The position numbers and the translations under genes are program-made. A stretch of DNA of 64,000 nucleotides. Source: Anaerolineales bacterium (GTDB taxonomy: Bacteria > Chloroflexota > Anaerolineae > Anaerolineales > Villigracilaceae). Position 1 is the first letter of the stretch; each line of letters begins with the position of its first letter. The stretch is taken from contig JACMLM010000069.1 of the NCBI GenBank assembly GCA_014379595.1, forward strand, positions 1 through 64,000, given 5' to 3'. Below are positions 1 to 64,000 of the stretch, in pieces. The notes under the pieces were generated by a model. That model did not search any database. It was not told where the DNA came from and saw only the letters and a program-made list of their open reading frames with translations.

Positions 1-25
1 ACTTCATTGGGAATTTTCTTTAAAC

Positions 26-1783
26 ATGCCTACCTCACTGGTTGATGGTAATTCTCTTCTTGCAATAGATGTCGGCGCTGCCAATACACGCGCGGTCTTG
101 TTTGACGTGGTCGAAGGCGCATATCGCTTTGTGGCATCTGGAACCGCGCCTTCCACAGCCGAAGCACCATTCAAAGATGTAAGTGAAGGCGCCCGCAATG
201 CAGTCGAAAATTTGCAGGCGATTTTAGGGAAATCACTGCTGGATGCATCACGTGGACTCCTTACACCGAGCCAGCCTAACGGGAGCGGGGTGGATGTGGT
301 GGTGATTACTTTATCAGCTGGGCCGACCATTAAAGCAGTCATTGTTGGTTTGCTTAAAGATGTCTCACTGGAAAGCGCACGCAGACTCACAGAGTCCACT
401 TATGCACGGATCGTGGAAACGATTGGTCTAAATGATCAGCGCAAACCAGATCAACAGATAGATAGCATTATGCGCGCGCGGCCAGACCTGGTTGTGATCA
501 CCGGCGGAACAGACGGCGGCGCATCACGCTCCATTCAAAAATTACTTGAGCCGGTCGGGCTTGCAAGCTTCTTGTTACCAGAGGAAAAACGCCCAGCCGT
601 TTTGTTTGCGGGCAATGAAAAAATCGCGGGAGCAATAAAGACTCTTGTTGGTTCGCTTTCTCCAGCTTTGCATTTCAGTCCGAATGTACGCCCTTCGCTT
701 GAAACGGAAGACCTTGAACCTGCACAACGCGAATTGGCACGCATGGTGATCAATATTCGCAAACGTCAGATCAAAGGTGTGGATTTATTAGACCTGTGGT
801 CTGGCGGACATTTGCTACCGACTGCTTATGCCACCGGACGCATGGTGCGTTTTCTTGCAAAAGTTTATGGCACGAACAAAGGTATCTTAAGTGTGGATAT
901 TGGTGCATCTGCTTCTGTCATCTCGGCGGGCTTCAAAGATAAATCAACATTAAACGTATACCCGCAATTTGGTTTGGGCGAGAATCTACCAGGCTTGTTG
1001 AACTACACTTCACTGGAAGATATTTTACGCTGGTCATCTCTTGATATTTCGACAGGTGTTCTGCGTGATTATCTTTATCAAAAATCGTTGTACCCCTCCA
1101 CAATTGCGGCCACAAAAGAAGATCTTGCCATGGCCCAGGCAGTTTCAAGACAGGCGCTCTACCTTGCAATGCAATCAGCGCGTCGCGATTTTCCGCGTAA
1201 CATTGCAACCATCAAACCAAAATTGACTCCTCTTTTTGAACCGATCCTTGCAGGAGGTGGAGCATTAAGCGACGCTTCGCGCCCCGGCCAAAACCTGCTC
1301 ATGCTCCTTGACTCTATCCAGCCTGTCGGTGTGACCACAATCATCCTCGATCAAAATAATCTGCTTCCATTATTGGGAGCAGCAGCTTCACAAAATAATA
1401 TATTACCTGTGCAAGTGCTTGAGTCTGGTGCGTTCCTCAGTATAGGAACTGTTGTCTCGCCTGTAGTATCGGCAAGTTATGGCACACCCATCTTGCGCGG
1501 AAAACTGACTTATCAAAACGGCACAGAAGCTCGCGTTGAATTAAAGTATGGAACTCTTGAGACTCTGCCATTATCAAGCGGTGAAGCCGGTAGCTTAACT
1601 GTCCAATGCCTGCGCGGCGCAGATGTAGGCTTTGGTCCCGGGCGCGGCGGCACGATCCCGGTCAGTGGTGGTGCGCTGGGTGTGGTATTCGATGGACGTG
1701 GCCGGCCATTAGATTTGCCCACTGATGCAGTACGGCGCCGTGAACTTATCAAAAAATGGAATTGGACACTCGGAGGCGAGTAG
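26..1783 (+). CDS. MutL/GlmL-family protein (ASKHA-fold ATPase-like)
   Basis: 585 residues, apparently full length. The N-terminus has a phosphate-1 loop of the actin/Hsp70/sugar-kinase fold (LLAIDVGAANTRAV, about residues 11-24). A second glycine-rich loop, SVDIGASASVISAG, lies near residue 290. This arrangement and the length fit the MutL/GlmL family, named from the glutamate mutase locus, where GlmL is thought to help assemble or reactivate the B12-dependent mutase. No mutase subunit is present here, so a role with glutamate mutase is not shown; in Chloroflexi the gene often stands apart from a mutase (from memory). The stop codon is 3 nt before the next gene, so the two are almost certainly co-transcribed. 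The ATG at 26 has only a weak purine-rich upstream stretch, and the gene starts close to the window edge. Confidence 0.8.
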   Translation: MPTSLVDGNSLLAIDVGAANTRAVLFDVVEGAYRFVASGTAPSTAEAPFKDVSEGARNAVENLQAILGKSLLDASRGLLTPSQPNGSGVDVVVITLSAGPTIKAVIVGLLKDVSLESARRLTESTYARIVETIGLNDQRKPDQQIDSIMRARPDLVVITGGTDGGASRSIQKLLEPVGLASFLLPEEKRPAVLFAGNEKIAGAIKTLVGSLSPALHFSPNVRPSLETEDLEPAQRELARMVINIRKRQIKGVDLLDLWSGGHLLPTAYATGRMVRFLAKVYGTNKGILSVDIGASASVISAGFKDKSTLNVYPQFGLGENLPGLLNYTSLEDILRWSSLDISTGVLRDYLYQKSLYPSTIAATKEDLAMAQAVSRQALYLAMQSARRDFPRNIATIKPKLTPLFEPILAGGGALSDASRPGQNLLMLLDSIQPVGVTTIILDQNNLLPLLGAAASQNNILPVQVLESGAFLSIGTVVSPVVSASYGTPILRGKLTYQNGTEARVELKYGTLETLPLSSGEAGSLTVQCLRGADVGFGPGRGGTIPVSGGALGVVFDGRGRPLDLPTDAVRRRELIKKWNWTLGGE

Positions 1784-1786
1784 ATC

Positions 1787-2842
1787 ATGCAAGCGCCTGT
1801 AAATCACATTATCGGACTTACATCCATTGTTCGTGAACGGCTCCTGCCGGTTTCTGGAACAGTGCTTGTGCGTCTTAATCAAAAAGTTAGTCCAGTGGAT
1901 GTGATCGCCGAAACAAACTGGGCACGTGAACATGTCCTTTTGGATGTGGCTCGTACATTGCGTGTGCATCCTAATGTTGCAGATCGCCTCGTGAAATGCA
2001 AAGTAGATGATCGCCTTCCAGCCAGCGCAGAAATTGCAGTGAGCAAAGGACTTTTCCCTCGTAGTGTTCGTGCGCCGCGCGAAGGACGTGTGGTTGCAGT
2101 AGGCGGCGGACAAGTACTGATGGAAGTTGGCGAAACAAAAATAGAATTACGAGCAGGCATCCCCGGCACGATTGTTGAGATCATTGCGAATCGCGGGGCT
2201 GTGATACAAACTGCCGGCTCTTTGATACAAGGTGTATGGGGCAATGGACGAATTGATTCAGGTTTGTTGGTGAATATTGCTGAAAGTGCTGATGGCATAC
2301 TAACTGCTGGCCGGTTGGATGTCAGCCTGCGCGGTTCGATTCTTTTGGCAGGTATGGTCAAAGATGAAGAAACGTTGCAAGCCGCGGCTGACCTGCCTGT
2401 GCGTGGCTTGATCCTTTCCAGTATATATCCCTCTCTTATTCAACTAGCGCGTGAAATGCGTTTCCCGATCATGGTGACTGATGGGTTTGGTCCTTTGCCA
2501 ATGAATTCTGCTGCCTATAAATTGCTAAGCACAAATGCCAAACGCGAAGTAACAGTCAATGCAGAGGTATATGATCGTTATAGCGGTGCGCGGCCCGAAG
2601 CGATTATCCCGCTGCCTATTTCTGCAAACCCACCTGCCTTACGAGAAGTGGAAACTTTCGCAGTGGGTCTGCAAGTGCGTTTACGCCGACCTCCATCTTT
2701 GGGAATGATCGGTTCGATTGTTGCTATCAAACCAGGTATGACCATTCTTCCCAGCGGCTTACGCGCTTCTGCGGCCGAAATAAAGCTTGAGAATGGTGAA
2801 ACAGTTGTTGCACCTCTCGTAAACCTTGAAGTTGTGGGATAA
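1787..2842 (+). CDS. Conserved protein with barrel-sandwich-like repeats, partner of the MutL-like gene
   Basis: 351 residues with no signal peptide or membrane segment. The sequence is rich in short beta-strand/turn units (for example VRAPREGRVVAVGGGQVLME near residue 95 and GTIVEIIANRGAVIQ near residue 130) that resemble biotinyl/lipoyl or KOW-like barrel modules. A C-terminal GMIGSIVAIKPGM segment looks like another such barrel. I do not recognise a named family and assign no function. It starts 3 nt after the MutL-like stop, so tight co-expression points to a shared process. It is not an enzyme I can identify: no nucleotide-binding or metal-binding motif is visible. Confidence 0.7.
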   Translation: MQAPVNHIIGLTSIVRERLLPVSGTVLVRLNQKVSPVDVIAETNWAREHVLLDVARTLRVHPNVADRLVKCKVDDRLPASAEIAVSKGLFPRSVRAPREGRVVAVGGGQVLMEVGETKIELRAGIPGTIVEIIANRGAVIQTAGSLIQGVWGNGRIDSGLLVNIAESADGILTAGRLDVSLRGSILLAGMVKDEETLQAAADLPVRGLILSSIYPSLIQLAREMRFPIMVTDGFGPLPMNSAAYKLLSTNAKREVTVNAEVYDRYSGARPEAIIPLPISANPPALREVETFAVGLQVRLRRPPSLGMIGSIVAIKPGMTILPSGLRASAAEIKLENGETVVAPLVNLEVVG

Positions 2843-2858
2843 TAACGAAGTTATTGTG

Positions 2859-2874
2859 AAATAAGATCTTATTT
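2859..2874 (+). terminator. Weak palindromic terminator after the MutL-like operon
   Basis: A 16-bp perfect palindrome (AAATAAGATCTTATTT) is followed by further T residues, 17 nt after the stop of the upstream gene. It is short and AT-rich, so termination may be only partial and the next gene could be reached by read-through. Confidence 0.4.
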
Positions 2875-2924
2875 TTTAAAAGTTATTGATCTTTGTGAAA
2901 TAAAATAATGCAGGAGAGTGCTTC

Positions 2925-3506
2925 ATGTCTTTTGATGATAACAATTTCGATGACCCCGGTGATGAAGCCCTTCCAGAGGAAGGGAATAATAATCGCACAT
3001 TTATGGTTGCGATCGGAATTTTAGGTGGAATCATTCTGATCTCTGTGGCCTGTCTTGGCGGATTTTTACTTCTCAATAGACAAGGCACAAGCGCTGCACA
3101 ACAAGCTGCCGCTACCGCAAATGCAAATGGAACAGCCACCGCTGCTGCATTCATCAATCAGGCTTTGACCGCGACAGAAGGCGCCATCCTGCCAACCACC
3201 ACGTCCACTCTGCCTCCTTCATCAACCCCTCCTGTCAGCATTGCATCGCCTACCGAAACTCCTGACCCGGCTCTTCCTGCTGCTCTTGCTCCGGGGACAC
3301 CCGCCGCTGCAACTGCAACCGTGGGAGCCGCATTAACCCAGGCTGCCGCTGCACAACTGACTGTCGTGGTCACAACCACTGCGTTGCCTAATACCGGCTT
3401 CGCTGATGATTTAGGAATACCCGGGCTTGTTGCAATGGCACTTGCCTTTGTGATCGTGATCTTGCTTGCCCGCCGATTACGTGTTGCACCAGCAAGAAGC
3501 AGATAA
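2925..3506 (+). CDS. Membrane protein with Ala/Thr-rich stalk and LPXTG-like C-terminal sorting signal
   Basis: 193 residues. An acidic 24-residue N-terminus is followed by a transmembrane segment (about 25-50) and a low-complexity Ala/Thr/Pro stalk of about 95 residues. The C-terminus has LPNTG at about residue 155, then a hydrophobic helix (about 165-182) and a positively charged tail (ARRLRVAPARSR). LPNTG plus hydrophobic stretch plus basic tail is the layout of a sortase substrate. It is unusual that the protein also keeps an N-terminal membrane helix with no obvious cleavage site. No sortase gene lies in the window. The ATG is preceded by AGGAGAG at good spacing. An ordinary bitopic membrane protein with a chance LPNTG is the alternative. 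Confidence 0.7.
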   Translation: MSFDDNNFDDPGDEALPEEGNNNRTFMVAIGILGGIILISVACLGGFLLLNRQGTSAAQQAAATANANGTATAAAFINQALTATEGAILPTTTSTLPPSSTPPVSIASPTETPDPALPAALAPGTPAAATATVGAALTQAAAAQLTVVVTTTALPNTGFADDLGIPGLVAMALAFVIVILLARRLRVAPARSR

Positions 3507-3518
3507 GTATTATTCACT

Positions 3519-3562
3519 AATAAAAAAACGGGACAGCGAATTCGCTGTCCCGTTTTTTTATT
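3519..3562. terminator. Bidirectional intrinsic terminator (44-bp perfect palindrome)
   Basis: A perfect palindrome centred at 3540/3541 with a GC-rich inner stem (CGGGACAGCGAA) and seven A's and seven T's as outer arms. It lies between convergent genes (stop at 3506 on +, stop at 3568 on -), so it can end transcripts from both sides. Confidence 0.9.
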
Positions 3563-3567
3563 TCTAT

Positions 3568-4023
3568 TCACAGCCACCAGGGCAATTTATTCACAATATT
3601 CAGCAGAAAATCAAGAAGCTTTTGCATGACCCCATTAAACATGGGTAGACTAAAAAGGGTTAATCCAATACCAACAATAGTGAGTATCATCGGGGCAAGA
3701 TATAACGTGGTAAATTTATTTACACGTGCGCTCGTTGGTTTATCGGGGTTATATAACACTTTTACTGTTTGCCCCTCCCTGAATATAAAACGACTGAGAT
3801 AGGCTTTTTCTGTAAATTGAATCGTTTGACCATTCGGCCCTTGAAATTCAACAACTTCAGCATGGATCACACCGCCCTTACTGCTTCTGCTGCTTTTATA
3901 TCCTATTACTGTGCCAGTGGTCTTCTCCCAACGAAGGACTACAAACAAGTTATAGAGAATCATGCATACCGCAATAGCAAGTACCGGTAGAGCGCCGCAA
4001 ATTATTAATCCTAAATTTGTCAT
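3568..4023 (-). CDS. DUF3592-type membrane protein
   Basis: 151 residues. It has an N-terminal transmembrane segment (about 5-30), a central beta-rich extracytoplasmic part (about 33-105) and a second hydrophobic helix (about 108-130). The central WEKTTGTVIGYK...VEF...GQTIQF...GQTVKVLYNPDKP pattern is typical of DUF3592, whose biochemical function is unknown. It lies 19 nt downstream of another small membrane protein on the same strand, so both probably sit on one transcript that ends at the shared palindrome. Confidence 0.75.
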   Translation of the reverse strand: MTNLGLIICGALPVLAIAVCMILYNLFVVLRWEKTTGTVIGYKSSRSSKGGVIHAEVVEFQGPNGQTIQFTEKAYLSRFIFREGQTVKVLYNPDKPTSARVNKFTTLYLAPMILTIVGIGLTLFSLPMFNGVMQKLLDFLLNIVNKLPWWL

Positions 4024-4042
4024 GAATGGATCTCCTATTTGA

Positions 4043-4390
4043 TTATTTTATTCCTGCCAGCGGAAAGGAGATAATAAGCGAGAGAAAGGATATTCCTACA
4101 CCAAGCAGTATTCCAGAAATCACTGCAAGAATAACAGCAATGATCTTATTCCAGTTGAATTTTAGAATCAGCAGATTGGTCAGCCACCACGAAAATATCC
4201 CAATTAAAATCGCCCCCACACTCTGACAAGCAAGCGAGATTCCTATAGCAGTCATTCCCTGACTCTCAGTGGCACCATTGGCTGCCAGCAATTCAAAAAG
4301 AATGGACAATATTCCAAAGATGATAAGAATGATAATGGTTAATACTACGGAAACAATGGCTGGTGCCTTGTTGGGTACTTTCTCTGTCAT
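4043..4390 (-). CDS. Small multi-pass membrane protein, unknown function
   Basis: 115 residues from the chosen start, with three to four predicted membrane segments (about 10-32, 45-72, 75-110). I do not recognise the family. An upstream ATG at 4405 is in frame, but the ATG at 4390 has GGGAG at correct spacing, which itself lies just after the upstream ATG, so 4390 is preferred. It precedes the DUF3592 gene by 19 nt. It could be a DUF4190-like or transport-accessory protein; no catalytic residue is evident. Confidence 0.6.
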   Translation of the reverse strand: MTEKVPNKAPAIVSVVLTIIILIIFGILSILFELLAANGATESQGMTAIGISLACQSVGAILIGIFSWWLTNLLILKFNWNKIIAVILAVISGILLGVGISFLSLIISFPLAGIK

Positions 4391-4433
4391 AGTGGTTTCT
4401 CCCATGGATAAGTTTGCAGGATTTTATCAGATG

Positions 4434-5210
4434 TTAAGGCGTGCTATCTTCGAACAGCGGACGGTCATTAAGTTCCTGCACCGGGCGGTTGTTATCTTCG
4501 AATAATGCATCAAGCGCGCTCAACTGCGCGGATGATAATTCCACAGGAGTCGTCATCACCAGCCAGTTGACACTTTCTGTACAGGGCGGTGTGGTCAATG
4601 AACCGCTATAACGAAAAGTGGTTTGCACATTGGGCAATAAGTCCATGGCATGAATCTTAACAGCTGCATCTTTTGCATCTGTTTTTTCGGCGGGAAGATT
4701 GTTGATGAATGGTTGATAAGCATTATTTTCAGCACCTTCTTTTAACAAGATACCTATCACTGCCAGAGTAGCATCCGTGCTTTGATGGACGATATGCAAT
4801 TCGGCGGGAAAAACTTCACCATTGAGCGTATGTTCGCTTGGGGCATGGTAATGGAATTGCGCCACATCATAGCGGACGCCGTTCAACTCAATGTAACTTC
4901 CAGCCTCATAATTGACCTGAACAGTATGCCCGTTATTTAAGATATTAACTTCACTCGGCTGATAATGAAAAGCAATGTTTGCCAAATCTTGTTCATTAGG
5001 TGTAGAAATATCTATCGGGGATTGGCTTGTACCCGTACCGCAGACAGCATACGCTGGATCAATTTCTCCCCAATGTTCAGGGCCTTCTTCGCCTTCATAA
5101 GTCCAGTGGACAGGTCCTGCTGGATGAGGCTCTTCGACTGAAGCCCCACATGCTCCTAATAAGAATGATGCAACAACTAAAAATATTACGGGAAATAATT
5201 TTGTTTTCAT
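4434..5210 (-). CDS. Alpha-type carbonic anhydrase, lipoprotein
   Basis: 258 residues. The N-terminus is a lipoprotein signal peptide with lipobox LLGAC (Cys21), so the enzyme is exported and membrane-anchored. The catalytic domain shows the alpha-class zinc ligands His120 and His122 (FHYHAPSEHTLNG) and His139 (ELHIVH). It also has QSPIDI near residue 63 and LTTPPCTE near residue 205, both alpha-class hallmarks. The reaction is reversible hydration of CO2 to bicarbonate. Length is normal and all key residues are present. It is probably transcribed alone: the gap of 119 nt before it is AT-rich and the gap after it is 28 nt. Confidence 0.93.
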   Translation of the reverse strand: MKTKLFPVIFLVVASFLLGACGASVEEPHPAGPVHWTYEGEEGPEHWGEIDPAYAVCGTGTSQSPIDISTPNEQDLANIAFHYQPSEVNILNNGHTVQVNYEAGSYIELNGVRYDVAQFHYHAPSEHTLNGEVFPAELHIVHQSTDATLAVIGILLKEGAENNAYQPFINNLPAEKTDAKDAAVKIHAMDLLPNVQTTFRYSGSLTTPPCTESVNWLVMTTPVELSSAQLSALDALFEDNNRPVQELNDRPLFEDSTP

Positions 5211-5329
5211 GAAACCTTCATTGTTTTTTGATTTACAGGCTCTAGCCTATATAAAAGATATTATAGGTTTCAATTATCAACTTTCCCCTTACAGACAACT
5301 TTCATATTATTAATGCTTGCGCTTTTATC

Positions 5330-6001
5330 TCAACCATAAACGTTGAGCAATTCAACCTGTGACTGGGGAGCAAATACCATCACGTATTTCTGAATATCCT
5401 TCAGGTGACTCATCACTGCTTGCTCATGAATCCCACTTGGAGCATAGACGGTAAATACCACATTACGTGTGTCTGAGGTGATTTGGGTACGCTTATCAGG
5501 ACCGTATATGATATTGGAAATAATGCCAACTTTATCACTGATCATCATATCATCAGCCTTCAGTACTTGTTCATCACCTCTCATTAATTGATAACTTTCA
5601 GTCCCTTTAGAAACATCCAGAGTCAGAGGCAGTTGAAGAACATCCAGATCATGTCCCGCAGTCAACAGCATATTCTTTACCTCTGCCATAAACATCGCCT
5701 GGACAAGTGCAGACACACTTGGAATTGACTTTTCTTTCCATACAATGGATTCAAGCTGAAGTTGAACATGATAGCTTTTCTTGAAACGCTTATAGTATGC
5801 ATTGTATGCCTGCAAAATAGAATGTGCAGACATTGCTGCACGATCCTGACCAGAAAATTGAGCACGTAGTTGTTCTTCAATTTCTGTTTTGTGCTTTTCC
5901 AGTTCAGGGTGATGAGCAGGGTTGACTACATCATGGATAACTAATACCCCCGCATGGGCTTCGGGAAATGCGGACTTCCATGCAGATGTTACTTCAAACA
6001 T
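5330..6001 (-). CDS. B3/B4 (tRNA-editing-like) domain protein
   Basis: 223 residues, cytosolic. The sequence matches the layout of stand-alone B3/B4 domain proteins, which are related to the editing domain of the phenylalanyl-tRNA synthetase beta subunit. Visible signs are a charged N-terminal helix, SYHVQLQLESIVWKEKSIPSVSALV near residue 95, and a C-terminal region DLVGIISNIIYGPD...RNVVFTVYAP. The stand-alone form is thought to act on mischarged tRNA or a related amino-acid ester, but the substrate is unknown. It lies alone between a lipoprotein gene and carbonic anhydrase, and context gives no further hint. Confidence 0.7.
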   Translation of the reverse strand: MFEVTSAWKSAFPEAHAGVLVIHDVVNPAHHPELEKHKTEIEEQLRAQFSGQDRAAMSAHSILQAYNAYYKRFKKSYHVQLQLESIVWKEKSIPSVSALVQAMFMAEVKNMLLTAGHDLDVLQLPLTLDVSKGTESYQLMRGDEQVLKADDMMISDKVGIISNIIYGPDKRTQITSDTRNVVFTVYAPSGIHEQAVMSHLKDIQKYVMVFAPQSQVELLNVYG

Positions 6002-6031
6002 TCGGGGTGTCTTCAGTACTATTGATGATAA

Positions 6032-7380
6032 TTATTTAACAAAGCAAACATCTTCAGGTTTATAAATTTTTGATTGATAACCATGATAATCACTGCCAAG
6101 TGGAGCAAGTAGTTCTGGATGTTCAGTCGCATACCCAATGGCTTTCGCGCAACTTTTATTAATATCACTTGAAAGTTGGTATTCATCCCAAAACTCAGCA
6201 CCTAGCTTGTAATAATGATATCCGGGCAAGTCAGGCGTTGCATAGTTTAAAGTTTCTGCATAGACGCTTTGAGCAGGTGAAGGATGATTTTGTAGTAAAT
6301 ATACAACTATCATACGAAATCTTGCATAAGATGCAAGCCAATGATATTCCATCCAATCCTGTTCTGGAAGCGTCAACCCAAATTCAAAGTGTTTGTTGAT
6401 CATGTACTCTTTACGTTCTACAGACCACCATTCCAATTCACCGCTGGAAATCGCCTCTTTATATAATGTCAAGGCCCGATTGTATTCTCCAGTTTTTGCG
6501 TAATAGTCTGCGTCTTGTATAGCCTGAAAACGATATTTCGGGTCATCATATTCTCTATCATATTCTGTATAGAACTTTCCATCCCATTTGTAATATGTAA
6601 ATTCATTACGAAGTTCTATGCCAACCGGCGCAAACCAGTCGTAAGTACCGGCAATAGCAATTACCTCATAAACTCTGTCGTTATCCAAATCTTTATACTT
6701 AATAACACCATCAGGGTGGATAAGTATGTCATCGACAAGCAATTTTCGAAAATGTATGCGATCCCATTCATAAATTTGATACATCCTGTCTCCATGATTG
6801 AAAGTCAGGATGTGAAGAAAAAGTTCAGATATCCCATTTTGATTCCAATCATTAATGTCTTCAAATGTGGATAATCCGCCCCACACATCGTGTGTATACT
6901 GCAAGAATACCTGGTATTTTCCTTTTTCACATTTATATAGAGCGCCCGGGTACATGAACTCTGGTACGCCATCATTAGTCACATCTTCCCAAAACCAACC
7001 CTTGAAATACGGTTTCGTGCGCGCATCTTCCATCAAAGGCTCAGGTCCATAGATGTTAATAAAATCAAGAACATTTTTATGTCTTTGCCTATCATACGTT
7101 GCCATCTCATCAATATCATAAGAATATAGATTAAATTTTAAGAAATCGAGGTTGGGGTTTGAAGTAACGGCGGGAACAGGGCATTCAGCAGCAGGTTCAG
7201 GAGTAAATGTAGAAAAATTCTTTGGGTCAAATAAGGTAGGACAGTTCTCGTTGGTCTTAAAGTTTTAGAAGGTACTGGGCTAGGAGTAGTTAATATGACT
7301 GTATGAGATTGTACACAGCCTGCAAGAAAAATATATAGGAAAAGAAGATATGCTTTCGCGAAAAGATTTTTGAATTTCAC
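6032..7380 (-). pseudogene. Lipoprotein with a single frameshift (signal peptide and body in different frames)
   Basis: The 5' part (7380 down to about 7267) encodes a lipoprotein signal peptide, MKFKNLF...IFLAGC, and a Pro/Thr linker. The 3' part (to 6032) encodes a 357-residue soluble body starting at an internal Met. The body frame stays open upstream of that Met (reading PEPAAECPVPAV and so on) up to the T-run at 7263-7266, an AAAA run on the coding strand. Adding one A there joins the frames into one protein of about 449 residues. The body has Asp/Asn-rich turns such as DVTNDGVPEF, DINDWNQNGIS and DLDNDRVYEV, like FG-GAP/VCBS repeats, and a TPR-like helix pair near residue 200. Function unknown. 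Either a true frameshift or a homopolymer sequencing error. Confidence 0.75.
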
Positions 7381-7437
7381 TGATCCTCACCATCTTCTCT
7401 AAAAGAAGCCAATAAGATTATACTCTCCACCTCCTAT

Positions 7438-7472
7438 ATCAGACTTTCATTAACCTCCCCATTCATCCAGTT
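7438..7472. repeat. Direct repeat, copy 1, flanking the PIN toxin-antitoxin pair
   Basis: 35 bp identical to 8156-8190, beginning ATCAGACTTTCATTAACC. Similarity continues imperfectly about 20 bp further upstream in both copies (ATTATACTC near 7417 and near 8132). The two copies bracket the toxin-antitoxin operon. Confidence 0.9.
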
Positions 7473-7478
7473 ACGTGT

Positions 7479-7883
7479 TTAGTCGTTTTTCAATTGCTCA
7501 AGAAACTTTCTTGCTGAAATAATGGGAATATCACGAAAAGTCTCAAGTTCCAGCAAGTGCCCGTCCCCACTGACAATGAGACTGGCTTTACCAGCGATTG
7601 CAGCTTCAAGGAATTTGTTGTCTGTTGAGTCGGCAGGAATCGCATTGATTTCTTCCAACGGAATGACGAACTGCGCCTTATCAAGAAGAAGCGCCGAGAA
7701 ATCATCCAATTCGGCGCGTTCGATTTTAAATTTAGGTCGTTTTAAAACTGCAAGATATTCGTTTATGATGGCGGCGCTGACGACCAGGGTGAATTTCCCC
7801 GATTTCCACGCAATGATGATCGCTTCCAGTGACCCGCCAAGATACCCAGATACGATAATGTTCGTATCAACGACAACGCGCAT
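7479..7883 (-). CDS. PIN-domain toxin (VapC-like, COG1569 type)
   Basis: 134 residues, a complete PIN domain. Acidic metal-binding positions expected for the nuclease are visible: Asp6 in VVVDTN, Glu in INEYL near residue 43, Asp in STDNKFLEAA near residue 88 and Asp in VSGDGHLL near residue 106. The family cleaves RNA, and as a toxin it is neutralised by the co-encoded antitoxin. Its start overlaps the antitoxin stop by one base, so the antitoxin is made first from the same transcript. The operon lies between 35-bp direct repeats, which suggests it moved or was duplicated as a unit. Confidence 0.88.
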   Translation of the reverse strand: MRVVVDTNIIVSGYLGGSLEAIIIAWKSGKFTLVVSAAIINEYLAVLKRPKFKIERAELDDFSALLLDKAQFVIPLEEINAIPADSTDNKFLEAAIAGKASLIVSGDGHLLELETFRDIPIISARKFLEQLKND

Positions 7884-8113
7884 TACTTGCCTTCACGTAC
7901 AGCGCGGATTTCAGCTTCAATATCTTCCTGGGTGATATTCAGTTCCTTTGCGCGGGCACGCACGCGTTTCCACGACTCGTCAAAACGCTTTTCGATTTCT
8001 TCACTATCCACCAAACCAAACTTTACAAAGCGGACATACTTCAAAACATCCGCAAGTTGTGGCTCTTGAAGTGTGGAAATTTCAAGTAGGATTGTTTTTT
8101 CTAGATCAGTCAT
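7883..8113 (-). CDS. Antitoxin of the PIN-domain toxin
   Basis: 76 residues, acidic and helical: MTDLEKTILLEISTLQEP..., ending in a charged helix EEIEKRFDESWKRVRARAKELN...EAEIRAVREGK. This is the common form of small helical antitoxins paired with PIN toxins of the COG1569 group. The DNA-binding part is not a recognisable ribbon-helix-helix. Its stop codon overlaps the toxin start, a typical toxin-antitoxin arrangement. Transcription probably starts in the gap at 8114-8155, next to the right-hand direct repeat. Confidence 0.8.
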   Translation of the reverse strand: MTDLEKTILLEISTLQEPQLADVLKYVRFVKFGLVDSEEIEKRFDESWKRVRARAKELNITQEDIEAEIRAVREGK

Positions 8114-8155
8114 AGCTTACCTCATTGCAATAATTATACTCCTCTCCATCTCCTC

Positions 8156-8190
8156 ATCAGACTTTCATTAACCTCCCCATTCATCCAGTT
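8156..8190. repeat. Direct repeat, copy 2, upstream of the ABC exporter
   Basis: Identical 35 bp to 7438-7472. This copy lies between the divergent antitoxin gene and the ABC exporter gene, about 85 bp upstream of the exporter ATG, so it may overlap promoter sequences of either. Confidence 0.9.
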
Positions 8191-8274
8191 GCCAAGCGAA
8201 TGAAACGGGGGCACAATAGGATAGCAAGAGAGTAGTTACTGTTCTCTACTCATCTAATCTCTAGGAGCTTTACT

Positions 8275-10227
8275 ATGTGGCACGGTGGTGGTTGGTTTGC
8301 ATACATGCGTTCAGGAGACGAGAAGCCCAAGGTGACTCGTCAATTATTGTTACGCGTCCTTACCTATGCGCGCGGATATTGGTGGCATATCGCAGGCATG
8401 TTGGTTACGATTTTGTTGACGACAGGCTTGTCCCTGCTCACGCCGTTGATTTTCCGTAACATGATCGATGTAGTCATCCCTGCCAAGGATGTGAATCGAC
8501 TCGTTTGGCTGGGTGTGTCACTGCTAATGATTCCCGCGTTGACAGGTGGAATCAACGTCATTCAACGGCGTTTGAATGCAACAGTTGGTGAAGGTGTAAT
8601 TTATGATCTGCGTTCGACTCTGTTCGCGCGCTTGCAGCGTATGTCATTAAGATTTTTTACGAATACAAAGTCTGGCGAGTTGATGAGCCGCCTCAACAAT
8701 GATGTGGTTGGCGCTCAAAATGCAATTAGCAACACCATCGTCAATATTGTTACAAATTTAATTGAAGCCATTGCATTGTTTATTGTGATGTTTACACTTG
8801 AATGGCGATTGACTCTCATTAGTGTTTTGATTCTTCCATTATTTATTATTGCCGCGCAAAGGCTTGGGAAAGTCCTGCGCGATATTGCGCGTCAAGGTAT
8901 GGAAATGAACGCGCAGATGAATGCGCACATGAACGAGACTCTTAACATTGGCGGCGCGTTGTTGGTTAAATTATTTGGCCGTTCCCAACAAGAGGAAGAA
9001 CGTTTTCGTGAACGTGCTGCGGGCGTGCGCGATATCGGCATTCGCCGCGCCGTTGTTGGCTCGACGTTCTTTGTTATCTTTGGTCTCATCACTGCCGTTG
9101 GCACGGCGCTTGTTTATGGCCTCGGCGGCTGGTATGTCATTCAAGGTTCGTTCACCGTCGGTACCATCGTGGCCTTCGGTTCTTATCTCGGAAATCTATA
9201 CGGCACGCTTCAAGGTCTTGCAGGCGCGCCCGTTGAGTTTTCAACTTCGATGGTCAGTTTCGAGCGCGTGTTTGAGCTGATCGATCTTCCGCAGGATATT
9301 ATCGAAAAAGAGGAAGCTATTGTTTTGCAGAATGCACAGGGCGAACTTGAATTTGATAACGTCTCGTTCAACTATCATATCGATTCAACTTTGTTATTGA
9401 AAGATGTTAAACGCTATGGAAAAATGGAAGACGTGGGGGCGGTCTTGTCTTTGGCAAATAAAAGCAACGGGAAGAAAAAGGATGAAGGCACCGCATCAGT
9501 CGACGGGGAGTCTGAATCGGTCTCTCAGGCTAGAGAGGTCGCTTTGGAGGGAATCTCCTTTACTGCCCGCCCTGGGAATTTAGTCGCATTAGTGGGTCCA
9601 TCTGGCGCTGGTAAAACCACGCTGACGTATCTCATCCCAAGATTGTATGACCCAACGGACGGAGTCATTCGCATGGACGGGCGCGACGTGAAAGACCTGA
9701 CGCTTGCTTCGCTTGCGAATGCGATCGGCATGGTGACGCAGGAGACGTATCTTTTTCACGACACCATCCGCACGAACCTGACGTATGCACGACCCGAAGC
9801 CACAGCCGATGAAGTAGAAACAGCTGCGCGCGCCGCCAACATTCACAACTTCATCATGGATTTACCTGATGGTTACGACACGATCGTCGGTGAACGCGGA
9901 TATAGACTCAGCGGCGGCGAAAAACAACGAATTGCATTGGCGCGTGTCATTCTCAAAGACCCGAGGATTTTGGTTTTGGATGAAGCCACTAGTCATCTCG
10001 ATAGTGAATCTGAAGCATTGATTCAAGACGCATTGAAACGCGTGATGGCAGGCAGGACGAGCATTGTGATCGCACATCGCTTGAGCACCATTCTTGCCGC
10101 TGATTTAATTTTAGTTATGGATCGAGGAAGAATCGTTGAACGAGGCACTCATGATGAGCTAATTGCAACGGGTGGGTTATATAGTCAGTTATATGAAACG
10201 CAGTTTAGAGGGGAGAGAGTTAACTAG
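8275..10227 (+). CDS. ABC exporter, fused permease-ATPase (MsbA/LmrA-like)
   Basis: 650 residues. Six membrane helices (about 40-310) precede the nucleotide-binding domain. Walker A GPSGAGKTT lies at about 441-449, the signature LSGGEKQ at about 545, Walker B ILVLDEATSHLD near 570 and the H-loop IVIAHRLST near 600, so all ATPase elements are intact. Half-transporters of this type work as dimers that export lipids, drugs or peptides. An oddity is a low-complexity charged insertion of about 45 residues (374-420, KSNGKKKDEGTASVDGES) between the A-loop region (FNYH) and strand ALEGISF, where the family normally has about 10 residues. SD TAGGAGCT precedes the ATG. A stump of a close paralogue follows the NRPS gene. 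Confidence 0.93.
   Translation: MWHGGGWFAYMRSGDEKPKVTRQLLLRVLTYARGYWWHIAGMLVTILLTTGLSLLTPLIFRNMIDVVIPAKDVNRLVWLGVSLLMIPALTGGINVIQRRLNATVGEGVIYDLRSTLFARLQRMSLRFFTNTKSGELMSRLNNDVVGAQNAISNTIVNIVTNLIEAIALFIVMFTLEWRLTLISVLILPLFIIAAQRLGKVLRDIARQGMEMNAQMNAHMNETLNIGGALLVKLFGRSQQEEERFRERAAGVRDIGIRRAVVGSTFFVIFGLITAVGTALVYGLGGWYVIQGSFTVGTIVAFGSYLGNLYGTLQGLAGAPVEFSTSMVSFERVFELIDLPQDIIEKEEAIVLQNAQGELEFDNVSFNYHIDSTLLLKDVKRYGKMEDVGAVLSLANKSNGKKKDEGTASVDGESESVSQAREVALEGISFTARPGNLVALVGPSGAGKTTLTYLIPRLYDPTDGVIRMDGRDVKDLTLASLANAIGMVTQETYLFHDTIRTNLTYARPEATADEVETAARAANIHNFIMDLPDGYDTIVGERGYRLSGGEKQRIALARVILKDPRILVLDEATSHLDSESEALIQDALKRVMAGRTSIVIAHRLSTILAADLILVMDRGRIVERGTHDELIATGGLYSQLYETQFRGERVN
10061..10219 (+). 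repeat. Exporter-tail repeat, copy 1 (intact gene)
   Basis: The last part of the intact ABC exporter gene, from [10 protein letters not shown] onward, aligns without gaps with 13582-13740. By hand count about 21 of 159 bases differ, almost all synonymous. The level of divergence argues for a paralogue rather than a fresh duplication. Confidence 0.85.
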
Positions 10228-10229
10228 AC

Positions 10230-10325
10230 AGACATGACATGTCTCATCAGAATTATTGTTAACCGAAACGATTGCGGAGACACAGGTTCTGATTAATTAA
10301 ACACCTATGGAGACATGTCATGTCT
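10230..10325. repeat. REP-like inverted repeat element next to a transposase stump
   Basis: Two 16-bp arms, 10230-10245 and 10310-10325, are exact reverse complements (AGACATGACATGTCTC). Each arm is itself nearly palindromic around one central base (GACATG-A-CATGTC). An inner pair ATCAGAA/TTCTGAT at 10246-10252 and 10287-10293 extends the folding. The element lies 11 bp downstream of a fragment of a REP-associated tyrosine transposase, the enzyme family known to mobilise such hairpins. Confidence 0.75.
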
Positions 10326-10336
10326 TCTTAATCGTC

Positions 10337-10591
10337 TTAAGATTCTTCTTCATCTAAACCTGCCAGTGGTTGAATCTCTTGATGAATTCTAATGAAATCT
10401 TCTTTGCTTCCAAACAAACTTAATACTTTATCTCTTTGTAATCGGGTGGGGTTATTGCCAATCAGATCATGATAAGAGGAATAATTCCACTCTCGAAAAT
10501 CTTCTAGAAATTTATGCTTTTGGGGATTCTGGTGGATATAAACTATCAGTTGCATTAGATACTTTTCATTCGTAACAGGGACGCAATTCAT
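10337..10591 (-). pseudogene. Truncated REP-associated tyrosine transposase (RAYT/Y1 type), C-terminal fragment
   Basis: 84 residues remain. The core YIHQNPQKHKFLEDFREWNYSSYHDL is characteristic of the C-terminal half of IS200-like REP-associated transposases. The catalytic HUH motif and most of the N-terminal half, roughly 100 residues, are missing, and no continuation was found upstream in any frame. The fragment is therefore inactive. It lies between a REP-like inverted repeat and the 5' edge of the NRPS segment, marking the left side of the scarred island. Confidence 0.8.
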
Positions 10592-10622
10592 TCCGATCCT
10601 CCCGACAGAAACGTATCAAGAG

Positions 10623-10766
10623 ATGATTCCCGAAGAGATACTCCAAATAGACGAAGCAGCTCTCGATAGGGAACTGCTTGGGCGCGGCACCCAGTTCGTA
10701 ATGAATGAACGATCTGAAACGTTATATCCTGTGATCATTGAGTTGCAAGTTGAGTCGTCATGTTGA
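10623..10766 (+). CDS. 47-codon ORF overlapping the NRPS start, probable 3' remnant
   Basis: An ATG-to-TGA frame of 47 codons (MIPEEILQIDEAALDREL...) overlaps the first 7 nt of the NRPS gene, the geometry of translationally coupled genes. The same frame stays open upstream of the ATG to about 10590 and beyond into the transposase stump, so it may be the tail of a larger gene lost when the island was cut down. No family recognised. An alternative is that it is a short leader ORF driving NRPS translation. Confidence 0.45.
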   Translation: MIPEEILQIDEAALDRELLGRGTQFVMNERSETLYPVIIELQVESSC

Positions 10767-13492
10767 TAAATGATAACCAAACTCTCGTCCCTCCTTACGG
10801 CCGGCTAAGTTTCGCGGATTTATTCGACGCGCAGGTTGCTAAATCTCCGAATTCAATCGCCGTGATATGTGGAGAACAAGAATTAACCTACCAGGAACTG
10901 AATGAACGCGCCAATCGCCTGGCTGGATATTTGATCTCACTCGGGGTTCAGCCTGATGCGCTTGTCGGCGTTTGCATAACCCGTTCGCTGGACATGGTGG
11001 TCGCAATATTGGGAGTCATTAAGGCAGGCGGAGCTTATCTCCCGCTTGATCCGGCATATCCTGTTGATCGCCTCTATTTTATTCTGGATGATGCGTGTGC
11101 CAGGATTGTTGTCACACAAAGCACGCTTATTGGCTTGTTTCAAAACCGTGGAATCACAGCGATTTGCCTGGATAGGGATGAACAAGAGATCTTTCTCCGG
11201 TTCCCTGCCACCAAACCCGAAACCACTGTTACCGCGGAAAACCTTGTGTATGTGATCTACACTTCCGGCTCAACCGGCGAACCCAAAGGTGTGACGATCA
11301 GCCATTCGAGCCTCGTCAATTTCATTGACGTTGCCTGTTCTGCATTGGATGTCAATCCTGAGGATATCTACCTGCAGTCCGCGACGATCGCATACGCCCT
11401 GTCAGTCAGGCAGTTAATGGTTCCGCTGGTTGTCGGCGCGACCATTGTAGTTGCCTCCTCGAACGAAACCGGCGATCCGCTTGAATTATTCAACCTGATC
11501 AAGCGCCGCAATATCACCTTGATGGATATGGTGCCTTCCTTCTGGCGTAGTTGTATGCAACGATTATCAGAATTGCCAACGGATGAACAAACCACCCTGT
11601 TGGATAATTCACTTCGCCGGATTGTTTCCATTGGTGAAGCGCTTATGCCTGACCTGCCTCGGGATTGGGCGGACCGGTTTGGGCAACAGGTTAACCTGGT
11701 AAATATTTTCGGCCAAACCGAAACGACTGGGGTTGTGGCAACGTATCCGATCCCGCATGATATACAGGCAGGCTCTGGTATTGTTCCAATTGGGCGCAGT
11801 GCGTCCCATACCAAGCTTTACATACTTGATCCTAATTTGCAACCCGTCCCGGATGGGGATATGGGGGAGTTGTGTGTCAGCAACCCCTGCCTCGCGAAAG
11901 GTTATTTGAACCGCCCTGCTTTGACTGCAGAAAAGTTTATTCCCAACCCATTTAATGATGGCTTCTCGGAACGATTGTATCGTACCGGTGACCTCGCGCG
12001 TTGCCGACCCGACGGCAACATCGAATTTTTGGGGCGCGGCGATCAACAGGTAAAAATCCGCGGACAGCGTCTTGAAATTGGTGAAGTGGAAGCCACGCTG
12101 GGGAGACATCCGTCAGTCCGTGATTGTGTTGTCATAGTGCGGGGTGATAATCCCGATGAAAAATTCCTTGCCGCCTATGTTGTTATATCTCCCGGATCAC
12201 GATTAACCCCGGTGGAGTTGAAGGTATTCATACGGAAGCGTTTGCCGGAGTATATGGTACCCGCTGTATTTGTATTCCTTGATGCTCTGCCACTGAATCC
12301 GAACGGCAAAATCAACCGCCTGGCATTGCCCGACCCCAAGGAGCTGGGGGCCAATGAACAAGCTCTCAGAGGTGACATTGTTCCACCGCGTAACCATATC
12401 GAAAAAACGATTGCACACATCTGGCAGGATTTTATTAAGTTGGATCGGGTTGGGATTCATGATAACTTTTTTGACTTGGGCGGGGATTCCCTGATGGCAG
12501 TACGCATTCTGACCCGTATAGAACGGGATCTCGGAGTCAGGTTGCCCTTAACTAGTTTATTCCATTCCGCAACCATTGCACAACTTGCGGAACTTGTCAG
12601 CCGCCGCGAGGATGAGGGGCGCAGTTGGTCTCCTCTCGTCCCGATACAAACGAATGGAAACAAACCACCCTTCTTTGGGATTCATCCTGTTGGAGGTGGT
12701 GCATTGTTTTGGAGAGATATCGTTAAGTGGATGCCAGACGATCAACCCTTTTATGCGATTCAATCGCAGGGTGTGGATGGTGTGCACCCTGCATTACATC
12801 GCGTCGAAGACATGGCAAGTTTATATCTTGCCGAGATTCGTAAGCTCCAGCCTCATGGTCCGTATTTTCTCGGCGGTTATTCACTGGGGGGCGAGATTGC
12901 ATTCGAGATGGCACAGCAACTATCGAGGCAGGGTGAAAAAGTTGATTTACTTGTCTTGTTTGACACGAGAAACCCGGTGCGTGCGATTAGGCCTGTTCGT
13001 ATCGAAGGAGATAAAGTGATGCCCGTGGTGGAAATTCGGGTGCCAGAGAGTGGATATAAGCTCTTGAAAATAAAAGTGGAAGGACATTTTAGGAGGATCA
13101 GGCAATTAAACCCGGTGCGAGGTATCATTTATATTGGTAAGTTGATGATGTTCCATGCAAAGCATGCTATCATTTCCTCTTTCGTAAAACTGTACAGACT
13201 ATTGCACAAACGTCTTCCAGATAATCTTTTATTTCAATATCTAAGAACAACTCACGCAGTGGCAATACGAAACTATGTGCCAACCTTATATTCGGGAAAG
13301 ATAACCCTCTTTCACGCCAGTGAAAGCGAGAGAACCAATCCAATTGATTCGCCTATGGGATGGGACCCCCTTGCTGGTGGTGGGTTGGAGGTCCATTATT
13401 TTGAAACTCCTCACACGATGATTAAACCTGAGCATGCAGAACTGATTGCCCGAAAATTGAATGAGTGCATAATTTCTGCGCGGGTTCGTTGA
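10760..13492 (+). CDS. Single-module non-ribosomal peptide synthetase (A-T-TE)
   Basis: 910 residues in three domains. The adenylation domain (about 15-530) has YTSGSTGEPKG at about 167-177, GQTETTG near 320, YRTGDLAR near 415 and NGKINR near 515. The carrier domain has LGGDSL at 573-578, with Ser577 the phosphopantetheine site. The thioesterase (about 640-905) has GYSLGG with Ser708 as nucleophile and His885 in PHTM. There is no condensation domain. In the A4 region the usual FDxS is replaced by YALS (IAYALSVRQL), so the aspartate that holds the alpha-amino group is absent. That suggests a substrate other than an alpha-amino acid. A-T-TE enzymes can dimerise or release acyl units. No phosphopantetheinyl transferase or tailoring gene is nearby. 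Confidence 0.92.
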   Translation: MLINDNQTLVPPYGRLSFADLFDAQVAKSPNSIAVICGEQELTYQELNERANRLAGYLISLGVQPDALVGVCITRSLDMVVAILGVIKAGGAYLPLDPAYPVDRLYFILDDACARIVVTQSTLIGLFQNRGITAICLDRDEQEIFLRFPATKPETTVTAENLVYVIYTSGSTGEPKGVTISHSSLVNFIDVACSALDVNPEDIYLQSATIAYALSVRQLMVPLVVGATIVVASSNETGDPLELFNLIKRRNITLMDMVPSFWRSCMQRLSELPTDEQTTLLDNSLRRIVSIGEALMPDLPRDWADRFGQQVNLVNIFGQTETTGVVATYPIPHDIQAGSGIVPIGRSASHTKLYILDPNLQPVPDGDMGELCVSNPCLAKGYLNRPALTAEKFIPNPFNDGFSERLYRTGDLARCRPDGNIEFLGRGDQQVKIRGQRLEIGEVEATLGRHPSVRDCVVIVRGDNPDEKFLAAYVVISPGSRLTPVELKVFIRKRLPEYMVPAVFVFLDALPLNPNGKINRLALPDPKELGANEQALRGDIVPPRNHIEKTIAHIWQDFIKLDRVGIHDNFFDLGGDSLMAVRILTRIERDLGVRLPLTSLFHSATIAQLAELVSRREDEGRSWSPLVPIQTNGNKPPFFGIHPVGGGALFWRDIVKWMPDDQPFYAIQSQGVDGVHPALHRVEDMASLYLAEIRKLQPHGPYFLGGYSLGGEIAFEMAQQLSRQGEKVDLLVLFDTRNPVRAIRPVRIEGDKVMPVVEIRVPESGYKLLKIKVEGHFRRIRQLNPVRGIIYIGKLMMFHAKHAIISSFVKLYRLLHKRLPDNLLFQYLRTTHAVAIRNYVPTLYSGKITLFHASESERTNPIDSPMGWDPLAGGGLEVHYFETPHTMIKPEHAELIARKLNECIISARVR

Positions 13493-13507
13493 ACAAGATA
13501 TGTCAGT

Positions 13508-13606
13508 ATGAATAAATACATGAAAATCATCTCAGCGGTGGGAGCGCGCCCTGAATTTATTCAAGCATCTCCGGTCAGCCGAGCATCGTCATCGCTCATC
13601 GCTTGA
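13508..13606 (+). pseudogene. 5' stump of a wecB-like UDP-GlcNAc 2-epimerase gene
   Basis: The first 23 or so codons read [17 protein letters not shown] and then IQASPVSRA, which matches the conserved N-terminus of WecB/MnaA UDP-N-acetylglucosamine 2-epimerases (MKI..V.GARP.FI..APV). Immediately after SRA the frame runs into exporter-tail sequence and stops at 13604. The real enzyme is about 360-380 residues, so more than 90 percent is missing. It starts 15 nt after the NRPS stop, so an epimerase gene probably once followed the NRPS in the same operon. Confidence 0.75.
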
Positions 13607-13794
13607 GCACGATTCTTGCCGCTGATTTAATTTTAGTAATGGATCGAGGCAGAATCGTCGAAAGAGGTACTCACGATGGGTTAATCGCGACGGGCGGGTT
13701 ATATTCTCAACTGTATGAAACGCAGTTTCGAGGGGAGAGGTGTAAGCTCTTCGCTCCTTCGGACGCCTTCGCGAAGCACCCTGTGGGCTACTAA
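13582..13794 (+). pseudogene. 3' stump of a second ABC exporter gene
   Basis: In frame with the intact exporter's C-terminus, it encodes [20 protein letters not shown] and then [20 protein letters not shown] up to QFRGER, before diverging to its own stop at 13792. Only the H-loop and the last 50 or so residues remain. By hand count 87 percent of bases match 10061-10219, and only one residue differs (Glu to Gly). It joins the wecB-like stump within 13573-13584, so one deletion probably removed most of both genes. Confidence 0.85.
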
Positions 13795-13875
13795 AGGAGA
13801 GGGAGTTTTTATGTTTGGAACAAACAGAAAATTAGGTATTGTCTTTTGATTGCTCTCACAATTTATAACTATCTA

Positions 13876-14475
13876 TTATTTCGCGCAAGTCCACAAGTAG
13901 ATCGGGTGATCGCCCCACGGGTACTCAGTGGATGAAAAGTCAACACTTATCTGTGAACTTTCAGGGAGAAAGGCAAATATCAGGTCATCCAGTTGCAAGC
14001 CCGCCGGAATATCAAAGCGCAGCCAGGCATCGACTTCCTGTCCCTGCACCAGGATCGGCGTCAAAGACAGGTAATCCACATGGTCCTTTCGATGTCCATA
14101 AATTGCCTTGAACTCGGTGGTGCCGTTGAGCACGCTGAAATGTTCAGGCGTTGGTAAATTCCGCTCGCGCTGACCGATATTCCTGAGCAGGATGCGAACC
14201 CAGATAATTTCTTTACCCGCAGGAGGCTCTCGATTGGAATCATATTCCGTTACATAGCTGGTGGTGATCTCGGCTTCCTGCATCATTACCTGGAGATCGT
14301 CATAAACGACCATCTGTCCTGGGGATGTTGGCGTCGGCAGCTTTTTCTCCACCACAGCCTGTAGAGTCGGGGAAACAGCGCGCGTGGGAACCACTGGTCC
14401 GCTTGCAGAATTGCAGGCAGTTACCAGCAACAATCCGAATAAACTGCTCATCACAATCGACCGTGTCTTCGTCAT
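13876..14475 (-). CDS. Lipoprotein with DUF4352-like domain
   Basis: 199 residues from the preferred ATG at 14475. The frame is open further upstream but would overlap the neighbouring phosphotransferase gene, and only the 14475 start gives a proper signal peptide. Lipobox is LLVTAC, then a Ser/Pro/Thr linker (about 22-50). The body has DDLQVMMQEAEITTSYV and EIIWVRILLRNIGQRERNL, the immunoglobulin-like strand pattern of DUF4352 proteins, which are surface-exposed and of unknown role. It ends the short operon with the two genes upstream, 26 nt after the phosphotransferase. Confidence 0.7.
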   Translation of the reverse strand: MTKTRSIVMSSLFGLLLVTACNSASGPVVPTRAVSPTLQAVVEKKLPTPTSPGQMVVYDDLQVMMQEAEITTSYVTEYDSNREPPAGKEIIWVRILLRNIGQRERNLPTPEHFSVLNGTTEFKAIYGHRKDHVDYLSLTPILVQGQEVDAWLRFDIPAGLQLDDLIFAFLPESSQISVDFSSTEYPWGDHPIYLWTCAK

Positions 14476-14501
14476 ATCACATTGTAAGCCTTTAGGGAAA
14501 G

Positions 14502-15434
14502 TTATCCAACCCTGCTTCTCGCGCCATCCATGAATTGCTGGAAAATATCCTGGCTCAGTCCTTCGGTATTGGTAACTTTCCAGTCTGCGGGGTCGGTCAT
14601 CGGCCTGATGGCAGCGGCCAGTTCCCAAAAGCCCAGGTTTTCAACCTTGCGTCCCGTTTCTGCTTCATACACTTGTAGAAATTCATCTGCGGCATTGGGC
14701 AAACCCATCAGAATCATATTCATGCGCGCATAAGCTACATCCACTGCGGGGTCGCCATAGGCCGCTTCCTCCCAATCGATCACAGCAGAGATCTCATTTT
14801 CATCCCACAAAATATTCCCAGACCAATAGTCAATATGCAATAATACTGGCACATCTGCTTGAATTTTTGTATAAAGATTTTTCATCAGATGCCACAAGTC
14901 CGCGCCGCCTGGGTATTCCTGCATATATTTTGGCGGCGCATCATATTTCAGAAACCAAGTCGCCTCTTCATTGCCCCTTAATAAAAACTTCTGCTCTTCT
15001 TCCTTACATGGAATCGAATGAATCTTTGCCAAAGTCTTCGCCAGCTTCCGCGCCCAATCCAGTGGATTAGATGGTGCGTCCATAATTAATTTGCCTTCTA
15101 CAAATCTTGTCACAATCCCAGGGATTCCCAACACACCTCCTGTCTCATCGAGATATAACACCTCAGGTGCTGGCACTTGATGTTGATTCAATAATTGGAA
15201 TGTTTTAAATTCTCTTCTTGCTTTTTCTGCGCGATCATAATCCCCGAAAACTTTATACCGCCTCACAACAATTTGATATGGGCTTCCATCTTTCAATTTT
15301 GCTGACACAATATGGGTGTAATTAGAAAAACTTCCATCAGGCACCGTGATGGAAGTCAAAAGGCTATCTGGCGCAATAATATTTAATAGGTTTTGTGCAA
15401 TTTGTTCAGTGAGGTCATCAACATTTTCTTCCAT
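14502..15434 (-). CDS. Aminoglycoside-phosphotransferase-family kinase
   Basis: 310 residues with the APH/choline-kinase fold. The catalytic loop HIDYWSGNILW (HxDxxxxN) is near residue 205, and the metal-binding Asp lies in VIDWEEAAYGDPAVDVA near residue 220. The N-lobe has an ATP-binding lysine region (YQIVVRRYK near 53). Such proteins phosphorylate small hydroxylated molecules; in non-pathogens they often act on sugars, choline-like compounds or homoserine rather than antibiotics, and the sequence does not fix the substrate. The gap to the upstream DinB gene is only 7 nt, so they are co-transcribed. Resistance should not be inferred from the family name. Confidence 0.85.
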   Translation of the reverse strand: MEENVDDLTEQIAQNLLNIIAPDSLLTSITVPDGSFSNYTHIVSAKLKDGSPYQIVVRRYKVFGDYDRAEKARREFKTFQLLNQHQVPAPEVLYLDETGGVLGIPGIVTRFVEGKLIMDAPSNPLDWARKLAKTLAKIHSIPCKEEEQKFLLRGNEEATWFLKYDAPPKYMQEYPGGADLWHLMKNLYTKIQADVPVLLHIDYWSGNILWDENEISAVIDWEEAAYGDPAVDVAYARMNMILMGLPNAADEFLQVYEAETGRKVENLGFWELAAAIRPMTDPADWKVTNTEGLSQDIFQQFMDGARSRVG

Positions 15435-15441
15435 GCTGAAG

Positions 15442-15900
15442 TCAGGCTTTATTCTTTTGTTCCCACAATTGATGATTCATTTGGATCTGTCCAAGATGAA
15501 GCGTGGCATGTTCAAGTGCATGGAGCAGCGCCCATGCTACTGTAGGTTGACGTCCATCAGGCATAGTACGAATTGTTTCCAAATCCTGTATAGTAAATTT
15601 GTCGAGTGTGACTCTTGCATATTCTATATTATCAGACAGGCGTTTTTTCAGAACATCCACATCCATTCCCTTAGCCTGGAACTCTGCCTCTCGATCTCGA
15701 TTGGACGATTCTTGTGCTGCAATGTCACCGATCCAAAACCTCACTGAGCCAGTGGTATGAAATACCAATACACTGATCGAGTTCATATCATCGCCCGGTG
15801 TCCAATCCATTGCTTCTGGCGAAAGCCCATCGATGGCAGAAAGAATGTCATTATGACATTCCTCCAGCACTTTTATATATTCTGTAAAGAATGTTTGCAT
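15442..15900 (-). CDS. DinB-family protein
   Basis: 152 residues forming the four-helix DinB/YfiT-like bundle. Metal-binding histidines appear at the expected places: VLVFHTTGSVRFW near residue 48, and LLHALEHATLHLGQIQMNHQ near residue 125. Members are metal-dependent thiol transferases (bacillithiol or mycothiol S-transferases) or uncharacterised; substrate unknown. First gene of a three-gene transcript with the APH-like kinase and a lipoprotein. Confidence 0.85.
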   Translation of the reverse strand: MQTFFTEYIKVLEECHNDILSAIDGLSPEAMDWTPGDDMNSISVLVFHTTGSVRFWIGDIAAQESSNRDREAEFQAKGMDVDVLKKRLSDNIEYARVTLDKFTIQDLETIRTMPDGRQPTVAWALLHALEHATLHLGQIQMNHQLWEQKNKA

Positions 15901-15951
15901 GAATCACCTTTTCTTTCAAAGCAATTTATGAAAATGATGTGAAGCTGCAGC

Positions 15952-16800
15952 CTACTTATTTCGATCCACTACGGCTTTGACCAGCTTCACTGCAATACTG
16001 CCGCCAGGCACGATAGTACCGATGGCATCGGCGGTCACATCGAACAGGAAATCGCGGGTGATGATCCCCTTGATCTGGTCGTTCCACTTTTTGCCTCCCG
16101 TGCGTATTTCACCGGTGAGCGCATCGAATTCAATGATCACCTTTTTTTTCTTCGTCACCCATTCATACTCGAAAGCATAGACCGGCCGAAAGTTCAAGTC
16201 AATAGTTTCAATATCAACCCGTTCCTCGTGAATCGCTTGGGCGTTCTTTACAGGTTGAACAACTTCGGTCGTCGCCTGGCGTACTACAGCGGTTGCCCGC
16301 ACCTGCGGTGGAATGAGCAATATTCCTTCGGGATTGAAAGTACTTAGGTCAGAAATTTCCACTCTGGCGAAATTTGCATATTTTTGGAAGTCTACTTTGG
16401 TTCCAGTGAGACCATCAAAAGTCTGCTGGATGCGGAGTTCCTGTAAACAATGCTCGATTGCGGTGAGCTTGAAAGTGGGTTCGCCTTTCGGTTGAGATAT
16501 GAGAGATACCGCCTGACCCAACACGGTTACACTTTTAGCATCCTTCCCTGTAGTGGTAACAGTATAAGTGGCCGCGCGGTCGTACTTTGTTCTCGATGAG
16601 GCCTTTATCAACCAGAAGGGCTCCAGTCGATTCTCTGTTGTGGTCAATTGGAGTTCTTCTGGTTTGGCGCGTGACAGCAGCGACCCCAACATGCCCGCCA
16701 CCAGATTCATTTTCTTTTGCTCAATACGGTCATGCGCTGTATCTAGATTGAACTGCGGGGTGAGGGCATAAGCATGTTCGGTTGTGAGATAGATTTCCAT
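15952..16800 (-). CDS. Uncharacterised protein
   Basis: 282 residues, no signal peptide. It has a mixed alpha/beta N-terminal half with two roughly similar sections, a charged middle (EERVDIETIDLNFRPVYAFEYEW near 205), and a C-terminal segment GEIRTGGKKWNDQI followed by GTIVPGGSIAVKLVKAVVDRNK. I do not recognise a family. The phrase FEYEWVTKKKKVIIEFDALTG resembles peptidase propeptide (PepSY-like) strands. It is transcribed away from the TetR gene, with a 146-nt shared upstream region that includes the TetR promoter. Confidence 0.6.
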   Translation of the reverse strand: MEIYLTTEHAYALTPQFNLDTAHDRIEQKKMNLVAGMLGSLLSRAKPEELQLTTTENRLEPFWLIKASSRTKYDRAATYTVTTTGKDAKSVTVLGQAVSLISQPKGEPTFKLTAIEHCLQELRIQQTFDGLTGTKVDFQKYANFARVEISDLSTFNPEGILLIPPQVRATAVVRQATTEVVQPVKNAQAIHEERVDIETIDLNFRPVYAFEYEWVTKKKKVIIEFDALTGEIRTGGKKWNDQIKGIITRDFLFDVTADAIGTIVPGGSIAVKLVKAVVDRNK

Positions 16801-16910
16801 AAGATCATCCTATGATGAAGTTGATAAATAACTTGCACGGACAATAATAGATGCCCGCAGTATAGCACCTTTGTAACTAGTTTTTTTATTCAATAGGTGA
16901 AATAAAGCTC

Positions 16911-16939
16911 TTGACAACTTACTAACTAGTAAGTAAAAT
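16911..16939 (+). promoter_or_regulatory. Promoter with overlapping TetR operator, leaderless start
   Basis: A near-ideal promoter: TTGACA at 16911-16916, 17-bp spacer, TAAAAT at 16934-16939. The spacer is almost wholly occupied by an 18-bp inverted repeat, ACTTACTA-AC-TAGTAAGT (16917-16934), a typical TetR-family operator. A transcript starting about 7 nt after the -10 box would begin at the ATG at 16947, so the mRNA is probably leaderless. Regulator binding here would block RNA polymerase: autorepression. Confidence 0.85.
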
Positions 16940-16946
16940 TTCTTTA

Positions 16947-17519
16947 ATGGTCAAGATCGAGAATTCCAAGCGGACAATTATGAACCTGGCTGAATCCTTA
17001 TTGCAAGATAAAGGCTTCAACGGCTTTAGCTATGCTCACATCGCGTCTGAACTCGGTGTGAAGAATGCTGCCATCCACTATCACTTCCCTGCCAAGGAAG
17101 ATCTGGCGTGTGCAGTCATTCAACGCTATCGTGACCGTTTCAAGTTGTGGACCAATAACTCGCGTGTGAAAGATCTATCTCCCGAAGAAAAGTTGAACTG
17201 GTTCTTCAGCATCTATTCAGATTTCCGCGCGGACAATGGCAAGGTTTGTCTGGTGGGTTCATTGGAAGCTGAATACAATTCCATTCCTGAGCAATTACAA
17301 AAACAAACCGAAGCCATGCATAGAGAATTGCTTGCGTGGCTTCAAGTCACCTTGAAAGAAGGAAGAGATGCGGGCGTGATCAACTTCAATGGGGAGCCTG
17401 CCAATAAGGCCGCATTGATCCTCTCCAGTGTGCAGGGTGCTTTGCAAATGGCGCGTGCCCTGGGAACGAAAAAATTTCGTGATGTGGTTGAACAACATAA
17501 ATTAGATCTGGTCGTATAA
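16947..17519 (+). CDS. TetR/AcrR-family transcriptional repressor
   Basis: 190 residues. The N-terminal helix-turn-helix (about residues 22-52: GFNGFSYAHIASELGVKNAA and then IHYHFPAKEDL) is canonical. The C-terminal ligand-binding domain resembles the TetR_C_11/YcdC-like group (EEKLNWFFSIYSDFRADNGK, KVCLVGSL). A matching inverted repeat lies in its own promoter and another before the next gene, so it very probably represses itself and the adjacent alpha/beta hydrolase. The inducer is unknown. The ATG lies at the predicted transcription start, with no ribosome-binding site. Confidence 0.92.
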   Translation: MVKIENSKRTIMNLAESLLQDKGFNGFSYAHIASELGVKNAAIHYHFPAKEDLACAVIQRYRDRFKLWTNNSRVKDLSPEEKLNWFFSIYSDFRADNGKVCLVGSLEAEYNSIPEQLQKQTEAMHRELLAWLQVTLKEGRDAGVINFNGEPANKAALILSSVQGALQMARALGTKKFRDVVEQHKLDLVV

Positions 17520-17530
17520 ATTTTTTTGTC

Positions 17531-17560
17531 GTCAAAACTTATCAGGTAGTAAGTTTTGAC
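17531..17560 (+). promoter_or_regulatory. Second TetR operator upstream of the hydrolase gene
   Basis: Perfect 11-bp arms GTCAAAACTTA (17531-17541) and TAAGTTTTGAC (17550-17560) around an 8-bp centre. The inner part ACTTA...TAGTAAGT aligns with the operator at 16917-16934. A TTGACA-like -35 begins at 17556, inside the right arm, but no good -10 follows at 17 bp. Confidence 0.75.
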
Positions 17561-17592
17561 AAAATGCCGCAAAAGCGGCAAAAGGAGAAAAC

Positions 17593-18402
17593 ATGACAAC
17601 AGTAGATACTTCAACAACCAAACAACAACAGATCATAAAAAAGGTGTATCAGGCATTTTTCAGTCCGTCACAATACGAAGTTAAAGCAGCGGATCGAGAA
17701 GTCCTTGATTGGGGAAATAATTACCGCCTCCCTTTTGACGGCGGCGAGTTGGCCGTCACAACCTGGGGCAGCAGCGGCCCAAGTGTTTTGCTGATGCATG
17801 GCTGGGGCGGAGCGCGCGCGCAAATGACAGGCTTTGTGGATCCCCTACTATTTGCCGGGTATCGCGTTGTTGCTTACGATCAGCCCGCGCACGGTGAATC
17901 AGACGGGAAGATGACCAACCTGCTTGAGATCGCTCCTACCATGGAATTGATTGCTAAACAGGAAGGAAAGTTTGACGCGATCATCGCTCATTCATTTGGA
18001 ACTTTGATCACGTCTCATGCGTTGGTCAACCTGAATTTTCCGCCTCCTTCCAAGCTCGTATATTTTGGCGCTTTCAACCGGCTGATGGATGCCCTGCCAC
18101 GCTTTCAAATGATCGCTCAAGTATCAGATGAAATTATGGATGGCATACGCGCCACGATCAATGAAAATTTTGGAATGAATGTATTGAATGCAATTGTGAA
18201 TGAGACGCTCACTCCGCAGATTGATATTCCTGCTCTCATGTTCCATGACACAGCGGATAATGTAACTCCTGTGGAAGATAGCCGCGCGATTGCGAAAGCA
18301 TGGAACCATGTGAATTTCATCGAAACAGATGGATTGGGTCATCGAGGTGCATTGCAATCAAAAGAAATCCATGAACAGGTAATAAAGTTTTTGAAGAGTT
18401 AA
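17593..18402 (+). CDS. Alpha/beta hydrolase
   Basis: 269 residues, cytosolic. The oxyanion region HGWGG is near residue 75, the nucleophile elbow AHSFG near residue 137, the acid Asp probably in FHDTADNVTP near residue 218, and His in GLGHRGAL near residue 252. The full triad is thus in place. Esterase or lipase-type chemistry is expected, but the substrate cannot be told. It follows the TetR gene by 73 nt with a strong AGGAG-type ribosome site and a TetR operator, and is the likely main target of that regulator. Confidence 0.88.
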   Translation: MTTVDTSTTKQQQIIKKVYQAFFSPSQYEVKAADREVLDWGNNYRLPFDGGELAVTTWGSSGPSVLLMHGWGGARAQMTGFVDPLLFAGYRVVAYDQPAHGESDGKMTNLLEIAPTMELIAKQEGKFDAIIAHSFGTLITSHALVNLNFPPPSKLVYFGAFNRLMDALPRFQMIAQVSDEIMDGIRATINENFGMNVLNAIVNETLTPQIDIPALMFHDTADNVTPVEDSRAIAKAWNHVNFIETDGLGHRGALQSKEIHEQVIKFLKS

Positions 18403-18410
18403 ATTGATAG

Positions 18411-18460
18411 AGATTTAATAAAAAACAGACTCGCTAGCGAGTCTGTTTTTTATTAAATCT
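18411..18460. terminator. Terminator: 50-bp perfect palindrome
   Basis: Every base from 18411 to 18460 pairs around the centre at 18435/18436. The core CAGACTCGCT/AGCGAGTCTG is flanked by six A's and six T's, so it can work in either direction. It ends the TetR-hydrolase unit. Confidence 0.92.
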
Positions 18461-18693
18461 TCACCTTACGCACCCAAGCGTGATTCCCTAAGCGGAGCGA
18501 CACTTGCGCCGTACGCCAGTGCGGTGATGGTCTCAGTAGTCGTGGTAGAGATGCTTCAGGAAGAACATCCTCAGCATGACACACTTGAGAGGATGCCCAG
18601 AGTAAATTTTGGGGCTGGAATCCACTTGAATGATAAAATCAATTTATCGGTGCGTTTGATGCGCATCATTTCTTTATAAATATGAGGAAACTT
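18461..18693 (+). other. Gap before the permease genes, with an unassigned open frame
   Basis: 233 bp. One plus-strand frame is open from the terminator to TAA at 18677-18679 and includes ATG codons (for example MLQEEHPQHDTLERMPRV). It matches no family I know and may be chance or decayed coding sequence. A promoter for the permeases should lie here but no strong -35/-10 pair stands out. No binding-protein gene is present in the gap. Confidence 0.4.
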
Positions 18694-19620
18694 ATGCAAT
18701 CCACATCTGCCATTGACGATAAAAGTTCCATTGAAACGAAATATAAACGTCTAATCGGATTGATACTCATTTCTCCCTGGTTGATCGGGTTCATTATTTT
18801 TAAACTTGTGCCCATCCTGAGCTCCCTTGTCTTTTCATTTACAAACTTTCCACTCCTCACACCAGAAGAAACTCAATATACCGGACTTAATAATTATCTT
18901 TTTATCTTTAGAGATGTGACTGCGGGAAGAGTACTGGTAGAAACACTTAAACTAGCCGCGATCATCATTCCACTGCAAACTTTCTCAGCAATTTTTATTG
19001 CAGCACTGCTAAACAGCAAAGACTTGTTAGTGAAAGATACAGTGCGGGCTTTATTTTTCCTGCCCAGCATTATTCCCGGGTTCGCCGCTGCTCTGATGTG
19101 GCGGGGATTTGTAAACCCCTCAACAGGATGGTTGAATCGTGTGCTCTTGGATCCAATTGGCATGCCCTGGCTGAACTATTTTTCTTCCGGACGTGCTTCA
19201 GAACCGCTCTTTATCTTAAGTTCGTTGTGGACACTTGGTCCGAGCATCTTGATCATGATGGGTTCCATGCAAGGCATTCACCCGGAGATATACGAAGCTG
19301 CAAGAATCGATGGAGCGAATCGTTTGGTACGTTTTTTCAAAATGACAATTCCCCTGATCACCCCAGCGATATTTTTTTCGCTCATTCTTAACTTGACAGC
19401 TGTTTTAGGCGGCACGATATTACTTGATCGAGGCAACTCATTCCGCGGAGCTGATTTTTCATCTTATGACGGTTATGTTCGATATGTTTTGTTCGATACG
19501 CTCCAGATGGGATACGCAGCCAGTCTGGCCTGGGTTTTCTTTATTATCGTCATCATCATCGTATTGATATTGTTCGGTACATCCAACCGCTGGGTGTATT
19601 TTCCAGACCGCGAGAATTAA
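18694..19620 (+). CDS. ABC transporter permease, carbohydrate type (MalF-like)
   Basis: 308 residues with six membrane helices. The inner-membrane permease motif EAARIDGANRLVRFFKMTIPLITP, the EAA loop that docks to the ATPase, is near residue 210. TM1 is at about 25-50. An upstream ATG at 18682 is in frame, but GAGG at 18684-18687 is placed as a Shine-Dalgarno for 18694, so the shorter start is chosen. It is the first of a permease pair of the CUT1 sugar uptake class. No substrate-binding protein or ATPase gene is adjacent, so it must share an ATPase from elsewhere, as many CUT1 systems do. Confidence 0.88.
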   Translation: MQSTSAIDDKSSIETKYKRLIGLILISPWLIGFIIFKLVPILSSLVFSFTNFPLLTPEETQYTGLNNYLFIFRDVTAGRVLVETLKLAAIIIPLQTFSAIFIAALLNSKDLLVKDTVRALFFLPSIIPGFAAALMWRGFVNPSTGWLNRVLLDPIGMPWLNYFSSGRASEPLFILSSLWTLGPSILIMMGSMQGIHPEIYEAARIDGANRLVRFFKMTIPLITPAIFFSLILNLTAVLGGTILLDRGNSFRGADFSSYDGYVRYVLFDTLQMGYAASLAWVFFIIVIIIVLILFGTSNRWVYFPDREN

Positions 19621-19625
19621 CTATT

Positions 19626-20672
19626 ATGCAAAACTCTATAGTTTCTTCGACAATAAACCGCTTCCTGCGTGTTGTGCCTTTCAATTTACTTGTCTGGGCT
19701 TTATTGATACTTTATCTATTACCTGTACTATCCATCATAGTAACGGGCATGATGCCTACTGAGCAGTTAGGTGATACAAACGCACCTTTATATCCTGCAC
19801 GAATTAAGCGTTATACCTATCAAGGCAAGGAATATCAAGTCTATAAAGTACCTATGAATGATGGAGTTAAACAATTAGCAATGATCGAGCCTGGGGCATT
19901 ATCGAGTCTATTTGTTGACCCGCAAGATTCCCAAACCGAAGTAATAGAATGGACAGGAGATTGGAATACATTAATAGGTGTCTATGAATTTCATCCCACA
20001 TGGCGCAATTTCACAGTGATGGCAACATCACTTCCCTTTGGAACAATGTTACGCAATACTTTTCTGTTAACTTTGGTTGGTGAAATCGCTGTGCTTGCTT
20101 CGTCTATTCTTGTGGCTTACGGATTTGCACGATATAAGATCCCGGGCGGGAATTTGTTATTTTATATAATGATCGCGACCATTTTGATTCCCGAAAAAAT
20201 CACGTTCATCCCAACTTTTTATGTTTATGTGGCTATCTTAAAATGGAATGGGACTGTACTGCCTGTCCTGTTGCATCTCTTTTTTGGGAATGCAGTTTAT
20301 ATTTTTCTTCTTCGCCAAAATTTCAAAGGCCTCCCTATTGATCTGGAAGAGGCTGCCATGCTCGACGGAGCTGGTCCACTCCGCAGGCTGTTTTATGTGA
20401 TCCTGCCGCAATCGTGGCCGGTAGTGATCACTGTTTCACTATTACACTTCTTCTATACGTGGAATGAGACTCGCCTTGCATCTATTTATTTTGGAACAAA
20501 TCCTGAGCTGATGCCGATCTCATTTGGCGTGCAAAATTATCAATCTCTGGTTCCTATAGATAACATTATTCAAGCCAGCACAGTAGTAATGCTCATTGTA
20601 CCGGTAGCAGTGCTGTTTCTTGCACAGAAATATTTCATGCAGGGGCTTGTTATCACTGGCGCAGAAAAATAA
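19626..20672 (+). CDS. ABC transporter permease, carbohydrate type (MalG-like) with large external insert
   Basis: 348 residues; the family is usually about 275-300. After TM1 (about 20-40) there is an extra soluble region of about 95 residues (45-140, YPARIKRYTYQGKEYQVYKV and so on) before TM2. The EAA loop DLEEAAMLDGAGPLRRLFYVILPQS is near residue 240. The insert would lie outside the membrane and might contact a binding protein. The gene starts 5 nt after the first permease, so they form one operon. Sugar specificity unknown. Confidence 0.88.
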   Translation: MQNSIVSSTINRFLRVVPFNLLVWALLILYLLPVLSIIVTGMMPTEQLGDTNAPLYPARIKRYTYQGKEYQVYKVPMNDGVKQLAMIEPGALSSLFVDPQDSQTEVIEWTGDWNTLIGVYEFHPTWRNFTVMATSLPFGTMLRNTFLLTLVGEIAVLASSILVAYGFARYKIPGGNLLFYIMIATILIPEKITFIPTFYVYVAILKWNGTVLPVLLHLFFGNAVYIFLLRQNFKGLPIDLEEAAMLDGAGPLRRLFYVILPQSWPVVITVSLLHFFYTWNETRLASIYFGTNPELMPISFGVQNYQSLVPIDNIIQASTVVMLIVPVAVLFLAQKYFMQGLVITGAEK

Positions 20673-20675
20673 TTT

Positions 20676-21341
20676 TTACGCAGCTTTCCAAAATTCGGAA
20701 GTTAATCCAAGCTCTTCAAATATCTCCTGTATGTGTTCCGTTGTGCGGCCATGATAATCAAGTGACATGCGGTTGTGATACCAACGCTGAGAGAGTTCCC
20801 ATACTTGATCAATGGATAAAACCGCACCGCGCTTAACCTTTTTTGATTCAAGCCATTGAATCAGATCTTCTTCCGACCGGAAGAAAAGCATATTCGCTCA
20901 GGTGTATACGAGGTCGTTATACCAGTCCTGAAATGGAACAAGAAAATGTACTAATGCATCAGAGGATGATATCTTTCCATCTTTAATATTTAACTGAATC
21001 GATGCTCCGCTTTGGGAGCATATTGCTTTGATCTCTGCATCGGCGTGTAACGCGGCGGGAATACCTAACGAGTCCCATGCACAATTGGCAGAATAAGTTT
21101 TTCCACTCGCGTGTACTTTAAACGGCGTCTCAACACCTGAAAATGGATTCGCCATGAGGATGTTATGCGTGCCGGGGTTGAGAAAAAAAGCGTGGCGCTG
21201 ATTAAGTTCCTCGTAGACCAAAGCAGCTTCATCGGTAGTCAAGTTGAAGCGTGCTGCAGTGTCCTCCACTGATGGAGGCTGAGTCGTCTCTTTAAAATAG
21301 TCATAAACAAAAGCACGAATTTCGCAAAGTTTATTGGTCAT
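20676..21341 (-). CDS. MerB-like (alkylmercury lyase family) selenoprotein, UGA = Sec at codon 148
   Basis: An apparent 147-residue protein stops at TGA (20898-20900), but the same frame continues ANMLFFRSEEDLIQWLESKK to a stop at 20676. Reading UGA as selenocysteine gives 221 residues, the usual MerB length (about 212). The N-terminal half is a winged-helix-like domain. NCAWDSLGIPAAL carries Cys and Asp spaced as Cys96 and Asp99 in MerB. VYTU-ANMLFF aligns with SFCCHVHFF of MerB, placing Sec at catalytic Cys159. A stem-loop follows the UGA. MerB breaks carbon-mercury bonds; homologues like this may have another substrate. ATG 21341 has GGAG upstream; a TTG at 21359 is less likely. An inactivating stop is the alternative. 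Confidence 0.82.
20866..20887 (-). promoter_or_regulatory. Bacterial SECIS-like stem-loop in the MerB-like gene
   Basis: On the mRNA, nine pairs (UUUUCUUCC with GGAAGAAGA, one G-U) close a four-base loop GGUC at 20875-20878. The loop begins 20 nt after the UGA, inside the 16-37 nt range expected for SelB-binding elements. It has G at the first two loop positions followed by U. GGUC is also the apical loop of the E. coli fdhF element (established knowledge). Confidence 0.78.
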
Positions 21342-21360
21342 GAATGCTCCAGATAGCAAA

Positions 21361-21388
21361 GAGACCAGTTCACAAGGAAACTGATCTC
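21361..21388 (-). terminator. Hairpin downstream of the small KE-rich gene
   Basis: Arms GAGACCAGTT (21361-21370) and AACTGATCTC (21379-21388) pair with one wobble. In the minus direction it is followed by CTTTGCT rather than a pure T-run, so it is a weak terminator. It also lies just upstream of the MerB-like gene. Confidence 0.5.
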
Positions 21389-21397
21389 TATATTCAC

Positions 21398-21553
21398 TTA
21401 CGAACTTTCTTTCTCGGGGGCTGGAGGAGGAAGAGATTCTTTTGGCTTATTGGTATTCTTCTTGATCTCTTTGCGCCTTTCCTTCTCGGCCTTCTTCTTT
21501 TTCTTTTCCAATTCTTTTTGACGTTTTTCGTATTGATAGTTCACTGCTGGCAT
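21398..21553 (-). CDS. Small highly charged Lys/Glu-rich protein
   Basis: 51 residues: MPAVNYQYEKRQKELEKKKK followed by a Lys/Glu/Arg helix and a Pro-rich tail PPPAPEKES. A short MPxVNYQYEKRQKEL start is, from memory, a recurrent feature of tiny conserved bacterial proteins of unknown function, so this is likely a real gene. The helix could bind nucleic acid or ribosomes, but that is inference only. It is followed by a hairpin and is transcribed towards the MerB-like gene. Confidence 0.65.
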   Translation of the reverse strand: MPAVNYQYEKRQKELEKKKKKAEKERRKEIKKNTNKPKESLPPPAPEKESS

Positions 21554-21641
21554 GGGTTAGTCCTTCCTTAATATGATTTCTAACAAGTGGGGCTCGGCAT
21601 GTTATTCATCATTATAGCACCCATACAAGCGGATACATGGA

Positions 21642-22082
21642 TTATTTAATCGGATCAGGCTTTACACATCCATTACATTCAAGCGTTGTGAACACTTCAA
21701 CCTGTATCAGCCATTCGCCATTCTCGGCACGCTGCCATTTTGCAGAATATACACCCGAGGCATTGACGATGTCATTTTCCATGCTGTAACTGCCTGACCA
21801 ATTCCCAAGCTCTTCCGCCAAGCCCCAATTTTCATTGACTCGAATCTCGCGCGGTATGCGGCGATAAATCACGGATGGATCTTTTCTAAACACATCTGCC
21901 CAGCGAAGCGCTTCTTCATCTGCGCCGTGAAACTGGTCACTGCGTCCTGTGACAATGTGATACTCTGGGGCAAGCAACGTTCCAATGGCTTGAGCATCAT
22001 GGTTTGCAATTGCTTCGTTAAAACGTTCACGGGCAGCACGAATTGCATTTTCGCTTTCATTTATCTCGGATATATTTGACAT
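21642..22082 (-). CDS. SnoaL/DUF4440-like (NTF2 fold) protein
   Basis: 146 residues with the cone-shaped NTF2-like pattern: an N-terminal helix pair (ENAIRAARERFNEAIANHDA), LLAPEYHIVTGRSDQFHGADE, and strands WGLAEELGNWSGSY and GVYSAKWQRAENGEWLIQVE. Such DUF4440 proteins are usually small ligand-binding proteins or enzymes of unknown specificity. The C-terminus has an unusual ECNGC pair of cysteines. It lies 20 nt downstream of the TfoX-like gene on the same strand. Confidence 0.75.
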   Translation of the reverse strand: MSNISEINESENAIRAARERFNEAIANHDAQAIGTLLAPEYHIVTGRSDQFHGADEEALRWADVFRKDPSVIYRRIPREIRVNENWGLAEELGNWSGSYSMENDIVNASGVYSAKWQRAENGEWLIQVEVFTTLECNGCVKPDPIK

Positions 22083-22102
22083 CGCTTTTCTTTTGAAAGT
22101 GG

Positions 22103-22456
22103 TTACTTACTTTTCTTGGGAATCCTTTTTACTGCCTCTTTCTTTATAACTGGAACAGGAAGTTCTTCGGCTGTTATTCTTATCAACTCACTTAACCATT
22201 TGCGGTTTTGCCATTTTTCATCAGAAATCAAAAAAGATGGCTTCGCACCGGGATAAGGTGGCGCTTCCACAACATCTCCGATATAAGTTCTGCCGTGCAT
22301 CGTAGGCTTGACGAAAAGCTTATTATCACAAACCGATGCAACCATTTTGCCGTCGCAATATATTCCATACTCGCCAAACATTTTCTTAAATGAGACTTCC
22401 CCTGCGCTTGATATTTGATCAACTATAAAATCTACAGTGCTTTGGGTTGATGACAT
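22103..22456 (-). CDS. TfoX N-terminal domain protein
   Basis: 117 residues. VSFKKMFGEYGIYCDGKMVA, then CDNKLFVKPT, is the signature of the TfoX N-terminal domain. In gamma-proteobacteria TfoX/Sxy activates competence genes, but stand-alone N-domain proteins in other phyla have no proven role. The C-terminal domain is absent and is replaced by a basic tail (KKEAVKRIPKKSK). Probably co-transcribed with the DUF4440 gene. Confidence 0.85.
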   Translation of the reverse strand: MSSTQSTVDFIVDQISSAGEVSFKKMFGEYGIYCDGKMVASVCDNKLFVKPTMHGRTYIGDVVEAPPYPGAKPSFLISDEKWQNRKWLSELIRITAEELPVPVIKKEAVKRIPKKSK

Positions 22457-22480
22457 TTATACTCCTTAATTCACCTTGTC

Positions 22481-22544
22481 TTGTAAGGGCGACCCGTTAT
22501 GCGCAATCGTGTATCTTTTTTTAATGGGTGGGTCGCCCCTACAA
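22481..22544. repeat. Short palindromic intergenic element (MITE-like)
   Basis: Terminal 15-bp arms TTGTAAGGGCGACCC (22481-22495) and GGGTCGCCCCTACAA (22530-22544) are reverse complements with one mismatch and enclose 34 bp. Elements beginning TTGTAGGGGCGACCC are, from memory, scattered in many environmental genomes. It has no coding capacity and lies between two minus-strand genes. Confidence 0.7.
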
Positions 22545-22564
22545 TAAACTTATAGATGTAAATA

Positions 22565-23404
22565 TTAATCATCTGAGATATGACGTACCTCACCGCTCAC
22601 TTTTATACTTTCCCCAATTTTCGAGCTGTATTCCACTAATAAACGAGATGGCACGCCCATGTCTTCTCCCTGCAATATCGTAAATGATTTTTTACCGATC
22701 CAATTTATATCTCTTAAGTAACCAGCCAAAGCTGCCGCAGCCGCACCGGTTGCAGGGTCTTCATATACTCCGCCGGATGCAAAAGCATTACGCGAATGGA
22801 ATGATTCATTAGACTCCTGCCATAGGATGCTGATCGTCACCAAATCTTGTTCAGCCATTAATGACTTTACCAAGTCAAATTCATAATTCATATCTGCAAG
22901 TGATTTACGATCTTTGACAACAAGGATCAAATGTTTTGCCCCAGCAGATGCAAATCGTACAGGAAATTCAGGGGTGATGTCATCAGCTTTCAAATTGAAT
23001 GCAGCAAGGATTTTATTCACATATTCTTTTGGGGCATCTTCAGAAAATGTTTCTGGTGATTGCAGAGTTACAGCGAGATTCCCATCTGATAGTTTCTCTG
23101 CACGTACAGTGATCTCGCTTTGATTCAAATACAGCTTATATGATCCTTCGCCAAAGCGTTCGCCCAACGCTGCTCCCAAAGCAATCGTGGCATGTCCACA
23201 AAACGGAACTTCCATTTGTGGGGCAAAATATCGGATTCTCCAACCGTCATCTTGTTTAACAAGAAAAGCTGTTTCAGAGTACCCAACTTGTTTTGCAATT
23301 TCAAGCATTTCTTCTGCGGCTGGCATCTCATCGTAAAAAACAACGCCAGCGGGGTTGCCGCCTTCGCCTTTATATGAGAATGCAGCTAGTTTTAATATGT
23401 TCAT
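22565..23404 (-). CDS. PhzF-family isomerase/epimerase-like protein
   Basis: 279 residues in two similar halves, as in the diaminopimelate-epimerase-like fold. Family marks are GEGGNPAGVVF near residue 14, YSETAFL near 43 with the catalytic Glu, and PFCGHATIALG near 68. Another is EDPATGAAAAALAGYL near 218. Only a few PhzF members make phenazine; there are no other phz genes here, so the substrate is unknown. Length and motifs are normal. Confidence 0.9.
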   Translation of the reverse strand: MNILKLAAFSYKGEGGNPAGVVFYDEMPAAEEMLEIAKQVGYSETAFLVKQDDGWRIRYFAPQMEVPFCGHATIALGAALGERFGEGSYKLYLNQSEITVRAEKLSDGNLAVTLQSPETFSEDAPKEYVNKILAAFNLKADDITPEFPVRFASAGAKHLILVVKDRKSLADMNYEFDLVKSLMAEQDLVTISILWQESNESFHSRNAFASGGVYEDPATGAAAAALAGYLRDINWIGKKSFTILQGEDMGVPSRLLVEYSSKIGESIKVSGEVRHISDD

Positions 23405-23448
23405 GATGATCCTCTTAGATTGTTTAATGAAATAAAGAAACTTATCAC

Positions 23449-23964
23449 TTACAGCTCTATCGGCTCAAACGCAAGAATTAAGTGAGCAGGCGGATATTGG
23501 ATATAAAACACGCGATATTGAACATTGTCTTGAAAGGCTTCATACTGGTCTTGGCTCGATAATTGAAACCTAATATTTCCAATGGTGACATAATAAGCAG
23601 TCCACCGCCCATGCTTCAGTTTTCGTGTAGATCGACTCGCATGTCCCTCAATTATGCTGATATGTCTTTCACGTAAATGACGACCTTGAATGATTCCCAC
23701 TGCTATGAAGAACACAAAAACACCAATGAAGAGTGCCGCGGTAAAGATCAGATAAGGTAATGCCTGTCCAAAGCCATTGTCAGGTTGCAAAACATAAGCG
23801 ATTCCAAAGTACACAATGACAGTTCCAATACAAGCACTTAAAGCGAGTCGAGTACTAATTCTTGCAATCTTGATGTAAGAATTAATTTGTTTATGTTGAT
23901 TTGGGGTAAGCTTATTCGCACGATTCGCCAGTAGATCATCATTAGTAAAATCGAATGCGTCCAT
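23449..23964 (-). CDS. Membrane protein of unknown function
   Basis: 171 residues. Two membrane segments (about 37-58 and 70-95) separate a short cytosolic N-terminus from a C-terminal soluble domain of beta-strand character (RKLKHGRWTAYYVTIGNIRF, VQYRVFYIQYPPAHLILAFE). The soluble part resembles the strand pattern of DUF3592-like or photosystem-assembly-like domains, but I cannot name a family. Confidence 0.6.
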   Translation of the reverse strand: MDAFDFTNDDLLANRANKLTPNQHKQINSYIKIARISTRLALSACIGTVIVYFGIAYVLQPDNGFGQALPYLIFTAALFIGVFVFFIAVGIIQGRHLRERHISIIEGHASRSTRKLKHGRWTAYYVTIGNIRFQLSSQDQYEAFQDNVQYRVFYIQYPPAHLILAFEPIEL

Positions 23965-23995
23965 CTCAGAATTCTATCATGCAGGAATAAATACA

Positions 23996-24024
23996 AATCA
24001 AGCCTTCGCAAGCAAGGCTTGATT
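23996..24024 (-). terminator. Terminator of the aldolase-dehydrogenase gene
   Basis: Perfect 11-bp arms AATCAAGCCTT (23996-24006) and AAGGCTTGATT (24014-24024), located 24 nt downstream of the stop on the minus strand, with a TTTG run after the stem. Confidence 0.75.
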
Positions 24025-24047
24025 ATTCAAAAATCAGTTCTCAATTA

Positions 24048-26036
24048 TCAAATGACTCGATCATTGCCACCATCTAGTGGAACTTGAGCACCTGTAGTCT
24101 TAGCAAAGAACAGGCCGCACATTTCAGCGGCAAGCTCGGCTACGTCATGACTCGTCACTTCTACATGCAGCACATTATTAGTTTTATATTGCTCCACAGT
24201 TAAGCCATAATTAAGAGCACGTTTTTCCAAAACTTCTTCTGTCCAGATGCCGGTATCAAATACTGCATTCGGATGAAGAATGTTGACGCGAATCCCATCG
24301 ATCCCCCATTCTAATGCAGCTACACGTGCCAACTGTGTAAGGGCTGCCTTTGAAACAGAATATGCACCTACACCCGGTCCTGGAGCGGGTACATTCTTTG
24401 AACCGATCACAACCACTCGTCCGCCATGTGGAGCAAGCTTGAGCAGCGGATGAGCTATATTCATCAGAGCCATGTTTGCGTTAAGGTTGATCCGCATTAC
24501 TTTTGTCCACTCTTCTGTAGAGAGTTCCGCAATCGAACGACTCGGCGGGAAGATGCCTGCGTTGAGAATCAGCATATCCAACCCGCCAAAGCACTGAACC
24601 GATTCTTCCAATGCATCCCTTAACGCGGCTTCATCAGTCACATCACATTGGATGCCAAGAAAATCTTTTCGTTTATGCAGACTCGTGATCGTTGGATTAA
24701 GATCAAGCCCGATGACCGCTGCGCCGCGTGCAAGCAGAGATGCGACACAAGCCTTCCCAATCCCGGAAGCTGCTCCCGTTACGAGAGCGATCTCACCTGC
24801 AAACATTTTCGGCGTGCCCTGCCGTTTGAGCTTGGCTTGCTCCAGATCCCAATATTCCATTTCAAATAGATCAGACGCGGGCAAGGCTCGATATCCGCCA
24901 AGCATTTCTGCACGCGTGATGATCTCAATCGTATGGCGATAGATATCATTTGCAATGGCCGCATCACCTGCTGTAGGACCCAAAGTAATTAAACCTAAAT
25001 CTGAATCGAGGATCACCCGCGGAGCAGAGTCAAGCATCGTTAATGTTTGAGATGAATGTGGCGAGTGTTCATCAAAATATTTTTTATAGTCTTGTGAATA
25101 TTTTTCTACATGGCGCCCGAGCATCGGTATGCGCTTGGTGCGGATGACATGATCGGGCGTAGCTGGGCCTTGTTGACTGACAGTTTCAATATCAGCGCGG
25201 TGTACAAAGTTCATACTGTCTTCATCTGAATAAGTGGAAAGAATCACAGGAAAACCTGCAAGAATAGAAACTTCTTTTCGCAATTCGGCAAGTGTTTGCT
25301 TGCTTGATATTTTTTTATTTACTTGAGATGAGTTGGAAGTTGTTCGATCAATTTTCCAAGCTGACTTAGCCTGCAAATATGTTTCTGCCCTGCCCACCAA
25401 TTCGATCATGCGGTCATAGCTTTCCTTTGCAGTTTCACCAAAAGTGAAAATGCCGTGATTCATTAAGATCAAGCCAATGGTTTTAGGCGTTGCTTTTTCA
25501 AGAAAAAGCTCAGCTACTGCACGCACCAACTTAAAGCCTGGCATCACATATGGGACAATGATCATCTCATCGCTATTGAAAATTTCTTTTATACGTTCTT
25601 CACCATTCTTTGAATTTGTAATTGTCACGATCGCATCTGCATGGGTATGATCCACAAAAGTATGTGGAAGCAGACCATGCAAAATAGCCTCTACTGACGG
25701 AGCAGGCGCGGATGGATTCGTCATGCTGAGCTGCAACTCACGCGCCATGTCTGTATCAGATAGTTGCTCCAAAGTAGCAAGCTTTAGCAAATGATCCAGT
25801 CGACAAGGCGAGAAGCCTTGCGCTTCAATCGTCGCCAGATCCCAGCCGCTGCCTTTTACATATAAGATCATTTCATCATTTCCAAATATATCTTTTTCGA
25901 CTACTTTAACAGATGTATTCCCGCCGCCATGCAGCACAAGCGAAGAGTCTGCACCTTGTAGACGCGAGGTGTATACACGCTGCTCCAGTAAACTCGTAAA
26001 GCGAGCAGCATCTTTATCATTCCATTGATTTTGCAT
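24048..26036 (-). CDS. Bifunctional class II aldolase / short-chain dehydrogenase (RhaD-RhaE-like)
   Basis: 662 residues, a fusion. The N-terminal class II aldolase/adducin domain (about 10-370) has zinc-binding His in VDHTHADAIV near 152 and NHGIFTFG near 197. The C-terminal SDR domain (about 415-660) has the NAD site TGAASGIGKA near 423, Ser near 550 and YSVSKAAL near 565. Fusions of this kind split rhamnulose-1-phosphate and oxidise the lactaldehyde formed, or act on related sugars. No rhamnose kinase or isomerase gene is adjacent, so the exact sugar is inferred only. Length is as expected for the fusion. An orphan hairpin lies in its upstream region. Confidence 0.9.
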   Translation of the reverse strand: MQNQWNDKDAARFTSLLEQRVYTSRLQGADSSLVLHGGGNTSVKVVEKDIFGNDEMILYVKGSGWDLATIEAQGFSPCRLDHLLKLATLEQLSDTDMARELQLSMTNPSAPAPSVEAILHGLLPHTFVDHTHADAIVTITNSKNGEERIKEIFNSDEMIIVPYVMPGFKLVRAVAELFLEKATPKTIGLILMNHGIFTFGETAKESYDRMIELVGRAETYLQAKSAWKIDRTTSNSSQVNKKISSKQTLAELRKEVSILAGFPVILSTYSDEDSMNFVHRADIETVSQQGPATPDHVIRTKRIPMLGRHVEKYSQDYKKYFDEHSPHSSQTLTMLDSAPRVILDSDLGLITLGPTAGDAAIANDIYRHTIEIITRAEMLGGYRALPASDLFEMEYWDLEQAKLKRQGTPKMFAGEIALVTGAASGIGKACVASLLARGAAVIGLDLNPTITSLHKRKDFLGIQCDVTDEAALRDALEESVQCFGGLDMLILNAGIFPPSRSIAELSTEEWTKVMRINLNANMALMNIAHPLLKLAPHGGRVVVIGSKNVPAPGPGVGAYSVSKAALTQLARVAALEWGIDGIRVNILHPNAVFDTGIWTEEVLEKRALNYGLTVEQYKTNNVLHVEVTSHDVAELAAEMCGLFFAKTTGAQVPLDGGNDRVI

Positions 26037-26091
26037 TGATTACTCCAGAATTAATTTGTTCAGGAATTATATTCGTTTCAGGCTTAAAAAC

Positions 26092-26118
26092 AACAAGCCG
26101 CAATCATCGCGGTTTGTT
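26092..26118 (-). terminator. Terminator-like hairpin in the aldolase gene's upstream region
   Basis: Arms AACAAGCCGC and GCGGTTTGTT (one wobble), followed in the minus direction by a T-run (GTTTTT). It lies 55 nt upstream of the aldolase start, between divergent genes, so no upstream gene needs ending here. It may be an attenuator in the aldolase leader or end a small RNA. Confidence 0.6.
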
Positions 26119-26202
26119 CTCTACTTTACACACCGCATGAGAAGTCACCAAAGTTATATCCCCAATTTCTATTCTATAAAAAATACGATATGATTATTCA
26201 CA

Positions 26203-27132
26203 ATGGAAGACCTTCAGATTGCCTATTATCTCATTGTAATTATGGTCGGGTTTGCCGCACTGGTGGTAGCAGGCTTTCGGGCATTTAAGACTCGAGATGC
26301 GGATTTGAAAAACTTCTGCATCTTGTACGCTTCTTTTACGTTTGTTCTTATCCTGTCTGTTTTGAGAAAATATTTATCAATCAATGTAGAAAACTACTCT
26401 CTACAAGCGTGGTATGTCATCCTGGGTATTTCTCAAGTAGCGAATTGTATTGTTATTATCGCACTCATCAACTTTTTATGGAATGCAACTCAAATCCGTT
26501 ACCAAAAAATTCTCAACTTTATATTTCTGCTTGCTATGCTGATTTGTATCGTTTTAATTTTCTCACCGATTGGTGCCACACTTGATGTTGAACAAAAAAT
26601 TATCCGCCTGGGGTTTGGTTTCAAAATAAGTTCGATTTTGTATTTCGCTTCATTTACTTTTGCCATCATCGTTGCAGCGATCTATCTAAAACAGATTTGG
26701 AAAACAGAGCGAAGAAATTTCATACTTGGTTTGCTACTCTTTGCCTCTTTTGGTTATTTAGAAAGCCTGTTTAGTTTTCCAAATAGTTTACGCACGACTT
26801 CGGTGGCATTTGGTCAAGATTTGGAATTTTTATATAGTTCGATTCCCTACGCACTTTATGGTCTTTTTCTGATGTATTATTTTCTCCATTTTTCGCTTCC
26901 GACTCAGCTGGAGCATGGTCAGCTTTCTGAGAGTTTTATCTCCACTTATAAAATCACCGAGCGCGAACGTGAGATTATTTTGATGGTAATTCAAGGAAAG
27001 AGCAATGCTGATATTGCCGGTGAACTGGTCATCTCGTTGGCAACTGTCAAAACCCATTTGCACAACATTTACCAAAAAGTTGGCGTGGATAGCCGTTATG
27101 ACCTGCTTGCCCGGGTGAGGTCAAGCCAATAG
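26203..27132 (+). CDS. Membrane-bound LuxR-type transcriptional regulator
   Basis: 309 residues. Seven predicted membrane helices (about 8-220) form the N-terminal sensor. A LuxR/FixJ helix-turn-helix follows (about 245-305), with KITEREREIILMVIQGKSNA followed by DIAGELVISLATVKTHLHNI. This layout (7TM plus LuxR HTH) is known from several phyla as a one-component membrane regulator. The signal and targets are unknown. The divergent aldolase gene and the following DUF2306 gene are candidate targets by position. Confidence 0.88.
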   Translation: MEDLQIAYYLIVIMVGFAALVVAGFRAFKTRDADLKNFCILYASFTFVLILSVLRKYLSINVENYSLQAWYVILGISQVANCIVIIALINFLWNATQIRYQKILNFIFLLAMLICIVLIFSPIGATLDVEQKIIRLGFGFKISSILYFASFTFAIIVAAIYLKQIWKTERRNFILGLLLFASFGYLESLFSFPNSLRTTSVAFGQDLEFLYSSIPYALYGLFLMYYFLHFSLPTQLEHGQLSESFISTYKITEREREIILMVIQGKSNADIAGELVISLATVKTHLHNIYQKVGVDSRYDLLARVRSSQ

Positions 27133-27273
27133 TTTTAGAATCAGGCTCAAATTAAGACTGAAGCGGGGAATCTCAATCCAAAGTTGTAGGAAAATTTCAT
27201 CAATCTACATCCAAAGATCGATTCACATACTCTGATAAATGAGAGATTATCGCTGCCATAAGGAGAAAGCGAT

Positions 27274-27951
27274 ATGAAATCTCAAACTATCAAATCAAAT
27301 TCCAGTTTCTTGCAGAGACTGGGCTGGGGTGTGATGACTTTTCTGGCTGTGATGTTGTTCCTACTGGCTGGTCGTTATCTGACATTAGACCCAGAAGTAT
27401 TTTTCCCTGAGCAAAAGCTGGTCTACATGGCGCATTCCACAATGCTTTGGCTTCATATAGTAGGAGTGATGGTTGCAATCATCATTGGACCTTTTCAGTT
27501 TTTGGATGGGATGAGAAAAGGACGCTTGCTTAAATTCCATCGGTGGCTTGGGCGTAGCTATCTCATTGCAATTTTGGTCGGCGGGATTGGTGGCTTATAT
27601 ATGGCACCGCTTGCTTATGGAGGTTTGACTGCTCAATTTGGCTTTACCGCATTGGCAATTGTGTGGCTTTTCAGCGCGTTCAAGGCATACAAACACATTC
27701 GCAACAAGCAGATTGAACTTCATCGCGAATGGATGACTCGCAACTATGCCTTAACGTTTGCTGGTGTAATGCTGCGTTTGTGGCTGCCCACTTTTGGTGC
27801 AATCGGAATGGATTTTTTGATTGGCTACATTATTGTCGCATGGTTATGCTGGATTCCCAACTTGATTGTTGCAGAATGGATCATACGCGGACGCAGGCAA
27901 AAGCAACAAGGTCTTGATATGAGCCGCGTAGATAACCCCCAAATTGCATAA
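27274..27951 (+). CDS. DUF2306-type membrane protein
   Basis: 225 residues with four to six membrane helices. The pattern MLWLHIVGVMVAIIIGPFQF, then a histidine-bearing loop KFHRWLGRSYLI, and IELHREWMTRNYALTFAGVM near residue 155, fits DUF2306, an integral membrane family whose conserved His and Arg residues suggest haem or cofactor contact, unproven. AAGGAGAAAG precedes the ATG. It follows the LuxR-type regulator by 141 nt. Confidence 0.8.
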   Translation: MKSQTIKSNSSFLQRLGWGVMTFLAVMLFLLAGRYLTLDPEVFFPEQKLVYMAHSTMLWLHIVGVMVAIIIGPFQFLDGMRKGRLLKFHRWLGRSYLIAILVGGIGGLYMAPLAYGGLTAQFGFTALAIVWLFSAFKAYKHIRNKQIELHREWMTRNYALTFAGVMLRLWLPTFGAIGMDFLIGYIIVAWLCWIPNLIVAEWIIRGRRQKQQGLDMSRVDNPQIA

Positions 27952-27958
27952 GCTGTTT

Positions 27959-27993
27959 TATAACAAGCTGAGTTATAAACTCAGCTTGTTATA
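27959..27993. terminator. Terminator between convergent genes
   Basis: Perfect 15-bp arms TATAACAAGCTGAGT (27959-27973) and ACTCAGCTTGTTATA (27979-27993), loop of five, just after the DUF2306 stop and facing the minus-strand small-protein gene. No long T-run follows. Confidence 0.7.
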
Positions 27994-28016
27994 GATTCTT
28001 GATTTTGCTTCCCAAA

Positions 28017-28181
28017 TTAAAATACTTTCAATATCCCAACCAACCAACGGAGCAGAAGTGTACAAAGAATAATTAATCCCATACAACCACCATAATTAAT
28101 ATACAGTTTTATTGATTCATCTGCTGTTAATAACCAACGAGATAAAAAACTTTTATCCTTTTCGGGTATTTTCTTGTCCAT
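28017..28181 (-). CDS. Small single-pass membrane protein downstream of alditol oxidase
   Basis: 54 residues: MDKKIPEKDKSFLSRWLLTA, then a hydrophobic segment (about 34-50, MGLIILCTLLLRWLVGI). It starts 2 nt after the alditol oxidase stop, with AGGTTGAG in the end of that gene as a possible ribosome site, so it is read from the same transcript. Coding support is the tight junction and the clean charged-N-terminus/helix layout. No family recognised. Confidence 0.6.
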   Translation of the reverse strand: MDKKIPEKDKSFLSRWLLTADESIKLYINYGGCMGLIILCTLLLRWLVGILKVF

Positions 28182-28183
28182 TC

Positions 28184-29452
28184 TCAACCTATTCCGAAGA
28201 TGTTCAAATCCAGAAACGCGTTACGGAATTTACCTTGCGGGTCATACTGTGTAAGCAGTTCACGAAAATCTTTCAGCTTCTTATATCGTGATTCCAACAA
28301 CTTCGGTGATACAGTAAACAGCTTTCCCCAATGCGGGCGCGCATCAAAGGGCGCAAGTGCTTCTTCAATTTTTGGGAGCAATTTCATCACAGCAGGCTGA
28401 TCCATCTTCCACGTAAAATGGAGCGCGACACGATCCTCTTTATAACAAGGACTCATCCAAAAGTTATCGGCGGCAATCGTGCGCACCTCTGAAATCATAA
28501 TCAGCGGAGTGATATTTTCACGCATCTCATTGATCGCAAGGATCGCCTGATACGCGTGTTCGCGTGCGACAAAATACTCCGTTTGTAATTCCTCGCCACT
28601 GCTGGGCGTGTGATCCATGCGGAAATGTGGCAGGCGTTCATGCCACGCTCCAGCGATCCCCATTTGCTCGGTGCAATTTTCAGATGAAAGTTTTCCGATC
28701 GGATGCATGCGCCTCGTAGCAGGACTCGCGCCTAAGAAATTCGATTCAGCTTCAAGCTTTTTCCCATCTACAATGCGACACTTCATCCATACCTGATTAA
28801 TTGATTCTGTTTCCCAATCTGTAAACAAGCTGACGGAGTATCCGCTTGACGTGATCTCATCAAAATGATTCTCCAGCACAGACAAAGGCAGGTTCTCGTA
28901 AATATCCTGCTGCACATCATACGTCGGTTGAATATCAAGCGTAAGTTTAGTAACGACTCCGAATCCACCCAAGCCAACGATCATTCCATAAAATAACTCG
29001 CCATCTTTTTCACGAGATACAACCATCACTTCACCATCCGCAGTGACAAGTTCCATTGCGGATACAGTTGTAGCCAGATTTCCATTTTTATCTCCCGAAC
29101 CATGCGTGGCTGTGGCACATGCACCCGCAACAGAAATATGCGGCAAGGACGCAAGGTTGTGCAACGCATAACCTTCCCCATGCAAATATTGACTCAACTC
29201 CCCATAACGGATGCCGCCCTCAACGGTCACGGTGAGGCGTTCCTTATCCAAGGCAATAACGCGGTCAAAATGTTGAAGGGAAATAATGTCCTGGGTACAG
29301 TCAGCAATTCCGTTGAAAGAATGACGCGAGCCGAGAGTCCGAATCTTTTCGCCGCGTCGAACCAGTTCCCGCACTTCATCCAATGTTTTCGGGTAATGAA
29401 TCCTTGCGGCTTTATATTCGTAATTGCCTGCCCAATTCATTTGTTTTGTCAT
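28184..29452 (-). CDS. FAD-linked alditol/sugar-lactone oxidase (AldO-like)
   Basis: 422 residues, VAO/PCMH flavoprotein fold. The FAD-binding N-domain has LGSRHSFNGIADC near residue 42; the histidine here is the position of covalent flavin attachment in AldO-type enzymes. GACATATHGSGDKNGNLAT is near 110 and GGFGVVTKL near 163. The start (NWAGNYEYKA) and the C-terminal PHWGKLFT resemble xylitol/alditol oxidases, which oxidise a sugar alcohol with O2 to aldose and H2O2. D-arabinono-lactone oxidase is the close alternative. A 54-residue membrane protein follows in the same transcript. Confidence 0.88.
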   Translation of the reverse strand: MTKQMNWAGNYEYKAARIHYPKTLDEVRELVRRGEKIRTLGSRHSFNGIADCTQDIISLQHFDRVIALDKERLTVTVEGGIRYGELSQYLHGEGYALHNLASLPHISVAGACATATHGSGDKNGNLATTVSAMELVTADGEVMVVSREKDGELFYGMIVGLGGFGVVTKLTLDIQPTYDVQQDIYENLPLSVLENHFDEITSSGYSVSLFTDWETESINQVWMKCRIVDGKKLEAESNFLGASPATRRMHPIGKLSSENCTEQMGIAGAWHERLPHFRMDHTPSSGEELQTEYFVAREHAYQAILAINEMRENITPLIMISEVRTIAADNFWMSPCYKEDRVALHFTWKMDQPAVMKLLPKIEEALAPFDARPHWGKLFTVSPKLLESRYKKLKDFRELLTQYDPQGKFRNAFLDLNIFGIG

Positions 29453-29492
29453 TGTCTGTCCTTTTGAAATTATTATGAAGAGGTTTACAAAA

Positions 29493-29521
29493 AACAGGCA
29501 GCGTAATGAGCGCTACCTGTT
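29493..29521 (-). terminator. Terminator of the MazF-type toxin operon
   Basis: Arms AACAGGCAGCG (29493-29503) and CGCTACCTGTT (29511-29521), one wobble, followed in the minus direction by a run of six T's. It lies 66 nt beyond the toxin stop. Confidence 0.8.
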
Positions 29522-29586
29522 CACTAACTACCTATTTTATGTTTTTTCTCAATTCAACTTTCCCTGCCGCCATTGCTAATTTCACT

Positions 29587-29922
29587 TCATCCCTGACGCA
29601 AGATCTCAATAATTGCTTGCCGAATTTCAGCCAGTTTTTCTGGCTTCAAAGTTCCCTCAATGCCAACGATTAAACTTTCGTTTGCTGTAAAGAGTTTTGA
29701 TGGACGTGCGTAACTTTGCAGGCGCAGCATCCCAGATTTGAAGTCTGTCAACTCAATTACGATGGCTTGGGCATCTCCGTATGGATTGCTTGTGATCTGG
29801 CAAAGTATCCAGTCACTCTTATTAGCGCGAGCGAGCACAACAGCAGGGCGAATTTTATTGTCGGATAGATCAGAAAATGGAAAAGGGAGAATTACGACGT
29901 CGCCCGCTGAAGGTATGACCAT
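29587..29922 (-). CDS. MazF/PemK-type toxin
   Basis: 111 residues, the full plasmid-maintenance-toxin fold: GDVVILPFPFSDLSDNKIRPAVVLA at the N-terminus, WILCQITSNPYGD near 40, and SYARPSKLFTANESLI near 70. MazF-type enzymes cut single-stranded RNA and are held by an antitoxin. The gene overlaps the end of the upstream antitoxin-like gene by 31 nt, so the two are co-expressed. Key Arg and Ser/Thr positions appear present. Confidence 0.87.
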   Translation of the reverse strand: MVIPSAGDVVILPFPFSDLSDNKIRPAVVLARANKSDWILCQITSNPYGDAQAIVIELTDFKSGMLRLQSYARPSKLFTANESLIVGIEGTLKPEKLAEIRQAIIEILRQG

Positions 29923-30110
29923 GCTTCATCCTCCTCAGGTCGTTGCCAATCTTCTGAAAGGGCAGATTCGCTGAGCAACGCTGTCTCAGAAACCGCAGGT
30001 ATTGCTTCATCGAGAATAATCAGTAATGCTCGACGACCACTAGGAATCGAAACAGGTTGAACAAGTCTGATATTTCCTGATTCATCTATCAAAGCCTCAA
30101 GTGTAAGCAT
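29892..30110 (-). CDS. Probable antitoxin for the MazF-type toxin
   Basis: 72 residues. The N-terminus (MLTLEALIDESGNIRLVQPV and the following SIPSGRRALLIILDE) resembles the swapped-hairpin start of some antitoxin or AbrB-like proteins. An acidic tail, SEDWQRPEEDEAWSYLQRATS, is typical of the toxin-neutralising part of such antitoxins. It overlaps the toxin start by 31 nt. The family is not recognised with certainty; the assignment rests mainly on position. Confidence 0.75.
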   Translation of the reverse strand: MLTLEALIDESGNIRLVQPVSIPSGRRALLIILDEAIPAVSETALLSESALSEDWQRPEEDEAWSYLQRATS

Positions 30111-30213
30111 ATCTTTTTACCTCGCAATCTTAATTATGCCTATTATTTTATCCTGAATTCCGAAAATCTACCTGATAGCTATCTCAGAATTAGGTAGTTG
30201 TCTCCCTCCAAAA

Positions 30214-30240
30214 AACAGACCGTTTATTACACGGTCTGTT
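30214..30240 (-). terminator. Terminator of the succinate dehydrogenase operon
   Basis: Perfect 10-bp arms AACAGACCGT (30214-30223) and ACGGTCTGTT (30231-30240), followed in the minus direction by a T-run. It lies 24 nt beyond the sdhB stop. Confidence 0.85.
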
Positions 30241-30264
30241 CTCTACTCTCTATTCTCCTCCTCG

Positions 30265-30972
30265 TTAATCCAACTTGCCCGTGATCATGGCCATCTTCAC
30301 TTCACCAATGGCCTTCGTGATCTTAATATCACGCGGGCAAGCTTCCGTGCAGTTATAAGCCGTGTGACAGCGTGCCGTACCATCTGTCTCGCTAAGAATG
30401 TGCAAGCGTTGAGATGCGCCTTCATCACGGCTATCGAAGATGAAACGATGCGCGGCCACAATTGCAGCAGGCCCATAATATTCATCACTTGCCCAATACG
30501 ATGGACAGGCTGTTGTGCAAGCCGCACACATGATGCATTTCGTTGATTCATCGAAACGGGCGCGTTGTTCAGGAGATTGCAGCCGTTCCTTGCCATCGGC
30601 AGGCAGCGGCGAATCATTGATCATATAGGGAAGCATCTTTTTGTAGTTGTCAAAGAATGGTTCCATGTCCACGATCAAATCTTTGGCAACCTTCAAGCCA
30701 AGCAATGGCTCAACTGTAATATTCGCGCCCACATCGCGCACCAAAGTTTTGCACGCCAAATGATTGCGCCCGTTGATGCGCATCGCATCTGAACCGCACA
30801 CGCCATGTGCACACGAACGGCGAAATGCCAGCGAGCCATCAGTTTTGCCCTTCACCAATTCAAGCACATCCAACACGCGGTCATTCTCGTCACCTTCCAC
30901 TACATATGTTTCGTAATGTCCGCGTTCATCTTTCTCAGGATCGTAACGGAAAATTTTAATTGTGATTTCCAT
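30265..30972 (-). CDS. sdhB: Succinate dehydrogenase iron-sulfur subunit
   Basis: 235 residues from the preferred ATG at 30972, which has GGAG 9 nt upstream; an in-frame upstream start at 31029 would run through a repeat element. The N-terminal ferredoxin domain has the 2Fe-2S cysteines in RRSCAHGVCGSDAM and HLAC. The C-terminal domain has CIMCAACTTACP (4Fe-4S) and CHTAYNCTEACP (3Fe-4S region). It passes electrons from the flavoprotein to the quinone site in the membrane. Last gene of the sdhC-sdhD-sdhA-sdhB operon. Confidence 0.95.
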   Translation of the reverse strand: MEITIKIFRYDPEKDERGHYETYVVEGDENDRVLDVLELVKGKTDGSLAFRRSCAHGVCGSDAMRINGRNHLACKTLVRDVGANITVEPLLGLKVAKDLIVDMEPFFDNYKKMLPYMINDSPLPADGKERLQSPEQRARFDESTKCIMCAACTTACPSYWASDEYYGPAAIVAAHRFIFDSRDEGASQRLHILSETDGTARCHTAYNCTEACPRDIKITKAIGEVKMAMITGKLD

Positions 30973-30989
30973 AAATTTATCTCCTCGAT

Positions 30990-31085
30990 ATGTCGTTGCG
31001 AGAGCGCTCTTGTTCTTCGCTCGAAGCAATCTCCTGATAATTGGGAGATTGCTTCGTCGGGGAGAGCACCCTCCTCCAACGACAT
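30990..31085. repeat. Palindromic repeat element in the sdhA-sdhB gap
   Basis: Outer arms ATGTCGTTG (30990-30998) and CAACGACAT (31077-31085). Inner arms CGAAGCAATCTCC (31022-31034) and GGAGATTGCTTCG (31044-31056). The mosaic of a GTCGTTGCGAG-like outer part and GAAGCAATCTCC inner part is a familiar type of scattered intergenic repeat. It occupies almost the whole gap between sdhA and sdhB. Confidence 0.75.
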
Positions 31086-31095
31086 TATTTATAAA

Positions 31096-32889
31096 TTAAT
31101 AAACTCGCGCCTTTGGTTGATGTTTTGTAATTACCACTGGCTTGTAACCAATTTCCAACTTGTCATTCTTTTTCCATACCAAAGTATGCTTGAGCCAATT
31201 CTTATCATCACGGTCGGGGAAATCTTCGCGTGAATGTCCGCCGCGACTCTCTTTGCGATTCAATGCGCTCAATGCAACTACTTCCGCAATATCAAGTAAA
31301 TTACCCAGTTCCCATGCGTTCAGTAATTCCGTATTGAAAATTTTTCCTGTGTCGCTGACTGTTATATCTTTAAATTGTTTCTTCAATTGACGCACTTTTT
31401 CCAATGCAGATTGCATATCTTTTTCATTTCGATAAATGCCAACTTCACTGAACATAACTTTTTTCATTTCATTGGATAAATCGTACACGTTTGCTTTACC
31501 TGGCCCAGTTCGCAACGCTTCAAATTCGGACCGTGAAGCTGATTCAGCGTCCTCTGGCAGTTTTTCAAATTCGACAGTTTTTGAATACTCCGCCGCTTTA
31601 AGTCCGGCATGTTTGCCGAAGACAACAATATCCAGCAGTGAATTCGTGCCCAATCGATTCGCGCCATGTACTGAGACACATGCACATTCGCCCGCTGCGA
31701 ACAAACCAGGAAATGCAGTCCCTTTATCGTCAATGACTACTTCGCCAAATTTATTTGTAGGGATACCGCCCATTGCATAATGTGCCGTCGGTTGGATCGG
31801 CATCATTTGAGTCACAGGATCAACTCCCAGATACACGCGACAGAAATCCACAATGTCAGGAATCTTTAGCAGAACCGTGTCACCAGTTATCAGTACGGGT
31901 GAACCGTCCGGGTTGGTACGTCCATCCAATGCAGCAAATTTATTAACCGTTTCAGGGCGAATATCCAAATAAACAAAATTCTTGCCGCCTATGCCGCGGC
32001 CTTCTTTAATTTCGGTATAAACTGCGCGTGAAACCACATCGCGTGAAGCGAGGTCTTTGACAGTGGGCGCGTACTTGGGCATAAAACGCTCACCCTTGTC
32101 GTTGATCAAGACTGCACCTTCGCCGCGCGCGCCTTCGGTAATGAGAATGCCGAGTTTATAAATACCTGTTGGATGAAATTGAAAAAATTCCATATCTTCG
32201 AGCGGAATGCCATGACGAAAAAGAATCGCGGGGCCGTCACCTGTGTAGGCATACGCATTGGATGTGACTTCGAAAATGCGGCCATATCCGCCTGTGGCAA
32301 AGATGACGGCTTTTGCATGGATGGTATGCAGCTCCCCTGTTGAAAGTTGAACCGCTACTACGCCCGCAGCTTTTCCATTAACGATGATGAAATCAAGTAC
32401 TTGATATTCATCAAAGAAATTAACTTTGTTTTTCAAACATTGTTGATACAACGTTTGCAGGATCATATGACCTGTGCGGTCTGCGGCGTGCGCGGCCCTT
32501 CTGACAGGCTTGCCAGTTTCATTGTTGGTGTGCCCGCCAAACGGTCGCTGTGAGATGCGGCCCTCGGGCGTACGGTCAAATGGAAGCCCCATATGTTCAA
32601 GCTCAAGCACCGCATCAATCGCTTCATTGGTCATGAATTCAATGGCATCCTGATCGCCAAGATAATCTGACCCTTTGACCGTGTCATACATATGCCATTC
32701 AGGTTTATCTTCTTCGTAGTTACCTAATGCGGCAGAGATGCCACCCTGAGCCGCGCCTGTATGTGAGCGCGTGGGATACATCTTGCTAATGACTGCAGTC
32801 TTCGCCGTCTTGGATGCGTACAGCCCCGCCATGAGACCCGCGCCGCCGCCACCAACTACGACGACATCAAATTGATGAACATTTGCCAT
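31096..32889 (-). CDS. sdhA: Succinate dehydrogenase flavoprotein subunit
   Basis: 597 residues. The FAD-binding [14 protein letters not shown] is near residue 12, and the covalent FAD histidine lies in SHTGAAQGG near residue 42. Substrate-site residues are seen in [10 protein letters not shown] near 240 and [13 protein letters not shown] near 395. The C-terminal domain ends with [10 protein letters not shown]. It oxidises succinate to fumarate. SdhA, SdhB and the two membrane subunits together form complex II of the respiratory chain. Confidence 0.97.
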
Positions 32890-32913
32890 TAATTACTCCT
32901 GAGAATATCTTTA

Positions 32914-32984
32914 ACCACGAAGGGTCACAAAGGAGCACAAAGGTTTTAAGTTTTTCCTTTGTGACCCTTTGTTTCCTTTGTGGT
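32914..32984. repeat. Palindromic repeat element in the sdhD-sdhA gap
   Basis: Core arms GGGTCACAAAGG (32922-32933) and CCTTTGTGACCC (32956-32967) are exact; outer ACCAC/GTGGT pairs extend it to 32914-32984. The ACAAAGG unit recurs four to five times, the style of a dispersed intergenic repeat. The sequence would fold into a long hairpin between two cistrons of one operon. Confidence 0.75.
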
Positions 32985-32990
32985 AAAAAA

Positions 32991-33425
32991 CTATGCTGTC
33001 CAAATGACATAAATGCCAATAGGTGCGATGATAAAAAAGCCGAGCAAACACAAGATTCGAATCCACTGGCGCTGCGACGGCTTGTCAAAGTAATCATCCA
33101 AAATAACAATAACACCATGCACACCATGAGCTATTGCAGTCAGTAAAAACCCACATGCAACCAATTTCCAAAACATAGTTGCATACGGAGAAAGGTCTGG
33201 CACATTGGTATATTCCACATGGCCAACGTTTGGCATCAATGCCCAACGTAATACTTCTACAAAACTCATATCGTTTTGAGCGCCCATCAATAATGCGCCA
33301 ACGATTCCTGTAAAGATGAAGCCATACATGGCCAGCGCGGTGAGACGTGTAAACAACCACATGAAAGTTTCAAAGCTCATGCCGCGCTTAGATAATGAAA
33401 GAGTCCTTGCTTTTGCTTCAGTCAT
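32991..33425 (-). CDS. sdhD: Succinate dehydrogenase membrane anchor subunit
   Basis: 144 residues with three membrane helices (about 24-46, 70-95, 108-135). His in the second helix region (FLLTAIAHGVHGVIVILDDYF) is in the place of a haem or quinone ligand. The ATG at 33425 overlaps the sdhC stop by one base; a TTG just upstream is also in frame. Named by position and topology, as anchor subunits diverge strongly. Confidence 0.85.
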   Translation of the reverse strand: MTEAKARTLSLSKRGMSFETFMWLFTRLTALAMYGFIFTGIVGALLMGAQNDMSFVEVLRWALMPNVGHVEYTNVPDLSPYATMFWKLVACGFLLTAIAHGVHGVIVILDDYFDKPSQRQWIRILCLLGFFIIAPIGIYVIWTA

Positions 33426-33811
33426 CAAAGCCTCGCAATTGCCGTGGTGATGGTTGTAATCGCTGCAAAACTATAGACTACAATAAAAATGACCCACTCG
33501 ATCATAATTGCCTGACGGTGATACAGGATCAATTTTGGGAACAAGTCCAGGATCGTGATCCGCATTCCGTTGATGATGTGGAATAACACACCAAATAAAA
33601 AGAAAACCTGGAAAAACGGGCTGATATAAATGTCATTGATGATATCGCCGATCTGCCAGCCTTTTCCCTCTACAAATGTAGCAAGGATATGAGTTGTAAC
33701 AAAAATCGCCATCCCCAGTCCGCCAATGCGATGCAGGATATAAGTCAGAAACGGACCCTGTCCCTTGTATCGCAGAGCTGTCATCAGGCCAACATTCCTT
33801 TTCAGGCCCAT
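33425..33811 (-). CDS. sdhC: Succinate dehydrogenase cytochrome b subunit
   Basis: 128 residues with three membrane helices. The SdhC mark GPFLTYILHRIGGLGMAIFVTTHILATF, with paired His residues for haem b, lies at about 18-45. A strong GGAGGTTTCG ribosome site precedes the ATG. First gene of the operon; a promoter must lie in 33812-33900. With SdhD it anchors the complex and reduces quinone. Confidence 0.9.
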   Translation of the reverse strand: MGLKRNVGLMTALRYKGQGPFLTYILHRIGGLGMAIFVTTHILATFVEGKGWQIGDIINDIYISPFFQVFFLFGVLFHIINGMRITILDLFPKLILYHRQAIMIEWVIFIVVYSFAAITTITTAIARL

Positions 33812-33902
33812 CGAAACCTCCGAAATAAAATTATAAAATCAAACACAAGATAATATTTTACCCCCGTATTCACTGAATTGCTAAAATTTTAAAAATCATA
33901 AA

Positions 33903-33933
33903 AACAGGCCGTATGTGTAAGATACGGCCTGTT
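33903..33933 (-). terminator. Terminator of the DUF1304 gene
   Basis: Perfect 12-bp arms AACAGGCCGTAT (33903-33914) and ATACGGCCTGTT (33922-33933), with a T-run on the minus-strand side, 16 nt past the stop. Confidence 0.88.
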
Positions 33934-33948
33934 CACTTTCCAAAAAAT

Positions 33949-34296
33949 CTAACTGACTAAAAGGAGTACTAACGCGATCAAAGCTGGCAAAGCTTGAATA
34001 TAAAATATCCTTTTGCTGACCGTGAATGCGCCAAAGATACCGGCAATGATCACACAGCTTAAGAAAAATATTTTCACGGCGTCACCTGCGAAGAGTCCCC
34101 AGATCAAGCCCGCTGCTAGGAATCCGTTATACAAACCTTGATTCGCCGCCAATGTCTTGGATTGCGCTGCGAATTCAGGAGTGGTATGAAATGCCTGGCG
34201 ACCTGCAGGCTTGTCCCAGAGGAACATTTCCAGGATAAGAAAGTAAACATGCAAAAGCGCCACGATACCAATAATGATATTTATGATAAGGTCCAT
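33949..34296 (-). CDS. DUF1304-family membrane protein
   Basis: 115 residues from the ATG at 34296, which has GGAGAAAAT upstream; the open frame extends further but without a ribosome site. Four membrane helices are seen, and FLILEMFLWDKPAGRQAF near 18, followed by LAANQGLYNGFLAAGL near 48, is the DUF1304 signature. These are small inner-membrane proteins of unknown role. Single-gene unit with its own terminator. Confidence 0.85.
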   Translation of the reverse strand: MDLIINIIIGIVALLHVYFLILEMFLWDKPAGRQAFHTTPEFAAQSKTLAANQGLYNGFLAAGLIWGLFAGDAVKIFFLSCVIIAGIFGAFTVSKRIFYIQALPALIALVLLLVS

Positions 34297-34365
34297 ATTT
34301 TCTCCTTGAAAGAATAAAGTGGTGGTTAAATGCGTGCCAATTTCATGATGATACACCCAAAAACA

Positions 34366-34394
34366 AAAGCCGAGACTGAAATAGTCTCGGCTTT
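34366..34394 (-). terminator. Terminator of the isocitrate dehydrogenase gene
   Basis: Perfect 12-bp arms AAAGCCGAGACT (34366-34377) and AGTCTCGGCTTT (34383-34394), 16 nt beyond the stop on the minus strand, followed by TTGTTTTTGG. Confidence 0.88.
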
Positions 34395-34409
34395 ATCTTT
34401 AGAATAACC

Positions 34410-35966
34410 TTACTTCTTCTTACTTTTCTTCTTCGTGCTCTTTTTTGCAACTGTTTTCTTGGTTGTCTTTTTAGGAGCAGCTTTCTTAACTACTTTCTTG
34501 GACACTGTTTTTTTGGTAACTGCTTTCTTTGAAGAAGTTATAGCCTTTGCAACTTTCGGAGTCTTATCCATCCAGTTGACAACTGCTTCACCAAACTCAG
34601 AACACTTAATTTCCTTCGCCCCATCCATGCCGCGGGCAAAATCATAAGTGACAGTTTTTGCTGTAATGGCGCCTTCCATGCCTTTGACGATCAAGTCTGC
34701 GGCTTCGCTCCAACCCATATAACGCAGCATCATCTCACCAGAGAGGATGACAGACCCAGGATTCACTTTATCCAGATCAGCATATTTTGGTGCAGTGCCA
34801 TGAGTAGCTTCGAATATGGCATGACCCGTCACATAGTTAATGTTTGCCCCGGGTGCGATACCAATTCCACCGATCTGTGCAGCGAGTGCATCAGAGAGAT
34901 AATCACCGTTCAAATTCATGGTGGCGATCACGTCATAATCCTGCGGGCGGATCAGCACGAACTGCAAGGTCACATCAGCAATCGTATCTTTAATTAATAA
35001 CTTCGTTTTCCATTTTCCGTCGCCATGAGTTGGCCAAAGAGCCAAACCTGCTTCCACTTCTTCTTTAATATCATTTTGCTGTTCAGGAGACATCATGTCA
35101 AAGCCCGGGTCAACGATCTTTGCATTTGCTTCAACACTCAGAGCGGAATCTCTTTCCTTATTTGCAAGGACCCACGTTTCACGCTCGGTCACAATATCAT
35201 TTCTAAATTCACGTTTCGCCAAAGCATACCCCCAATCTTTGAAGGCCCCCTCGGTAAACTTCATAATATTGCCTTTGTGGACAAGGTTCAAAGATCTGCG
35301 CTTGCTAATCAAAGCATATTCAATCGCCGCACGGATGAGTCGTTCGGTGCCTTCCACTGAAACAGGTTTAAAGCCAATTCCTGAAGTATCTGGAAAACGT
35401 ATTTTGGCATATTCCTTGGGGAAGGCTTCTTTAAATAAAGTTTTAAATTTCAAACTATCGGCGGTACCGTGTGCGAACTCAATGCCTGCATAAATATCCT
35501 CTGTGTTCTCGCGGAAGATAACCATATCCACAAGTTCAGGATGCTTCACTGGAGAAGGTACACCGGTGTAGTAACGCACGGGGCGCAAACAAACATATAA
35601 ATCCAGCAGTTTGCGAAGAGTCACATTCAAAGAACGAATGCCGCCGCCAATTGGAGTGGTCAATGGTCCTTTGATGCCAACTAAAAATTCTCTGAACGCT
35701 TCTACCGTCTCATCGGGAAGCCAGTTCTGGAACATCTTGAACGGCTTCTCGCCGGCGTACACTTCCATCCAGTGGATTTTACGTGTGCCGCCATATGCCT
35801 TCTCAACTGCCGCATCAAATACACCTTGCGCTGCGCGCCAGATATCACGCCCAGTTCCATCCCCTTCAACAAAGGGGATGATCGGATTATTGGGAACATT
35901 CAATTTCCCGTTTGCAATTGAAATCTTTGCCCCGCCTGTCGGGACTTTTACATTTTGGTATGACAT
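34410..35966 (-). CDS. icd: NADP-type isocitrate dehydrogenase with lysine-rich tail
   Basis: 518 residues, against about 416 for the E. coli enzyme. The catalytic core (about 1-470) has the substrate site [20 protein letters not shown] near 105 and [13 protein letters not shown] near 150. It also has [20 protein letters not shown] near 360 and [17 protein letters not shown] near 400. It converts isocitrate to 2-oxoglutarate. Two additions are seen: an insert of about 50 residues near 285-330 ([17 protein letters not shown]), and a 41-residue C-terminal tail with 20 lysines in [10 protein letters not shown] and TTKK units, like histone H1-type tails. The tail is continuous with the enzyme and its role is unknown. 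Confidence 0.93.
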
Positions 35967-36162
35967 GCTTGCCTCTCTTAATTTATTGAAATATCGGCCA
36001 AATTATATCACCCGCTTCAAACCAACCTGATAACTGTTTCTGTCCAACAGGCATAGTCAATCCTTGAAATTGACCATCACTTCCCATGAAAGTGTGTGTT
36101 GTTAACATTTAATAAAGTTTCTTTTCATTCCATTTTATCCACCTAGAAAAGAGGAGAATGTT

Positions 36163-37641
36163 ATGGCATCAAAGAACAAAACCAAGAAGTCTGCGCCTGC
36201 AAAGGCCACAAAGTCCCAAAAGGAGGATAATCAGTCCGGGTTTCTAAAGCAAGTTGAGGTTAAAAATCAGGCGCTGGGATATCTTCCCAACGATTTCCCG
36301 CCAATTGGGCAGATCATTCTGCTAGGCTTCCAACATGCGTTGACAATGTTCCCTGCGACTGTGTTAGTGGCATTGATCGTAGGCTTCCATCCTAGTGTCA
36401 TCCTGTTAACTTCAGGTATGGCAACCATCGTTGCTTTGCTGGGTTCGTACTATGGGATCGGCAAATTTATCCCGCTGTATTATGGCTCGTCATTTAGTTA
36501 CCTTGCTGCAATTCTTGCGGTAACCAATGCAACATTTGGGCAACCCGTCAGTGACGAGTTGATCAGTATTGCTCAAGCAGGCGTGATCGTGACAGGCTTG
36601 ATCAACATTTTGATCGGCGTAATCATTCGTTTTGCCGGCGGCAAGAGGATTGTCGATATGGTTCTGCCACCGGTTGTAACTGGCTCTGTTGCAGCGGTAA
36701 TTGGTTTCGCATTGGGGAAGGCCGCGCTGGATATGGCCTCAGGTGTAGCAGGAGGTATACCGGGTGGCAGCACACAATGGTGGAGTGTTGCAGTCATAAC
36801 CTTATTCTCAACGATCCTATTTTCGGTATATTTGCGAGGCAAAGGATTTATTGGAATGCTTCCGATTTTGCTTGGTGCAATTGTTGGTTACGTTGTTGCC
36901 GCTGCAATGGGAATGGTGAACTTTGATACCATTACACAAGCAAATCTTGTGGAAAGAGTGTGGGAAAAAATCACCTTCCCCAATTTCACCAGTGAAATGA
37001 GTGCTACGGCCATTATCAGCATTTCGATAATGGCAATCGCAACTATTCCTGAATCCACTGCACATTTGTACCAGATCGGTTTATATGTAGACCATCTAGC
37101 TGATGAACAAAAACGTGAACGATATGGCTTGAGTGAATATGTCGGATTCAACCTTGTATTGGATGGCATAGGCGATATGATCAATGGTATGTTCGGCGGC
37201 GCAGCTGGAACGAATTATGGGGAGAACAATTCGTTAATGGTCATCAGTCGTAACTATTCAGGTATTTCACTGCTCGCCGCAGCAGTTATCGCCATTCTCA
37301 TGGCTTTCAGTGGACATCTCGCTGGCATAGTTACATCCATTCCTACCGCAGTCAGCGGTGGACTTGCAATTTATTTATTCGGTGTCATCGGTATGCAAGG
37401 TATCGCCTTAATGATCACTGAAAAAGTGGATATGTTTGACCCGAAGAACCTTGCCATAGGTGCAACAATCATGGTTATTGGTATTGGTGGTCATATTGGC
37501 TACAACAGCTTTTTGCCTATCCCTGCCTTGCAAGGAATATTCCCCAGTGGCTGGCCCGCCATTGCAACAGGCGCAGTAGTTGGGATTGTGCTGAACTTGA
37601 TTTTCAGGATTTTTAAGACTGAAGATATGCAAACAAATTAG
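36163..37641 (+). CDS. uraA: Uracil/xanthine permease (NCS2 family)
   Basis: 492 residues with 12-14 membrane helices after a Lys-rich cytosolic N-terminus (about 1-25). Motifs for NCS2 carriers are seen: GFQHALTMFPATVLVAL near 55, MVLPPVVTGSVAAVIGFALG near 165, and AIATIPESTAHLYQIG near 290 with the conserved Glu. It imports uracil or a related base by proton symport. It is followed by dihydroorotase, and pyrF, pyrE and pyrD lie further on, so uracil is the best guess. AGAGGAGAATG precedes the ATG. Confidence 0.88.
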   Translation: MASKNKTKKSAPAKATKSQKEDNQSGFLKQVEVKNQALGYLPNDFPPIGQIILLGFQHALTMFPATVLVALIVGFHPSVILLTSGMATIVALLGSYYGIGKFIPLYYGSSFSYLAAILAVTNATFGQPVSDELISIAQAGVIVTGLINILIGVIIRFAGGKRIVDMVLPPVVTGSVAAVIGFALGKAALDMASGVAGGIPGGSTQWWSVAVITLFSTILFSVYLRGKGFIGMLPILLGAIVGYVVAAAMGMVNFDTITQANLVERVWEKITFPNFTSEMSATAIISISIMAIATIPESTAHLYQIGLYVDHLADEQKRERYGLSEYVGFNLVLDGIGDMINGMFGGAAGTNYGENNSLMVISRNYSGISLLAAAVIAILMAFSGHLAGIVTSIPTAVSGGLAIYLFGVIGMQGIALMITEKVDMFDPKNLAIGATIMVIGIGGHIGYNSFLPIPALQGIFPSGWPAIATGAVVGIVLNLIFRIFKTEDMQTN

Positions 37642-37661
37642 TCAAAATAAAAATTACATAA

Positions 37662-37698
37662 TAAAAACAGGGATTGCAATAAGCAATCCCTGTTTTTA
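37662..37698 (+). terminator. Terminator of the uracil permease gene
   Basis: Perfect 16-bp arms TAAAAACAGGGATTGC (37662-37677) and GCAATCCCTGTTTTTA (37683-37698), loop of five, T-run at the end. Confidence 0.9.
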
Positions 37699-37720
37699 TG
37701 TCTAGGTTTATACTTGCCTT

Positions 37721-38821
37721 ATGCTCAAACTCCCCGGCCTCATTGACCCTCACGTTCACCTGCGCGAACCCGGCGCGACTCATAAAGAAGATTTTGACTC
37801 AGGCACATCTGCTGCATTAGCCGGCGGATTTACAACCGTGCTTGCCATGCCTAACACCAAACCTCCGATTTTTGATTTGGAAACTCTTGATATTGCGTTA
37901 AACGCCGCAAAACAAAAAGCACGCTGTGACTATGGTCAATATGTGGGCGCGGGGCCAGATAATGCAGATTGGGGAAACAATAAATCACTGCCGCTACGTG
38001 TAGCCGGACTCAAAATGTATCTCGATTCGACCTTCGGAGAATTACGCCTCGATGATATGACTCTTTGGCAGCCACATTTTGAAAACTGGCCAAAGAATAT
38101 ATCCATTGTTGCCCATAGCGAAAGCCGAACCATGGCTGCCGCGATTTTATTTGCCGCCATTTATGATCGCTCTGTGCATATTGCTCATATTTCATTAAAA
38201 GAAGAAGTGCTGTTGATCAAAGCAGCAAAGGAACGCGGCATCAAAGTAACTTGTGAAGTCTGCCCGCATCATTTGTTTCTGAATAATGAAGACCTACCCC
38301 CACCCAACCCTCCCCCAAATTCTACGAATTTGGGGGAGGGCAAGGGAGGGGGTAGAAAAGAAGTTCGTCCGCGTTTGGCTACAAAAGAGGATGTGAATGC
38401 TTTATGGCAAAACATGGATGTAATTGACTGCTTCGCTACAGACCATGCTCCCCATACAATCGAAGAAAAGGATTCGGATAATCCGCCGCCCGGATTTCCC
38501 GGGCTTGAAACAGCTCTGCCTTTGTTATTAAATGCCGTTTCCGAATCCCGACTGACCATTCCCGATTTGATCGCAAAGATGTACACCAATCCAAAAAAGA
38601 TGTTCAATCTCCCAGATCAGCCTGAAACATGGGTTGAAGTGGATGAAGGTGCAGTGTATGAAATTAAAGCTGCAAATCAATTCACACGCTGCAACTGGAC
38701 TCCCTTTGAAGGCTGGAAGGTGAAGGGGAAAGTTCGTAAGGTTGTATTACGCGGAGTAACAGCTTTTGAAGATGGAAAAATTTTAGTAGAGCAGGGTTTT
38801 GGAAGGGATGTTAGGAGATGA
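37721..38821 (+). CDS. pyrC: Dihydroorotase
   Basis: 366 residues, amidohydrolase fold of the CAD-like class. Metal ligands are visible: DPHVHLREPG near residue 9, carboxylated Lys in AGLKMYLDSTFG near 89, His in VAHSES near 127 and HIAHIS near 149, and Asp in ATDHAPH near 238. It closes carbamoyl aspartate to dihydroorotate, step three of UMP synthesis. An in-frame palindromic element (38294-38355) adds about 20 residues rich in Pro, Gly and Asn (PPPNPPPN...GEGKGGG) after HHLFLNNEDL, in a loop near the active site. The gene is otherwise complete. Confidence 0.92.
   Translation: MLKLPGLIDPHVHLREPGATHKEDFDSGTSAALAGGFTTVLAMPNTKPPIFDLETLDIALNAAKQKARCDYGQYVGAGPDNADWGNNKSLPLRVAGLKMYLDSTFGELRLDDMTLWQPHFENWPKNISIVAHSESRTMAAAILFAAIYDRSVHIAHISLKEEVLLIKAAKERGIKVTCEVCPHHLFLNNEDLPPPNPPPNSTNLGEGKGGGRKEVRPRLATKEDVNALWQNMDVIDCFATDHAPHTIEEKDSDNPPPGFPGLETALPLLLNAVSESRLTIPDLIAKMYTNPKKMFNLPDQPETWVEVDEGAVYEIKAANQFTRCNWTPFEGWKVKGKVRKVVLRGVTAFEDGKILVEQGFGRDVRR
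38294..38355 (+). repeat. Palindromic element inserted in frame inside pyrC
   Basis: Inner arms CCCTCCCCCAAATTC (38308-38322) and GAATTTGGGGGAGGG (38326-38340) are exact, and outer CTACCCCC / GGGGGTAG pairs extend to 38294 and 38355. The 62-bp segment has a G/C-run composition unlike the gene around it and keeps the frame open. Confidence 0.82.
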
Positions 38822-39354
38822 TGTTCAAATATCCGTTTTGCTATCCGAAATACGCTGATTCATGACCCACATCTGGGGGTATTTGTTTAGACAAGTATTT
38901 CTTCAAGCTCCAAAATCTGTGGATAACTCCCTCAAAACTGTGGATAAAACCACCCCCCTGTGGACAATAGGGGCAGTTTTTCGAGAAGTGGTCTGACAAC
39001 TTTAAAATCGCTACCCCCATATATGGACTATAGCAAAATGAAAACCCAATATATAGAACCATCACCAGAAATGTGGATAAGTGCCCTCTTCTGTGGATAA
39101 CTTTTCGGGATTCAATCCACAGCTAGAGAATGTTTGAAAACAGAAGCAGGCCCAAAGTCTGGTGGGAGGCGCGAGTTGAGTCCCCACCCGTGGGGATGGA
39201 AAGATATAAATTTATTTTATCCACACTATCCACAGTACCTACTACTATTACGATTCCATATAAATATCAATACAATACTTGAATCTATTATATCCATCCT
39301 GTACAATCTCATTAATCAAGTTCGTTCCCTTATAGCCAACCTTGGGAGGTTGCC
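38822..39354. other. Candidate chromosomal replication origin (DnaA-box cluster)
   Basis: 533 bp without a gene. Exact DnaA boxes (TTATCCACA or its complement) lie at 38918-38926, 38939-38947, 39072-39080, 39092-39100 (all reverse) and 39217-39225 (forward). One-mismatch copies lie at 38959-38967 and 39226-39234, and a two-mismatch copy at 39113-39121. An AT-rich stretch (about 39201-39220 and 39238-39305) beside the right-hand boxes could be the unwinding region. Clustering of this density, with mixed orientation, is typical of oriC. dnaA is not in the window; dnaN and parS lie 20-24 kb to the right. Confidence 0.7.
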
Positions 39355-39615
39355 ATGGATATGATCAAAGTTTCAGCCAACTCCCGTACCTCAGCAGTCG
39401 CCGGGGCCATCGCTGGAGTCATTCGCGAACACAAACACGCAGAAGTGCAAGCCATTGGTGCTGGTGCAGTAAACCAGGCCATCAAGGCTTTGGTGCTTGC
39501 TACTGGATACCTCAAAGGTGATGGGATCAATGTGATCTGCGTCCCCGAGTTTGTAGAAGTTGAAATTGAGGAGAAAGTTCGCACAGCCATCAAAATGGTG
39601 GTTGAGCCGCGCTAA
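39355..39615 (+). CDS. spoVS: SpoVS-family protein
   Basis: 86 residues: MDMIKVSANSRTSAVAGAIA and LGIxAINQA-type core (IGAGAVNQAIKALVLATGYL) match the short Alba-like SpoVS family closely. In Bacillus SpoVS affects sporulation and septation; in non-sporulating phyla its job is unknown, probably nucleic-acid binding. GGGAGG precedes the ATG. It lies directly beside the DnaA-box cluster. Confidence 0.95.
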   Translation: MDMIKVSANSRTSAVAGAIAGVIREHKHAEVQAIGAGAVNQAIKALVLATGYLKGDGINVICVPEFVEVEIEEKVRTAIKMVVEPR

Positions 39616-39620
39616 ATACA

Positions 39621-39657
39621 TAAGGTGACAGTCACTTCCAGGGTGACTGTCACCTTA
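39621..39657 (+). terminator. Terminator of spoVS
   Basis: Perfect 15-bp arms TAAGGTGACAGTCAC (39621-39635) and GTGACTGTCACCTTA (39643-39657), six nt after the stop, with TTAATTTATT following. Confidence 0.85.
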
Positions 39658-39777
39658 ATTTATTCGACAAGCGAACGCAGGGTGGCTTATAATCTTCGCT
39701 AGTGGATGTTTCGCTTCGCACCTAACTGCAAGCTGCTTCTCGCGCCAAGCAGACTCCACACCTTATCATTTATCCCT

Positions 39778-42700
39778 ATGAAAAACTGGAATAAATTTCC
39801 GCGTTTGATATTGTTTATTACCTTGCTGGTTGGTATGCTGGCAGGTCTTTCTGCGCCTGTGTTTGTGGAAGAGTCTATAAGTGCGGCTCCAATGGCTGCT
39901 AACGCTTTAGATGTAGTCATAAGTGAAGTTGCATGGGCAGGAACTTCTGGTGCAACCACAAATGACGAATGGATCGAACTATATAACCCCACAGGTTTAA
40001 CTATTAATTTATCAGGTTGGTTATTGCAAGCCAGCGATGGTGTCCCAAGCATTTCATTGACAGGAATAATTCCGCCCGGTGGATATTATTTGATAGAAAG
40101 AGATGACAATGCTACTGTTTCGGATGTTCTAGCAGATCAACTCTATACAGGTGCTTTAGGTAATGCAGGTGAAACCTTAACATTGACCGATAATTTGTCA
40201 AATGTGATCGATACTGCAAACATAAGTGGTGGTGGATGGGACGCAGGAACTGCCGGTACTGGACCTGTTACTTATGCGAGTATGGAAAGAGTCGTACCCA
40301 TAGTTGTTGATAGTGCATTAGCATGGACCACTAATAACGGTGTGACCCGAAATGGGTTAGATGCAAATAATAACCCAATCAATGGAACACCACGCAATTC
40401 ACAGGTAGATCTCTCATTAACGAAGATTGTAGATAATGCCACTCCAAATATAGGGAATAATGTTGTATTCACAATTACTGTAACCAATGGTGGCCCAAAT
40501 AATGCTACTAATGTTACAGTAAGAGATTTATTGCCTGCGGGTTTAACATATGTATCAGATAATAGTGGTGGAGCATACAACAATGGGACAGGAATTTGGA
40601 CAGTAGGCACGATTACAAATGGCGCAAGTGCAACATTACAAATCACTGCAAATGTAGCAACAGGCGGCATAAAAACGAATTCAGCTGAAGTATGGAGTGC
40701 CGATCAAATTGACTCTGATTCAACAGCCGGCAACTCATCCACAACAGAAGATGACGATGCCAGTGTAACTGTGACTCCTCCAGGTCCAATACTTACATTG
40801 AATATCACAAATGTTGTGAACAATCCCACTCCAGCAATTGGTTCCAATGTGGTATTTACGATCACTGTCAATAATCCCAGTACAAATGCTACAGGAGTTG
40901 CTGTTAATGCCTTACTTCCAGCTGGGTTAACATATGTCTCGCATTTCACTACTACAGGCGCATATGTCAGTGGTTCAGGGGTTTGGACAATAGGTAACCT
41001 TGCAGGCGGCGCAAGCGCGACCTTGAATTTGACTGCAAGAGTTGTAACAAGCGGAACCAAGAATTATTCAGCAACAGTCTCATCTAATGAATATGCTAAT
41101 AGCACTGCTGTTGCAACGGTCAACCCAGTTGCCAGTACGCAAGCAGATTTAAGTCTTTCCCAAACCTGGAACAGGTCAACAAGCGCGGCGGATACGGCAG
41201 AATTAAGTATCACCGTCGAAAATCAATCTCTTACCAATACAGCAACTGGTGTGCAAGTGAAAGATCTACTCCCATCTGGATTGACCTATGTTTCGCATAC
41301 AACCGGAATGACCTATAGTAACAGCACGGGCATTTGGGTTGTAGGCACACTGGCTGGCGGTGCAAGCTCCACATTAGTGATCACTGTAAGAGTCGCCGCA
41401 AGTGGGACGTCGACATCTAATTTTGCCGAAATATGGCTTTCAGACCAGTTTGATACAGACTCCACTCCGGGCAATGGAGATACAACCGAGGATGATGATA
41501 CAAGTGCCGAAGTACTTATTGCAGATTTGAGTCTCACAGAAATAGTGGATATTTCAGGTTCAAATGCGATATTTACAATCACAGTCCGCAATGCTGGGCC
41601 GGATGATGCTTCGGGCATCATCGTAAAAAATTCAAGATTGGCAACGAGCTATACTTTTGTCTCCGCCGGAAGCACAGCTGGATCTTCCTATAATAGCGGC
41701 ACCGGCGACTGGACGATTCCCACATTATTGGATGGCGCAAGCGCGACATTAACGGTTACTACGACCACACTAGGTACGCTTCCTGTAAACTGGGCGCAGG
41801 TATCCAGTGTTAATGAAGTTGATCCTGACTCCCTGCCTAACAATTGTTCAAGTACTGTTGCCTCGTGCACAGAAGATGACGATGCTGGAGCCCCGGCAGC
41901 AGATCTATTTCTGGCACAGTCAGTGAATAACCTGAACCCAAATGTTGATACCAATATTGTTTTTACTATTACAGTAGGGAATGCCGGGGTTGCTGGAGCT
42001 ACGAATGTGCAGGTAAAAGACATATTGCCTTCGGGCTTAACCTACGTCTCAGATAGCGGCGGCGGGACATACAATAAAACATCAGGCATTTGGACAGTAG
42101 GAACACTGGCAAGCGGCGCAAACAAGAGTTTGAATATCACTGCAAAAGTTACAAACAATGGGATCAAAACGAATTTGGCAGAAGTATGGAAATCTGACGA
42201 ATCCGACCCAGACTCGATACCGGGCAATAGCTCAACCACTGAAGATGATGATGCCGATGCCACGATCACCTCTTTCAGGTCCATTATCATTAATGAAGTG
42301 GCCTGGGCCGGCACAGGATCATCAGCCACCCTTGCGAATGATGAATGGATCGAACTGTATAACCCAAGCAATGCCGCTATTAATATCACAGGTTGGACTT
42401 TAATATCCGCATCTCTCAATATTACATTGTCCGGCACAATTCCAGCGGGCGGATATTTCCTTCTAGAGCGCGATGATAATACAACGGTTTCAGATGTAAC
42501 TGCAGATCAAATATATACCAGCGCAGCACCCCTTTCGGATAGTGGGGAAGTGATCACCCTGCGTACTGCATCAGGATCTTTTATTGATACTGCCAATAAC
42601 GAAAACGGCGGTTCATGGCCTAGAGGAACTACATCACCTAATTTCGCAACGATGGAAAGAAATAGTTCATCGGCTGAAAAAGATTCATCATGGATCACAA

Positions 42701-43455
42701 ATACAGGGGTTACGAAAAACGGCAAAAATGCAAGTGGCGGCGCTATTTTTGGAACACCAAAAAAAGCCAATTCCCGGGTTACCACACCGTTTCCTACATC
42801 AATACCCATTCCAACTCCAACGCCCACATTGCTTCCCGTTTTTGGAAGACCCATCATCAGTGAAATCCTCCCTCGCCCGGGCTTTGACTGGAATCAAGAT
42901 GGCAAAGTGGATGTCTTCGATGAATTTATTGAAGTTAAGAATCTAGGTCCAGTGGATATCAATATAAAAGGTTGGAAATTGGATGATCTGAACTCAAGCT
43001 TTACCCTGCCTGATATCATCTTGAAGCCCGGTCAACATGTAGTTTTCTATGGGCTTCAAACAAACATCCTGCTGAGTGACGGCGGCGAAACTGTGCGCTT
43101 GCTTAACCCCAGCAGCAAAATATATGATGCCTATACTTACTCCATCGCAAAAGTTGAAGACGAATCCATTTGCCGCCTGCCTGATACTGACATCTTCGGC
43201 GATTGGTATGAAGATTGCACGCCGACACCCAACCTCACCAACACACGCGAAGGCTTTGTTCCATCCATGCCGGGCGGAGGTTTCGAATCGCCTGTTTGCG
43301 AATTACCCGATACGTTGCCTGCTGATTTTCTTTTCGCTGAATGCCGAGGCTACGGTGCGAACATCTGGGATTCATTTTATTGGGATAAAGATGGATGGCA
43401 GGGAGATCAATACGTTCCCGAAAACATGAGTAAGTGGGAATCTTTTGTTGAATAA
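39778..43455 (+). CDS. Large secreted surface protein with lamin-tail and DUF11 repeats
   Basis: 1225 residues from the ATG at 39778, which gives a classic signal peptide (MKNWNKFPRLILFITLLVGM, cleavage near 40); the frame opens 24 codons earlier without one. In order: a lamin-tail (LTD) domain (about 45-175), five DUF11-like repeats (each ending in a TEDDD-type acidic motif), a second LTD domain (about 850-965), a Pro/Thr linker, and a third LTD domain (about 1015-1120). The third domain opens with an EF-hand/dockerin-like DWNQDGKVDVFDEF. The C-terminus has Cys pairs. Such proteins are exposed at the surface and bind or scaffold; no enzyme domain is seen. Confidence 0.88.
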   Translation: MKNWNKFPRLILFITLLVGMLAGLSAPVFVEESISAAPMAANALDVVISEVAWAGTSGATTNDEWIELYNPTGLTINLSGWLLQASDGVPSISLTGIIPPGGYYLIERDDNATVSDVLADQLYTGALGNAGETLTLTDNLSNVIDTANISGGGWDAGTAGTGPVTYASMERVVPIVVDSALAWTTNNGVTRNGLDANNNPINGTPRNSQVDLSLTKIVDNATPNIGNNVVFTITVTNGGPNNATNVTVRDLLPAGLTYVSDNSGGAYNNGTGIWTVGTITNGASATLQITANVATGGIKTNSAEVWSADQIDSDSTAGNSSTTEDDDASVTVTPPGPILTLNITNVVNNPTPAIGSNVVFTITVNNPSTNATGVAVNALLPAGLTYVSHFTTTGAYVSGSGVWTIGNLAGGASATLNLTARVVTSGTKNYSATVSSNEYANSTAVATVNPVASTQADLSLSQTWNRSTSAADTAELSITVENQSLTNTATGVQVKDLLPSGLTYVSHTTGMTYSNSTGIWVVGTLAGGASSTLVITVRVAASGTSTSNFAEIWLSDQFDTDSTPGNGDTTEDDDTSAEVLIADLSLTEIVDISGSNAIFTITVRNAGPDDASGIIVKNSRLATSYTFVSAGSTAGSSYNSGTGDWTIPTLLDGASATLTVTTTTLGTLPVNWAQVSSVNEVDPDSLPNNCSSTVASCTEDDDAGAPAADLFLAQSVNNLNPNVDTNIVFTITVGNAGVAGATNVQVKDILPSGLTYVSDSGGGTYNKTSGIWTVGTLASGANKSLNITAKVTNNGIKTNLAEVWKSDESDPDSIPGNSSTTEDDDADATITSFRSIIINEVAWAGTGSSATLANDEWIELYNPSNAAINITGWTLISASLNITLSGTIPAGGYFLLERDDNTTVSDVTADQIYTSAAPLSDSGEVITLRTASGSFIDTANNENGGSWPRGTTSPNFATMERNSSSAEKDSSWITNTGVTKNGKNASGGAIFGTPKKANSRVTTPFPTSIPIPTPTPTLLPVFGRPIISEILPRPGFDWNQDGKVDVFDEFIEVKNLGPVDINIKGWKLDDLNSSFTLPDIILKPGQHVVFYGLQTNILLSDGGETVRLLNPSSKIYDAYTYSIAKVEDESICRLPDTDIFGDWYEDCTPTPNLTNTREGFVPSMPGGGFESPVCELPDTLPADFLFAECRGYGANIWDSFYWDKDGWQGDQYVPENMSKWESFVE

Positions 43456-43457
43456 TA

Positions 43458-43488
43458 TAGACCCTAAAGATAAAATCTTTAGGGTCTA
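43458..43488 (+). terminator. Terminator after the surface protein gene
   Basis: Perfect 14-bp arms TAGACCCTAAAGAT (43458-43471) and ATCTTTAGGGTCTA (43475-43488), loop of three. It lies 22 nt before the pyrF start. Confidence 0.7.
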
Positions 43489-43510
43489 ATTAAATATATA
43501 AGGATATTCA

Positions 43511-44386
43511 ATGGAAACATTTTTTTCTTTTTTGGAAAGACGAGTCGACGACTCATCATCCCTCCTCTGCGTTGGACTTGACCCATACATTCCTGACCTT
43601 AAGGAAGCCACTGCCGCATCTGCCCTGGACTTTTGCCTGGATCTCGTTAAACAGACAGCTCCCTACGCTGCGGCATTCAAACCCAACGCCGCGTTCTTTG
43701 AGTTATTCGGTGCCGATGGCTGGGCAGCTCTCAAAAAATTAATCTTAGCCATTCAAAAAGAATCGGATCGGATCGGTTCCCGCATCCCAATCATCCTGGA
43801 TGCGAAGCGCGGTGACATTGCATCCACAACAGAAGCCTATGCCCAATCCGCTTTTGAGTATTTAGGCGTGGATGGCATTACGTTGAGCCCTTATCTCGGC
43901 AAGGATTCAATTGAACCTTTTATTCACGATCAGGAAAAAGGGGTTTTCTTATTATGTAAAACATCCAACCCTGGCAGCGGTGACTTTCAAGATTTGATCA
44001 TTAACACAGGAGCGGGAACCGCGCCTGATTCTTTCGCCGCCATCAAAGGACGTCCACAAGGAATGCCACTGCGGTTGTATGAATATGTTGCCTATCTCGC
44101 TCAACATTGGAATATAAAAAATAATATCGGGCTTGTTGTGGGGGCTACTCATCTCGATGCATTGGCCAGTATCCGCGCGGTTACACCAGATATGTGGTTT
44201 CTGTCACCGGGAGTTGGCGCACAGGGTGGAGAATTGGAATTAGCATTACGAATGGGGCTTAGGAAAGATCGCAGAGGAATGCTGATCAACGTCTCGCGTG
44301 GAATTTCGCGCGCAGAAAGTCCCGCCAAAGCTGCGGCAGAGTTAAGAGATGAAATTATAGGTATCAGGCGTAAATTAAAGCAATGA
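43511..44386 (+). CDS. pyrF: Orotidine 5'-phosphate decarboxylase (type 2)
   Basis: 291 residues, the longer type 2 form. The catalytic Lys-Asp array lies in ILDAKRGDIASTTEAYA near residue 96. GLDPYIPDL at the N-terminus and SPGVGAQGGELE near 236 complete the phosphate-binding barrel. It makes UMP from OMP, the last step of the pathway. An SD-like AAGGAT precedes the ATG. pyrE follows 53 nt later, so PyrE and PyrF supply adjacent steps. Confidence 0.93.
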   Translation: METFFSFLERRVDDSSSLLCVGLDPYIPDLKEATAASALDFCLDLVKQTAPYAAAFKPNAAFFELFGADGWAALKKLILAIQKESDRIGSRIPIILDAKRGDIASTTEAYAQSAFEYLGVDGITLSPYLGKDSIEPFIHDQEKGVFLLCKTSNPGSGDFQDLIINTGAGTAPDSFAAIKGRPQGMPLRLYEYVAYLAQHWNIKNNIGLVVGATHLDALASIRAVTPDMWFLSPGVGAQGGELELALRMGLRKDRRGMLINVSRGISRAESPAKAAAELRDEIIGIRRKLKQ

Positions 44387-44439
44387 TTATGAACGCTCAT
44401 CAATCTGAAGAAATAGATAATTTATAAAAGGAATCATCA

Positions 44440-45054
44440 ATGATGCAACTTGACACTCATCTTTCTTCCCTCGCCGATGGACTCCTTGATGCAGGGTGTA
44501 TCAAATTTGGTGACTTTACTTTGAAATCAGGTTTGCAATCTCCCATTTATATAGACTTGCGCCGTATCATCACATATCCAAAACTTCTTGAACAAGTAGC
44601 TCAAGCCTACTTGCCACTAATCTCTAATCTCCAATTCTCTCGTATTGCTGGTTTACCGTATGCTGCAATTCCCATTGCAACCGCAGTTTCCTTGCAAGGC
44701 AATTATCCAATGATCTATCCGCGCAAGGAAGTAAAAACCTATGGAACAAAAGCAGAGATCGAAGGTGAATTCCATGCAGGCGAAACCGCGCTCGTCATTG
44801 ACGACCTCGCTACCACAGGCGGAAGCAAATTCGAAGCGATTGAGAAGTTAACCGCCGTTGGTTTGGTTGTAAAAGATATCGTCGTTTTGGTAGATCGCCA
44901 ATCTGGAGCAAAAGAATCACTTGAGCAGGCAGGTTATTCCATGCACGCCGTATTGACCATCACACAATTACTAGATTATTGGGAGTCCACGGGCAAGGTG
45001 GAGAAAAATAAGATTGAAGAGACAAGAAAGTTTTTGTCTCAGAGTCATAATTAA
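44440..45054 (+). CDS. pyrE: Orotate phosphoribosyltransferase
   Basis: 204 residues. The PRPP-binding motif ALVIDDLATTGGSK is near residue 120, the flexible-loop region MIYPRKEVKTYGTKAEIEG near 90. It attaches ribose phosphate from PRPP to orotate to give OMP. The stop overlaps the next ATG (TAATG), so translation of a small membrane protein is coupled to it. Two ATGs in a row are possible starts; both are within reach of AAAGGA. Confidence 0.93.
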   Translation: MMQLDTHLSSLADGLLDAGCIKFGDFTLKSGLQSPIYIDLRRIITYPKLLEQVAQAYLPLISNLQFSRIAGLPYAAIPIATAVSLQGNYPMIYPRKEVKTYGTKAEIEGEFHAGETALVIDDLATTGGSKFEAIEKLTAVGLVVKDIVVLVDRQSGAKESLEQAGYSMHAVLTITQLLDYWESTGKVEKNKIEETRKFLSQSHN

Positions 45055-45314
45055 TGAGCAATAAAAGAACACCACTACAATTTTCTGATTTAATGTCAAT
45101 TGGACTTTCAAGTATATTTATTGGAATTGGATCTCTCACTTTTTATTTTAGCAAACCACTAGTCAGTATTTTGTTAGGGCTTGTCAGCATAATATTTGGT
45201 ATTGTTTCTCTTCGTTATTCTGAACACGAAAAATTAGAAAGATGGTCTGCCTGGCTTGGTATTGTTCTATCTGTGGCTTCTATAATTTGTGTAATATTTT
45301 CCATTTATCGATAG
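45054..45314 (+). CDS. Small membrane protein coupled to pyrE
   Basis: 86 residues with three hydrophobic helices (about 13-30, 33-52, 65-84). It overlaps pyrE by one base and precedes a NUDIX gene by 7 nt, so it is part of the pyr operon. No family recognised; no catalytic residue seen. Confidence 0.6.
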   Translation: MSNKRTPLQFSDLMSIGLSSIFIGIGSLTFYFSKPLVSILLGLVSIIFGIVSLRYSEHEKLERWSAWLGIVLSVASIICVIFSIYR

Positions 45315-45321
45315 CGAGGAA

Positions 45322-45870
45322 ATGATGCCTGGATTAGCTGTCAATATCGCAGTGATACATGAGAATAAAATACTCTTAACCCAGCGTGAAGATTTTGAAA
45401 CATGGATTCTCCCAAGCGGCGGCGTTGAAGATGGTGAAAGCCTTGCGCAAGCAGCAATTCGAGAGACAAAAGAAGAAACAGGCTTGGATGTTGAATTGAT
45501 AAGATTGGTTGGTGTCTATTCCCGTCTGGGAAACATGTCTCCTGTTCATGCGATATTATTTGTTGCCAAACCAATTGGCGGTGAAATAAAATGTCAGGAA
45601 GGCGAAACCATAGCTGTGGAATGGTTCGCATTTGACCAAATCCCAAGTCCACTTTCTGCTGGGCACAAAAAGCGGATCGAAGATGCAATCTCAGGCTTAA
45701 GCGGCGTAGCAGTTTTACAGGAAATGAAGGTCTCAACACTCCCCGAAAAGTTAACGCGAAAAGAGTTGATTGAACTTCGTGATAAATCTGGGTTGACACG
45801 TCAGGAATTTTATATTCAATTAGTTGAGAATATGATTTTAAAAGAAAAAGTTGAAGTCGGCAATACTTGA
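45322..45870 (+). CDS. NUDIX hydrolase
   Basis: 182 residues. The NUDIX box GGVEDGESLAQAAIRETKEETGLD at about 30-53 fits GX5EX7REUXEEXGU exactly, so metal-dependent cleavage of a nucleoside diphosphate derivative is expected. A second C-terminal part (about 130-180, RKELIELRDKSGLTRQEFYI) is not part of the box. Starting ATG pair at 45322 and 45325, after GAGGAA. In the pyrimidine gene cluster it might clean up nucleotides, which is inference. Confidence 0.9.
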   Translation: MMPGLAVNIAVIHENKILLTQREDFETWILPSGGVEDGESLAQAAIRETKEETGLDVELIRLVGVYSRLGNMSPVHAILFVAKPIGGEIKCQEGETIAVEWFAFDQIPSPLSAGHKKRIEDAISGLSGVAVLQEMKVSTLPEKLTRKELIELRDKSGLTRQEFYIQLVENMILKEKVEVGNT

Positions 45871-45879
45871 GGAGAAGCT

Positions 45880-46344
45880 ATGTCCAAAAAACATACATTT
45901 ACAGCTACGATCCAAAACGAAGGCAGCGGTGGCGCATTCGTTGAAGTCCCATTCGATGTGGAAAAGGCTTTCGGCGAGAAGAAACCTAAAGTCAAAGCTG
46001 TGATCGAGGGAGTTCCTTATCGTGGCACATTGGTCCGCATGGGAAGTGAATGCCACCTGTTGATCATTCTCAAAAGCATCCGCGAGCAGATCGGAAAGAC
46101 GTTTGGTGATAAAGTAAAAATTACAGTAGAGCTTGATACTGAGCCTCGTGTGATCGAAGTTCCAAAAGATTTGTTGAAAGAATTCAAGAAAGATAAAGAT
46201 GCTAATGAATTCTTCGATAAACTTGCTTACACTCATCGAAGAGAATATGTGATGTGGATCGAAGAAGCCAAACGGGATGAAACACGCCAGAACCGCATTG
46301 CAAAAACGATTGAGATGTTGAAACAAGGAAAGCGTAGTAAATAA
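45880..46344 (+). CDS. DUF1905 / YdeI-OmpD-associated protein
   Basis: 154 residues. The N-terminal half (FTATIQNEGSGGAFVEVPFD and the following VEKAFGEKKPKVKAVIEGVPYRGTLVRMGSECHLL) is a DUF1905 beta-barrel. The C-terminal half (FFDKLAYTHRREYVMWIEEA, KRDETRQNRIAKTIEMLKQGK) is the YdeI/OmpD-associated bundle. No function is established. GGAG ribosome site; 9 nt after the NUDIX gene. Confidence 0.9.
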   Translation: MSKKHTFTATIQNEGSGGAFVEVPFDVEKAFGEKKPKVKAVIEGVPYRGTLVRMGSECHLLIILKSIREQIGKTFGDKVKITVELDTEPRVIEVPKDLLKEFKKDKDANEFFDKLAYTHRREYVMWIEEAKRDETRQNRIAKTIEMLKQGKRSK

Positions 46345-46349
46345 ATCAG

Positions 46350-47228
46350 ATGAAGATCATTTCCTGCGGCACAGAACATTTCGAGGAGCTTGTCAGCTTT
46401 GTGACTCGATTAAATAGTGACGAAGCTCATCACATTGGGTACTTTGGCGTTGGTGAAGCAGATGTACGGTCTTCGTTTGCAGAGAGTCTGATTCCGCCTG
46501 CCGATGGATTTCAACTTGCTTATGATAATGAAAAACTTGTTGGCATGTTTGGTGTGGATTCGAATCCCGAAATTGGCCGCGCCTGGTTGTTTGGCCCGAT
46601 CATTGAACATGCAGATTGGCAAAACATCGCTGATGAACTCCTCTCCGCTGTTCACCCTATTATCCCTGTAGAACTTCGAGAGTACGAATTGTATTGTGAC
46701 GTGAATAACGTCAACGTGCAGGAATTTGCGGCGCGGTATGATTTTTCACTTCATGCAGAGACAGCTATTTTTTATCTTTTACGAAATGATTACAAGCGCT
46801 TAGCCAAAGATCAAACCAAGATCATTGATTATCAGGAAGAGTATTTTGAGCAATTCGAACGACTACATAACGAAATTTTTCCTAACACTTATTTAACGGC
46901 GAGTCAGATCGTTTCAAAACTGGATGATAACCATCATCTCTTTCTTGCCATTGAAGATGGACGACTGCTTGGGTATCACTTCTGTAAACTTGAAATTGAA
47001 TCAGAATCTGGTTATGTGGATTTCATCGGCGCGGATAAATCTGCACAGAGACGGGGCATCGGCGCTGATTTGTTCGCTTCAGGCATCGACTGGATGCTGG
47101 CCGCGCCATCTACACAAAAGATAAACCTGACAGTGAATGCTGATAATTTCGCTGCACGAAATTTGTATCGTAAATTCGGTTTTACAACTGAACGCGTTAT
47201 GCGCGGTTATCGAAAAACAGTGGGCTAA
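46350..47228 (+). CDS. GNAT acetyltransferase, two-domain
   Basis: 292 residues with two GNAT-like halves. The C-terminal half has the acetyl-CoA motif ADKSAQRRGIGADLFASGIDWM near residue 232, with the RRGIG loop, and NFAARNLYRKFGFTTERVMRGY. The N-terminal half lacks a clear CoA loop and is probably structural. Acceptor unknown. It overlaps pyrD by one base (TAATG). Confidence 0.85.
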   Translation: MKIISCGTEHFEELVSFVTRLNSDEAHHIGYFGVGEADVRSSFAESLIPPADGFQLAYDNEKLVGMFGVDSNPEIGRAWLFGPIIEHADWQNIADELLSAVHPIIPVELREYELYCDVNNVNVQEFAARYDFSLHAETAIFYLLRNDYKRLAKDQTKIIDYQEEYFEQFERLHNEIFPNTYLTASQIVSKLDDNHHLFLAIEDGRLLGYHFCKLEIESESGYVDFIGADKSAQRRGIGADLFASGIDWMLAAPSTQKINLTVNADNFAARNLYRKFGFTTERVMRGYRKTVG

Positions 47229-48307
47229 TGTATAAGTCTTTACGTTCACTTCTTTTTAGCATCGAAGCTGAGCGTTCTCATGCGCTTACATTAAACGCTT
47301 TACGTCTCGCGGGGAATTTTATTCTGACACGTAAACTACTTGAACTTGTTTATAAGGTTCCTTCAAAACCAGTTCATGCTTTTGGACTCACTTTCAAAAA
47401 CCCTGTGGGTCTTGCCGCTGGCTACGACAAGAACGGCCTTGCCATTCGTGGACTCTCCGCTTTGGGATTTGGTCATGTGGAAATTGGAACGGTCACGCCC
47501 AAGCCTCAAGCTGGGAATCCGTCTCCGCGCGTTTTTCGCCTTTTGGAAGACGAAGCCGTGATCAACCGTTTGGGGTTTCCAAGCCGCGGCTCCGAGTTTG
47601 TACAAATGCAGCTTGACCCGAATATGCGAGTCAATTGGATCGAGCGGGTTGTTGGAATGCCGCCTCGTAAACGCAAAGTGATTCGCCGAAGCTGGTCCAC
47701 TGTGCTAGGTGTGAATCTTGGGAAGAACAAAGATACTCCCAATGAAGAAGCTGTATTCGATTACCTGGCCCTTTTACAAAACTTCGCACCCTATGCAGAT
47801 TATTTAACGATCAACGTCAGTTCGCCGAATACAGTGGGGTTACGCAGTCTGCAAGGACGTGAAGCCCTTGAAAACCTACTCACGCAATTGCATAAACAAC
47901 GATTGATCGAACAAATACGACTCAAGAAGCGTGTGCCCATCCTTGTGAAACTTGCGCCTGATCTAACAGACTCAGAACTGGATGATGCTATTGAAGCGAT
48001 ATTAAAAACAAAAATGGATGGCATCATCGTTACGAATACAACTTTATCGCGCGAAGGGTTGAGGTCAAACCTAAAGGGAGAATCAGGCGGGTTAAGTGGA
48101 AGTTCGCTGGCGGTTAAGAGTGAGGCGATTCTTCGTCACGTGGTAAAGCGTGTGAATGGAGAAATCCCGATCGTGAGTGTCGGTGGAATCATGAATCCAG
48201 AAGATGCAAAACGCCGCCTTAATTTAGGAGCGGCGCTGGTTCAAATCTATACTGGCATGATCTATCGCGGACCAGGGTTGGTAAAAAGAATTTTGGAAGA
48301 TTTGTAG
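47228..48307 (+). CDS. pyrD: Dihydroorotate dehydrogenase (quinone)
   Basis: 359 residues, class 2. The N-terminal helical extension (about 1-40) for membrane/quinone contact is present. FMN-site motifs GLAAGYDKNG near 62, NVSSPNT near 198 and TNTTLSREGL near 271, with the catalytic Ser at the NVSSPNT site, are clear. It oxidises dihydroorotate to orotate and feeds electrons to quinone. Last gene of the pyr unit; it overlaps the GNAT gene. Confidence 0.94.
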   Translation: MYKSLRSLLFSIEAERSHALTLNALRLAGNFILTRKLLELVYKVPSKPVHAFGLTFKNPVGLAAGYDKNGLAIRGLSALGFGHVEIGTVTPKPQAGNPSPRVFRLLEDEAVINRLGFPSRGSEFVQMQLDPNMRVNWIERVVGMPPRKRKVIRRSWSTVLGVNLGKNKDTPNEEAVFDYLALLQNFAPYADYLTINVSSPNTVGLRSLQGREALENLLTQLHKQRLIEQIRLKKRVPILVKLAPDLTDSELDDAIEAILKTKMDGIIVTNTTLSREGLRSNLKGESGGLSGSSLAVKSEAILRHVVKRVNGEIPIVSVGGIMNPEDAKRRLNLGAALVQIYTGMIYRGPGLVKRILEDL

Positions 48308-48337
48308 TTATTTCAGCAGTGCAACTGCTGAAATAAC
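48307..48337. terminator. Hairpin between convergent pyrD and kinase genes
   Basis: Perfect 14-bp arms GTTATTTCAGCAGT (48307-48320) and ACTGCTGAAATAAC (48324-48337), loop of three, starting at the pyrD stop codon and 4 nt before the kinase stop. There is no run of T's on either side. Confidence 0.6.
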
Positions 48338-48340
48338 CAA

Positions 48341-50467
48341 CTAATTTTGTGCAGGACGTAATGCTGGCATGGGGGCATCATTACTTTGAGTGAAAAAATC
48401 AGCAGGTAATGGCAACGGTTCAATGATGCGTTTTTGAGAAATTGAATCGACGGGGATATAGTAAAGTTTGGTTACACTTTCACCGGCAAGGCGAATATCT
48501 TGAAATGCAAAAATAACATACGTGCCATCCGGGCTGAAGACAGCGTCACGATAACAGCAGTTGTTATCATATGGAACTGCATTTTCGAATTTGTGAGTGA
48601 AGGCATTGTAAAACACAAGGTCTCCAAAGCCATCATTGCGCCTGTCGTTGTTGATGAAGAAAAGCAGATCACCATCATAATCAAAGTTGACAATTTCATT
48701 GGAAAAGTTAAATTTTCCAATGGGAAACTCATCAATACGATCTGGAGGCAGCTCGCTGCATTTTTGAATATCCATAATGCGAATGGCATCTGCGAATTTT
48801 TCGTTGACGTTGGCAATAAATTTAATTGCCAGGCGTGTGCCATCATCAGACCATTTTGCACCTTTCACAGCAAGGTCACTATAGAAAAGGCATCCGTTCA
48901 TTTCAAGAAGAGCGCTTTTTCTGCTGGCTGTAGCTAGTTTTTCAAGGTCGAAGGGGACGACAAATAACTCACGGTTTATTGTGATCGCAGCTTGTGTACC
49001 ATCAGGGGATACACTAAACGATTCAAAATATTCCGCAGAGACGTAGTTGAAGATGACCTCTTCACGTAATGTTTCAATATCTACGGTCTTGACAGTTTTT
49101 CCTGTCATGTAAAGAAGCGTTTTGCCGTCGTTGAGCCATTGCAAATTAAACTTTGCAATTCCATCTGTAGTGACCTGTTTTGGATCACTGGCATCCATGT
49201 TCATGATCCAGATGTCTTTATTGCGTTGGAAGGCGATCTTATCCGCGCCGCCGATGACGGGTAACTTAGGTGTGGATGGCGTCTCTGTTGCTGCGGGTGA
49301 CGTTGTAAGTATTATTTCAGTAGGAATAACAGCTGATATTTCTGTCGCTTCAATTTCTGATTCAGTTGTCGCTGTAACAGCTTCAAACGTAGGAGTTTCG
49401 GAAGGCGTTTCATTTCCAAACGGAGAACTGTCCATTCTAAATAGAATGAATCCCCCGCCGACGAAAAGTGCTAAGACTAGTACTATCCCAATCACAGCCA
49501 ACGGATTAAAACTTTTTTTCTGTTTTGTGTTTGTAGAGTTTGTAGAGATCGTCTTATTATATAGATTTGCAGAGACCGTTTTATCATATACAACGGCGGG
49601 CTTGCTTTTAAGCGTTGTATTGCTTTTTATCGGGTGGGGCGTATCACCACCACGTACAAACTCTTTGAGCGTATCTATCATTTCAACCGCAGTTGCAAAG
49701 CGGTCATTCTTGTTTTTTGCCATGGCCGTGGAGATGACCATTTCGATCCACAATGGAAGATTTGGGTTTGCTTCAAGAATAAGCGGTACAGGCTCGGTGA
49801 TATGTTTCACCGCAACCCCCATGGGGGTATCAGCCTGATAAGGTTGCTTGCCTGTCAACATTTCAAAAAGGATAATGCCCAGCGCATAAATATCGGCGCG
49901 GCCATCAATTGATGCCTCACCAGTGGCTTGTTCTGGAGCCATGTAAGCAGGCGTGCCGATGATTGCACTTCCCGTCACACCGCCAGCTTGAGCTTCTGTT
50001 ATCTTGGCAATGCCAAAATCGGAAATATAAGGGACCCCTTTGCCATCAAATAAAATATTGCTTGGCTTGAGGTCGCGGTGGACAATTCCTTTGGCATGAG
50101 CTTCATCCATGCCTGGAGCGATCTTCTCAAGGATTTTTATGGCTTCTTCAACAGTATGCAAGCCGGCCTTGATTCGTTCCGAAAGCGAACCTCCGCTCAT
50201 ATAGCGCATTACGAAATAAGGCTGGTCATTTTCCTCGCCCACGTCGTAAACGGGAACAATGGATGAATGTTCAAGCTGGGCAATGATCTTTGCCTCACGC
50301 TCAAAACGGAAGCGAAATTGAGGATCTGAGTGAAGCAGTTCAGGGGGCAAGACCTTGACCGCAACTTCGCGTTCAAAGCGTGGATCATAGCCGTGATAGA
50401 CAGTTGCCATACCCCCGCGTCCCAATTCAGATTTTATTTCGTAACGGCCGATCTTTGTAGGCTGCAT
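48341..50467 (-). CDS. Ser/Thr protein kinase with C-terminal beta-propeller-like region
   Basis: 708 residues from ATG 50467. The kinase domain (about 8-270) has GRGGMATVYHG, VAVKVLPPE, catalytic VHRDLKPSNILF, ISDFGIAK and YMAPEQA, so all catalytic residues are present. A membrane helix (about 335-355, AVIGIVLVLALFVGGGFILF) follows a linker. The outer C-terminal part (about 410-705) has repeats like IWIMNMDASDPKQVTTDG and DGTYVIFAFQDIRLAG, typical of WD40-like/PD40 propeller blades. The sensor is thus outside and the kinase inside. Targets unknown. Confidence 0.9.
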   Translation of the reverse strand: MQPTKIGRYEIKSELGRGGMATVYHGYDPRFEREVAVKVLPPELLHSDPQFRFRFEREAKIIAQLEHSSIVPVYDVGEENDQPYFVMRYMSGGSLSERIKAGLHTVEEAIKILEKIAPGMDEAHAKGIVHRDLKPSNILFDGKGVPYISDFGIAKITEAQAGGVTGSAIIGTPAYMAPEQATGEASIDGRADIYALGIILFEMLTGKQPYQADTPMGVAVKHITEPVPLILEANPNLPLWIEMVISTAMAKNKNDRFATAVEMIDTLKEFVRGGDTPHPIKSNTTLKSKPAVVYDKTVSANLYNKTISTNSTNTKQKKSFNPLAVIGIVLVLALFVGGGFILFRMDSSPFGNETPSETPTFEAVTATTESEIEATEISAVIPTEIILTTSPAATETPSTPKLPVIGGADKIAFQRNKDIWIMNMDASDPKQVTTDGIAKFNLQWLNDGKTLLYMTGKTVKTVDIETLREEVIFNYVSAEYFESFSVSPDGTQAAITINRELFVVPFDLEKLATASRKSALLEMNGCLFYSDLAVKGAKWSDDGTRLAIKFIANVNEKFADAIRIMDIQKCSELPPDRIDEFPIGKFNFSNEIVNFDYDGDLLFFINNDRRNDGFGDLVFYNAFTHKFENAVPYDNNCCYRDAVFSPDGTYVIFAFQDIRLAGESVTKLYYIPVDSISQKRIIEPLPLPADFFTQSNDAPMPALRPAQN

Positions 50468-50533
50468 ATGTTCAAGTATACCTATCGCAAAGAGTGAACG
50501 CAAGCATCAAGGCATGGCAAAATAATGACGAGT

Positions 50534-51175
50534 TTACTTTTCGGCAGGATCATCCATATATAACCCGCCTGTCGATTCCATCCAATCTGCGATATGCTCG
50601 GTTGCAGTTTCAACAGTATTGTTTGAGATATCCAATTCAAAAATAGGAAGCATCGATTCGCGCACAAGGCGGCGCATTAATTCCTGTTCCTCGATGAATA
50701 CATCAAGGTTATCGTATTGTGAAGGATTGCCTGAAACTTTAAGTCTTTCGGCTCGTGCCGCTTCAAATGATTCTGCCGTTCTTGTCAGAAAAACGATATG
50801 AAAACCAAGCGGCATAAGTCGTTCTTCAAGCCAGTGAAAGTCATAATCTTTTTTATGAGTCGTCAATTGATACGCTCGTGTAGATAAATGAAAACGATCT
50901 ACGATCCACGAGTAATAGCGCTGCAGCTCAAACATACGAGCCCAGGTAGAGTAGGTTTCCATTGCCAGTGATTCTTCCTGCGGCTCAAAGTTGATCGGTC
51001 CGCGCCCCCATGGGAAATTGGTGAAAGTACACCACTCGGCAGAGATTAGCGGTGAGTGATACTTATATTTGCGCGGCCCTACGATACGTGGATGCTCATT
51101 GAGTGCAAAGGCAATATCGGTTTTGAAGGTCAGGCGCGTGCCTTCAAGGATGATTTTAGGGGTAAGTTTTGGCAT
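50534..51175 (-). CDS. Thymidylate-kinase-like protein with degenerate P-loop
   Basis: 213 residues from ATG 51175, which has TAGGAGG at good distance; the frame opens further upstream. The start, IILEGTRLTFKTDIAFALNEH, has the shape of the P-loop of dTMP/deoxynucleoside kinases, but glycines and the GKS/T core are changed to TRLTFKT. DRFHLSTRAYQLT near 118 is like the DRS/DRF site of the same fold. LPLGFHIVFLTRTAESFEAARAERL fits the lid region. Either a kinase with unusual nucleotide binding or an inactive relative. It follows the kinase gene on the minus strand, upstream of it. Confidence 0.65.
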   Translation of the reverse strand: MPKLTPKIILEGTRLTFKTDIAFALNEHPRIVGPRKYKYHSPLISAEWCTFTNFPWGRGPINFEPQEESLAMETYSTWARMFELQRYYSWIVDRFHLSTRAYQLTTHKKDYDFHWLEERLMPLGFHIVFLTRTAESFEAARAERLKVSGNPSQYDNLDVFIEEQELMRRLVRESMLPIFELDISNNTVETATEHIADWMESTGGLYMDDPAEK

Positions 51176-51276
51176 AGACAAATTATATCCTCCTAAAAAT
51201 TCTAATAAGATTCTGAAACGATTCAACCCCGTTGTTGTGGTATATTCCGGCACAGATAAATCTGCAGGTAAACCTT

Positions 51277-51642
51277 ATGGAAGATAAAATTACAATCATA
51301 GAAGGTCCGCCCCCCGTTTTTGAGCACGTAAATGACGGTTGGGCAATGGGTCTGAACGAAGGCCCGAGTCTCTCGATCCCAGCTCTAACGCGCCTGCGCA
51401 CATTCAATGGGCCGGCGTTGGTTGAACGCTGTTATGCCGCCTGGCATAATAAATCGTCCATTCATTTGCACTACCGTACTGAAGCAGGGTTGGAGGAAAC
51501 CGCACCCATCCTCGCTGCCCGAAATGTTGAAACGCCTGATGGGCATGTTTTGCTCTTATGGGTATACCTCGATGGCGACGGCGTGGAGTACGAAGTAGAC
51601 TCCAGCGACGACGACCAAATTGACGATTTTCCCGACGAATAG
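51277..51642 (+). CDS. Small acidic protein, unknown function
   Basis: 121 residues from ATG 51277; an in-frame upstream ATG at 51232 would overlap the promoter region of the divergent gene. The first part (EDKITIIEGPPPVFEHVNDG, then WAMGLNEGPSLSIPALTRLR) is proline-rich, and the C-terminus is very acidic (EYEVDSSDDDQIDDFPDE). WAMGLNEGPSLSIPALTRLRTFNGPALVERCYAAW looks like a conserved core. No family recognised. It has its own terminator. Confidence 0.6.
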   Translation: MEDKITIIEGPPPVFEHVNDGWAMGLNEGPSLSIPALTRLRTFNGPALVERCYAAWHNKSSIHLHYRTEAGLEETAPILAARNVETPDGHVLLLWVYLDGDGVEYEVDSSDDDQIDDFPDE

Positions 51643-51656
51643 ATTTTCCTAGTTGA

Positions 51657-51680
51657 CAGCCACTCGCGAACGAGTGGCTG
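51657..51680 (+). terminator. Terminator of the small acidic protein gene
   Basis: Perfect 10-bp arms CAGCCACTCG (51657-51666) and CGAGTGGCTG (51671-51680) with CGAA tetraloop and six T's immediately after. Confidence 0.95.
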
Positions 51681-51853
51681 TTTTTTGATTAATACCAACG
51701 CTTCTTTCTGAACTTCAGCCTGATTCGCTATTCTGACACTTGATCTTGCGAAAAAGTTTCAGCCTGGTATTCCTTCGTGAACTAGATGGATGAAATATTT
51801 AAAATAATCAAAAGCCTTCATTTATAATCAAAAGTATGCGGATTTTTGGCGTA

Positions 51854-51882
51854 TTGACTTCATTTCGTTAATCGTGTAAAGT
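51854..51882 (+). promoter_or_regulatory. Promoter of the glutamate dehydrogenase gene
   Basis: TTGACT at 51854-51859, 17-bp spacer, TAAAGT at 51877-51882. A start near 51889 would give a leader of about 120 nt before gdhA. The rest of the gap between 51690 and 51850 shows nothing else I can name. Confidence 0.75.
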
Positions 51883-51947
51883 TTAAGCACAAGCGGAGTT
51901 TATTTGATTAATCGCATGGCTCAGTGTATTCACATAACTTGTGATTA

Positions 51948-51978
51948 AAGCGGGCATCCCAGTCTGGGGTGCCCGCTT
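51948..51978 (+). promoter_or_regulatory. Leader hairpin upstream of gdhA
   Basis: Arms AAGCGGGCATCCC (51948-51960) and GGGGTGCCCGCTT (51966-51978), one wobble, loop AGTCT, then TATATTTTCT. It lies inside the predicted transcript, 33 nt before the start codon. It could be an attenuator or a small-RNA terminator. Confidence 0.65.
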
Positions 51979-52010
51979 ATATTTTCTCAAAATCCTCTTA
52001 GGAGAAGAAC

Positions 52011-53309
52011 ATGGCAGGACAAATCAATGCTTTTGAAATGGCACAGAAGCAATTCGATGGCGTGGCAAAACAATTAAAGCTTGATCCCGGTGTGGCCGAA
52101 ATTTTACGCTGGCCGGTACGTGAATTTTCCTTCCGTATTCCAGTGCGTATGGAAGATGGTTCCCTCAAGGTCTTTCAGGGCTTTCGCGTTCAACACAACG
52201 ATGCCCGCGGCCCAAACAAAGGTGGCATTCGTTTTCATGCCGCAGAGACAATGGATACTGTCCGCGCATTAGCTACCTGGATGACATGGAAATGTGCTGT
52301 AGCAGATATTCCACTGGGTGGTGGCAAAGGTGGAATTATTGTCGATCCATCTACGCTGACTCTTAATGAAAAAGAATCGCTTTGCCGCGGCTGGGTGCGT
52401 GCCATGTGGAAAAATATTGGTCCGCGTAATGATGTACCCGCCCCTGATGTAGGCACTACGCCTCAAATGATGGGCTGGATGATGGATGAATATTCACGTT
52501 TAGTGGGTCAATACACACCAGGTGTATTTACTGGTAAGCCAATTGGCGGCGGTGGATCATTAGGACGTACTGAAGCCACAGGTTTTGGCGTGATGTACAC
52601 AGTGCGCGAAGCGATGAACCACCTTAAGATGAACCCAACAGATTGCTCTGTTTCGATTCAAGGGTTTGGCAATGTAGCTCAATATGCCGCAATTGCATTT
52701 GTAGAACAACTCGGCGGAAGCGTGGCTTGCGTTTCATGTTATGACCGTCATAGTAAGAAGGCTTATACCTATGGTAAAAAAGGCGGAATTGACCCGCGTT
52801 TCCTGCTTTCCATTGTGGATCAATATGGCACGATTGATAAACAGAAGGCACAAGACTCTGGCTACGATGTGGAAGATGCAGATGCCTGGCTTGCAAAAGA
52901 TGTGGATGTGTTGCTGCCCGCAGCGCTTGAAGGTCAGATCACTGCTGATACTGTGAAACAACTTTCAAATCGTGTGAAAATTGTTTCAGAAGGTGCCAAT
53001 GGACCTACCACGCCCGAAGCTGATGAAGTTTTCAAAAAGAACAATATCTTTGTCATCCCAGACTTTTTATGCAATGCAGGCGGCGTGACCACTTCGTATT
53101 TTGAGCAAGTTCAAAATGATATGAATTTTTACTGGTCGAAAGAAGAAGTACTCGAAAGATTAGACCAGAAGATGACATCTGCGTTCAATGCTGTGGTTGA
53201 TCGTAGTGAAAAAGAAAAGGTGTATATGCGTGATGCCGCTTATATGGTGGCAATTGACCGTGTAGTAACTGCCATGGAATTACGTGGTTGGTTAACTGGA
53301 GACGCCTAG
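52011..53309 (+). CDS. gdhA: Glutamate dehydrogenase
   Basis: 432 residues, hexameric class. The substrate domain has KGGIRFH near residue 72, CAVADIPLGGGKGGI near 98 with the catalytic Lys, and DVPAPDVGT near 141. The Rossmann domain has SIQGFGNVAQYA near 220. Late motif GANGPTTPEAD near 340 completes the fold. It interconverts glutamate with 2-oxoglutarate and ammonia. GGAGAAG precedes the ATG. The leader hairpin suggests regulation at transcription end. Confidence 0.95.
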   Translation: MAGQINAFEMAQKQFDGVAKQLKLDPGVAEILRWPVREFSFRIPVRMEDGSLKVFQGFRVQHNDARGPNKGGIRFHAAETMDTVRALATWMTWKCAVADIPLGGGKGGIIVDPSTLTLNEKESLCRGWVRAMWKNIGPRNDVPAPDVGTTPQMMGWMMDEYSRLVGQYTPGVFTGKPIGGGGSLGRTEATGFGVMYTVREAMNHLKMNPTDCSVSIQGFGNVAQYAAIAFVEQLGGSVACVSCYDRHSKKAYTYGKKGGIDPRFLLSIVDQYGTIDKQKAQDSGYDVEDADAWLAKDVDVLLPAALEGQITADTVKQLSNRVKIVSEGANGPTTPEADEVFKKNNIFVIPDFLCNAGGVTTSYFEQVQNDMNFYWSKEEVLERLDQKMTSAFNAVVDRSEKEKVYMRDAAYMVAIDRVVTAMELRGWLTGDA

Positions 53310-53321
53310 CTATAAATTATT

Positions 53322-53361
53322 TCAAAAAGAGACTGGATCATATGATCCAGTCTCTTTTTGA
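53322..53361. terminator. Terminator: 40-bp perfect palindrome
   Basis: Perfect pairing around 53341/53342 with core AGAGACTGGATCAT / ATGATCCAGTCTCT and five A's/five T's outside. It serves the convergent gdhA and VOC-protein units. Confidence 0.93.
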
Positions 53362-53397
53362 TTCCTTACTCGTATCTTTTTTATCAGAACTAACTAT

Positions 53398-53763
53398 TCA
53401 TCCAAGTCGTTCCATCAACTCGATACGATTCCCAAATGGGTCAAAGACATGTACACGTTTGTATCCATCAAGTGGCGGCTGGGTAGTTTCTATTTCAAAC
53501 CCTGCAGACTGAACCTTTGCAATGTATCCATCGAGGTCATCCACAACGAAGGCAGGATGTGCTTTTCGTGCAGGACGGAAGTCTGCTTCCACACCGAGAT
53601 GCAGTTGGACAGAACCAGCTTCAAACCACGCACCGTCGCGTTTTAGCGTTGGCGGTTTTGGAATCTCATGAAAGCCCAGCACCTTGATAAAGAATCCACG
53701 GGCTTCCTCTTCTCCGCCTGCTGGGATAGCAAGTTGAATATGGTCAACGGAAAGAATGTTCAT
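53398..53763 (-). CDS. VOC-family (glyoxalase/dioxygenase-like) protein
   Basis: 121 residues, one vicinal-oxygen-chelate module in full. Metal-binding positions are seen: VDHIQLAI (His) near residue 7, SVQLHLGV (His) near 53 and a C-terminal DPFGNRIELME (Glu) near 112. Substrate unknown. It starts 6 nt after the UGA-containing rhodanese gene and is transcribed with it. Confidence 0.9.
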   Translation of the reverse strand: MNILSVDHIQLAIPAGGEEEARGFFIKVLGFHEIPKPPTLKRDGAWFEAGSVQLHLGVEADFRPARKAHPAFVVDDLDGYIAKVQSAGFEIETTQPPLDGYKRVHVFDPFGNRIELMERLG

Positions 53764-53769
53764 CTATTT

Positions 53770-54252
53770 TTATGGTTCAATAGGTAAACCCGCTTCCACC
53801 CACGTAGTGAAACCACCGAGGATTGGGGTAGCGCGTGTAAAACCAGCATGTAACAGGAGGAACGCCGCACGGGCGCTTGTATGTTCATCTTGTCAGGTAC
53901 AGTATGTGATGATCCACTGATCTTTATCAAGCGGCACATTTGCAATATTGCTTTCAAACTCACCCAGCGGAATGGAGATTGCACCAGGAATATGACTATT
54001 TGCAAAAGCATCCGGGCCGCGAACATCCACAATGATGGCTTCGCCGCTATCAAGAGCAGCTTTTGCCTCCTCCACGGTCACGCGTGGAACGGCTCCCTCA
54101 GATTGTGGAATGCTGTCATCCTGTCCTTGTGGTAATTCCAGAGTTGAAATAACAGATTGTGTCGGCCCTGTTTGTGGCAAGGTGGAATTGCAAGCTAGAG
54201 TTGCTAACAACAGGGTTGAAAAAGAAATTAGTATAAATTTATTTTTTGTCAT
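53770..54252 (-). CDS. Rhodanese-like lipoprotein, selenoprotein with UGA = Sec at codon 120
   Basis: A 119-residue frame stops at TGA (53893-53895) just after ITYCT, but continues in frame as QDEHTSARAAFLLLHAGFTR to a TAA at 53770. The full product is 160 residues. The first 22 residues are a lipoprotein signal (LLATLAC), so the protein faces outwards. The rhodanese domain has VTVEEAKAALDSGEAIIVDV near 57 and a complete second half only beyond the UGA. Cysteine relatives read YCTCP.E.TSARAA at this place (from memory), so Sec replaces the second Cys of a CxC-type active loop. A hairpin follows the UGA. It is 12 nt after pepF and 6 nt before a VOC gene. A nonsense mutation is the alternative. 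Confidence 0.82.
53861..53877 (-). promoter_or_regulatory. Bacterial SECIS-like stem-loop in the rhodanese gene
   Basis: On the mRNA, AGCGCC (53877-53872) pairs with GGCGUU (53866-53861), one G-U, around the loop CGUGC. The loop begins 22 nt after the UGA and has G then U near its start, as expected for SelB recognition. The stem is shorter than that in the MerB-like gene. Confidence 0.65.
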
Positions 54253-54264
54253 AGTTATTTCCTC

Positions 54265-56067
54265 TTACAACTCACAATAACGATCCACGCGTTTGCCAAT
54301 AATCGCAAGGCTGTCTGCCCAAAATTTCTTGGTGCGGATATTAATGCCAAAGCGGTCGGCAAGGTCTGCGGCTGTAGCTTCACCTGTGGATGCAAGCAGG
54401 TTCTTGTAATCATTTACAAATTCGGCGCCGCGTTGTTGGAAGATGGCATATAAACCAGTCCCAAACAATAAACCAAACGCATATGGGAAATTATAAAAGG
54501 ACAAGCCTGGTGAATAATAATGAGGTTTCCAGGTCCACATATATTTTTGCAAGTAACGTTCATCCAGGCCATCACCATATGTAGCTTTTTGAGCGCGTTC
54601 CATAATGTCGCAAAAATCATCGGCAGAAAGTTCAGATTTCTCGCGGCGTTCAAAGACTTCTTTTTCAAAAAGATAGCGAGAGTAAATGTCCACGATCACT
54701 TGTGCCGCACCGTTGAGCTGCCCTTCAAGAATGGCAAGCTCTTCCTGTGGATCATTTGTTTGGGCAAGCATGGCTTCGGTCACAATCGTTTCACAGAAAG
54801 TGCTGGCAGTTTCTGCGAGAGTCATGGGTGTATCTTGCTGCAAAACGGTTTTATCTGCCTGATAGGCACATTCATTATGGAAGGCATGACCAAGTTCATG
54901 GGCAAGTGTAGCAATCTGATCCTGTGAACCATCAAAGTTTACGAGAATGCGGCTTTCCTTTTTCTCTTCTATGCCAGTGCAATATCCGCCGCCGCGTTTT
55001 CCATCGCGTTGTTCAGCGTCGATCCAGTTATTTTTGAATGCACGGTTGGCAAATTCGGTCATCTCTGGCGAGAAATTATCAAAATTCTTCAATACAAAAT
55101 CACGCGCTTCTTCATAGGTGAATGTTTTATTTGCAGAACCCACTGGAGCAAAGATATCCCACCAAGCAAGTTTATCTTTGCCAATCAACTTAGCTTTATG
55201 CTTGAAATATTTTTGGAACATCGGGAAAGAATCTTTCATGGCAGCAAGCATCGCTTCGAGTGTAGGGCGATCAATCCGCGCGGCATCCAAAGCGGAATGA
55301 AGCGCATCTTCTCTTCCCCGACGCTTGTTCAACGTGATGACCTCACCTTTTACCCCGTTCAGGCACGCTGCCAAAGCCTCGCGGACAGAATCCCACGCAA
55401 CATTCTCTGCATCATACCCACGGTGACGTGTAGCTTCATCTGGATGAGTCCGCATGTTGATCAGTGCGGGCATGGGTAATTTCTCAGTTTTTCCATCCAG
55501 TTCAAAGTCGACGGAGAGCTGCGAGGTAATTGTCCCTTGGAGTTTATTCCAAGCTTGTCCGCCGCTTAAGTTCAATTCAGCGGCCAGCCCTTCTTCATCC
55601 TGACTCATCAGATATTTGCTTTGCTCTGCGGCTTCTTTCAGATTGAAAGCGTGGGCCTTTGCAGTATCGCTATGGGTGATGGCCTTATCCAAAACGGACT
55701 GCACCCTGCCAAGCCAATCAGTAAACCTTACACCGAGCTTGCGTAGCGGTACAACTGCTTGTTGATATTCTGATTCAATCCGTGCAGCGGTTTTATTACG
55801 AGAGTCAGTATCTACATGACAACCAATATATGGCGAAAGTGTGTTTGAGAGTTTATATATAGCGTTAAACTTATCAACAGTTTCACCGATGATGGCACCC
55901 AGTGCCTCAGGAGGCTTAGTTGCATCGGCTTTGTCCACTACTTCAACAAAATAATCTTCAAGATCGGCAAGTTGTGTTTTTAGGTTATCAAACGCACTTT
56001 GGAATTCTTTTGATTCAAGTGACGGATAGACGTTGGTCATATCCCAATGTGGGGCGGGAAGTGTCAT
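54265..56067 (-). CDS. pepF: Oligoendopeptidase F (M3 family)
   Basis: 600 residues. The zinc site HELGHAFH lies near residue 389 and the third ligand Glu follows in LAETASTFCET about 27 residues on, so the enzyme is intact. The long helical N-terminal domain and LLGTGLYAIFQQRG at the C-terminus fit the PepF/M3B group. It cuts short peptides in the cytoplasm. First gene of a minus-strand unit with the rhodanese and VOC proteins. Confidence 0.93.
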   Translation of the reverse strand: MTLPAPHWDMTNVYPSLESKEFQSAFDNLKTQLADLEDYFVEVVDKADATKPPEALGAIIGETVDKFNAIYKLSNTLSPYIGCHVDTDSRNKTAARIESEYQQAVVPLRKLGVRFTDWLGRVQSVLDKAITHSDTAKAHAFNLKEAAEQSKYLMSQDEEGLAAELNLSGGQAWNKLQGTITSQLSVDFELDGKTEKLPMPALINMRTHPDEATRHRGYDAENVAWDSVREALAACLNGVKGEVITLNKRRGREDALHSALDAARIDRPTLEAMLAAMKDSFPMFQKYFKHKAKLIGKDKLAWWDIFAPVGSANKTFTYEEARDFVLKNFDNFSPEMTEFANRAFKNNWIDAEQRDGKRGGGYCTGIEEKKESRILVNFDGSQDQIATLAHELGHAFHNECAYQADKTVLQQDTPMTLAETASTFCETIVTEAMLAQTNDPQEELAILEGQLNGAAQVIVDIYSRYLFEKEVFERREKSELSADDFCDIMERAQKATYGDGLDERYLQKYMWTWKPHYYSPGLSFYNFPYAFGLLFGTGLYAIFQQRGAEFVNDYKNLLASTGEATAADLADRFGINIRTKKFWADSLAIIGKRVDRYCEL

Positions 56068-56230
56068 GTTGTTCTCCTAGAATGTGAGATGGGCGTAGTA
56101 TACCGTGATTTAAAAAGCAAAACACCCACTTGAGTATGGTTCAATTACTCACGATCAAGGGTTGGGGAACTTCTTTGCTTGCTATTTCATCTTTAACACT
56201 ATAAAATAATTTTATATTCGGAGGTTACCT

Positions 56231-56701
56231 ATGAAACAAGACCGCTTTCTAACTGGAATACTGATCGGCATTGGCGCGCTCATCCTGCTTGCGTTGGTAT
56301 TATTTTTTACGAGGAAAGATACAAAGGCATATCAAGCCTCAGACGCGCCAACTGCAGTGGTATATAACTATGTACTGGCCATTACAAACGAAGATTACGA
56401 AAAGGCTTATACCTATCTAGCTGATAAAGAAAATAAGCCTACTTACGATGAATTTCGACAATCATTCTTTAATGGGTCAATCCACACAGAAAATGTAGGT
56501 GTGGATGTTGGTGAAGCAGAAATAGATGGCGACGATGCGAATGTAGACCTGACAATGGTTTATTCTTCTACTGACCCCTTTTCAGGCGGCTATAGCAACA
56601 CAGACCGCGCCCAGCTTGTCCGACAAAGTGATGAGTGGAAAATAATTTATATGCCTTATAACTTCTGGGCATATGATTGGTATCAGGAACCGATTAAATA
56701 A
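56231..56701 (+). CDS. Membrane-anchored protein with DUF4878-like domain
   Basis: 156 residues. A single N-terminal membrane helix (about 8-28) leads to an external NTF2-like domain (APTAVVYNYVLAITNEDYEKA, then YTYLADKENKPTYDEF). These are structurally similar to DUF4878-type lipoproteins; function unknown. GGAGGTTACC precedes the ATG. The next gene follows by 12 nt. Confidence 0.7.
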   Translation: MKQDRFLTGILIGIGALILLALVLFFTRKDTKAYQASDAPTAVVYNYVLAITNEDYEKAYTYLADKENKPTYDEFRQSFFNGSIHTENVGVDVGEAEIDGDDANVDLTMVYSSTDPFSGGYSNTDRAQLVRQSDEWKIIYMPYNFWAYDWYQEPIK

Positions 56702-56713
56702 TAGGAATACATT

Positions 56714-58633
56714 ATGAAAACAGTCCGAAGACTATATTTTTACGCGGTAGCTTTTATTAGTTTTGAAGTAGTGTTATGGGGCATGATCGGTTTGATCCGT
56801 TCCATTGTCAACCCTGATCTGATCACTGATAACGCGCAAGCCCTCGCAACAGCACTCTCCCTCATTTTAGTCGGCGTGCCATTTTTTCTTGTCCATTGGT
56901 TGTGGGCGCAACGCGTGTCTGCCCGCGAAGAAGAAGAGAAGACCGCCACATTGCGTGCCGTCTTTTTATATGGCGCACTCTTTGCCACACTCCTCCCTGC
57001 TGTACAAAACCTGCTGGCATTGATCAATCGAACGTTTATTGGAGTCGCTCAGATTTCTTATGAACGCGCTTTGATCGGAGGCACTCAAACCTGGCCCGAT
57101 AACTTGATCGCGATCATACTTAATCTGTTGCTTGCTTCTTATTTCTGGAGCATTCTTCGCGCTGAATGGCCCACTCTGCCAGATACCGAAAACTTCAAAG
57201 ACATCCGCCGTGTATATCGTTATTTATGGATGCTTTACGGTCTCTTGATGATCGTCTATGGTACGCAGCAAATTTTGCGTTTCATCTTATACATTCCTAC
57301 AGACGTAATCGGCTCACTTGGACGTGAAACTTTTGTCAACGCGACTGCTTTGCTTGTAGTCGGCACACCGATCTGGTTCTTCGCCTGGCGCTCCATTCAA
57401 GACGCTTTGCCTGATCCTGCTGAAAACAACTCGGTCTTGCGCCTTATCATTCTCTACCTACTCGCGCTTGGTGCCACAGTCACCGTGCTGTCGGCGGGTG
57501 GAAATATTCTTTATAACTTGCTCAGCTATGTATTGGGCGAGGATATTTCAGTAATAGATTTAATCAAAAACATTAGCGGACCGCTTTCGGTATTGATTCC
57601 GTTTGGCGCTATGTGGGGATATTATGGCGGCTGGTTAAATAAACAAATTGCATCTGAAGAAAACATAGCGCGTCGTTCAGGTTTGAAACGCCTTTACTTT
57701 TATATTCTTTCGGCTCTTGGCCTTGCTACAACGATCATCGGTATGCTTTTGTTGTTCACGCTCATCATCGATCAGCTTACTCAGACTTCAGATGTGATCG
57801 CAGCAGATTTCATTATGAAGGAATTAGCAGGCGCAATAGCAGTTCTTGTTGTAGGCTTGCCTCTTTGGTTAAGAACATGGCTGCCAATGCAGGCAGAAGC
57901 TCTGGCAGATGGAGAAACAGGCGGACATGCACGCCGCTCCGTTGTTAGAAAGGCTTATTTATATCTGGCATTGTTTGCATCTGTACTAGGGACCATGGTG
58001 CCAGCGGCCATTATTGTGTTTATGCTTATTCAAGCTGCTTTGAAGGGCGAGGTTGAAAGCGGTTTCTTGAACGGTATCTTGAAAGCTGTGACGACACTGG
58101 TTATATTTTCAGTAGTACTGGTATATCATCTTTCAGCATTACGCAAAGATGGAGCGGTTCAATCAGATGTGCTTGAAGAAAAGCAGTCCGAGTTCAGTGT
58201 GGTAGTCTTTGACCATAATGGAACATTTGGCGAATCGGTTAAAGCAGCTTTTGCCAAACATGCGCCTAAAGTGCCTGTAACTATTGTGAATGCAAATGAA
58301 AAAGTTGCAAGCGATGTAAAGGCCAGTGCTGTTGTGCTGCCAGGTTCTTTGGCAGTGAATACCCCCGCAAATGTTGAAGCATGGATTAGCTCATTTAACG
58401 GAAGCAAGCTCATCGTTAGGGATGAGGCGGCAGGCATTTACTGGATGAATGATCTCGGTCAGTTAGCTCAATCAGTGCAGGCTTTGGCTGAAGGTGAAGA
58501 TATCCGCCCGCAATCTTCGGCGCGGACAACTCCCGTATGGATGTATGTTGCATATGTATTTGCTGCGCTGTTTGCATGTCAATTGTTGGTCGGGCTTTTG
58601 TTCTTCGGCGTTTCAATGGTTGCTGGGTTTTAG
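56714..58633 (+). CDS. Multi-pass membrane protein with repeated DUF5671-like units
   Basis: 639 residues with about fifteen membrane helices. A unit of three helices preceded by a basic-aromatic motif recurs five times: RRLYFYAVAF, RRVYRYLWML, LRLIILYLLA, KRLYFYILSA and RKAYLYLALF. This matches the DUF5671 pattern. A soluble section (about 490-590) breaks the last two blocks (QSEFSVVVFDHNGTFGESVK). Function is unknown. Probably co-transcribed with the membrane-anchored protein before it and possibly with dnaN. Confidence 0.8.
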   Translation: MKTVRRLYFYAVAFISFEVVLWGMIGLIRSIVNPDLITDNAQALATALSLILVGVPFFLVHWLWAQRVSAREEEEKTATLRAVFLYGALFATLLPAVQNLLALINRTFIGVAQISYERALIGGTQTWPDNLIAIILNLLLASYFWSILRAEWPTLPDTENFKDIRRVYRYLWMLYGLLMIVYGTQQILRFILYIPTDVIGSLGRETFVNATALLVVGTPIWFFAWRSIQDALPDPAENNSVLRLIILYLLALGATVTVLSAGGNILYNLLSYVLGEDISVIDLIKNISGPLSVLIPFGAMWGYYGGWLNKQIASEENIARRSGLKRLYFYILSALGLATTIIGMLLLFTLIIDQLTQTSDVIAADFIMKELAGAIAVLVVGLPLWLRTWLPMQAEALADGETGGHARRSVVRKAYLYLALFASVLGTMVPAAIIVFMLIQAALKGEVESGFLNGILKAVTTLVIFSVVLVYHLSALRKDGAVQSDVLEEKQSEFSVVVFDHNGTFGESVKAAFAKHAPKVPVTIVNANEKVASDVKASAVVLPGSLAVNTPANVEAWISSFNGSKLIVRDEAAGIYWMNDLGQLAQSVQALAEGEDIRPQSSARTTPVWMYVAYVFAALFACQLLVGLLFFGVSMVAGF

Positions 58634-58687
58634 TTCTGCTCAAAGTTAATGATATACTTTCAAAAAAATAACTCGAGGCGATGAACT

Positions 58688-59821
58688 ATGAAAGTAACTG
58701 TCCTTCAAGAAAACCTTGCACGCGGTTTGAGCATTGTCTCCCGTGCTGTTTCGCCGCGCAGTACACTCCCCGTTCTTTCAAACATTTTGATCGCCAGCGA
58801 TGAAGGTCGTTTACGACTCTCCGCTACCAACCTTGAGTTAGGTATTACGTGTTGGATCACGGCACGCATTGATGAAGAAGGTTCAACCACTGTACCGGCC
58901 CGCACGTTTAATGATCTGGTAAATACTTTGCCAGGTGATCAGGTACAGTTAACCCTCGATGTAAAAACACAAAACTTGCATGTAAAAGGTGGCACGTCTA
59001 ATAACGATATTAAGTGCATTGATGCTCAGGAATTTCCTCCGTTGCCTGTTCCTGAAATGGAAGGCGCAGTGCAATTGAATGTTTCTGATTTCAAAGAGAT
59101 GATTCAACAGGTTGCATTTGCAGCTTCAACTGATGAAGCTCGACCCGTGTTAATGGGTGTGTTATTGCATGTAGAAAAAGATAAATTAACGATGGCCGCA
59201 GCAGATGGCTTCCGACTTTCTGTTCGCAAGGCTGTGCTTTCCAACCCAGTTCCGCAAACATTGAATTTAATTATCCCAGCCCGTGCATTGAATGAATTGG
59301 CGCGTGTGGCGGGTGATGGTGAAGAACCGATTTACATGGTGTCGCCAAAAAATCGTGGTCAGGTTTTGTTCCGCGTGAAAGATGTGGAAATTGTTTCCCA
59401 GTTGATCGATGGTACCTTCCCCGATTATCAGCAGATCATTCCACGCAATTACAAATCCCGCACTTTGGTTTCAACCGCATCTTTGCTCAAGGCTTGTAAA
59501 CAAGCTGAGATCTTCGCACGCGAAGGTTCGAACGTAGCGCGCTTTGACATCAAACAATCCAATGGTGATATGCAGCCAAGTGAAGTTGAAATTTCTGCGA
59601 CATCTGAAGAAACAGGGAAAAACGAAACCATCGTTGAAGCCACAGTAGATGGCGGCAGTGTGTTAATTGCATTCAATGTGAAATTTTTGCGTGAGGCACT
59701 TGAAGTAATTAGAACTCCCAATGTTGCGCTTGAAACTTCTGCATCGAATGCACCTGGTGTAGTCAAACCAGTAGGTGATGATAATTTCCTGCACGTCATT
59801 ATGCCAATGCATTTGGGGTAA
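58688..59821 (+). CDS. dnaN: DNA polymerase III beta subunit (sliding clamp)
   Basis: 377 residues, three clamp domains of similar fold. The N-terminal MKVTVLQENLARGLSIVSRA and the C-terminal VIMPMHLG are characteristic, and the motif ADGFRLSVRKA is near residue 175. It forms the ring that holds the replicase on DNA. dnaN usually lies next to dnaA; here dnaA is absent, but a DnaA-box cluster is 20 kb away. CGAGGCGATGAACT precedes the ATG. Confidence 0.96.
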   Translation: MKVTVLQENLARGLSIVSRAVSPRSTLPVLSNILIASDEGRLRLSATNLELGITCWITARIDEEGSTTVPARTFNDLVNTLPGDQVQLTLDVKTQNLHVKGGTSNNDIKCIDAQEFPPLPVPEMEGAVQLNVSDFKEMIQQVAFAASTDEARPVLMGVLLHVEKDKLTMAAADGFRLSVRKAVLSNPVPQTLNLIIPARALNELARVAGDGEEPIYMVSPKNRGQVLFRVKDVEIVSQLIDGTFPDYQQIIPRNYKSRTLVSTASLLKACKQAEIFAREGSNVARFDIKQSNGDMQPSEVEISATSEETGKNETIVEATVDGGSVLIAFNVKFLREALEVIRTPNVALETSASNAPGVVKPVGDDNFLHVIMPMHLG

Positions 59822-59830
59822 AAAATAAGT

Positions 59831-59881
59831 ATCAGAATCAAATCCGCCAAACATTATTTGTTTGGCGGATTTGATTCTGAT
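59831..59881 (+). repeat. Long perfect hairpin between dnaN and the next gene
   Basis: Perfect 23-bp arms (59831-59853 and 59859-59881) around a TTATT loop. There is no following T-run, and the next ATG is only 9 nt away, so the hairpin abuts the start codon. It could end transcription inefficiently, hide the ribosome site or stabilise the dnaN message. Confidence 0.85.
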
Positions 59882-59889
59882 TAGTTATT

Positions 59890-62265
59890 ATGACCTTCCC
59901 AAACCTTTCGATCGATAATGTTTTGAAAATTTTGCTGGCACTGAGTCAGTATCCTATCCTCAGTTCGCGCATTCGCCATCAAATGCGGAAGGCACTCTTT
60001 GCCCGAGGAGTTATCACACGACAGGCATTTGACGATGAAGCACGTCTCAAAGCCATTGAGTCACAAGAACGAGAAGGATTGCACGACCCGTATGTAGAAG
60101 AGCAACCCGATGTCTGGGCGAATCGCCTTGCCCGGGTGAGAGATTCGCAAACAGATTTCTATTTTGCCTACAACCTGCCTTATTCAGAATTTGAAAACAT
60201 TGTACGCCAGGTATTAAGTGAAAAAGGTAATGCCGATGCAGAATTTATTTGGTTCAATCCAGAATTAGCACCACAGGATTTGCTCTTTGAACAAGCAGAG
60301 ATGATCGAGGCCATGCCCTCTCAAGAACGAAAAAAATATGAAGCCCGATTGCAGGAATTAGAAGTGGTGCTGATTCGTACGATGATCAGTGACCAATTGA
60401 AATATATCAAGATGGCACGTCAATGGTTCACCGTAGCAGACTTGAAAGAAATTCGTAGACGTAAGATTGGCGGTGGAAAAATAGGCGGTAAGGCTGCTGG
60501 TATGTTATTGGCGATGCGCATCTTACAAGAAACTGCATCTGAGGAAATTCGCGATTCTTTTAAGATCCCAGTTTCCTATTATCTTGGTTCTGACGTTTTT
60601 TATAACTTCATGACCCTGAATGGTCTTATGCGCTGGAATGACCAGAAATATAAAACCGAAGAACAAATGCGAGCAGATTATCCCACCTTAAGAGAAGAGT
60701 TTTCAAATGGTCAATTCCCACCAGAAATTATTGAACGGTTAGATCAAATCCTGGTGGAAGCTGGGGAGACTCCATTGATCGTTCGTTCATCTAGTTTGCT
60801 GGAAGATAGTTTCGGAACATCTTTTGCCGGGAAATATGAAAGTATCTTTCTGCCTAACCAGGGAAAGTACGAACAAAAAATTACGGCCCTTACCAGTGCT
60901 ATTTCCAAGATCTATGCCAGCATCATGGATCCCGATGCATTGCTATATCGCCATCACAAAGATTTAGCAGATTACGACGAACGTATTGGCATTTTGATTC
61001 AATTTGTAGAAGGCGAACAAATGGGTCGTTACTATTTGCCACATGCTGCGGGTGTAGCATTCAGCCGTAATCTATATCGTTGGTCACCACAAATTCGAGA
61101 AGATGAAGGCTTTTTACGTCTAGTGCTTGGACTGGGAACCCGTGCTGTAGATTTAGTAGCAGATGATTGCCCGAGGTTAGTAGCGCTGAGTCATCCACGT
61201 TTGCAGCCCAGTTCAGATGTTCGATCTGCCCGCAGATATTCCCAACAAAACGTCGATGTCATTGACCTTGAAAAAAATCAAATGGTCACTGTCCCTGTAA
61301 AAGATGTACTTGCCTCAAACTATCCGCCATTAAGATATGCTGCACAAATCGAACAAGATGGTTATCTTGCAAATATGCTTAGTAAGAACAACGATTATGA
61401 AAACATGGTCATTACGTTTGATGTTCTGCTTGCACGTACTTCATTTGCAAAAAATATTCGTGAAGCGTTGAAATTGCTGGAAGTTCATTACGAATCACCA
61501 GTGGATACTGAATTTGCTTTGGAAATTGTAGAGAAAGATTCACAAAAGCCAGAAGTAAAAATTACATTACTACAATGCCGTCCACAAAGTCACATCAAAA
61601 GTGATGAAGAAGTTCAACTTCCCAATAATCTCAAAGAAGAGGATATTGTTTTTTCCACACAGCGCATGGTGCCACAAGGCATGGTGCAAAACATTCGCTA
61701 TATTTTGTTTGTGACGTCCGAAGGCTATTTCAGCTTAACATCTCAAGCTGAACGCACACAACTGGAACGCGCGATTGGTCAGCTCAACACTGCTCTCAAA
61801 GATGAAATTTATATTGCTGTCGGTCCAGGTCGTTGGGGCACGTCCACACCTGATCTGGGAGTCCATGTTTCATACAGTGATATATTCCATGCACGCTCAT
61901 TAATTGAACTTGCAGGCGAAGCCGTGGGCGCATCTCCAGAGCCATCTTTTGGCACACATTTTTTTCAAGACCTGATGGAAGCAAAGATTTATCCGCTTGC
62001 TGTTTTTCTTGATGATGATGACACAATCTTCAATCGCGATTTTTTCTATGTCACACCTAATCGCGTGCTCGATTTTATTTCCATCAAAAACCCTCGTGTG
62101 TTAAATGCATTAAGACTCATCAACGTTTCTGATTATCGTTCAAATCATCATATCGATCTTGTTATGGATGGGCATCAAAGCCGCGCTGTTGCATATTTGG
62201 TTTCTAAAAATATAGACCCGCCAGAGCCACTGACAATTTCTTCTGCACCCGCTCAACTAGAATAA
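59890..62265 (+). CDS. PEP-synthase-like protein (PEP/pyruvate-binding domain only)
   Basis: 791 residues. A PPDK_N/PEP synthase ATP-grasp region (about 195-570) has GGGKIGGKAAGMLLAMRILQ and LIVRSSSLLEDSFGTSFAGK. It also has QFVEGEQMGRYYLPHAAGVAFSR, and ends in TLLQCRPQSH near 565. The phosphohistidine swivel and the C-terminal PEP-binding barrel of true PEP synthase are absent. The N-terminal (1-190) and C-terminal (580-791) parts are not recognised. It may carry out a related ATP-dependent phosphoryl transfer or act as a regulator. Confidence 0.78.
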   Translation: MTFPNLSIDNVLKILLALSQYPILSSRIRHQMRKALFARGVITRQAFDDEARLKAIESQEREGLHDPYVEEQPDVWANRLARVRDSQTDFYFAYNLPYSEFENIVRQVLSEKGNADAEFIWFNPELAPQDLLFEQAEMIEAMPSQERKKYEARLQELEVVLIRTMISDQLKYIKMARQWFTVADLKEIRRRKIGGGKIGGKAAGMLLAMRILQETASEEIRDSFKIPVSYYLGSDVFYNFMTLNGLMRWNDQKYKTEEQMRADYPTLREEFSNGQFPPEIIERLDQILVEAGETPLIVRSSSLLEDSFGTSFAGKYESIFLPNQGKYEQKITALTSAISKIYASIMDPDALLYRHHKDLADYDERIGILIQFVEGEQMGRYYLPHAAGVAFSRNLYRWSPQIREDEGFLRLVLGLGTRAVDLVADDCPRLVALSHPRLQPSSDVRSARRYSQQNVDVIDLEKNQMVTVPVKDVLASNYPPLRYAAQIEQDGYLANMLSKNNDYENMVITFDVLLARTSFAKNIREALKLLEVHYESPVDTEFALEIVEKDSQKPEVKITLLQCRPQSHIKSDEEVQLPNNLKEEDIVFSTQRMVPQGMVQNIRYILFVTSEGYFSLTSQAERTQLERAIGQLNTALKDEIYIAVGPGRWGTSTPDLGVHVSYSDIFHARSLIELAGEAVGASPEPSFGTHFFQDLMEAKIYPLAVFLDDDDTIFNRDFFYVTPNRVLDFISIKNPRVLNALRLINVSDYRSNHHIDLVMDGHQSRAVAYLVSKNIDPPEPLTISSAPAQLE

Positions 62266-62300
62266 TAAAAATGGACGATGATGAGTCGCCCATTTTTTAT
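62266..62300 (+). terminator. Terminator after the PEP-synthase-like gene
   Basis: Arms AAAAATGGACGA and GTCGCCCATTTTTT pair with a single mismatch, followed by a T-run, directly after the stop. The convergent gap 62301-62415 holds only short palindromes (for example GGGTAAC/GTTACCC). Confidence 0.75.
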
Positions 62301-62415
62301 TACCTTAACAAAAGAACAAATGTTCTGTTTTATTATTCGCTTCTTTCTGGCGTAGCCCCTGTGGGTAACCGACAATTGATTCTGTTACCCATTTAGAGTC
62401 AGCGTTTCAACTTTG

Positions 62416-63204
62416 TTAAATTGCAAACAACACATGCAAAACGATGTCAGCTGAAAAGTGTGCAAGCATCGCAGACTCCAGTCCGCGAGTTTGATATAAC
62501 CATCCGAATACAATTCCGCCAATGGCATTCAATAAAATGACACGTATCACAAATAATGTTGTCAATGGAAGAATCAATGAAGCTGCAGGCAAATGACCAA
62601 CGCCAAATAGGATTGCTGCAAGAATATTTGCAATCCACAAAATATTTATATTGGCTTTTCCATTCACTGGTTTCACAATAAATGATCCCAGCCATGCCAG
62701 CAATGACATTACAAATAATCGCAAAAGAATTTCTTCAGTGATGCCGCCATAAAACGATGCCAGGAATCCTTTCCATGCAGCTGGTTGAGCAGTTTGATTA
62801 ATAGCATTGGCTTGATCACCAAGTTCTTGAATCAAGGCAGGTTGAAATACAAATACATCAAGCCCAATGATAAGAATAGACGCAAAAATACCCAGCCCGA
62901 CGCTAATTGGTAAAATCGCGCGAACCTTATCAGATATTGATTCGCCTCGTGTAACAGACTCCAAAATGGGCGTCCCAAGACCGATGCGCTTTGCAAGAAC
63001 CATTCCTAAAAATGTGATAACTCCAAAGATCAATCCGCTCTGGATGATTTGAATTGCAAGTAAAACAGGAAGTGGAATTGGTAGATCCAATTGCTCTAAT
63101 GCAGAAGATTGAAGTTCAAGTGCATAAGGTAAAACTGCAATAGTCCCAAGAATTGATGCAATCCAAAGGATAAAGAATACACGCCAATTAATGATCCTTT
63201 TCAT
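62416..63204 (-). CDS. CPBP-family intramembrane metalloprotease
   Basis: 262 residues from ATG 63204; an open frame reaches 63282 but overlaps the neighbouring gene. Six to eight membrane helices are seen. The CAAX-protease/bacteriocin-processing motifs GITEEILLRLFVMSLLAW (EExxxR), FGVGHLPA (His) and HFSADIVLHV (His) are all present. Members process peptides or act in self-immunity; the target is unknown. It lies 19 nt after a DUF4177 gene on the same strand. Confidence 0.87.
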   Translation of the reverse strand: MKRIINWRVFFILWIASILGTIAVLPYALELQSSALEQLDLPIPLPVLLAIQIIQSGLIFGVITFLGMVLAKRIGLGTPILESVTRGESISDKVRAILPISVGLGIFASILIIGLDVFVFQPALIQELGDQANAINQTAQPAAWKGFLASFYGGITEEILLRLFVMSLLAWLGSFIVKPVNGKANINILWIANILAAILFGVGHLPAASLILPLTTLFVIRVILLNAIGGIVFGWLYQTRGLESAMLAHFSADIVLHVLFAI

Positions 63205-63223
63205 TTGTTTATCTTTATCTCTA

Positions 63224-63442
63224 TTATGAAGGCATACTACGTGATCTTCTTGTGGTGCTGGATAATGGACGTTTGGCCACAATAGTCACATTGCCGCTTC
63301 CTTCGGGAGTATAGACGTGAGTCACTTCCCAGCCTTCATCACCCCACTCATTTAAGGTCGCTTCAATATGACCATCTTTCGTTCCAAACATACTGCCAAT
63401 GGTCTGCACGCGGTATTCCCATTTCTTGATTTCTTCAGTCAT
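63224..63442 (-). CDS. DUF4177-type small protein
   Basis: 72 residues: KKWEYRVQTIGSMFGTKDGH and LNEWGDEGWEVTHVYTPEGS carry the DUF4177 pattern (WEY...LN.WG.EGWE). It is a small beta-rich protein of unknown function. CAGGAGACT precedes the ATG. It precedes the CPBP protease gene. Confidence 0.85.
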   Translation of the reverse strand: MTEEIKKWEYRVQTIGSMFGTKDGHIEATLNEWGDEGWEVTHVYTPEGSGNVTIVAKRPLSSTTRRSRSMPS

Positions 63443-63483
63443 TTTAGTCTCCTGATAATTAGCGGATTTACCAATTTCTGTTT

Positions 63484-63499
63484 TGTTTCACGTGAAACA
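63484..63499. other. parS: parS centromere-like site
   Basis: The 16-bp perfect palindrome TGTTTCACGTGAAACA is the consensus ParB-binding site of bacterial chromosomes. It is intergenic, between the DUF4177 gene and the SdpI-like gene. ParB loads on such sites for chromosome partition; most lie within the origin-proximal part of the chromosome. Confidence 0.9.
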
Positions 63500-63503
63500 C
63501 AAG

Positions 63504-64000
63504 TTAAGACTTTGTCTCGTTACGATACAAGATATATGAATATATAACTAGAAACAATGTCGAACCCATCAACGGGACAAACATCAGCCAGAATGCTGTC
63601 AGGCCGCCGAAGAGTGATCCAATGATGGCGAATGCTCCTGAAAGTATGAACAGGATCGAGCCGAGCTGATGCGTTTTATCCCACACTGAATCGCTCGAGA
63701 GAGTCCAGGGAGTTCGTATGCCAATGAAGAAGTTGCGTTTTGCTTTGCGCAATAAATATCCAATGAAGAGGAACAACACTCCAATGAAAGGCAGCAATGC
63801 CGAGCTCATTTTGAAGTTCTGGTATCCGAGGCTCCATGCCAATGTCAGCCCGTGAACATAAAGCAGAAAGATAATGATGAACACGATGAACAGGTTGAAG
63901 GTCTCGCGGAATTGCGCGATATTTGCCTTGTGCGGGTCAATATTGGGAACGATCTGGAACAGGAGGAATAATCCCAGTGCAATAAGCGGTATCAAGAATA
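63504..64000 (-). CDS. SdpI-family membrane protein, N-terminus outside the window
   Basis: At least 165 residues; the gene is cut by the window edge. The visible part begins IPLIALGLFLLFQIVPNIDP and contains NFFIGIRTPWTLSSDSVWDK, which is the SdpI/YfhL signature followed by the C-terminal helix pair. In Bacillus SdpI gives immunity to a cannibalism toxin and senses it; elsewhere the role is unknown. The upstream frame is still open at the edge, so the usual DUF1648 N-terminal part probably lies beyond. Confidence 0.85.
   Translation of the reverse strand, partial: FLIPLIALGLFLLFQIVPNIDPHKANIAQFRETFNLFIVFIIIFLLYVHGLTLAWSLGYQNFKMSSALLPFIGVLFLFIGYLLRKAKRNFFIGIRTPWTLSSDSVWDKTHQLGSILFILSGAFAIIGSLFGGLTAFWLMFVPLMGSTLFLVIYSYILYRNETKS

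Follow-up and report, generated by a model that had tools for sequence, protein, structure and literature searches.

The window, a stretch of 64,000 nucleotides from an Anaerolineales genome, carries on its minus strand a MerB-like gene of 221 codons, counting an in-frame UGA, that begins with ATG at 21341–21339 and ends with TAA (Table 1). Codon 148 is the sole in-frame UGA of the gene, and a reading with translation table 11 divides it into two ORFs. The initial annotation had joined these two small ORFs into a single gene, leaving the strand unstated, and both the translation and the Pfam MerB domain bear it out. The MerB homology spans the UGA, with a PF03243 match over residues 67–188 of the read-through protein (E = 6.1e-29; score 101 bits, cut-off 27). 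In alignments U148, which is preceded by Thr147, falls on Cys159 of E. coli MerB and on the corresponding cysteine of MerB2 (5c17), while Cys87 and Asp90 of the NCAWD motif fall on Cys96 and Asp99 of E. coli MerB, the site to which the motif had been assigned; MerB2 has Ser at position 99.

Table 1. Coordinates of the MerB-like gene and its features in the window, and of the double-UGA relatives of type 2.
Feature	Coordinates	Strand	Evidence
Read-through gene, MerB-family protein of 221 aa, Sec at residue 148, TAA at 20678–20676	20676–21341	−	translation, Pfam MerB across the UGA, AlphaFold2 model
In-frame UGA, codon 148 (20900–20898), read as Sec; equivalent to catalytic Cys159 of E. coli MerB	20898–20900	−	MerB/MerB2 alignment, column in the family
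Predicted SECIS hairpin, bacterial type, 9-bp stem, apical loop GGUC at 20875–20878	20866–20887	−	fold, bSECIS model, conservation with compensatory changes, codon constraint
Cys87 codon (NCAWD), equivalent of catalytic Cys96	21081–21083	−	alignment
Asp90 codon, equivalent of Asp99	21072–21074	−	alignment
N-terminal winged-helix-like part, residues 1–66, as in other MerB	21144–21341	−	structural alignment rows to LexA/MntR, about residues 1–64
Shine-Dalgarno-like GGAG, 5 nt 5' of the ATG	21347–21350	−	read from the sequence
Double-UGA loci of type 2	L196:4208-4903, L197:4450-5103, L242:4423-5112		search reading UGA through

An AlphaFold2 model of the protein was built from 18 aligned relatives (18 of the 36 extracted sequences of at least 190 aa, four shorter ones being skipped) and has a mean pLDDT of 95.6. 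Its closest structural neighbour is MerB2 5c17, with Z = 19.7 over 188 aligned residues and an rmsd of 3.1, and comparisons with MerB structures give Z of about 15. The modelled protein has the MerB fold, with the equivalents of Cys96 and Asp99 kept. A promoter scan returned one minus-strand site, located inside the gene, against 1.5 expected.

Homologues of the gene were found in 40 of 151 related genomes. Among the 40 extracted sequences, from which matches in G035 and G137 were left out, 30 are full length and contain one UGA, in all cases at the same aligned place (the sequence from the window included). The rest comprise two fragments with UGA, two sequences with two UGAs, and six without UGA at the site, namely three full-length close Cys forms (G041, G125 and G100), the more distant G113 and two fragments. 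Decaying copies also occur among the relatives, one being split (G001) and two reduced to fragments (G058 and G052). A scan of GTDB with the single protein returned eight stretches, none of which was confirmed as a relative; the scan of GTDB contigs with the alignment gave 384 confirmed relatives, and the UGA is at the same place in 80 of 80 loci examined (the best 80 of the 384). Judging by record titles, in which the labels of metagenome-assembled genomes may err, the GTDB relatives come from at least five phyla, mainly Chloroflexota (with Thermomicrobiales, which are separate at NCBI), the other phyla being Gemmatimonadota, Acidobacteria/Thermoanaerobaculia, Actinomycetota and Calditrichota.

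The distribution of the codon was followed further in a set of 155 distinct MerB-family proteins, collected by a search that read UGA through anywhere. The residues at the Cys96 and Cys159 columns are Cys/Sec in 100 proteins, Cys/Cys in 45 and Sec/Sec in 9, and one fragment lacks the second site; the 45 proteins with Cys at both columns supply the cysteine homologues that the initial annotation had suggested looking for at codon 148. Within residues 1–190, 9 UGAs lie at the Cys96 column, 109 at the Cys159 column and 1 elsewhere, which places 118 of 119 on catalytic columns, and UGAs at residue 193 or later look like true stops or tails beyond the domain. Cys and Asp are kept at the other two catalytic positions in 99 of the 100 single-Sec proteins, the remaining one having Glu. 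By these alignments the UGA is a conserved codon across phyla and not a product of chance.

The UGA is followed by a hairpin, for which suitable spacing and a GGUC loop had been noted beforehand. Both stand: the stem has 9 bp, the distance from the UGA to the loop is 19 nt, and the folding energy is −13.1 kcal/mol (z = −2.43), with 6 of 200 shuffled sequences giving a hairpin as good. The bSECIS model, as set out in the consulted portion of PMC13188914, comprises a loop of 3–9 nt, an upper stem of 4–16 bp, a G in the first two loop positions, a spacing of 16–37 nt and a minimum free energy of −7.5 or lower, and the window hairpin agrees with every one of these conditions as given there. Among 104 distinct rows of the family, 98 have standard pairing throughout the five-pair core (the exceptions being L134, L135, L143, L145, L160 and L241), and the bSECIS geometry is present on the minimum-energy fold in 99, or 96 when the energy limit is also applied. 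Changes from C-G to U-A on both sides are seen at three of the five core pairs in these rows. The number of cells changed on both sides, 14, exceeds that in all 500 shuffles, as counted in 97 rows from which L134, L135, L143, L196, L197, L241 and L242 were left out because their hairpins differ. The RNAalifold covariation term is only −0.24, and the measure of further pair types was matched by 66 of 500 shuffles; pairwise covariation support for the hairpin is modest.

Codon constraint provides stronger evidence for the hairpin than covariation. In 111 coding sequences the serine of the motif is encoded by TCG in 101 of 105 cases, compared with 23% of 1192 other Ser codons, and its arginine by CGG in 78 of 84 cases, compared with 20% of 1697 other Arg codons, although the p-values for this constraint treat related sequences as independent. 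The SECIS motif is not kept in the seven Cys forms that were compared.

The host genome (4.47 Mb in 72 contigs, 95% complete) contains all four genes whose presence the initial annotation had proposed to check. The scores of selA (551 bits), selB (342 bits) and selD (345 bits) are all above the curated cut-offs, and a tRNA-Sec gene (selC) scores 64.6 bits against a gathering threshold of 47, with ARAGORN in agreement (tRNA-SeC, anticodon tca). The selD gene of the host (L080, G000:C15:121516-122448) itself carries one in-frame TGA in the context STCAGUASK, so a second host gene apparently uses Sec, and the host SelD is probably also a selenoprotein.

The presence of selA was compared between genomes with the UGA form and genomes with a close Cys form. 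In the phylum sample selA was found in 21 of 21 UGA-form genomes (the G052 fragment counted) and in none of the four close-Cys-form genomes (G225, G169, G187 and G492). Since the base rate of selA is 331 of 400 phylum-sample genomes, the 21 of 21 are by themselves little above chance, and the contrast rests on the close Cys forms. The difference is significant with p = 8e-5 by Fisher's exact test, a value that overstates the association because three of the four Cys-form genomes belong to one family. In the sample of relatives, selA exceeds the cut-off in 30 of 33 UGA-form genomes; G034 and G050 have none and G092 has a fragment at a contig edge, and all three are fragmented drafts. The Cys forms of this sample include two genomes without selA, G125 and G100 (in the latter a match of 43 bits falls short of the cut-off), and one with it, G041. 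Taken over both samples, seven genomes carry a close Cys form, and six of them lack selA.

Median pN/pS ratios in 228 pairs of sequences are 0.226 before the UGA and 0.219 after it, and the corresponding values for the window sequence and its nearest relative are 0.24 and 0.29. Purifying selection is equal on both sides of the UGA.

These data bear on two readings in which codon 148 would not encode Sec. The broken copies among the relatives could be taken to suggest that the UGA is a nonsense mutation or a sequencing error in a MerB pseudogene, but the same UGA is found in 109 of 155 proteins from several phyla, purifying selection is equal on its two sides and the SECIS is conserved. We therefore reject the pseudogene, which is scarcely credible. 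The DNA alone would also be compatible with read-through as Cys or Trp, by a near-cognate tRNA, a change of the genetic code or insertion of Cys. Several genes of the same family end in TGA (for instance those of G085, G028 and G063), so UGA also serves as a stop in these genomes; together with the SECIS and the link to selA this leads us to reject a code change, and we regard any decoding other than Sec as extremely improbable. The UGA at codon 148 most likely represents selenocysteine at the second catalytic Cys site, where the initial annotation had placed it, and the Cys/Sec pairs, the sel genes, the SECIS, the selection pattern and the taxonomic spread all agree with this assignment.

Two sugar-type ABC permease genes of the window converge on the gene, and DUF4440, TfoX_N and PhzF genes lie beyond its 5' side. 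No mer or Sao family is among the matches listed for the ten neighbouring ORFs (for one of them, an aldolase/dehydrogenase, the best 25 of 212 matches). Neighbourhoods were also compared in 89 family loci, in which at least one genome is represented twice (L123 and L248), by scanning one representative of each neighbour family. Within 6 kb of the gene, 26 of the 89 loci encode an HMG-CoA reductase-like protein, in every copy but one upstream and in the same orientation, and downstream there is a condensing-enzyme (HMG-CoA-synthase-like) gene in 18 loci and a thiolase gene in 15. The setting with HMG-CoA reductase, synthase-like and thiolase genes is that of the L083–L131 clade, where it is seen in many Anaerolineales. 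In many loci of the L132–L160 clade the gene is located between ribosomal S2 and EF-Ts genes and a pyrH-like gene (18, 12 and 12 loci), with a median gap of 47 nt in the 12 loci of the pyrH-like setting. The amino-acid-kinase-family neighbour looks like pyrH, and the condensing enzyme looks like HMG-CoA synthase. Each setting is confined to its clade, and neither occurs at the window copy.

The host genome has no MerA above the curated cut-off (best score 356 bits versus 454). In a test of 80 chosen genomes, with groups assigned by the analyst, MerA exceeds the cut-off in 10 of 50 Sec-form genomes, 1 of 7 close-Cys genomes, 5 of 15 genomes with canonical MerB and none of 8 genomes without MerB; the difference between Sec and canonical forms is not significant (p = 0.31 by Fisher's exact test). 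In G486 the MerA gene adjoins a Cys/Cys MerB. With no mer gene among the neighbouring ORFs examined and MerA mostly absent, the Sec MerB gene appears to be a stable part of the chromosome, lying outside mer operons.

Substitution of Sec for Cys159 is expected to make attack easier and mercury binding tighter, and to leave the site deprotonated at neutral pH. The initial annotation had offered two functions, a selenium-based lyase and a mercury/selenium sensor. The fold and the catalytic residues speak for the lyase, whereas no mer gene was found among the neighbouring ORFs examined and no MerA over the cut-off in the genome, and nothing points specifically to a sensor. We consider it reasonably probable that the window gene encodes a MerB-family selenoprotein that acts as a stand-alone, chromosomally encoded enzyme cleaving C–metal bonds in organometals, the lyase function being the best reading of the predicted MerB fold. 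SelB and tRNA-Sec would insert Sec at codon 148, and Cys87 and the Sec148 selenolate would jointly coordinate the metal atom of the substrate, an organomercurial or other organometal. Asp90 would shuttle a proton, freeing the carbon group, and the metal would then pass to cellular thiols or selenols. Compared with a thiol, the selenolate of Sec148 is expected to attack the metal more easily and to hold it more firmly, so that release would need protonation or exchange. The Sec MerB would act alone on the chromosome, outside a mer operon. The model chemistry of MerB, as described in the section of PMC4525700 consulted, has two cysteines holding Hg, Asp99 relaying protons and thiols taking Hg off.

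The same protein could instead be a selenoprotein of general metabolism that handles another substrate, such as a metalloid-alkyl compound, an electrophile or a non-mercury metal, and is not an organomercurial lyase. Such a role would fit the lack of a visible mer context, the usual absence of MerA, and the HMG-CoA-pathway-like or S2/EF-Ts/pyrH-like neighbours in other loci. On the other hand, the Cys and Asp retained in 99 of 100 single-Sec proteins fit a site for C–metal protonolysis, and the neighbourhoods are clade-specific, with the window copy in neither; we regard the other substrate as unlikely, while giving it more weight than any other alternative. A sensor or scavenger, in which Cys87 and Sec148 would bind mercury without turnover, appears very improbable. 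A selenolate binds mercury very strongly, which would suit such a role, as would the winged-helix-like N-terminus, but the latter is no special feature because the alignment with solved MerB structures extends over this part, and the equivalent of Asp99, which is needed for turnover, is kept.

A MerB-like selenoprotein as such is already in print. According to a table in PMC13188914, SaoL is a MerB-like selenoprotein with the motif CU and one Sec; its NCBIfam model is NF040728, for a MerB-like organometallic lyase, and its reference is Haft and Gwadz 2023. SaoL and the window protein are alike in being MerB-related predicted selenoproteins, but by the curated model the window protein is not SaoL, as it scores 56.4 bits against the NF040728 cut-off of 140. 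This cut-off was reached in none of the 400 phylum genomes (best score 84.7) and was missed by all ten further proteins compared (nine UGA forms and one Cys form). The two also differ in that SaoL has the motif CU whereas the window protein has Thr before Sec, and in the lack of a Sao model among the matches listed for the ten ORFs next to the window gene. The 159-position SaoL profile ends approximately at the Cys159 equivalent (positions 158–165, extrapolated from eight matches), so the Sec of SaoL may sit at the Cys159 site, the same as that of Sec148. A weak match to the SaoL profile (24.5 bits) with one in-frame TGA was seen at G216:C110:12875-13072, possibly a further Sec MerB.

With MerB (PF03243; 3f0o/3f2f, and MerB2 5c17) the window protein shares the fold, Cys96, Asp99 and a cysteine, Cys108, at the Cys117 position; it differs in the Sec that replaces the second catalytic Cys (Cys159) and in the absence of a mer gene among the neighbouring ORFs examined. 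Its scores remain below the cut-offs of the NCBIfam MerB equivalogs (49 of 193 bits for PRK13239 and 46 of 200 bits for NF033555). Other bacterial selenoproteins with Cys/Sec pairs resemble it in having a UGA at a Cys site, a hairpin within 16–37 nt and sel genes, but their Sec lies at a redox site and that of the window protein at a metal-lyase site, and some relatives of the window protein have UGA at both catalytic positions.

A large survey of mer genes screened MerB for Cys159 (PMC8261052, in the part consulted), and the term "seleno" is absent from that portion of its text. As gene callers also stop at UGA, the Sec MerB branch risks being missed or logged as truncated under screening of the kind described there. 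MerB is absent from the consulted portion of PMC2398784, mercury and lyase from that of PMC12013277, and the searched terms from PMC5029168. Among the matches listed in the literature searches there was no publication on a Sec MerB family or a double-Sec MerB, a result that holds for the accessible main texts, the reviews PMC13188914 and PMC9312934 among them.

The most surprising part of the Sec MerB family is its double-Sec forms: UGA occupies both catalytic columns in nine proteins, which belong to two separate clades. Type 1 (n = 6; L059, L053 and L192–L195) has the motif QUGFES and a second UGA shortly 5' of LFRSEE, and is found in G040, G054, G486 and, with three proteins, G276. Its Asp99 column contains Glu in five of six proteins and Asp in L194. 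The Cys/Sec relative L198 (G238) clusters with type 1, and in L053 (G054) the double-Sec protein carries a fused AAA ATPase domain. Type 2 (n = 3; G160, G518 and G468) has the pattern AAUAID ... FURxSxFFWSEE; one of its genes, L196, lies immediately 3' of ABC-transporter-like genes, as identified by ORF reading. The hairpin after the first UGA has bSECIS geometry in eight of the nine proteins (with loops such as CGUGC and GGUCU), L193 failing on the minimum-energy fold, and after the second UGA it is L197 that fails on the minimum-energy fold.

A tree was computed for 87 of the 155 proteins (62% identity filter, rows below 150 aa dropped), including seven of the nine double-Sec proteins. Type 1 joins the single-Sec clade (branch 91) and type 2 stands apart from it, while the Sec protein L241 (G210) falls inside a canonical MerB group (starred, 96). 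The starred branches alone require at least three changes of the Cys/Sec label, in which gain of Sec is indistinguishable from loss because the tree is unrooted and its support is SH-aLRT only.

These results lead us to speculate, with somewhat more doubt than belief, that MerB-type enzymes adopted selenium on several occasions, and in certain lineages at both of the metal-attacking positions. The outcome would be a widespread chromosomal, selenium-dependent C–metal cleavage, independent of mer and Sao clusters, in which two selenolates together bind mercury or another soft metal and turn it over. If the enzymes are active, selenium supply would play a part in how methylmercury is broken down in habitats that, by record titles, include sludge, groundwater and soil, and active double-Sec forms would belong to the few enzymes that place two selenolates at a single metal site. 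Comparison of the C/C, C/U and U/U variants of the fold permits a direct test of what Sec contributes to metal chemistry.

Several family members deviate in individual ways. L144 has the lone UGA off the catalytic columns, at column 164, where many relatives have Cys after Trp; this extra UGA may reflect a sequencing error, decay or a further Sec. Cys replaces Asp99 in five Cys-form relatives (L048–L050, L206 and L207, with the motifs NCAWC, PCMWC and PCLWC). On a Rubrobacter radiotolerans plasmid (L209:1956-2422) the annotated merB is truncated and the homology extends beyond it, first through a UGA at the Sec site and then after a change of frame, so that this copy looks broken. At L241:4967-5575 the UGA at the Cys159 site is followed by Cys (LUCKIYYF), and the gene has its own hairpin 24 nt downstream.
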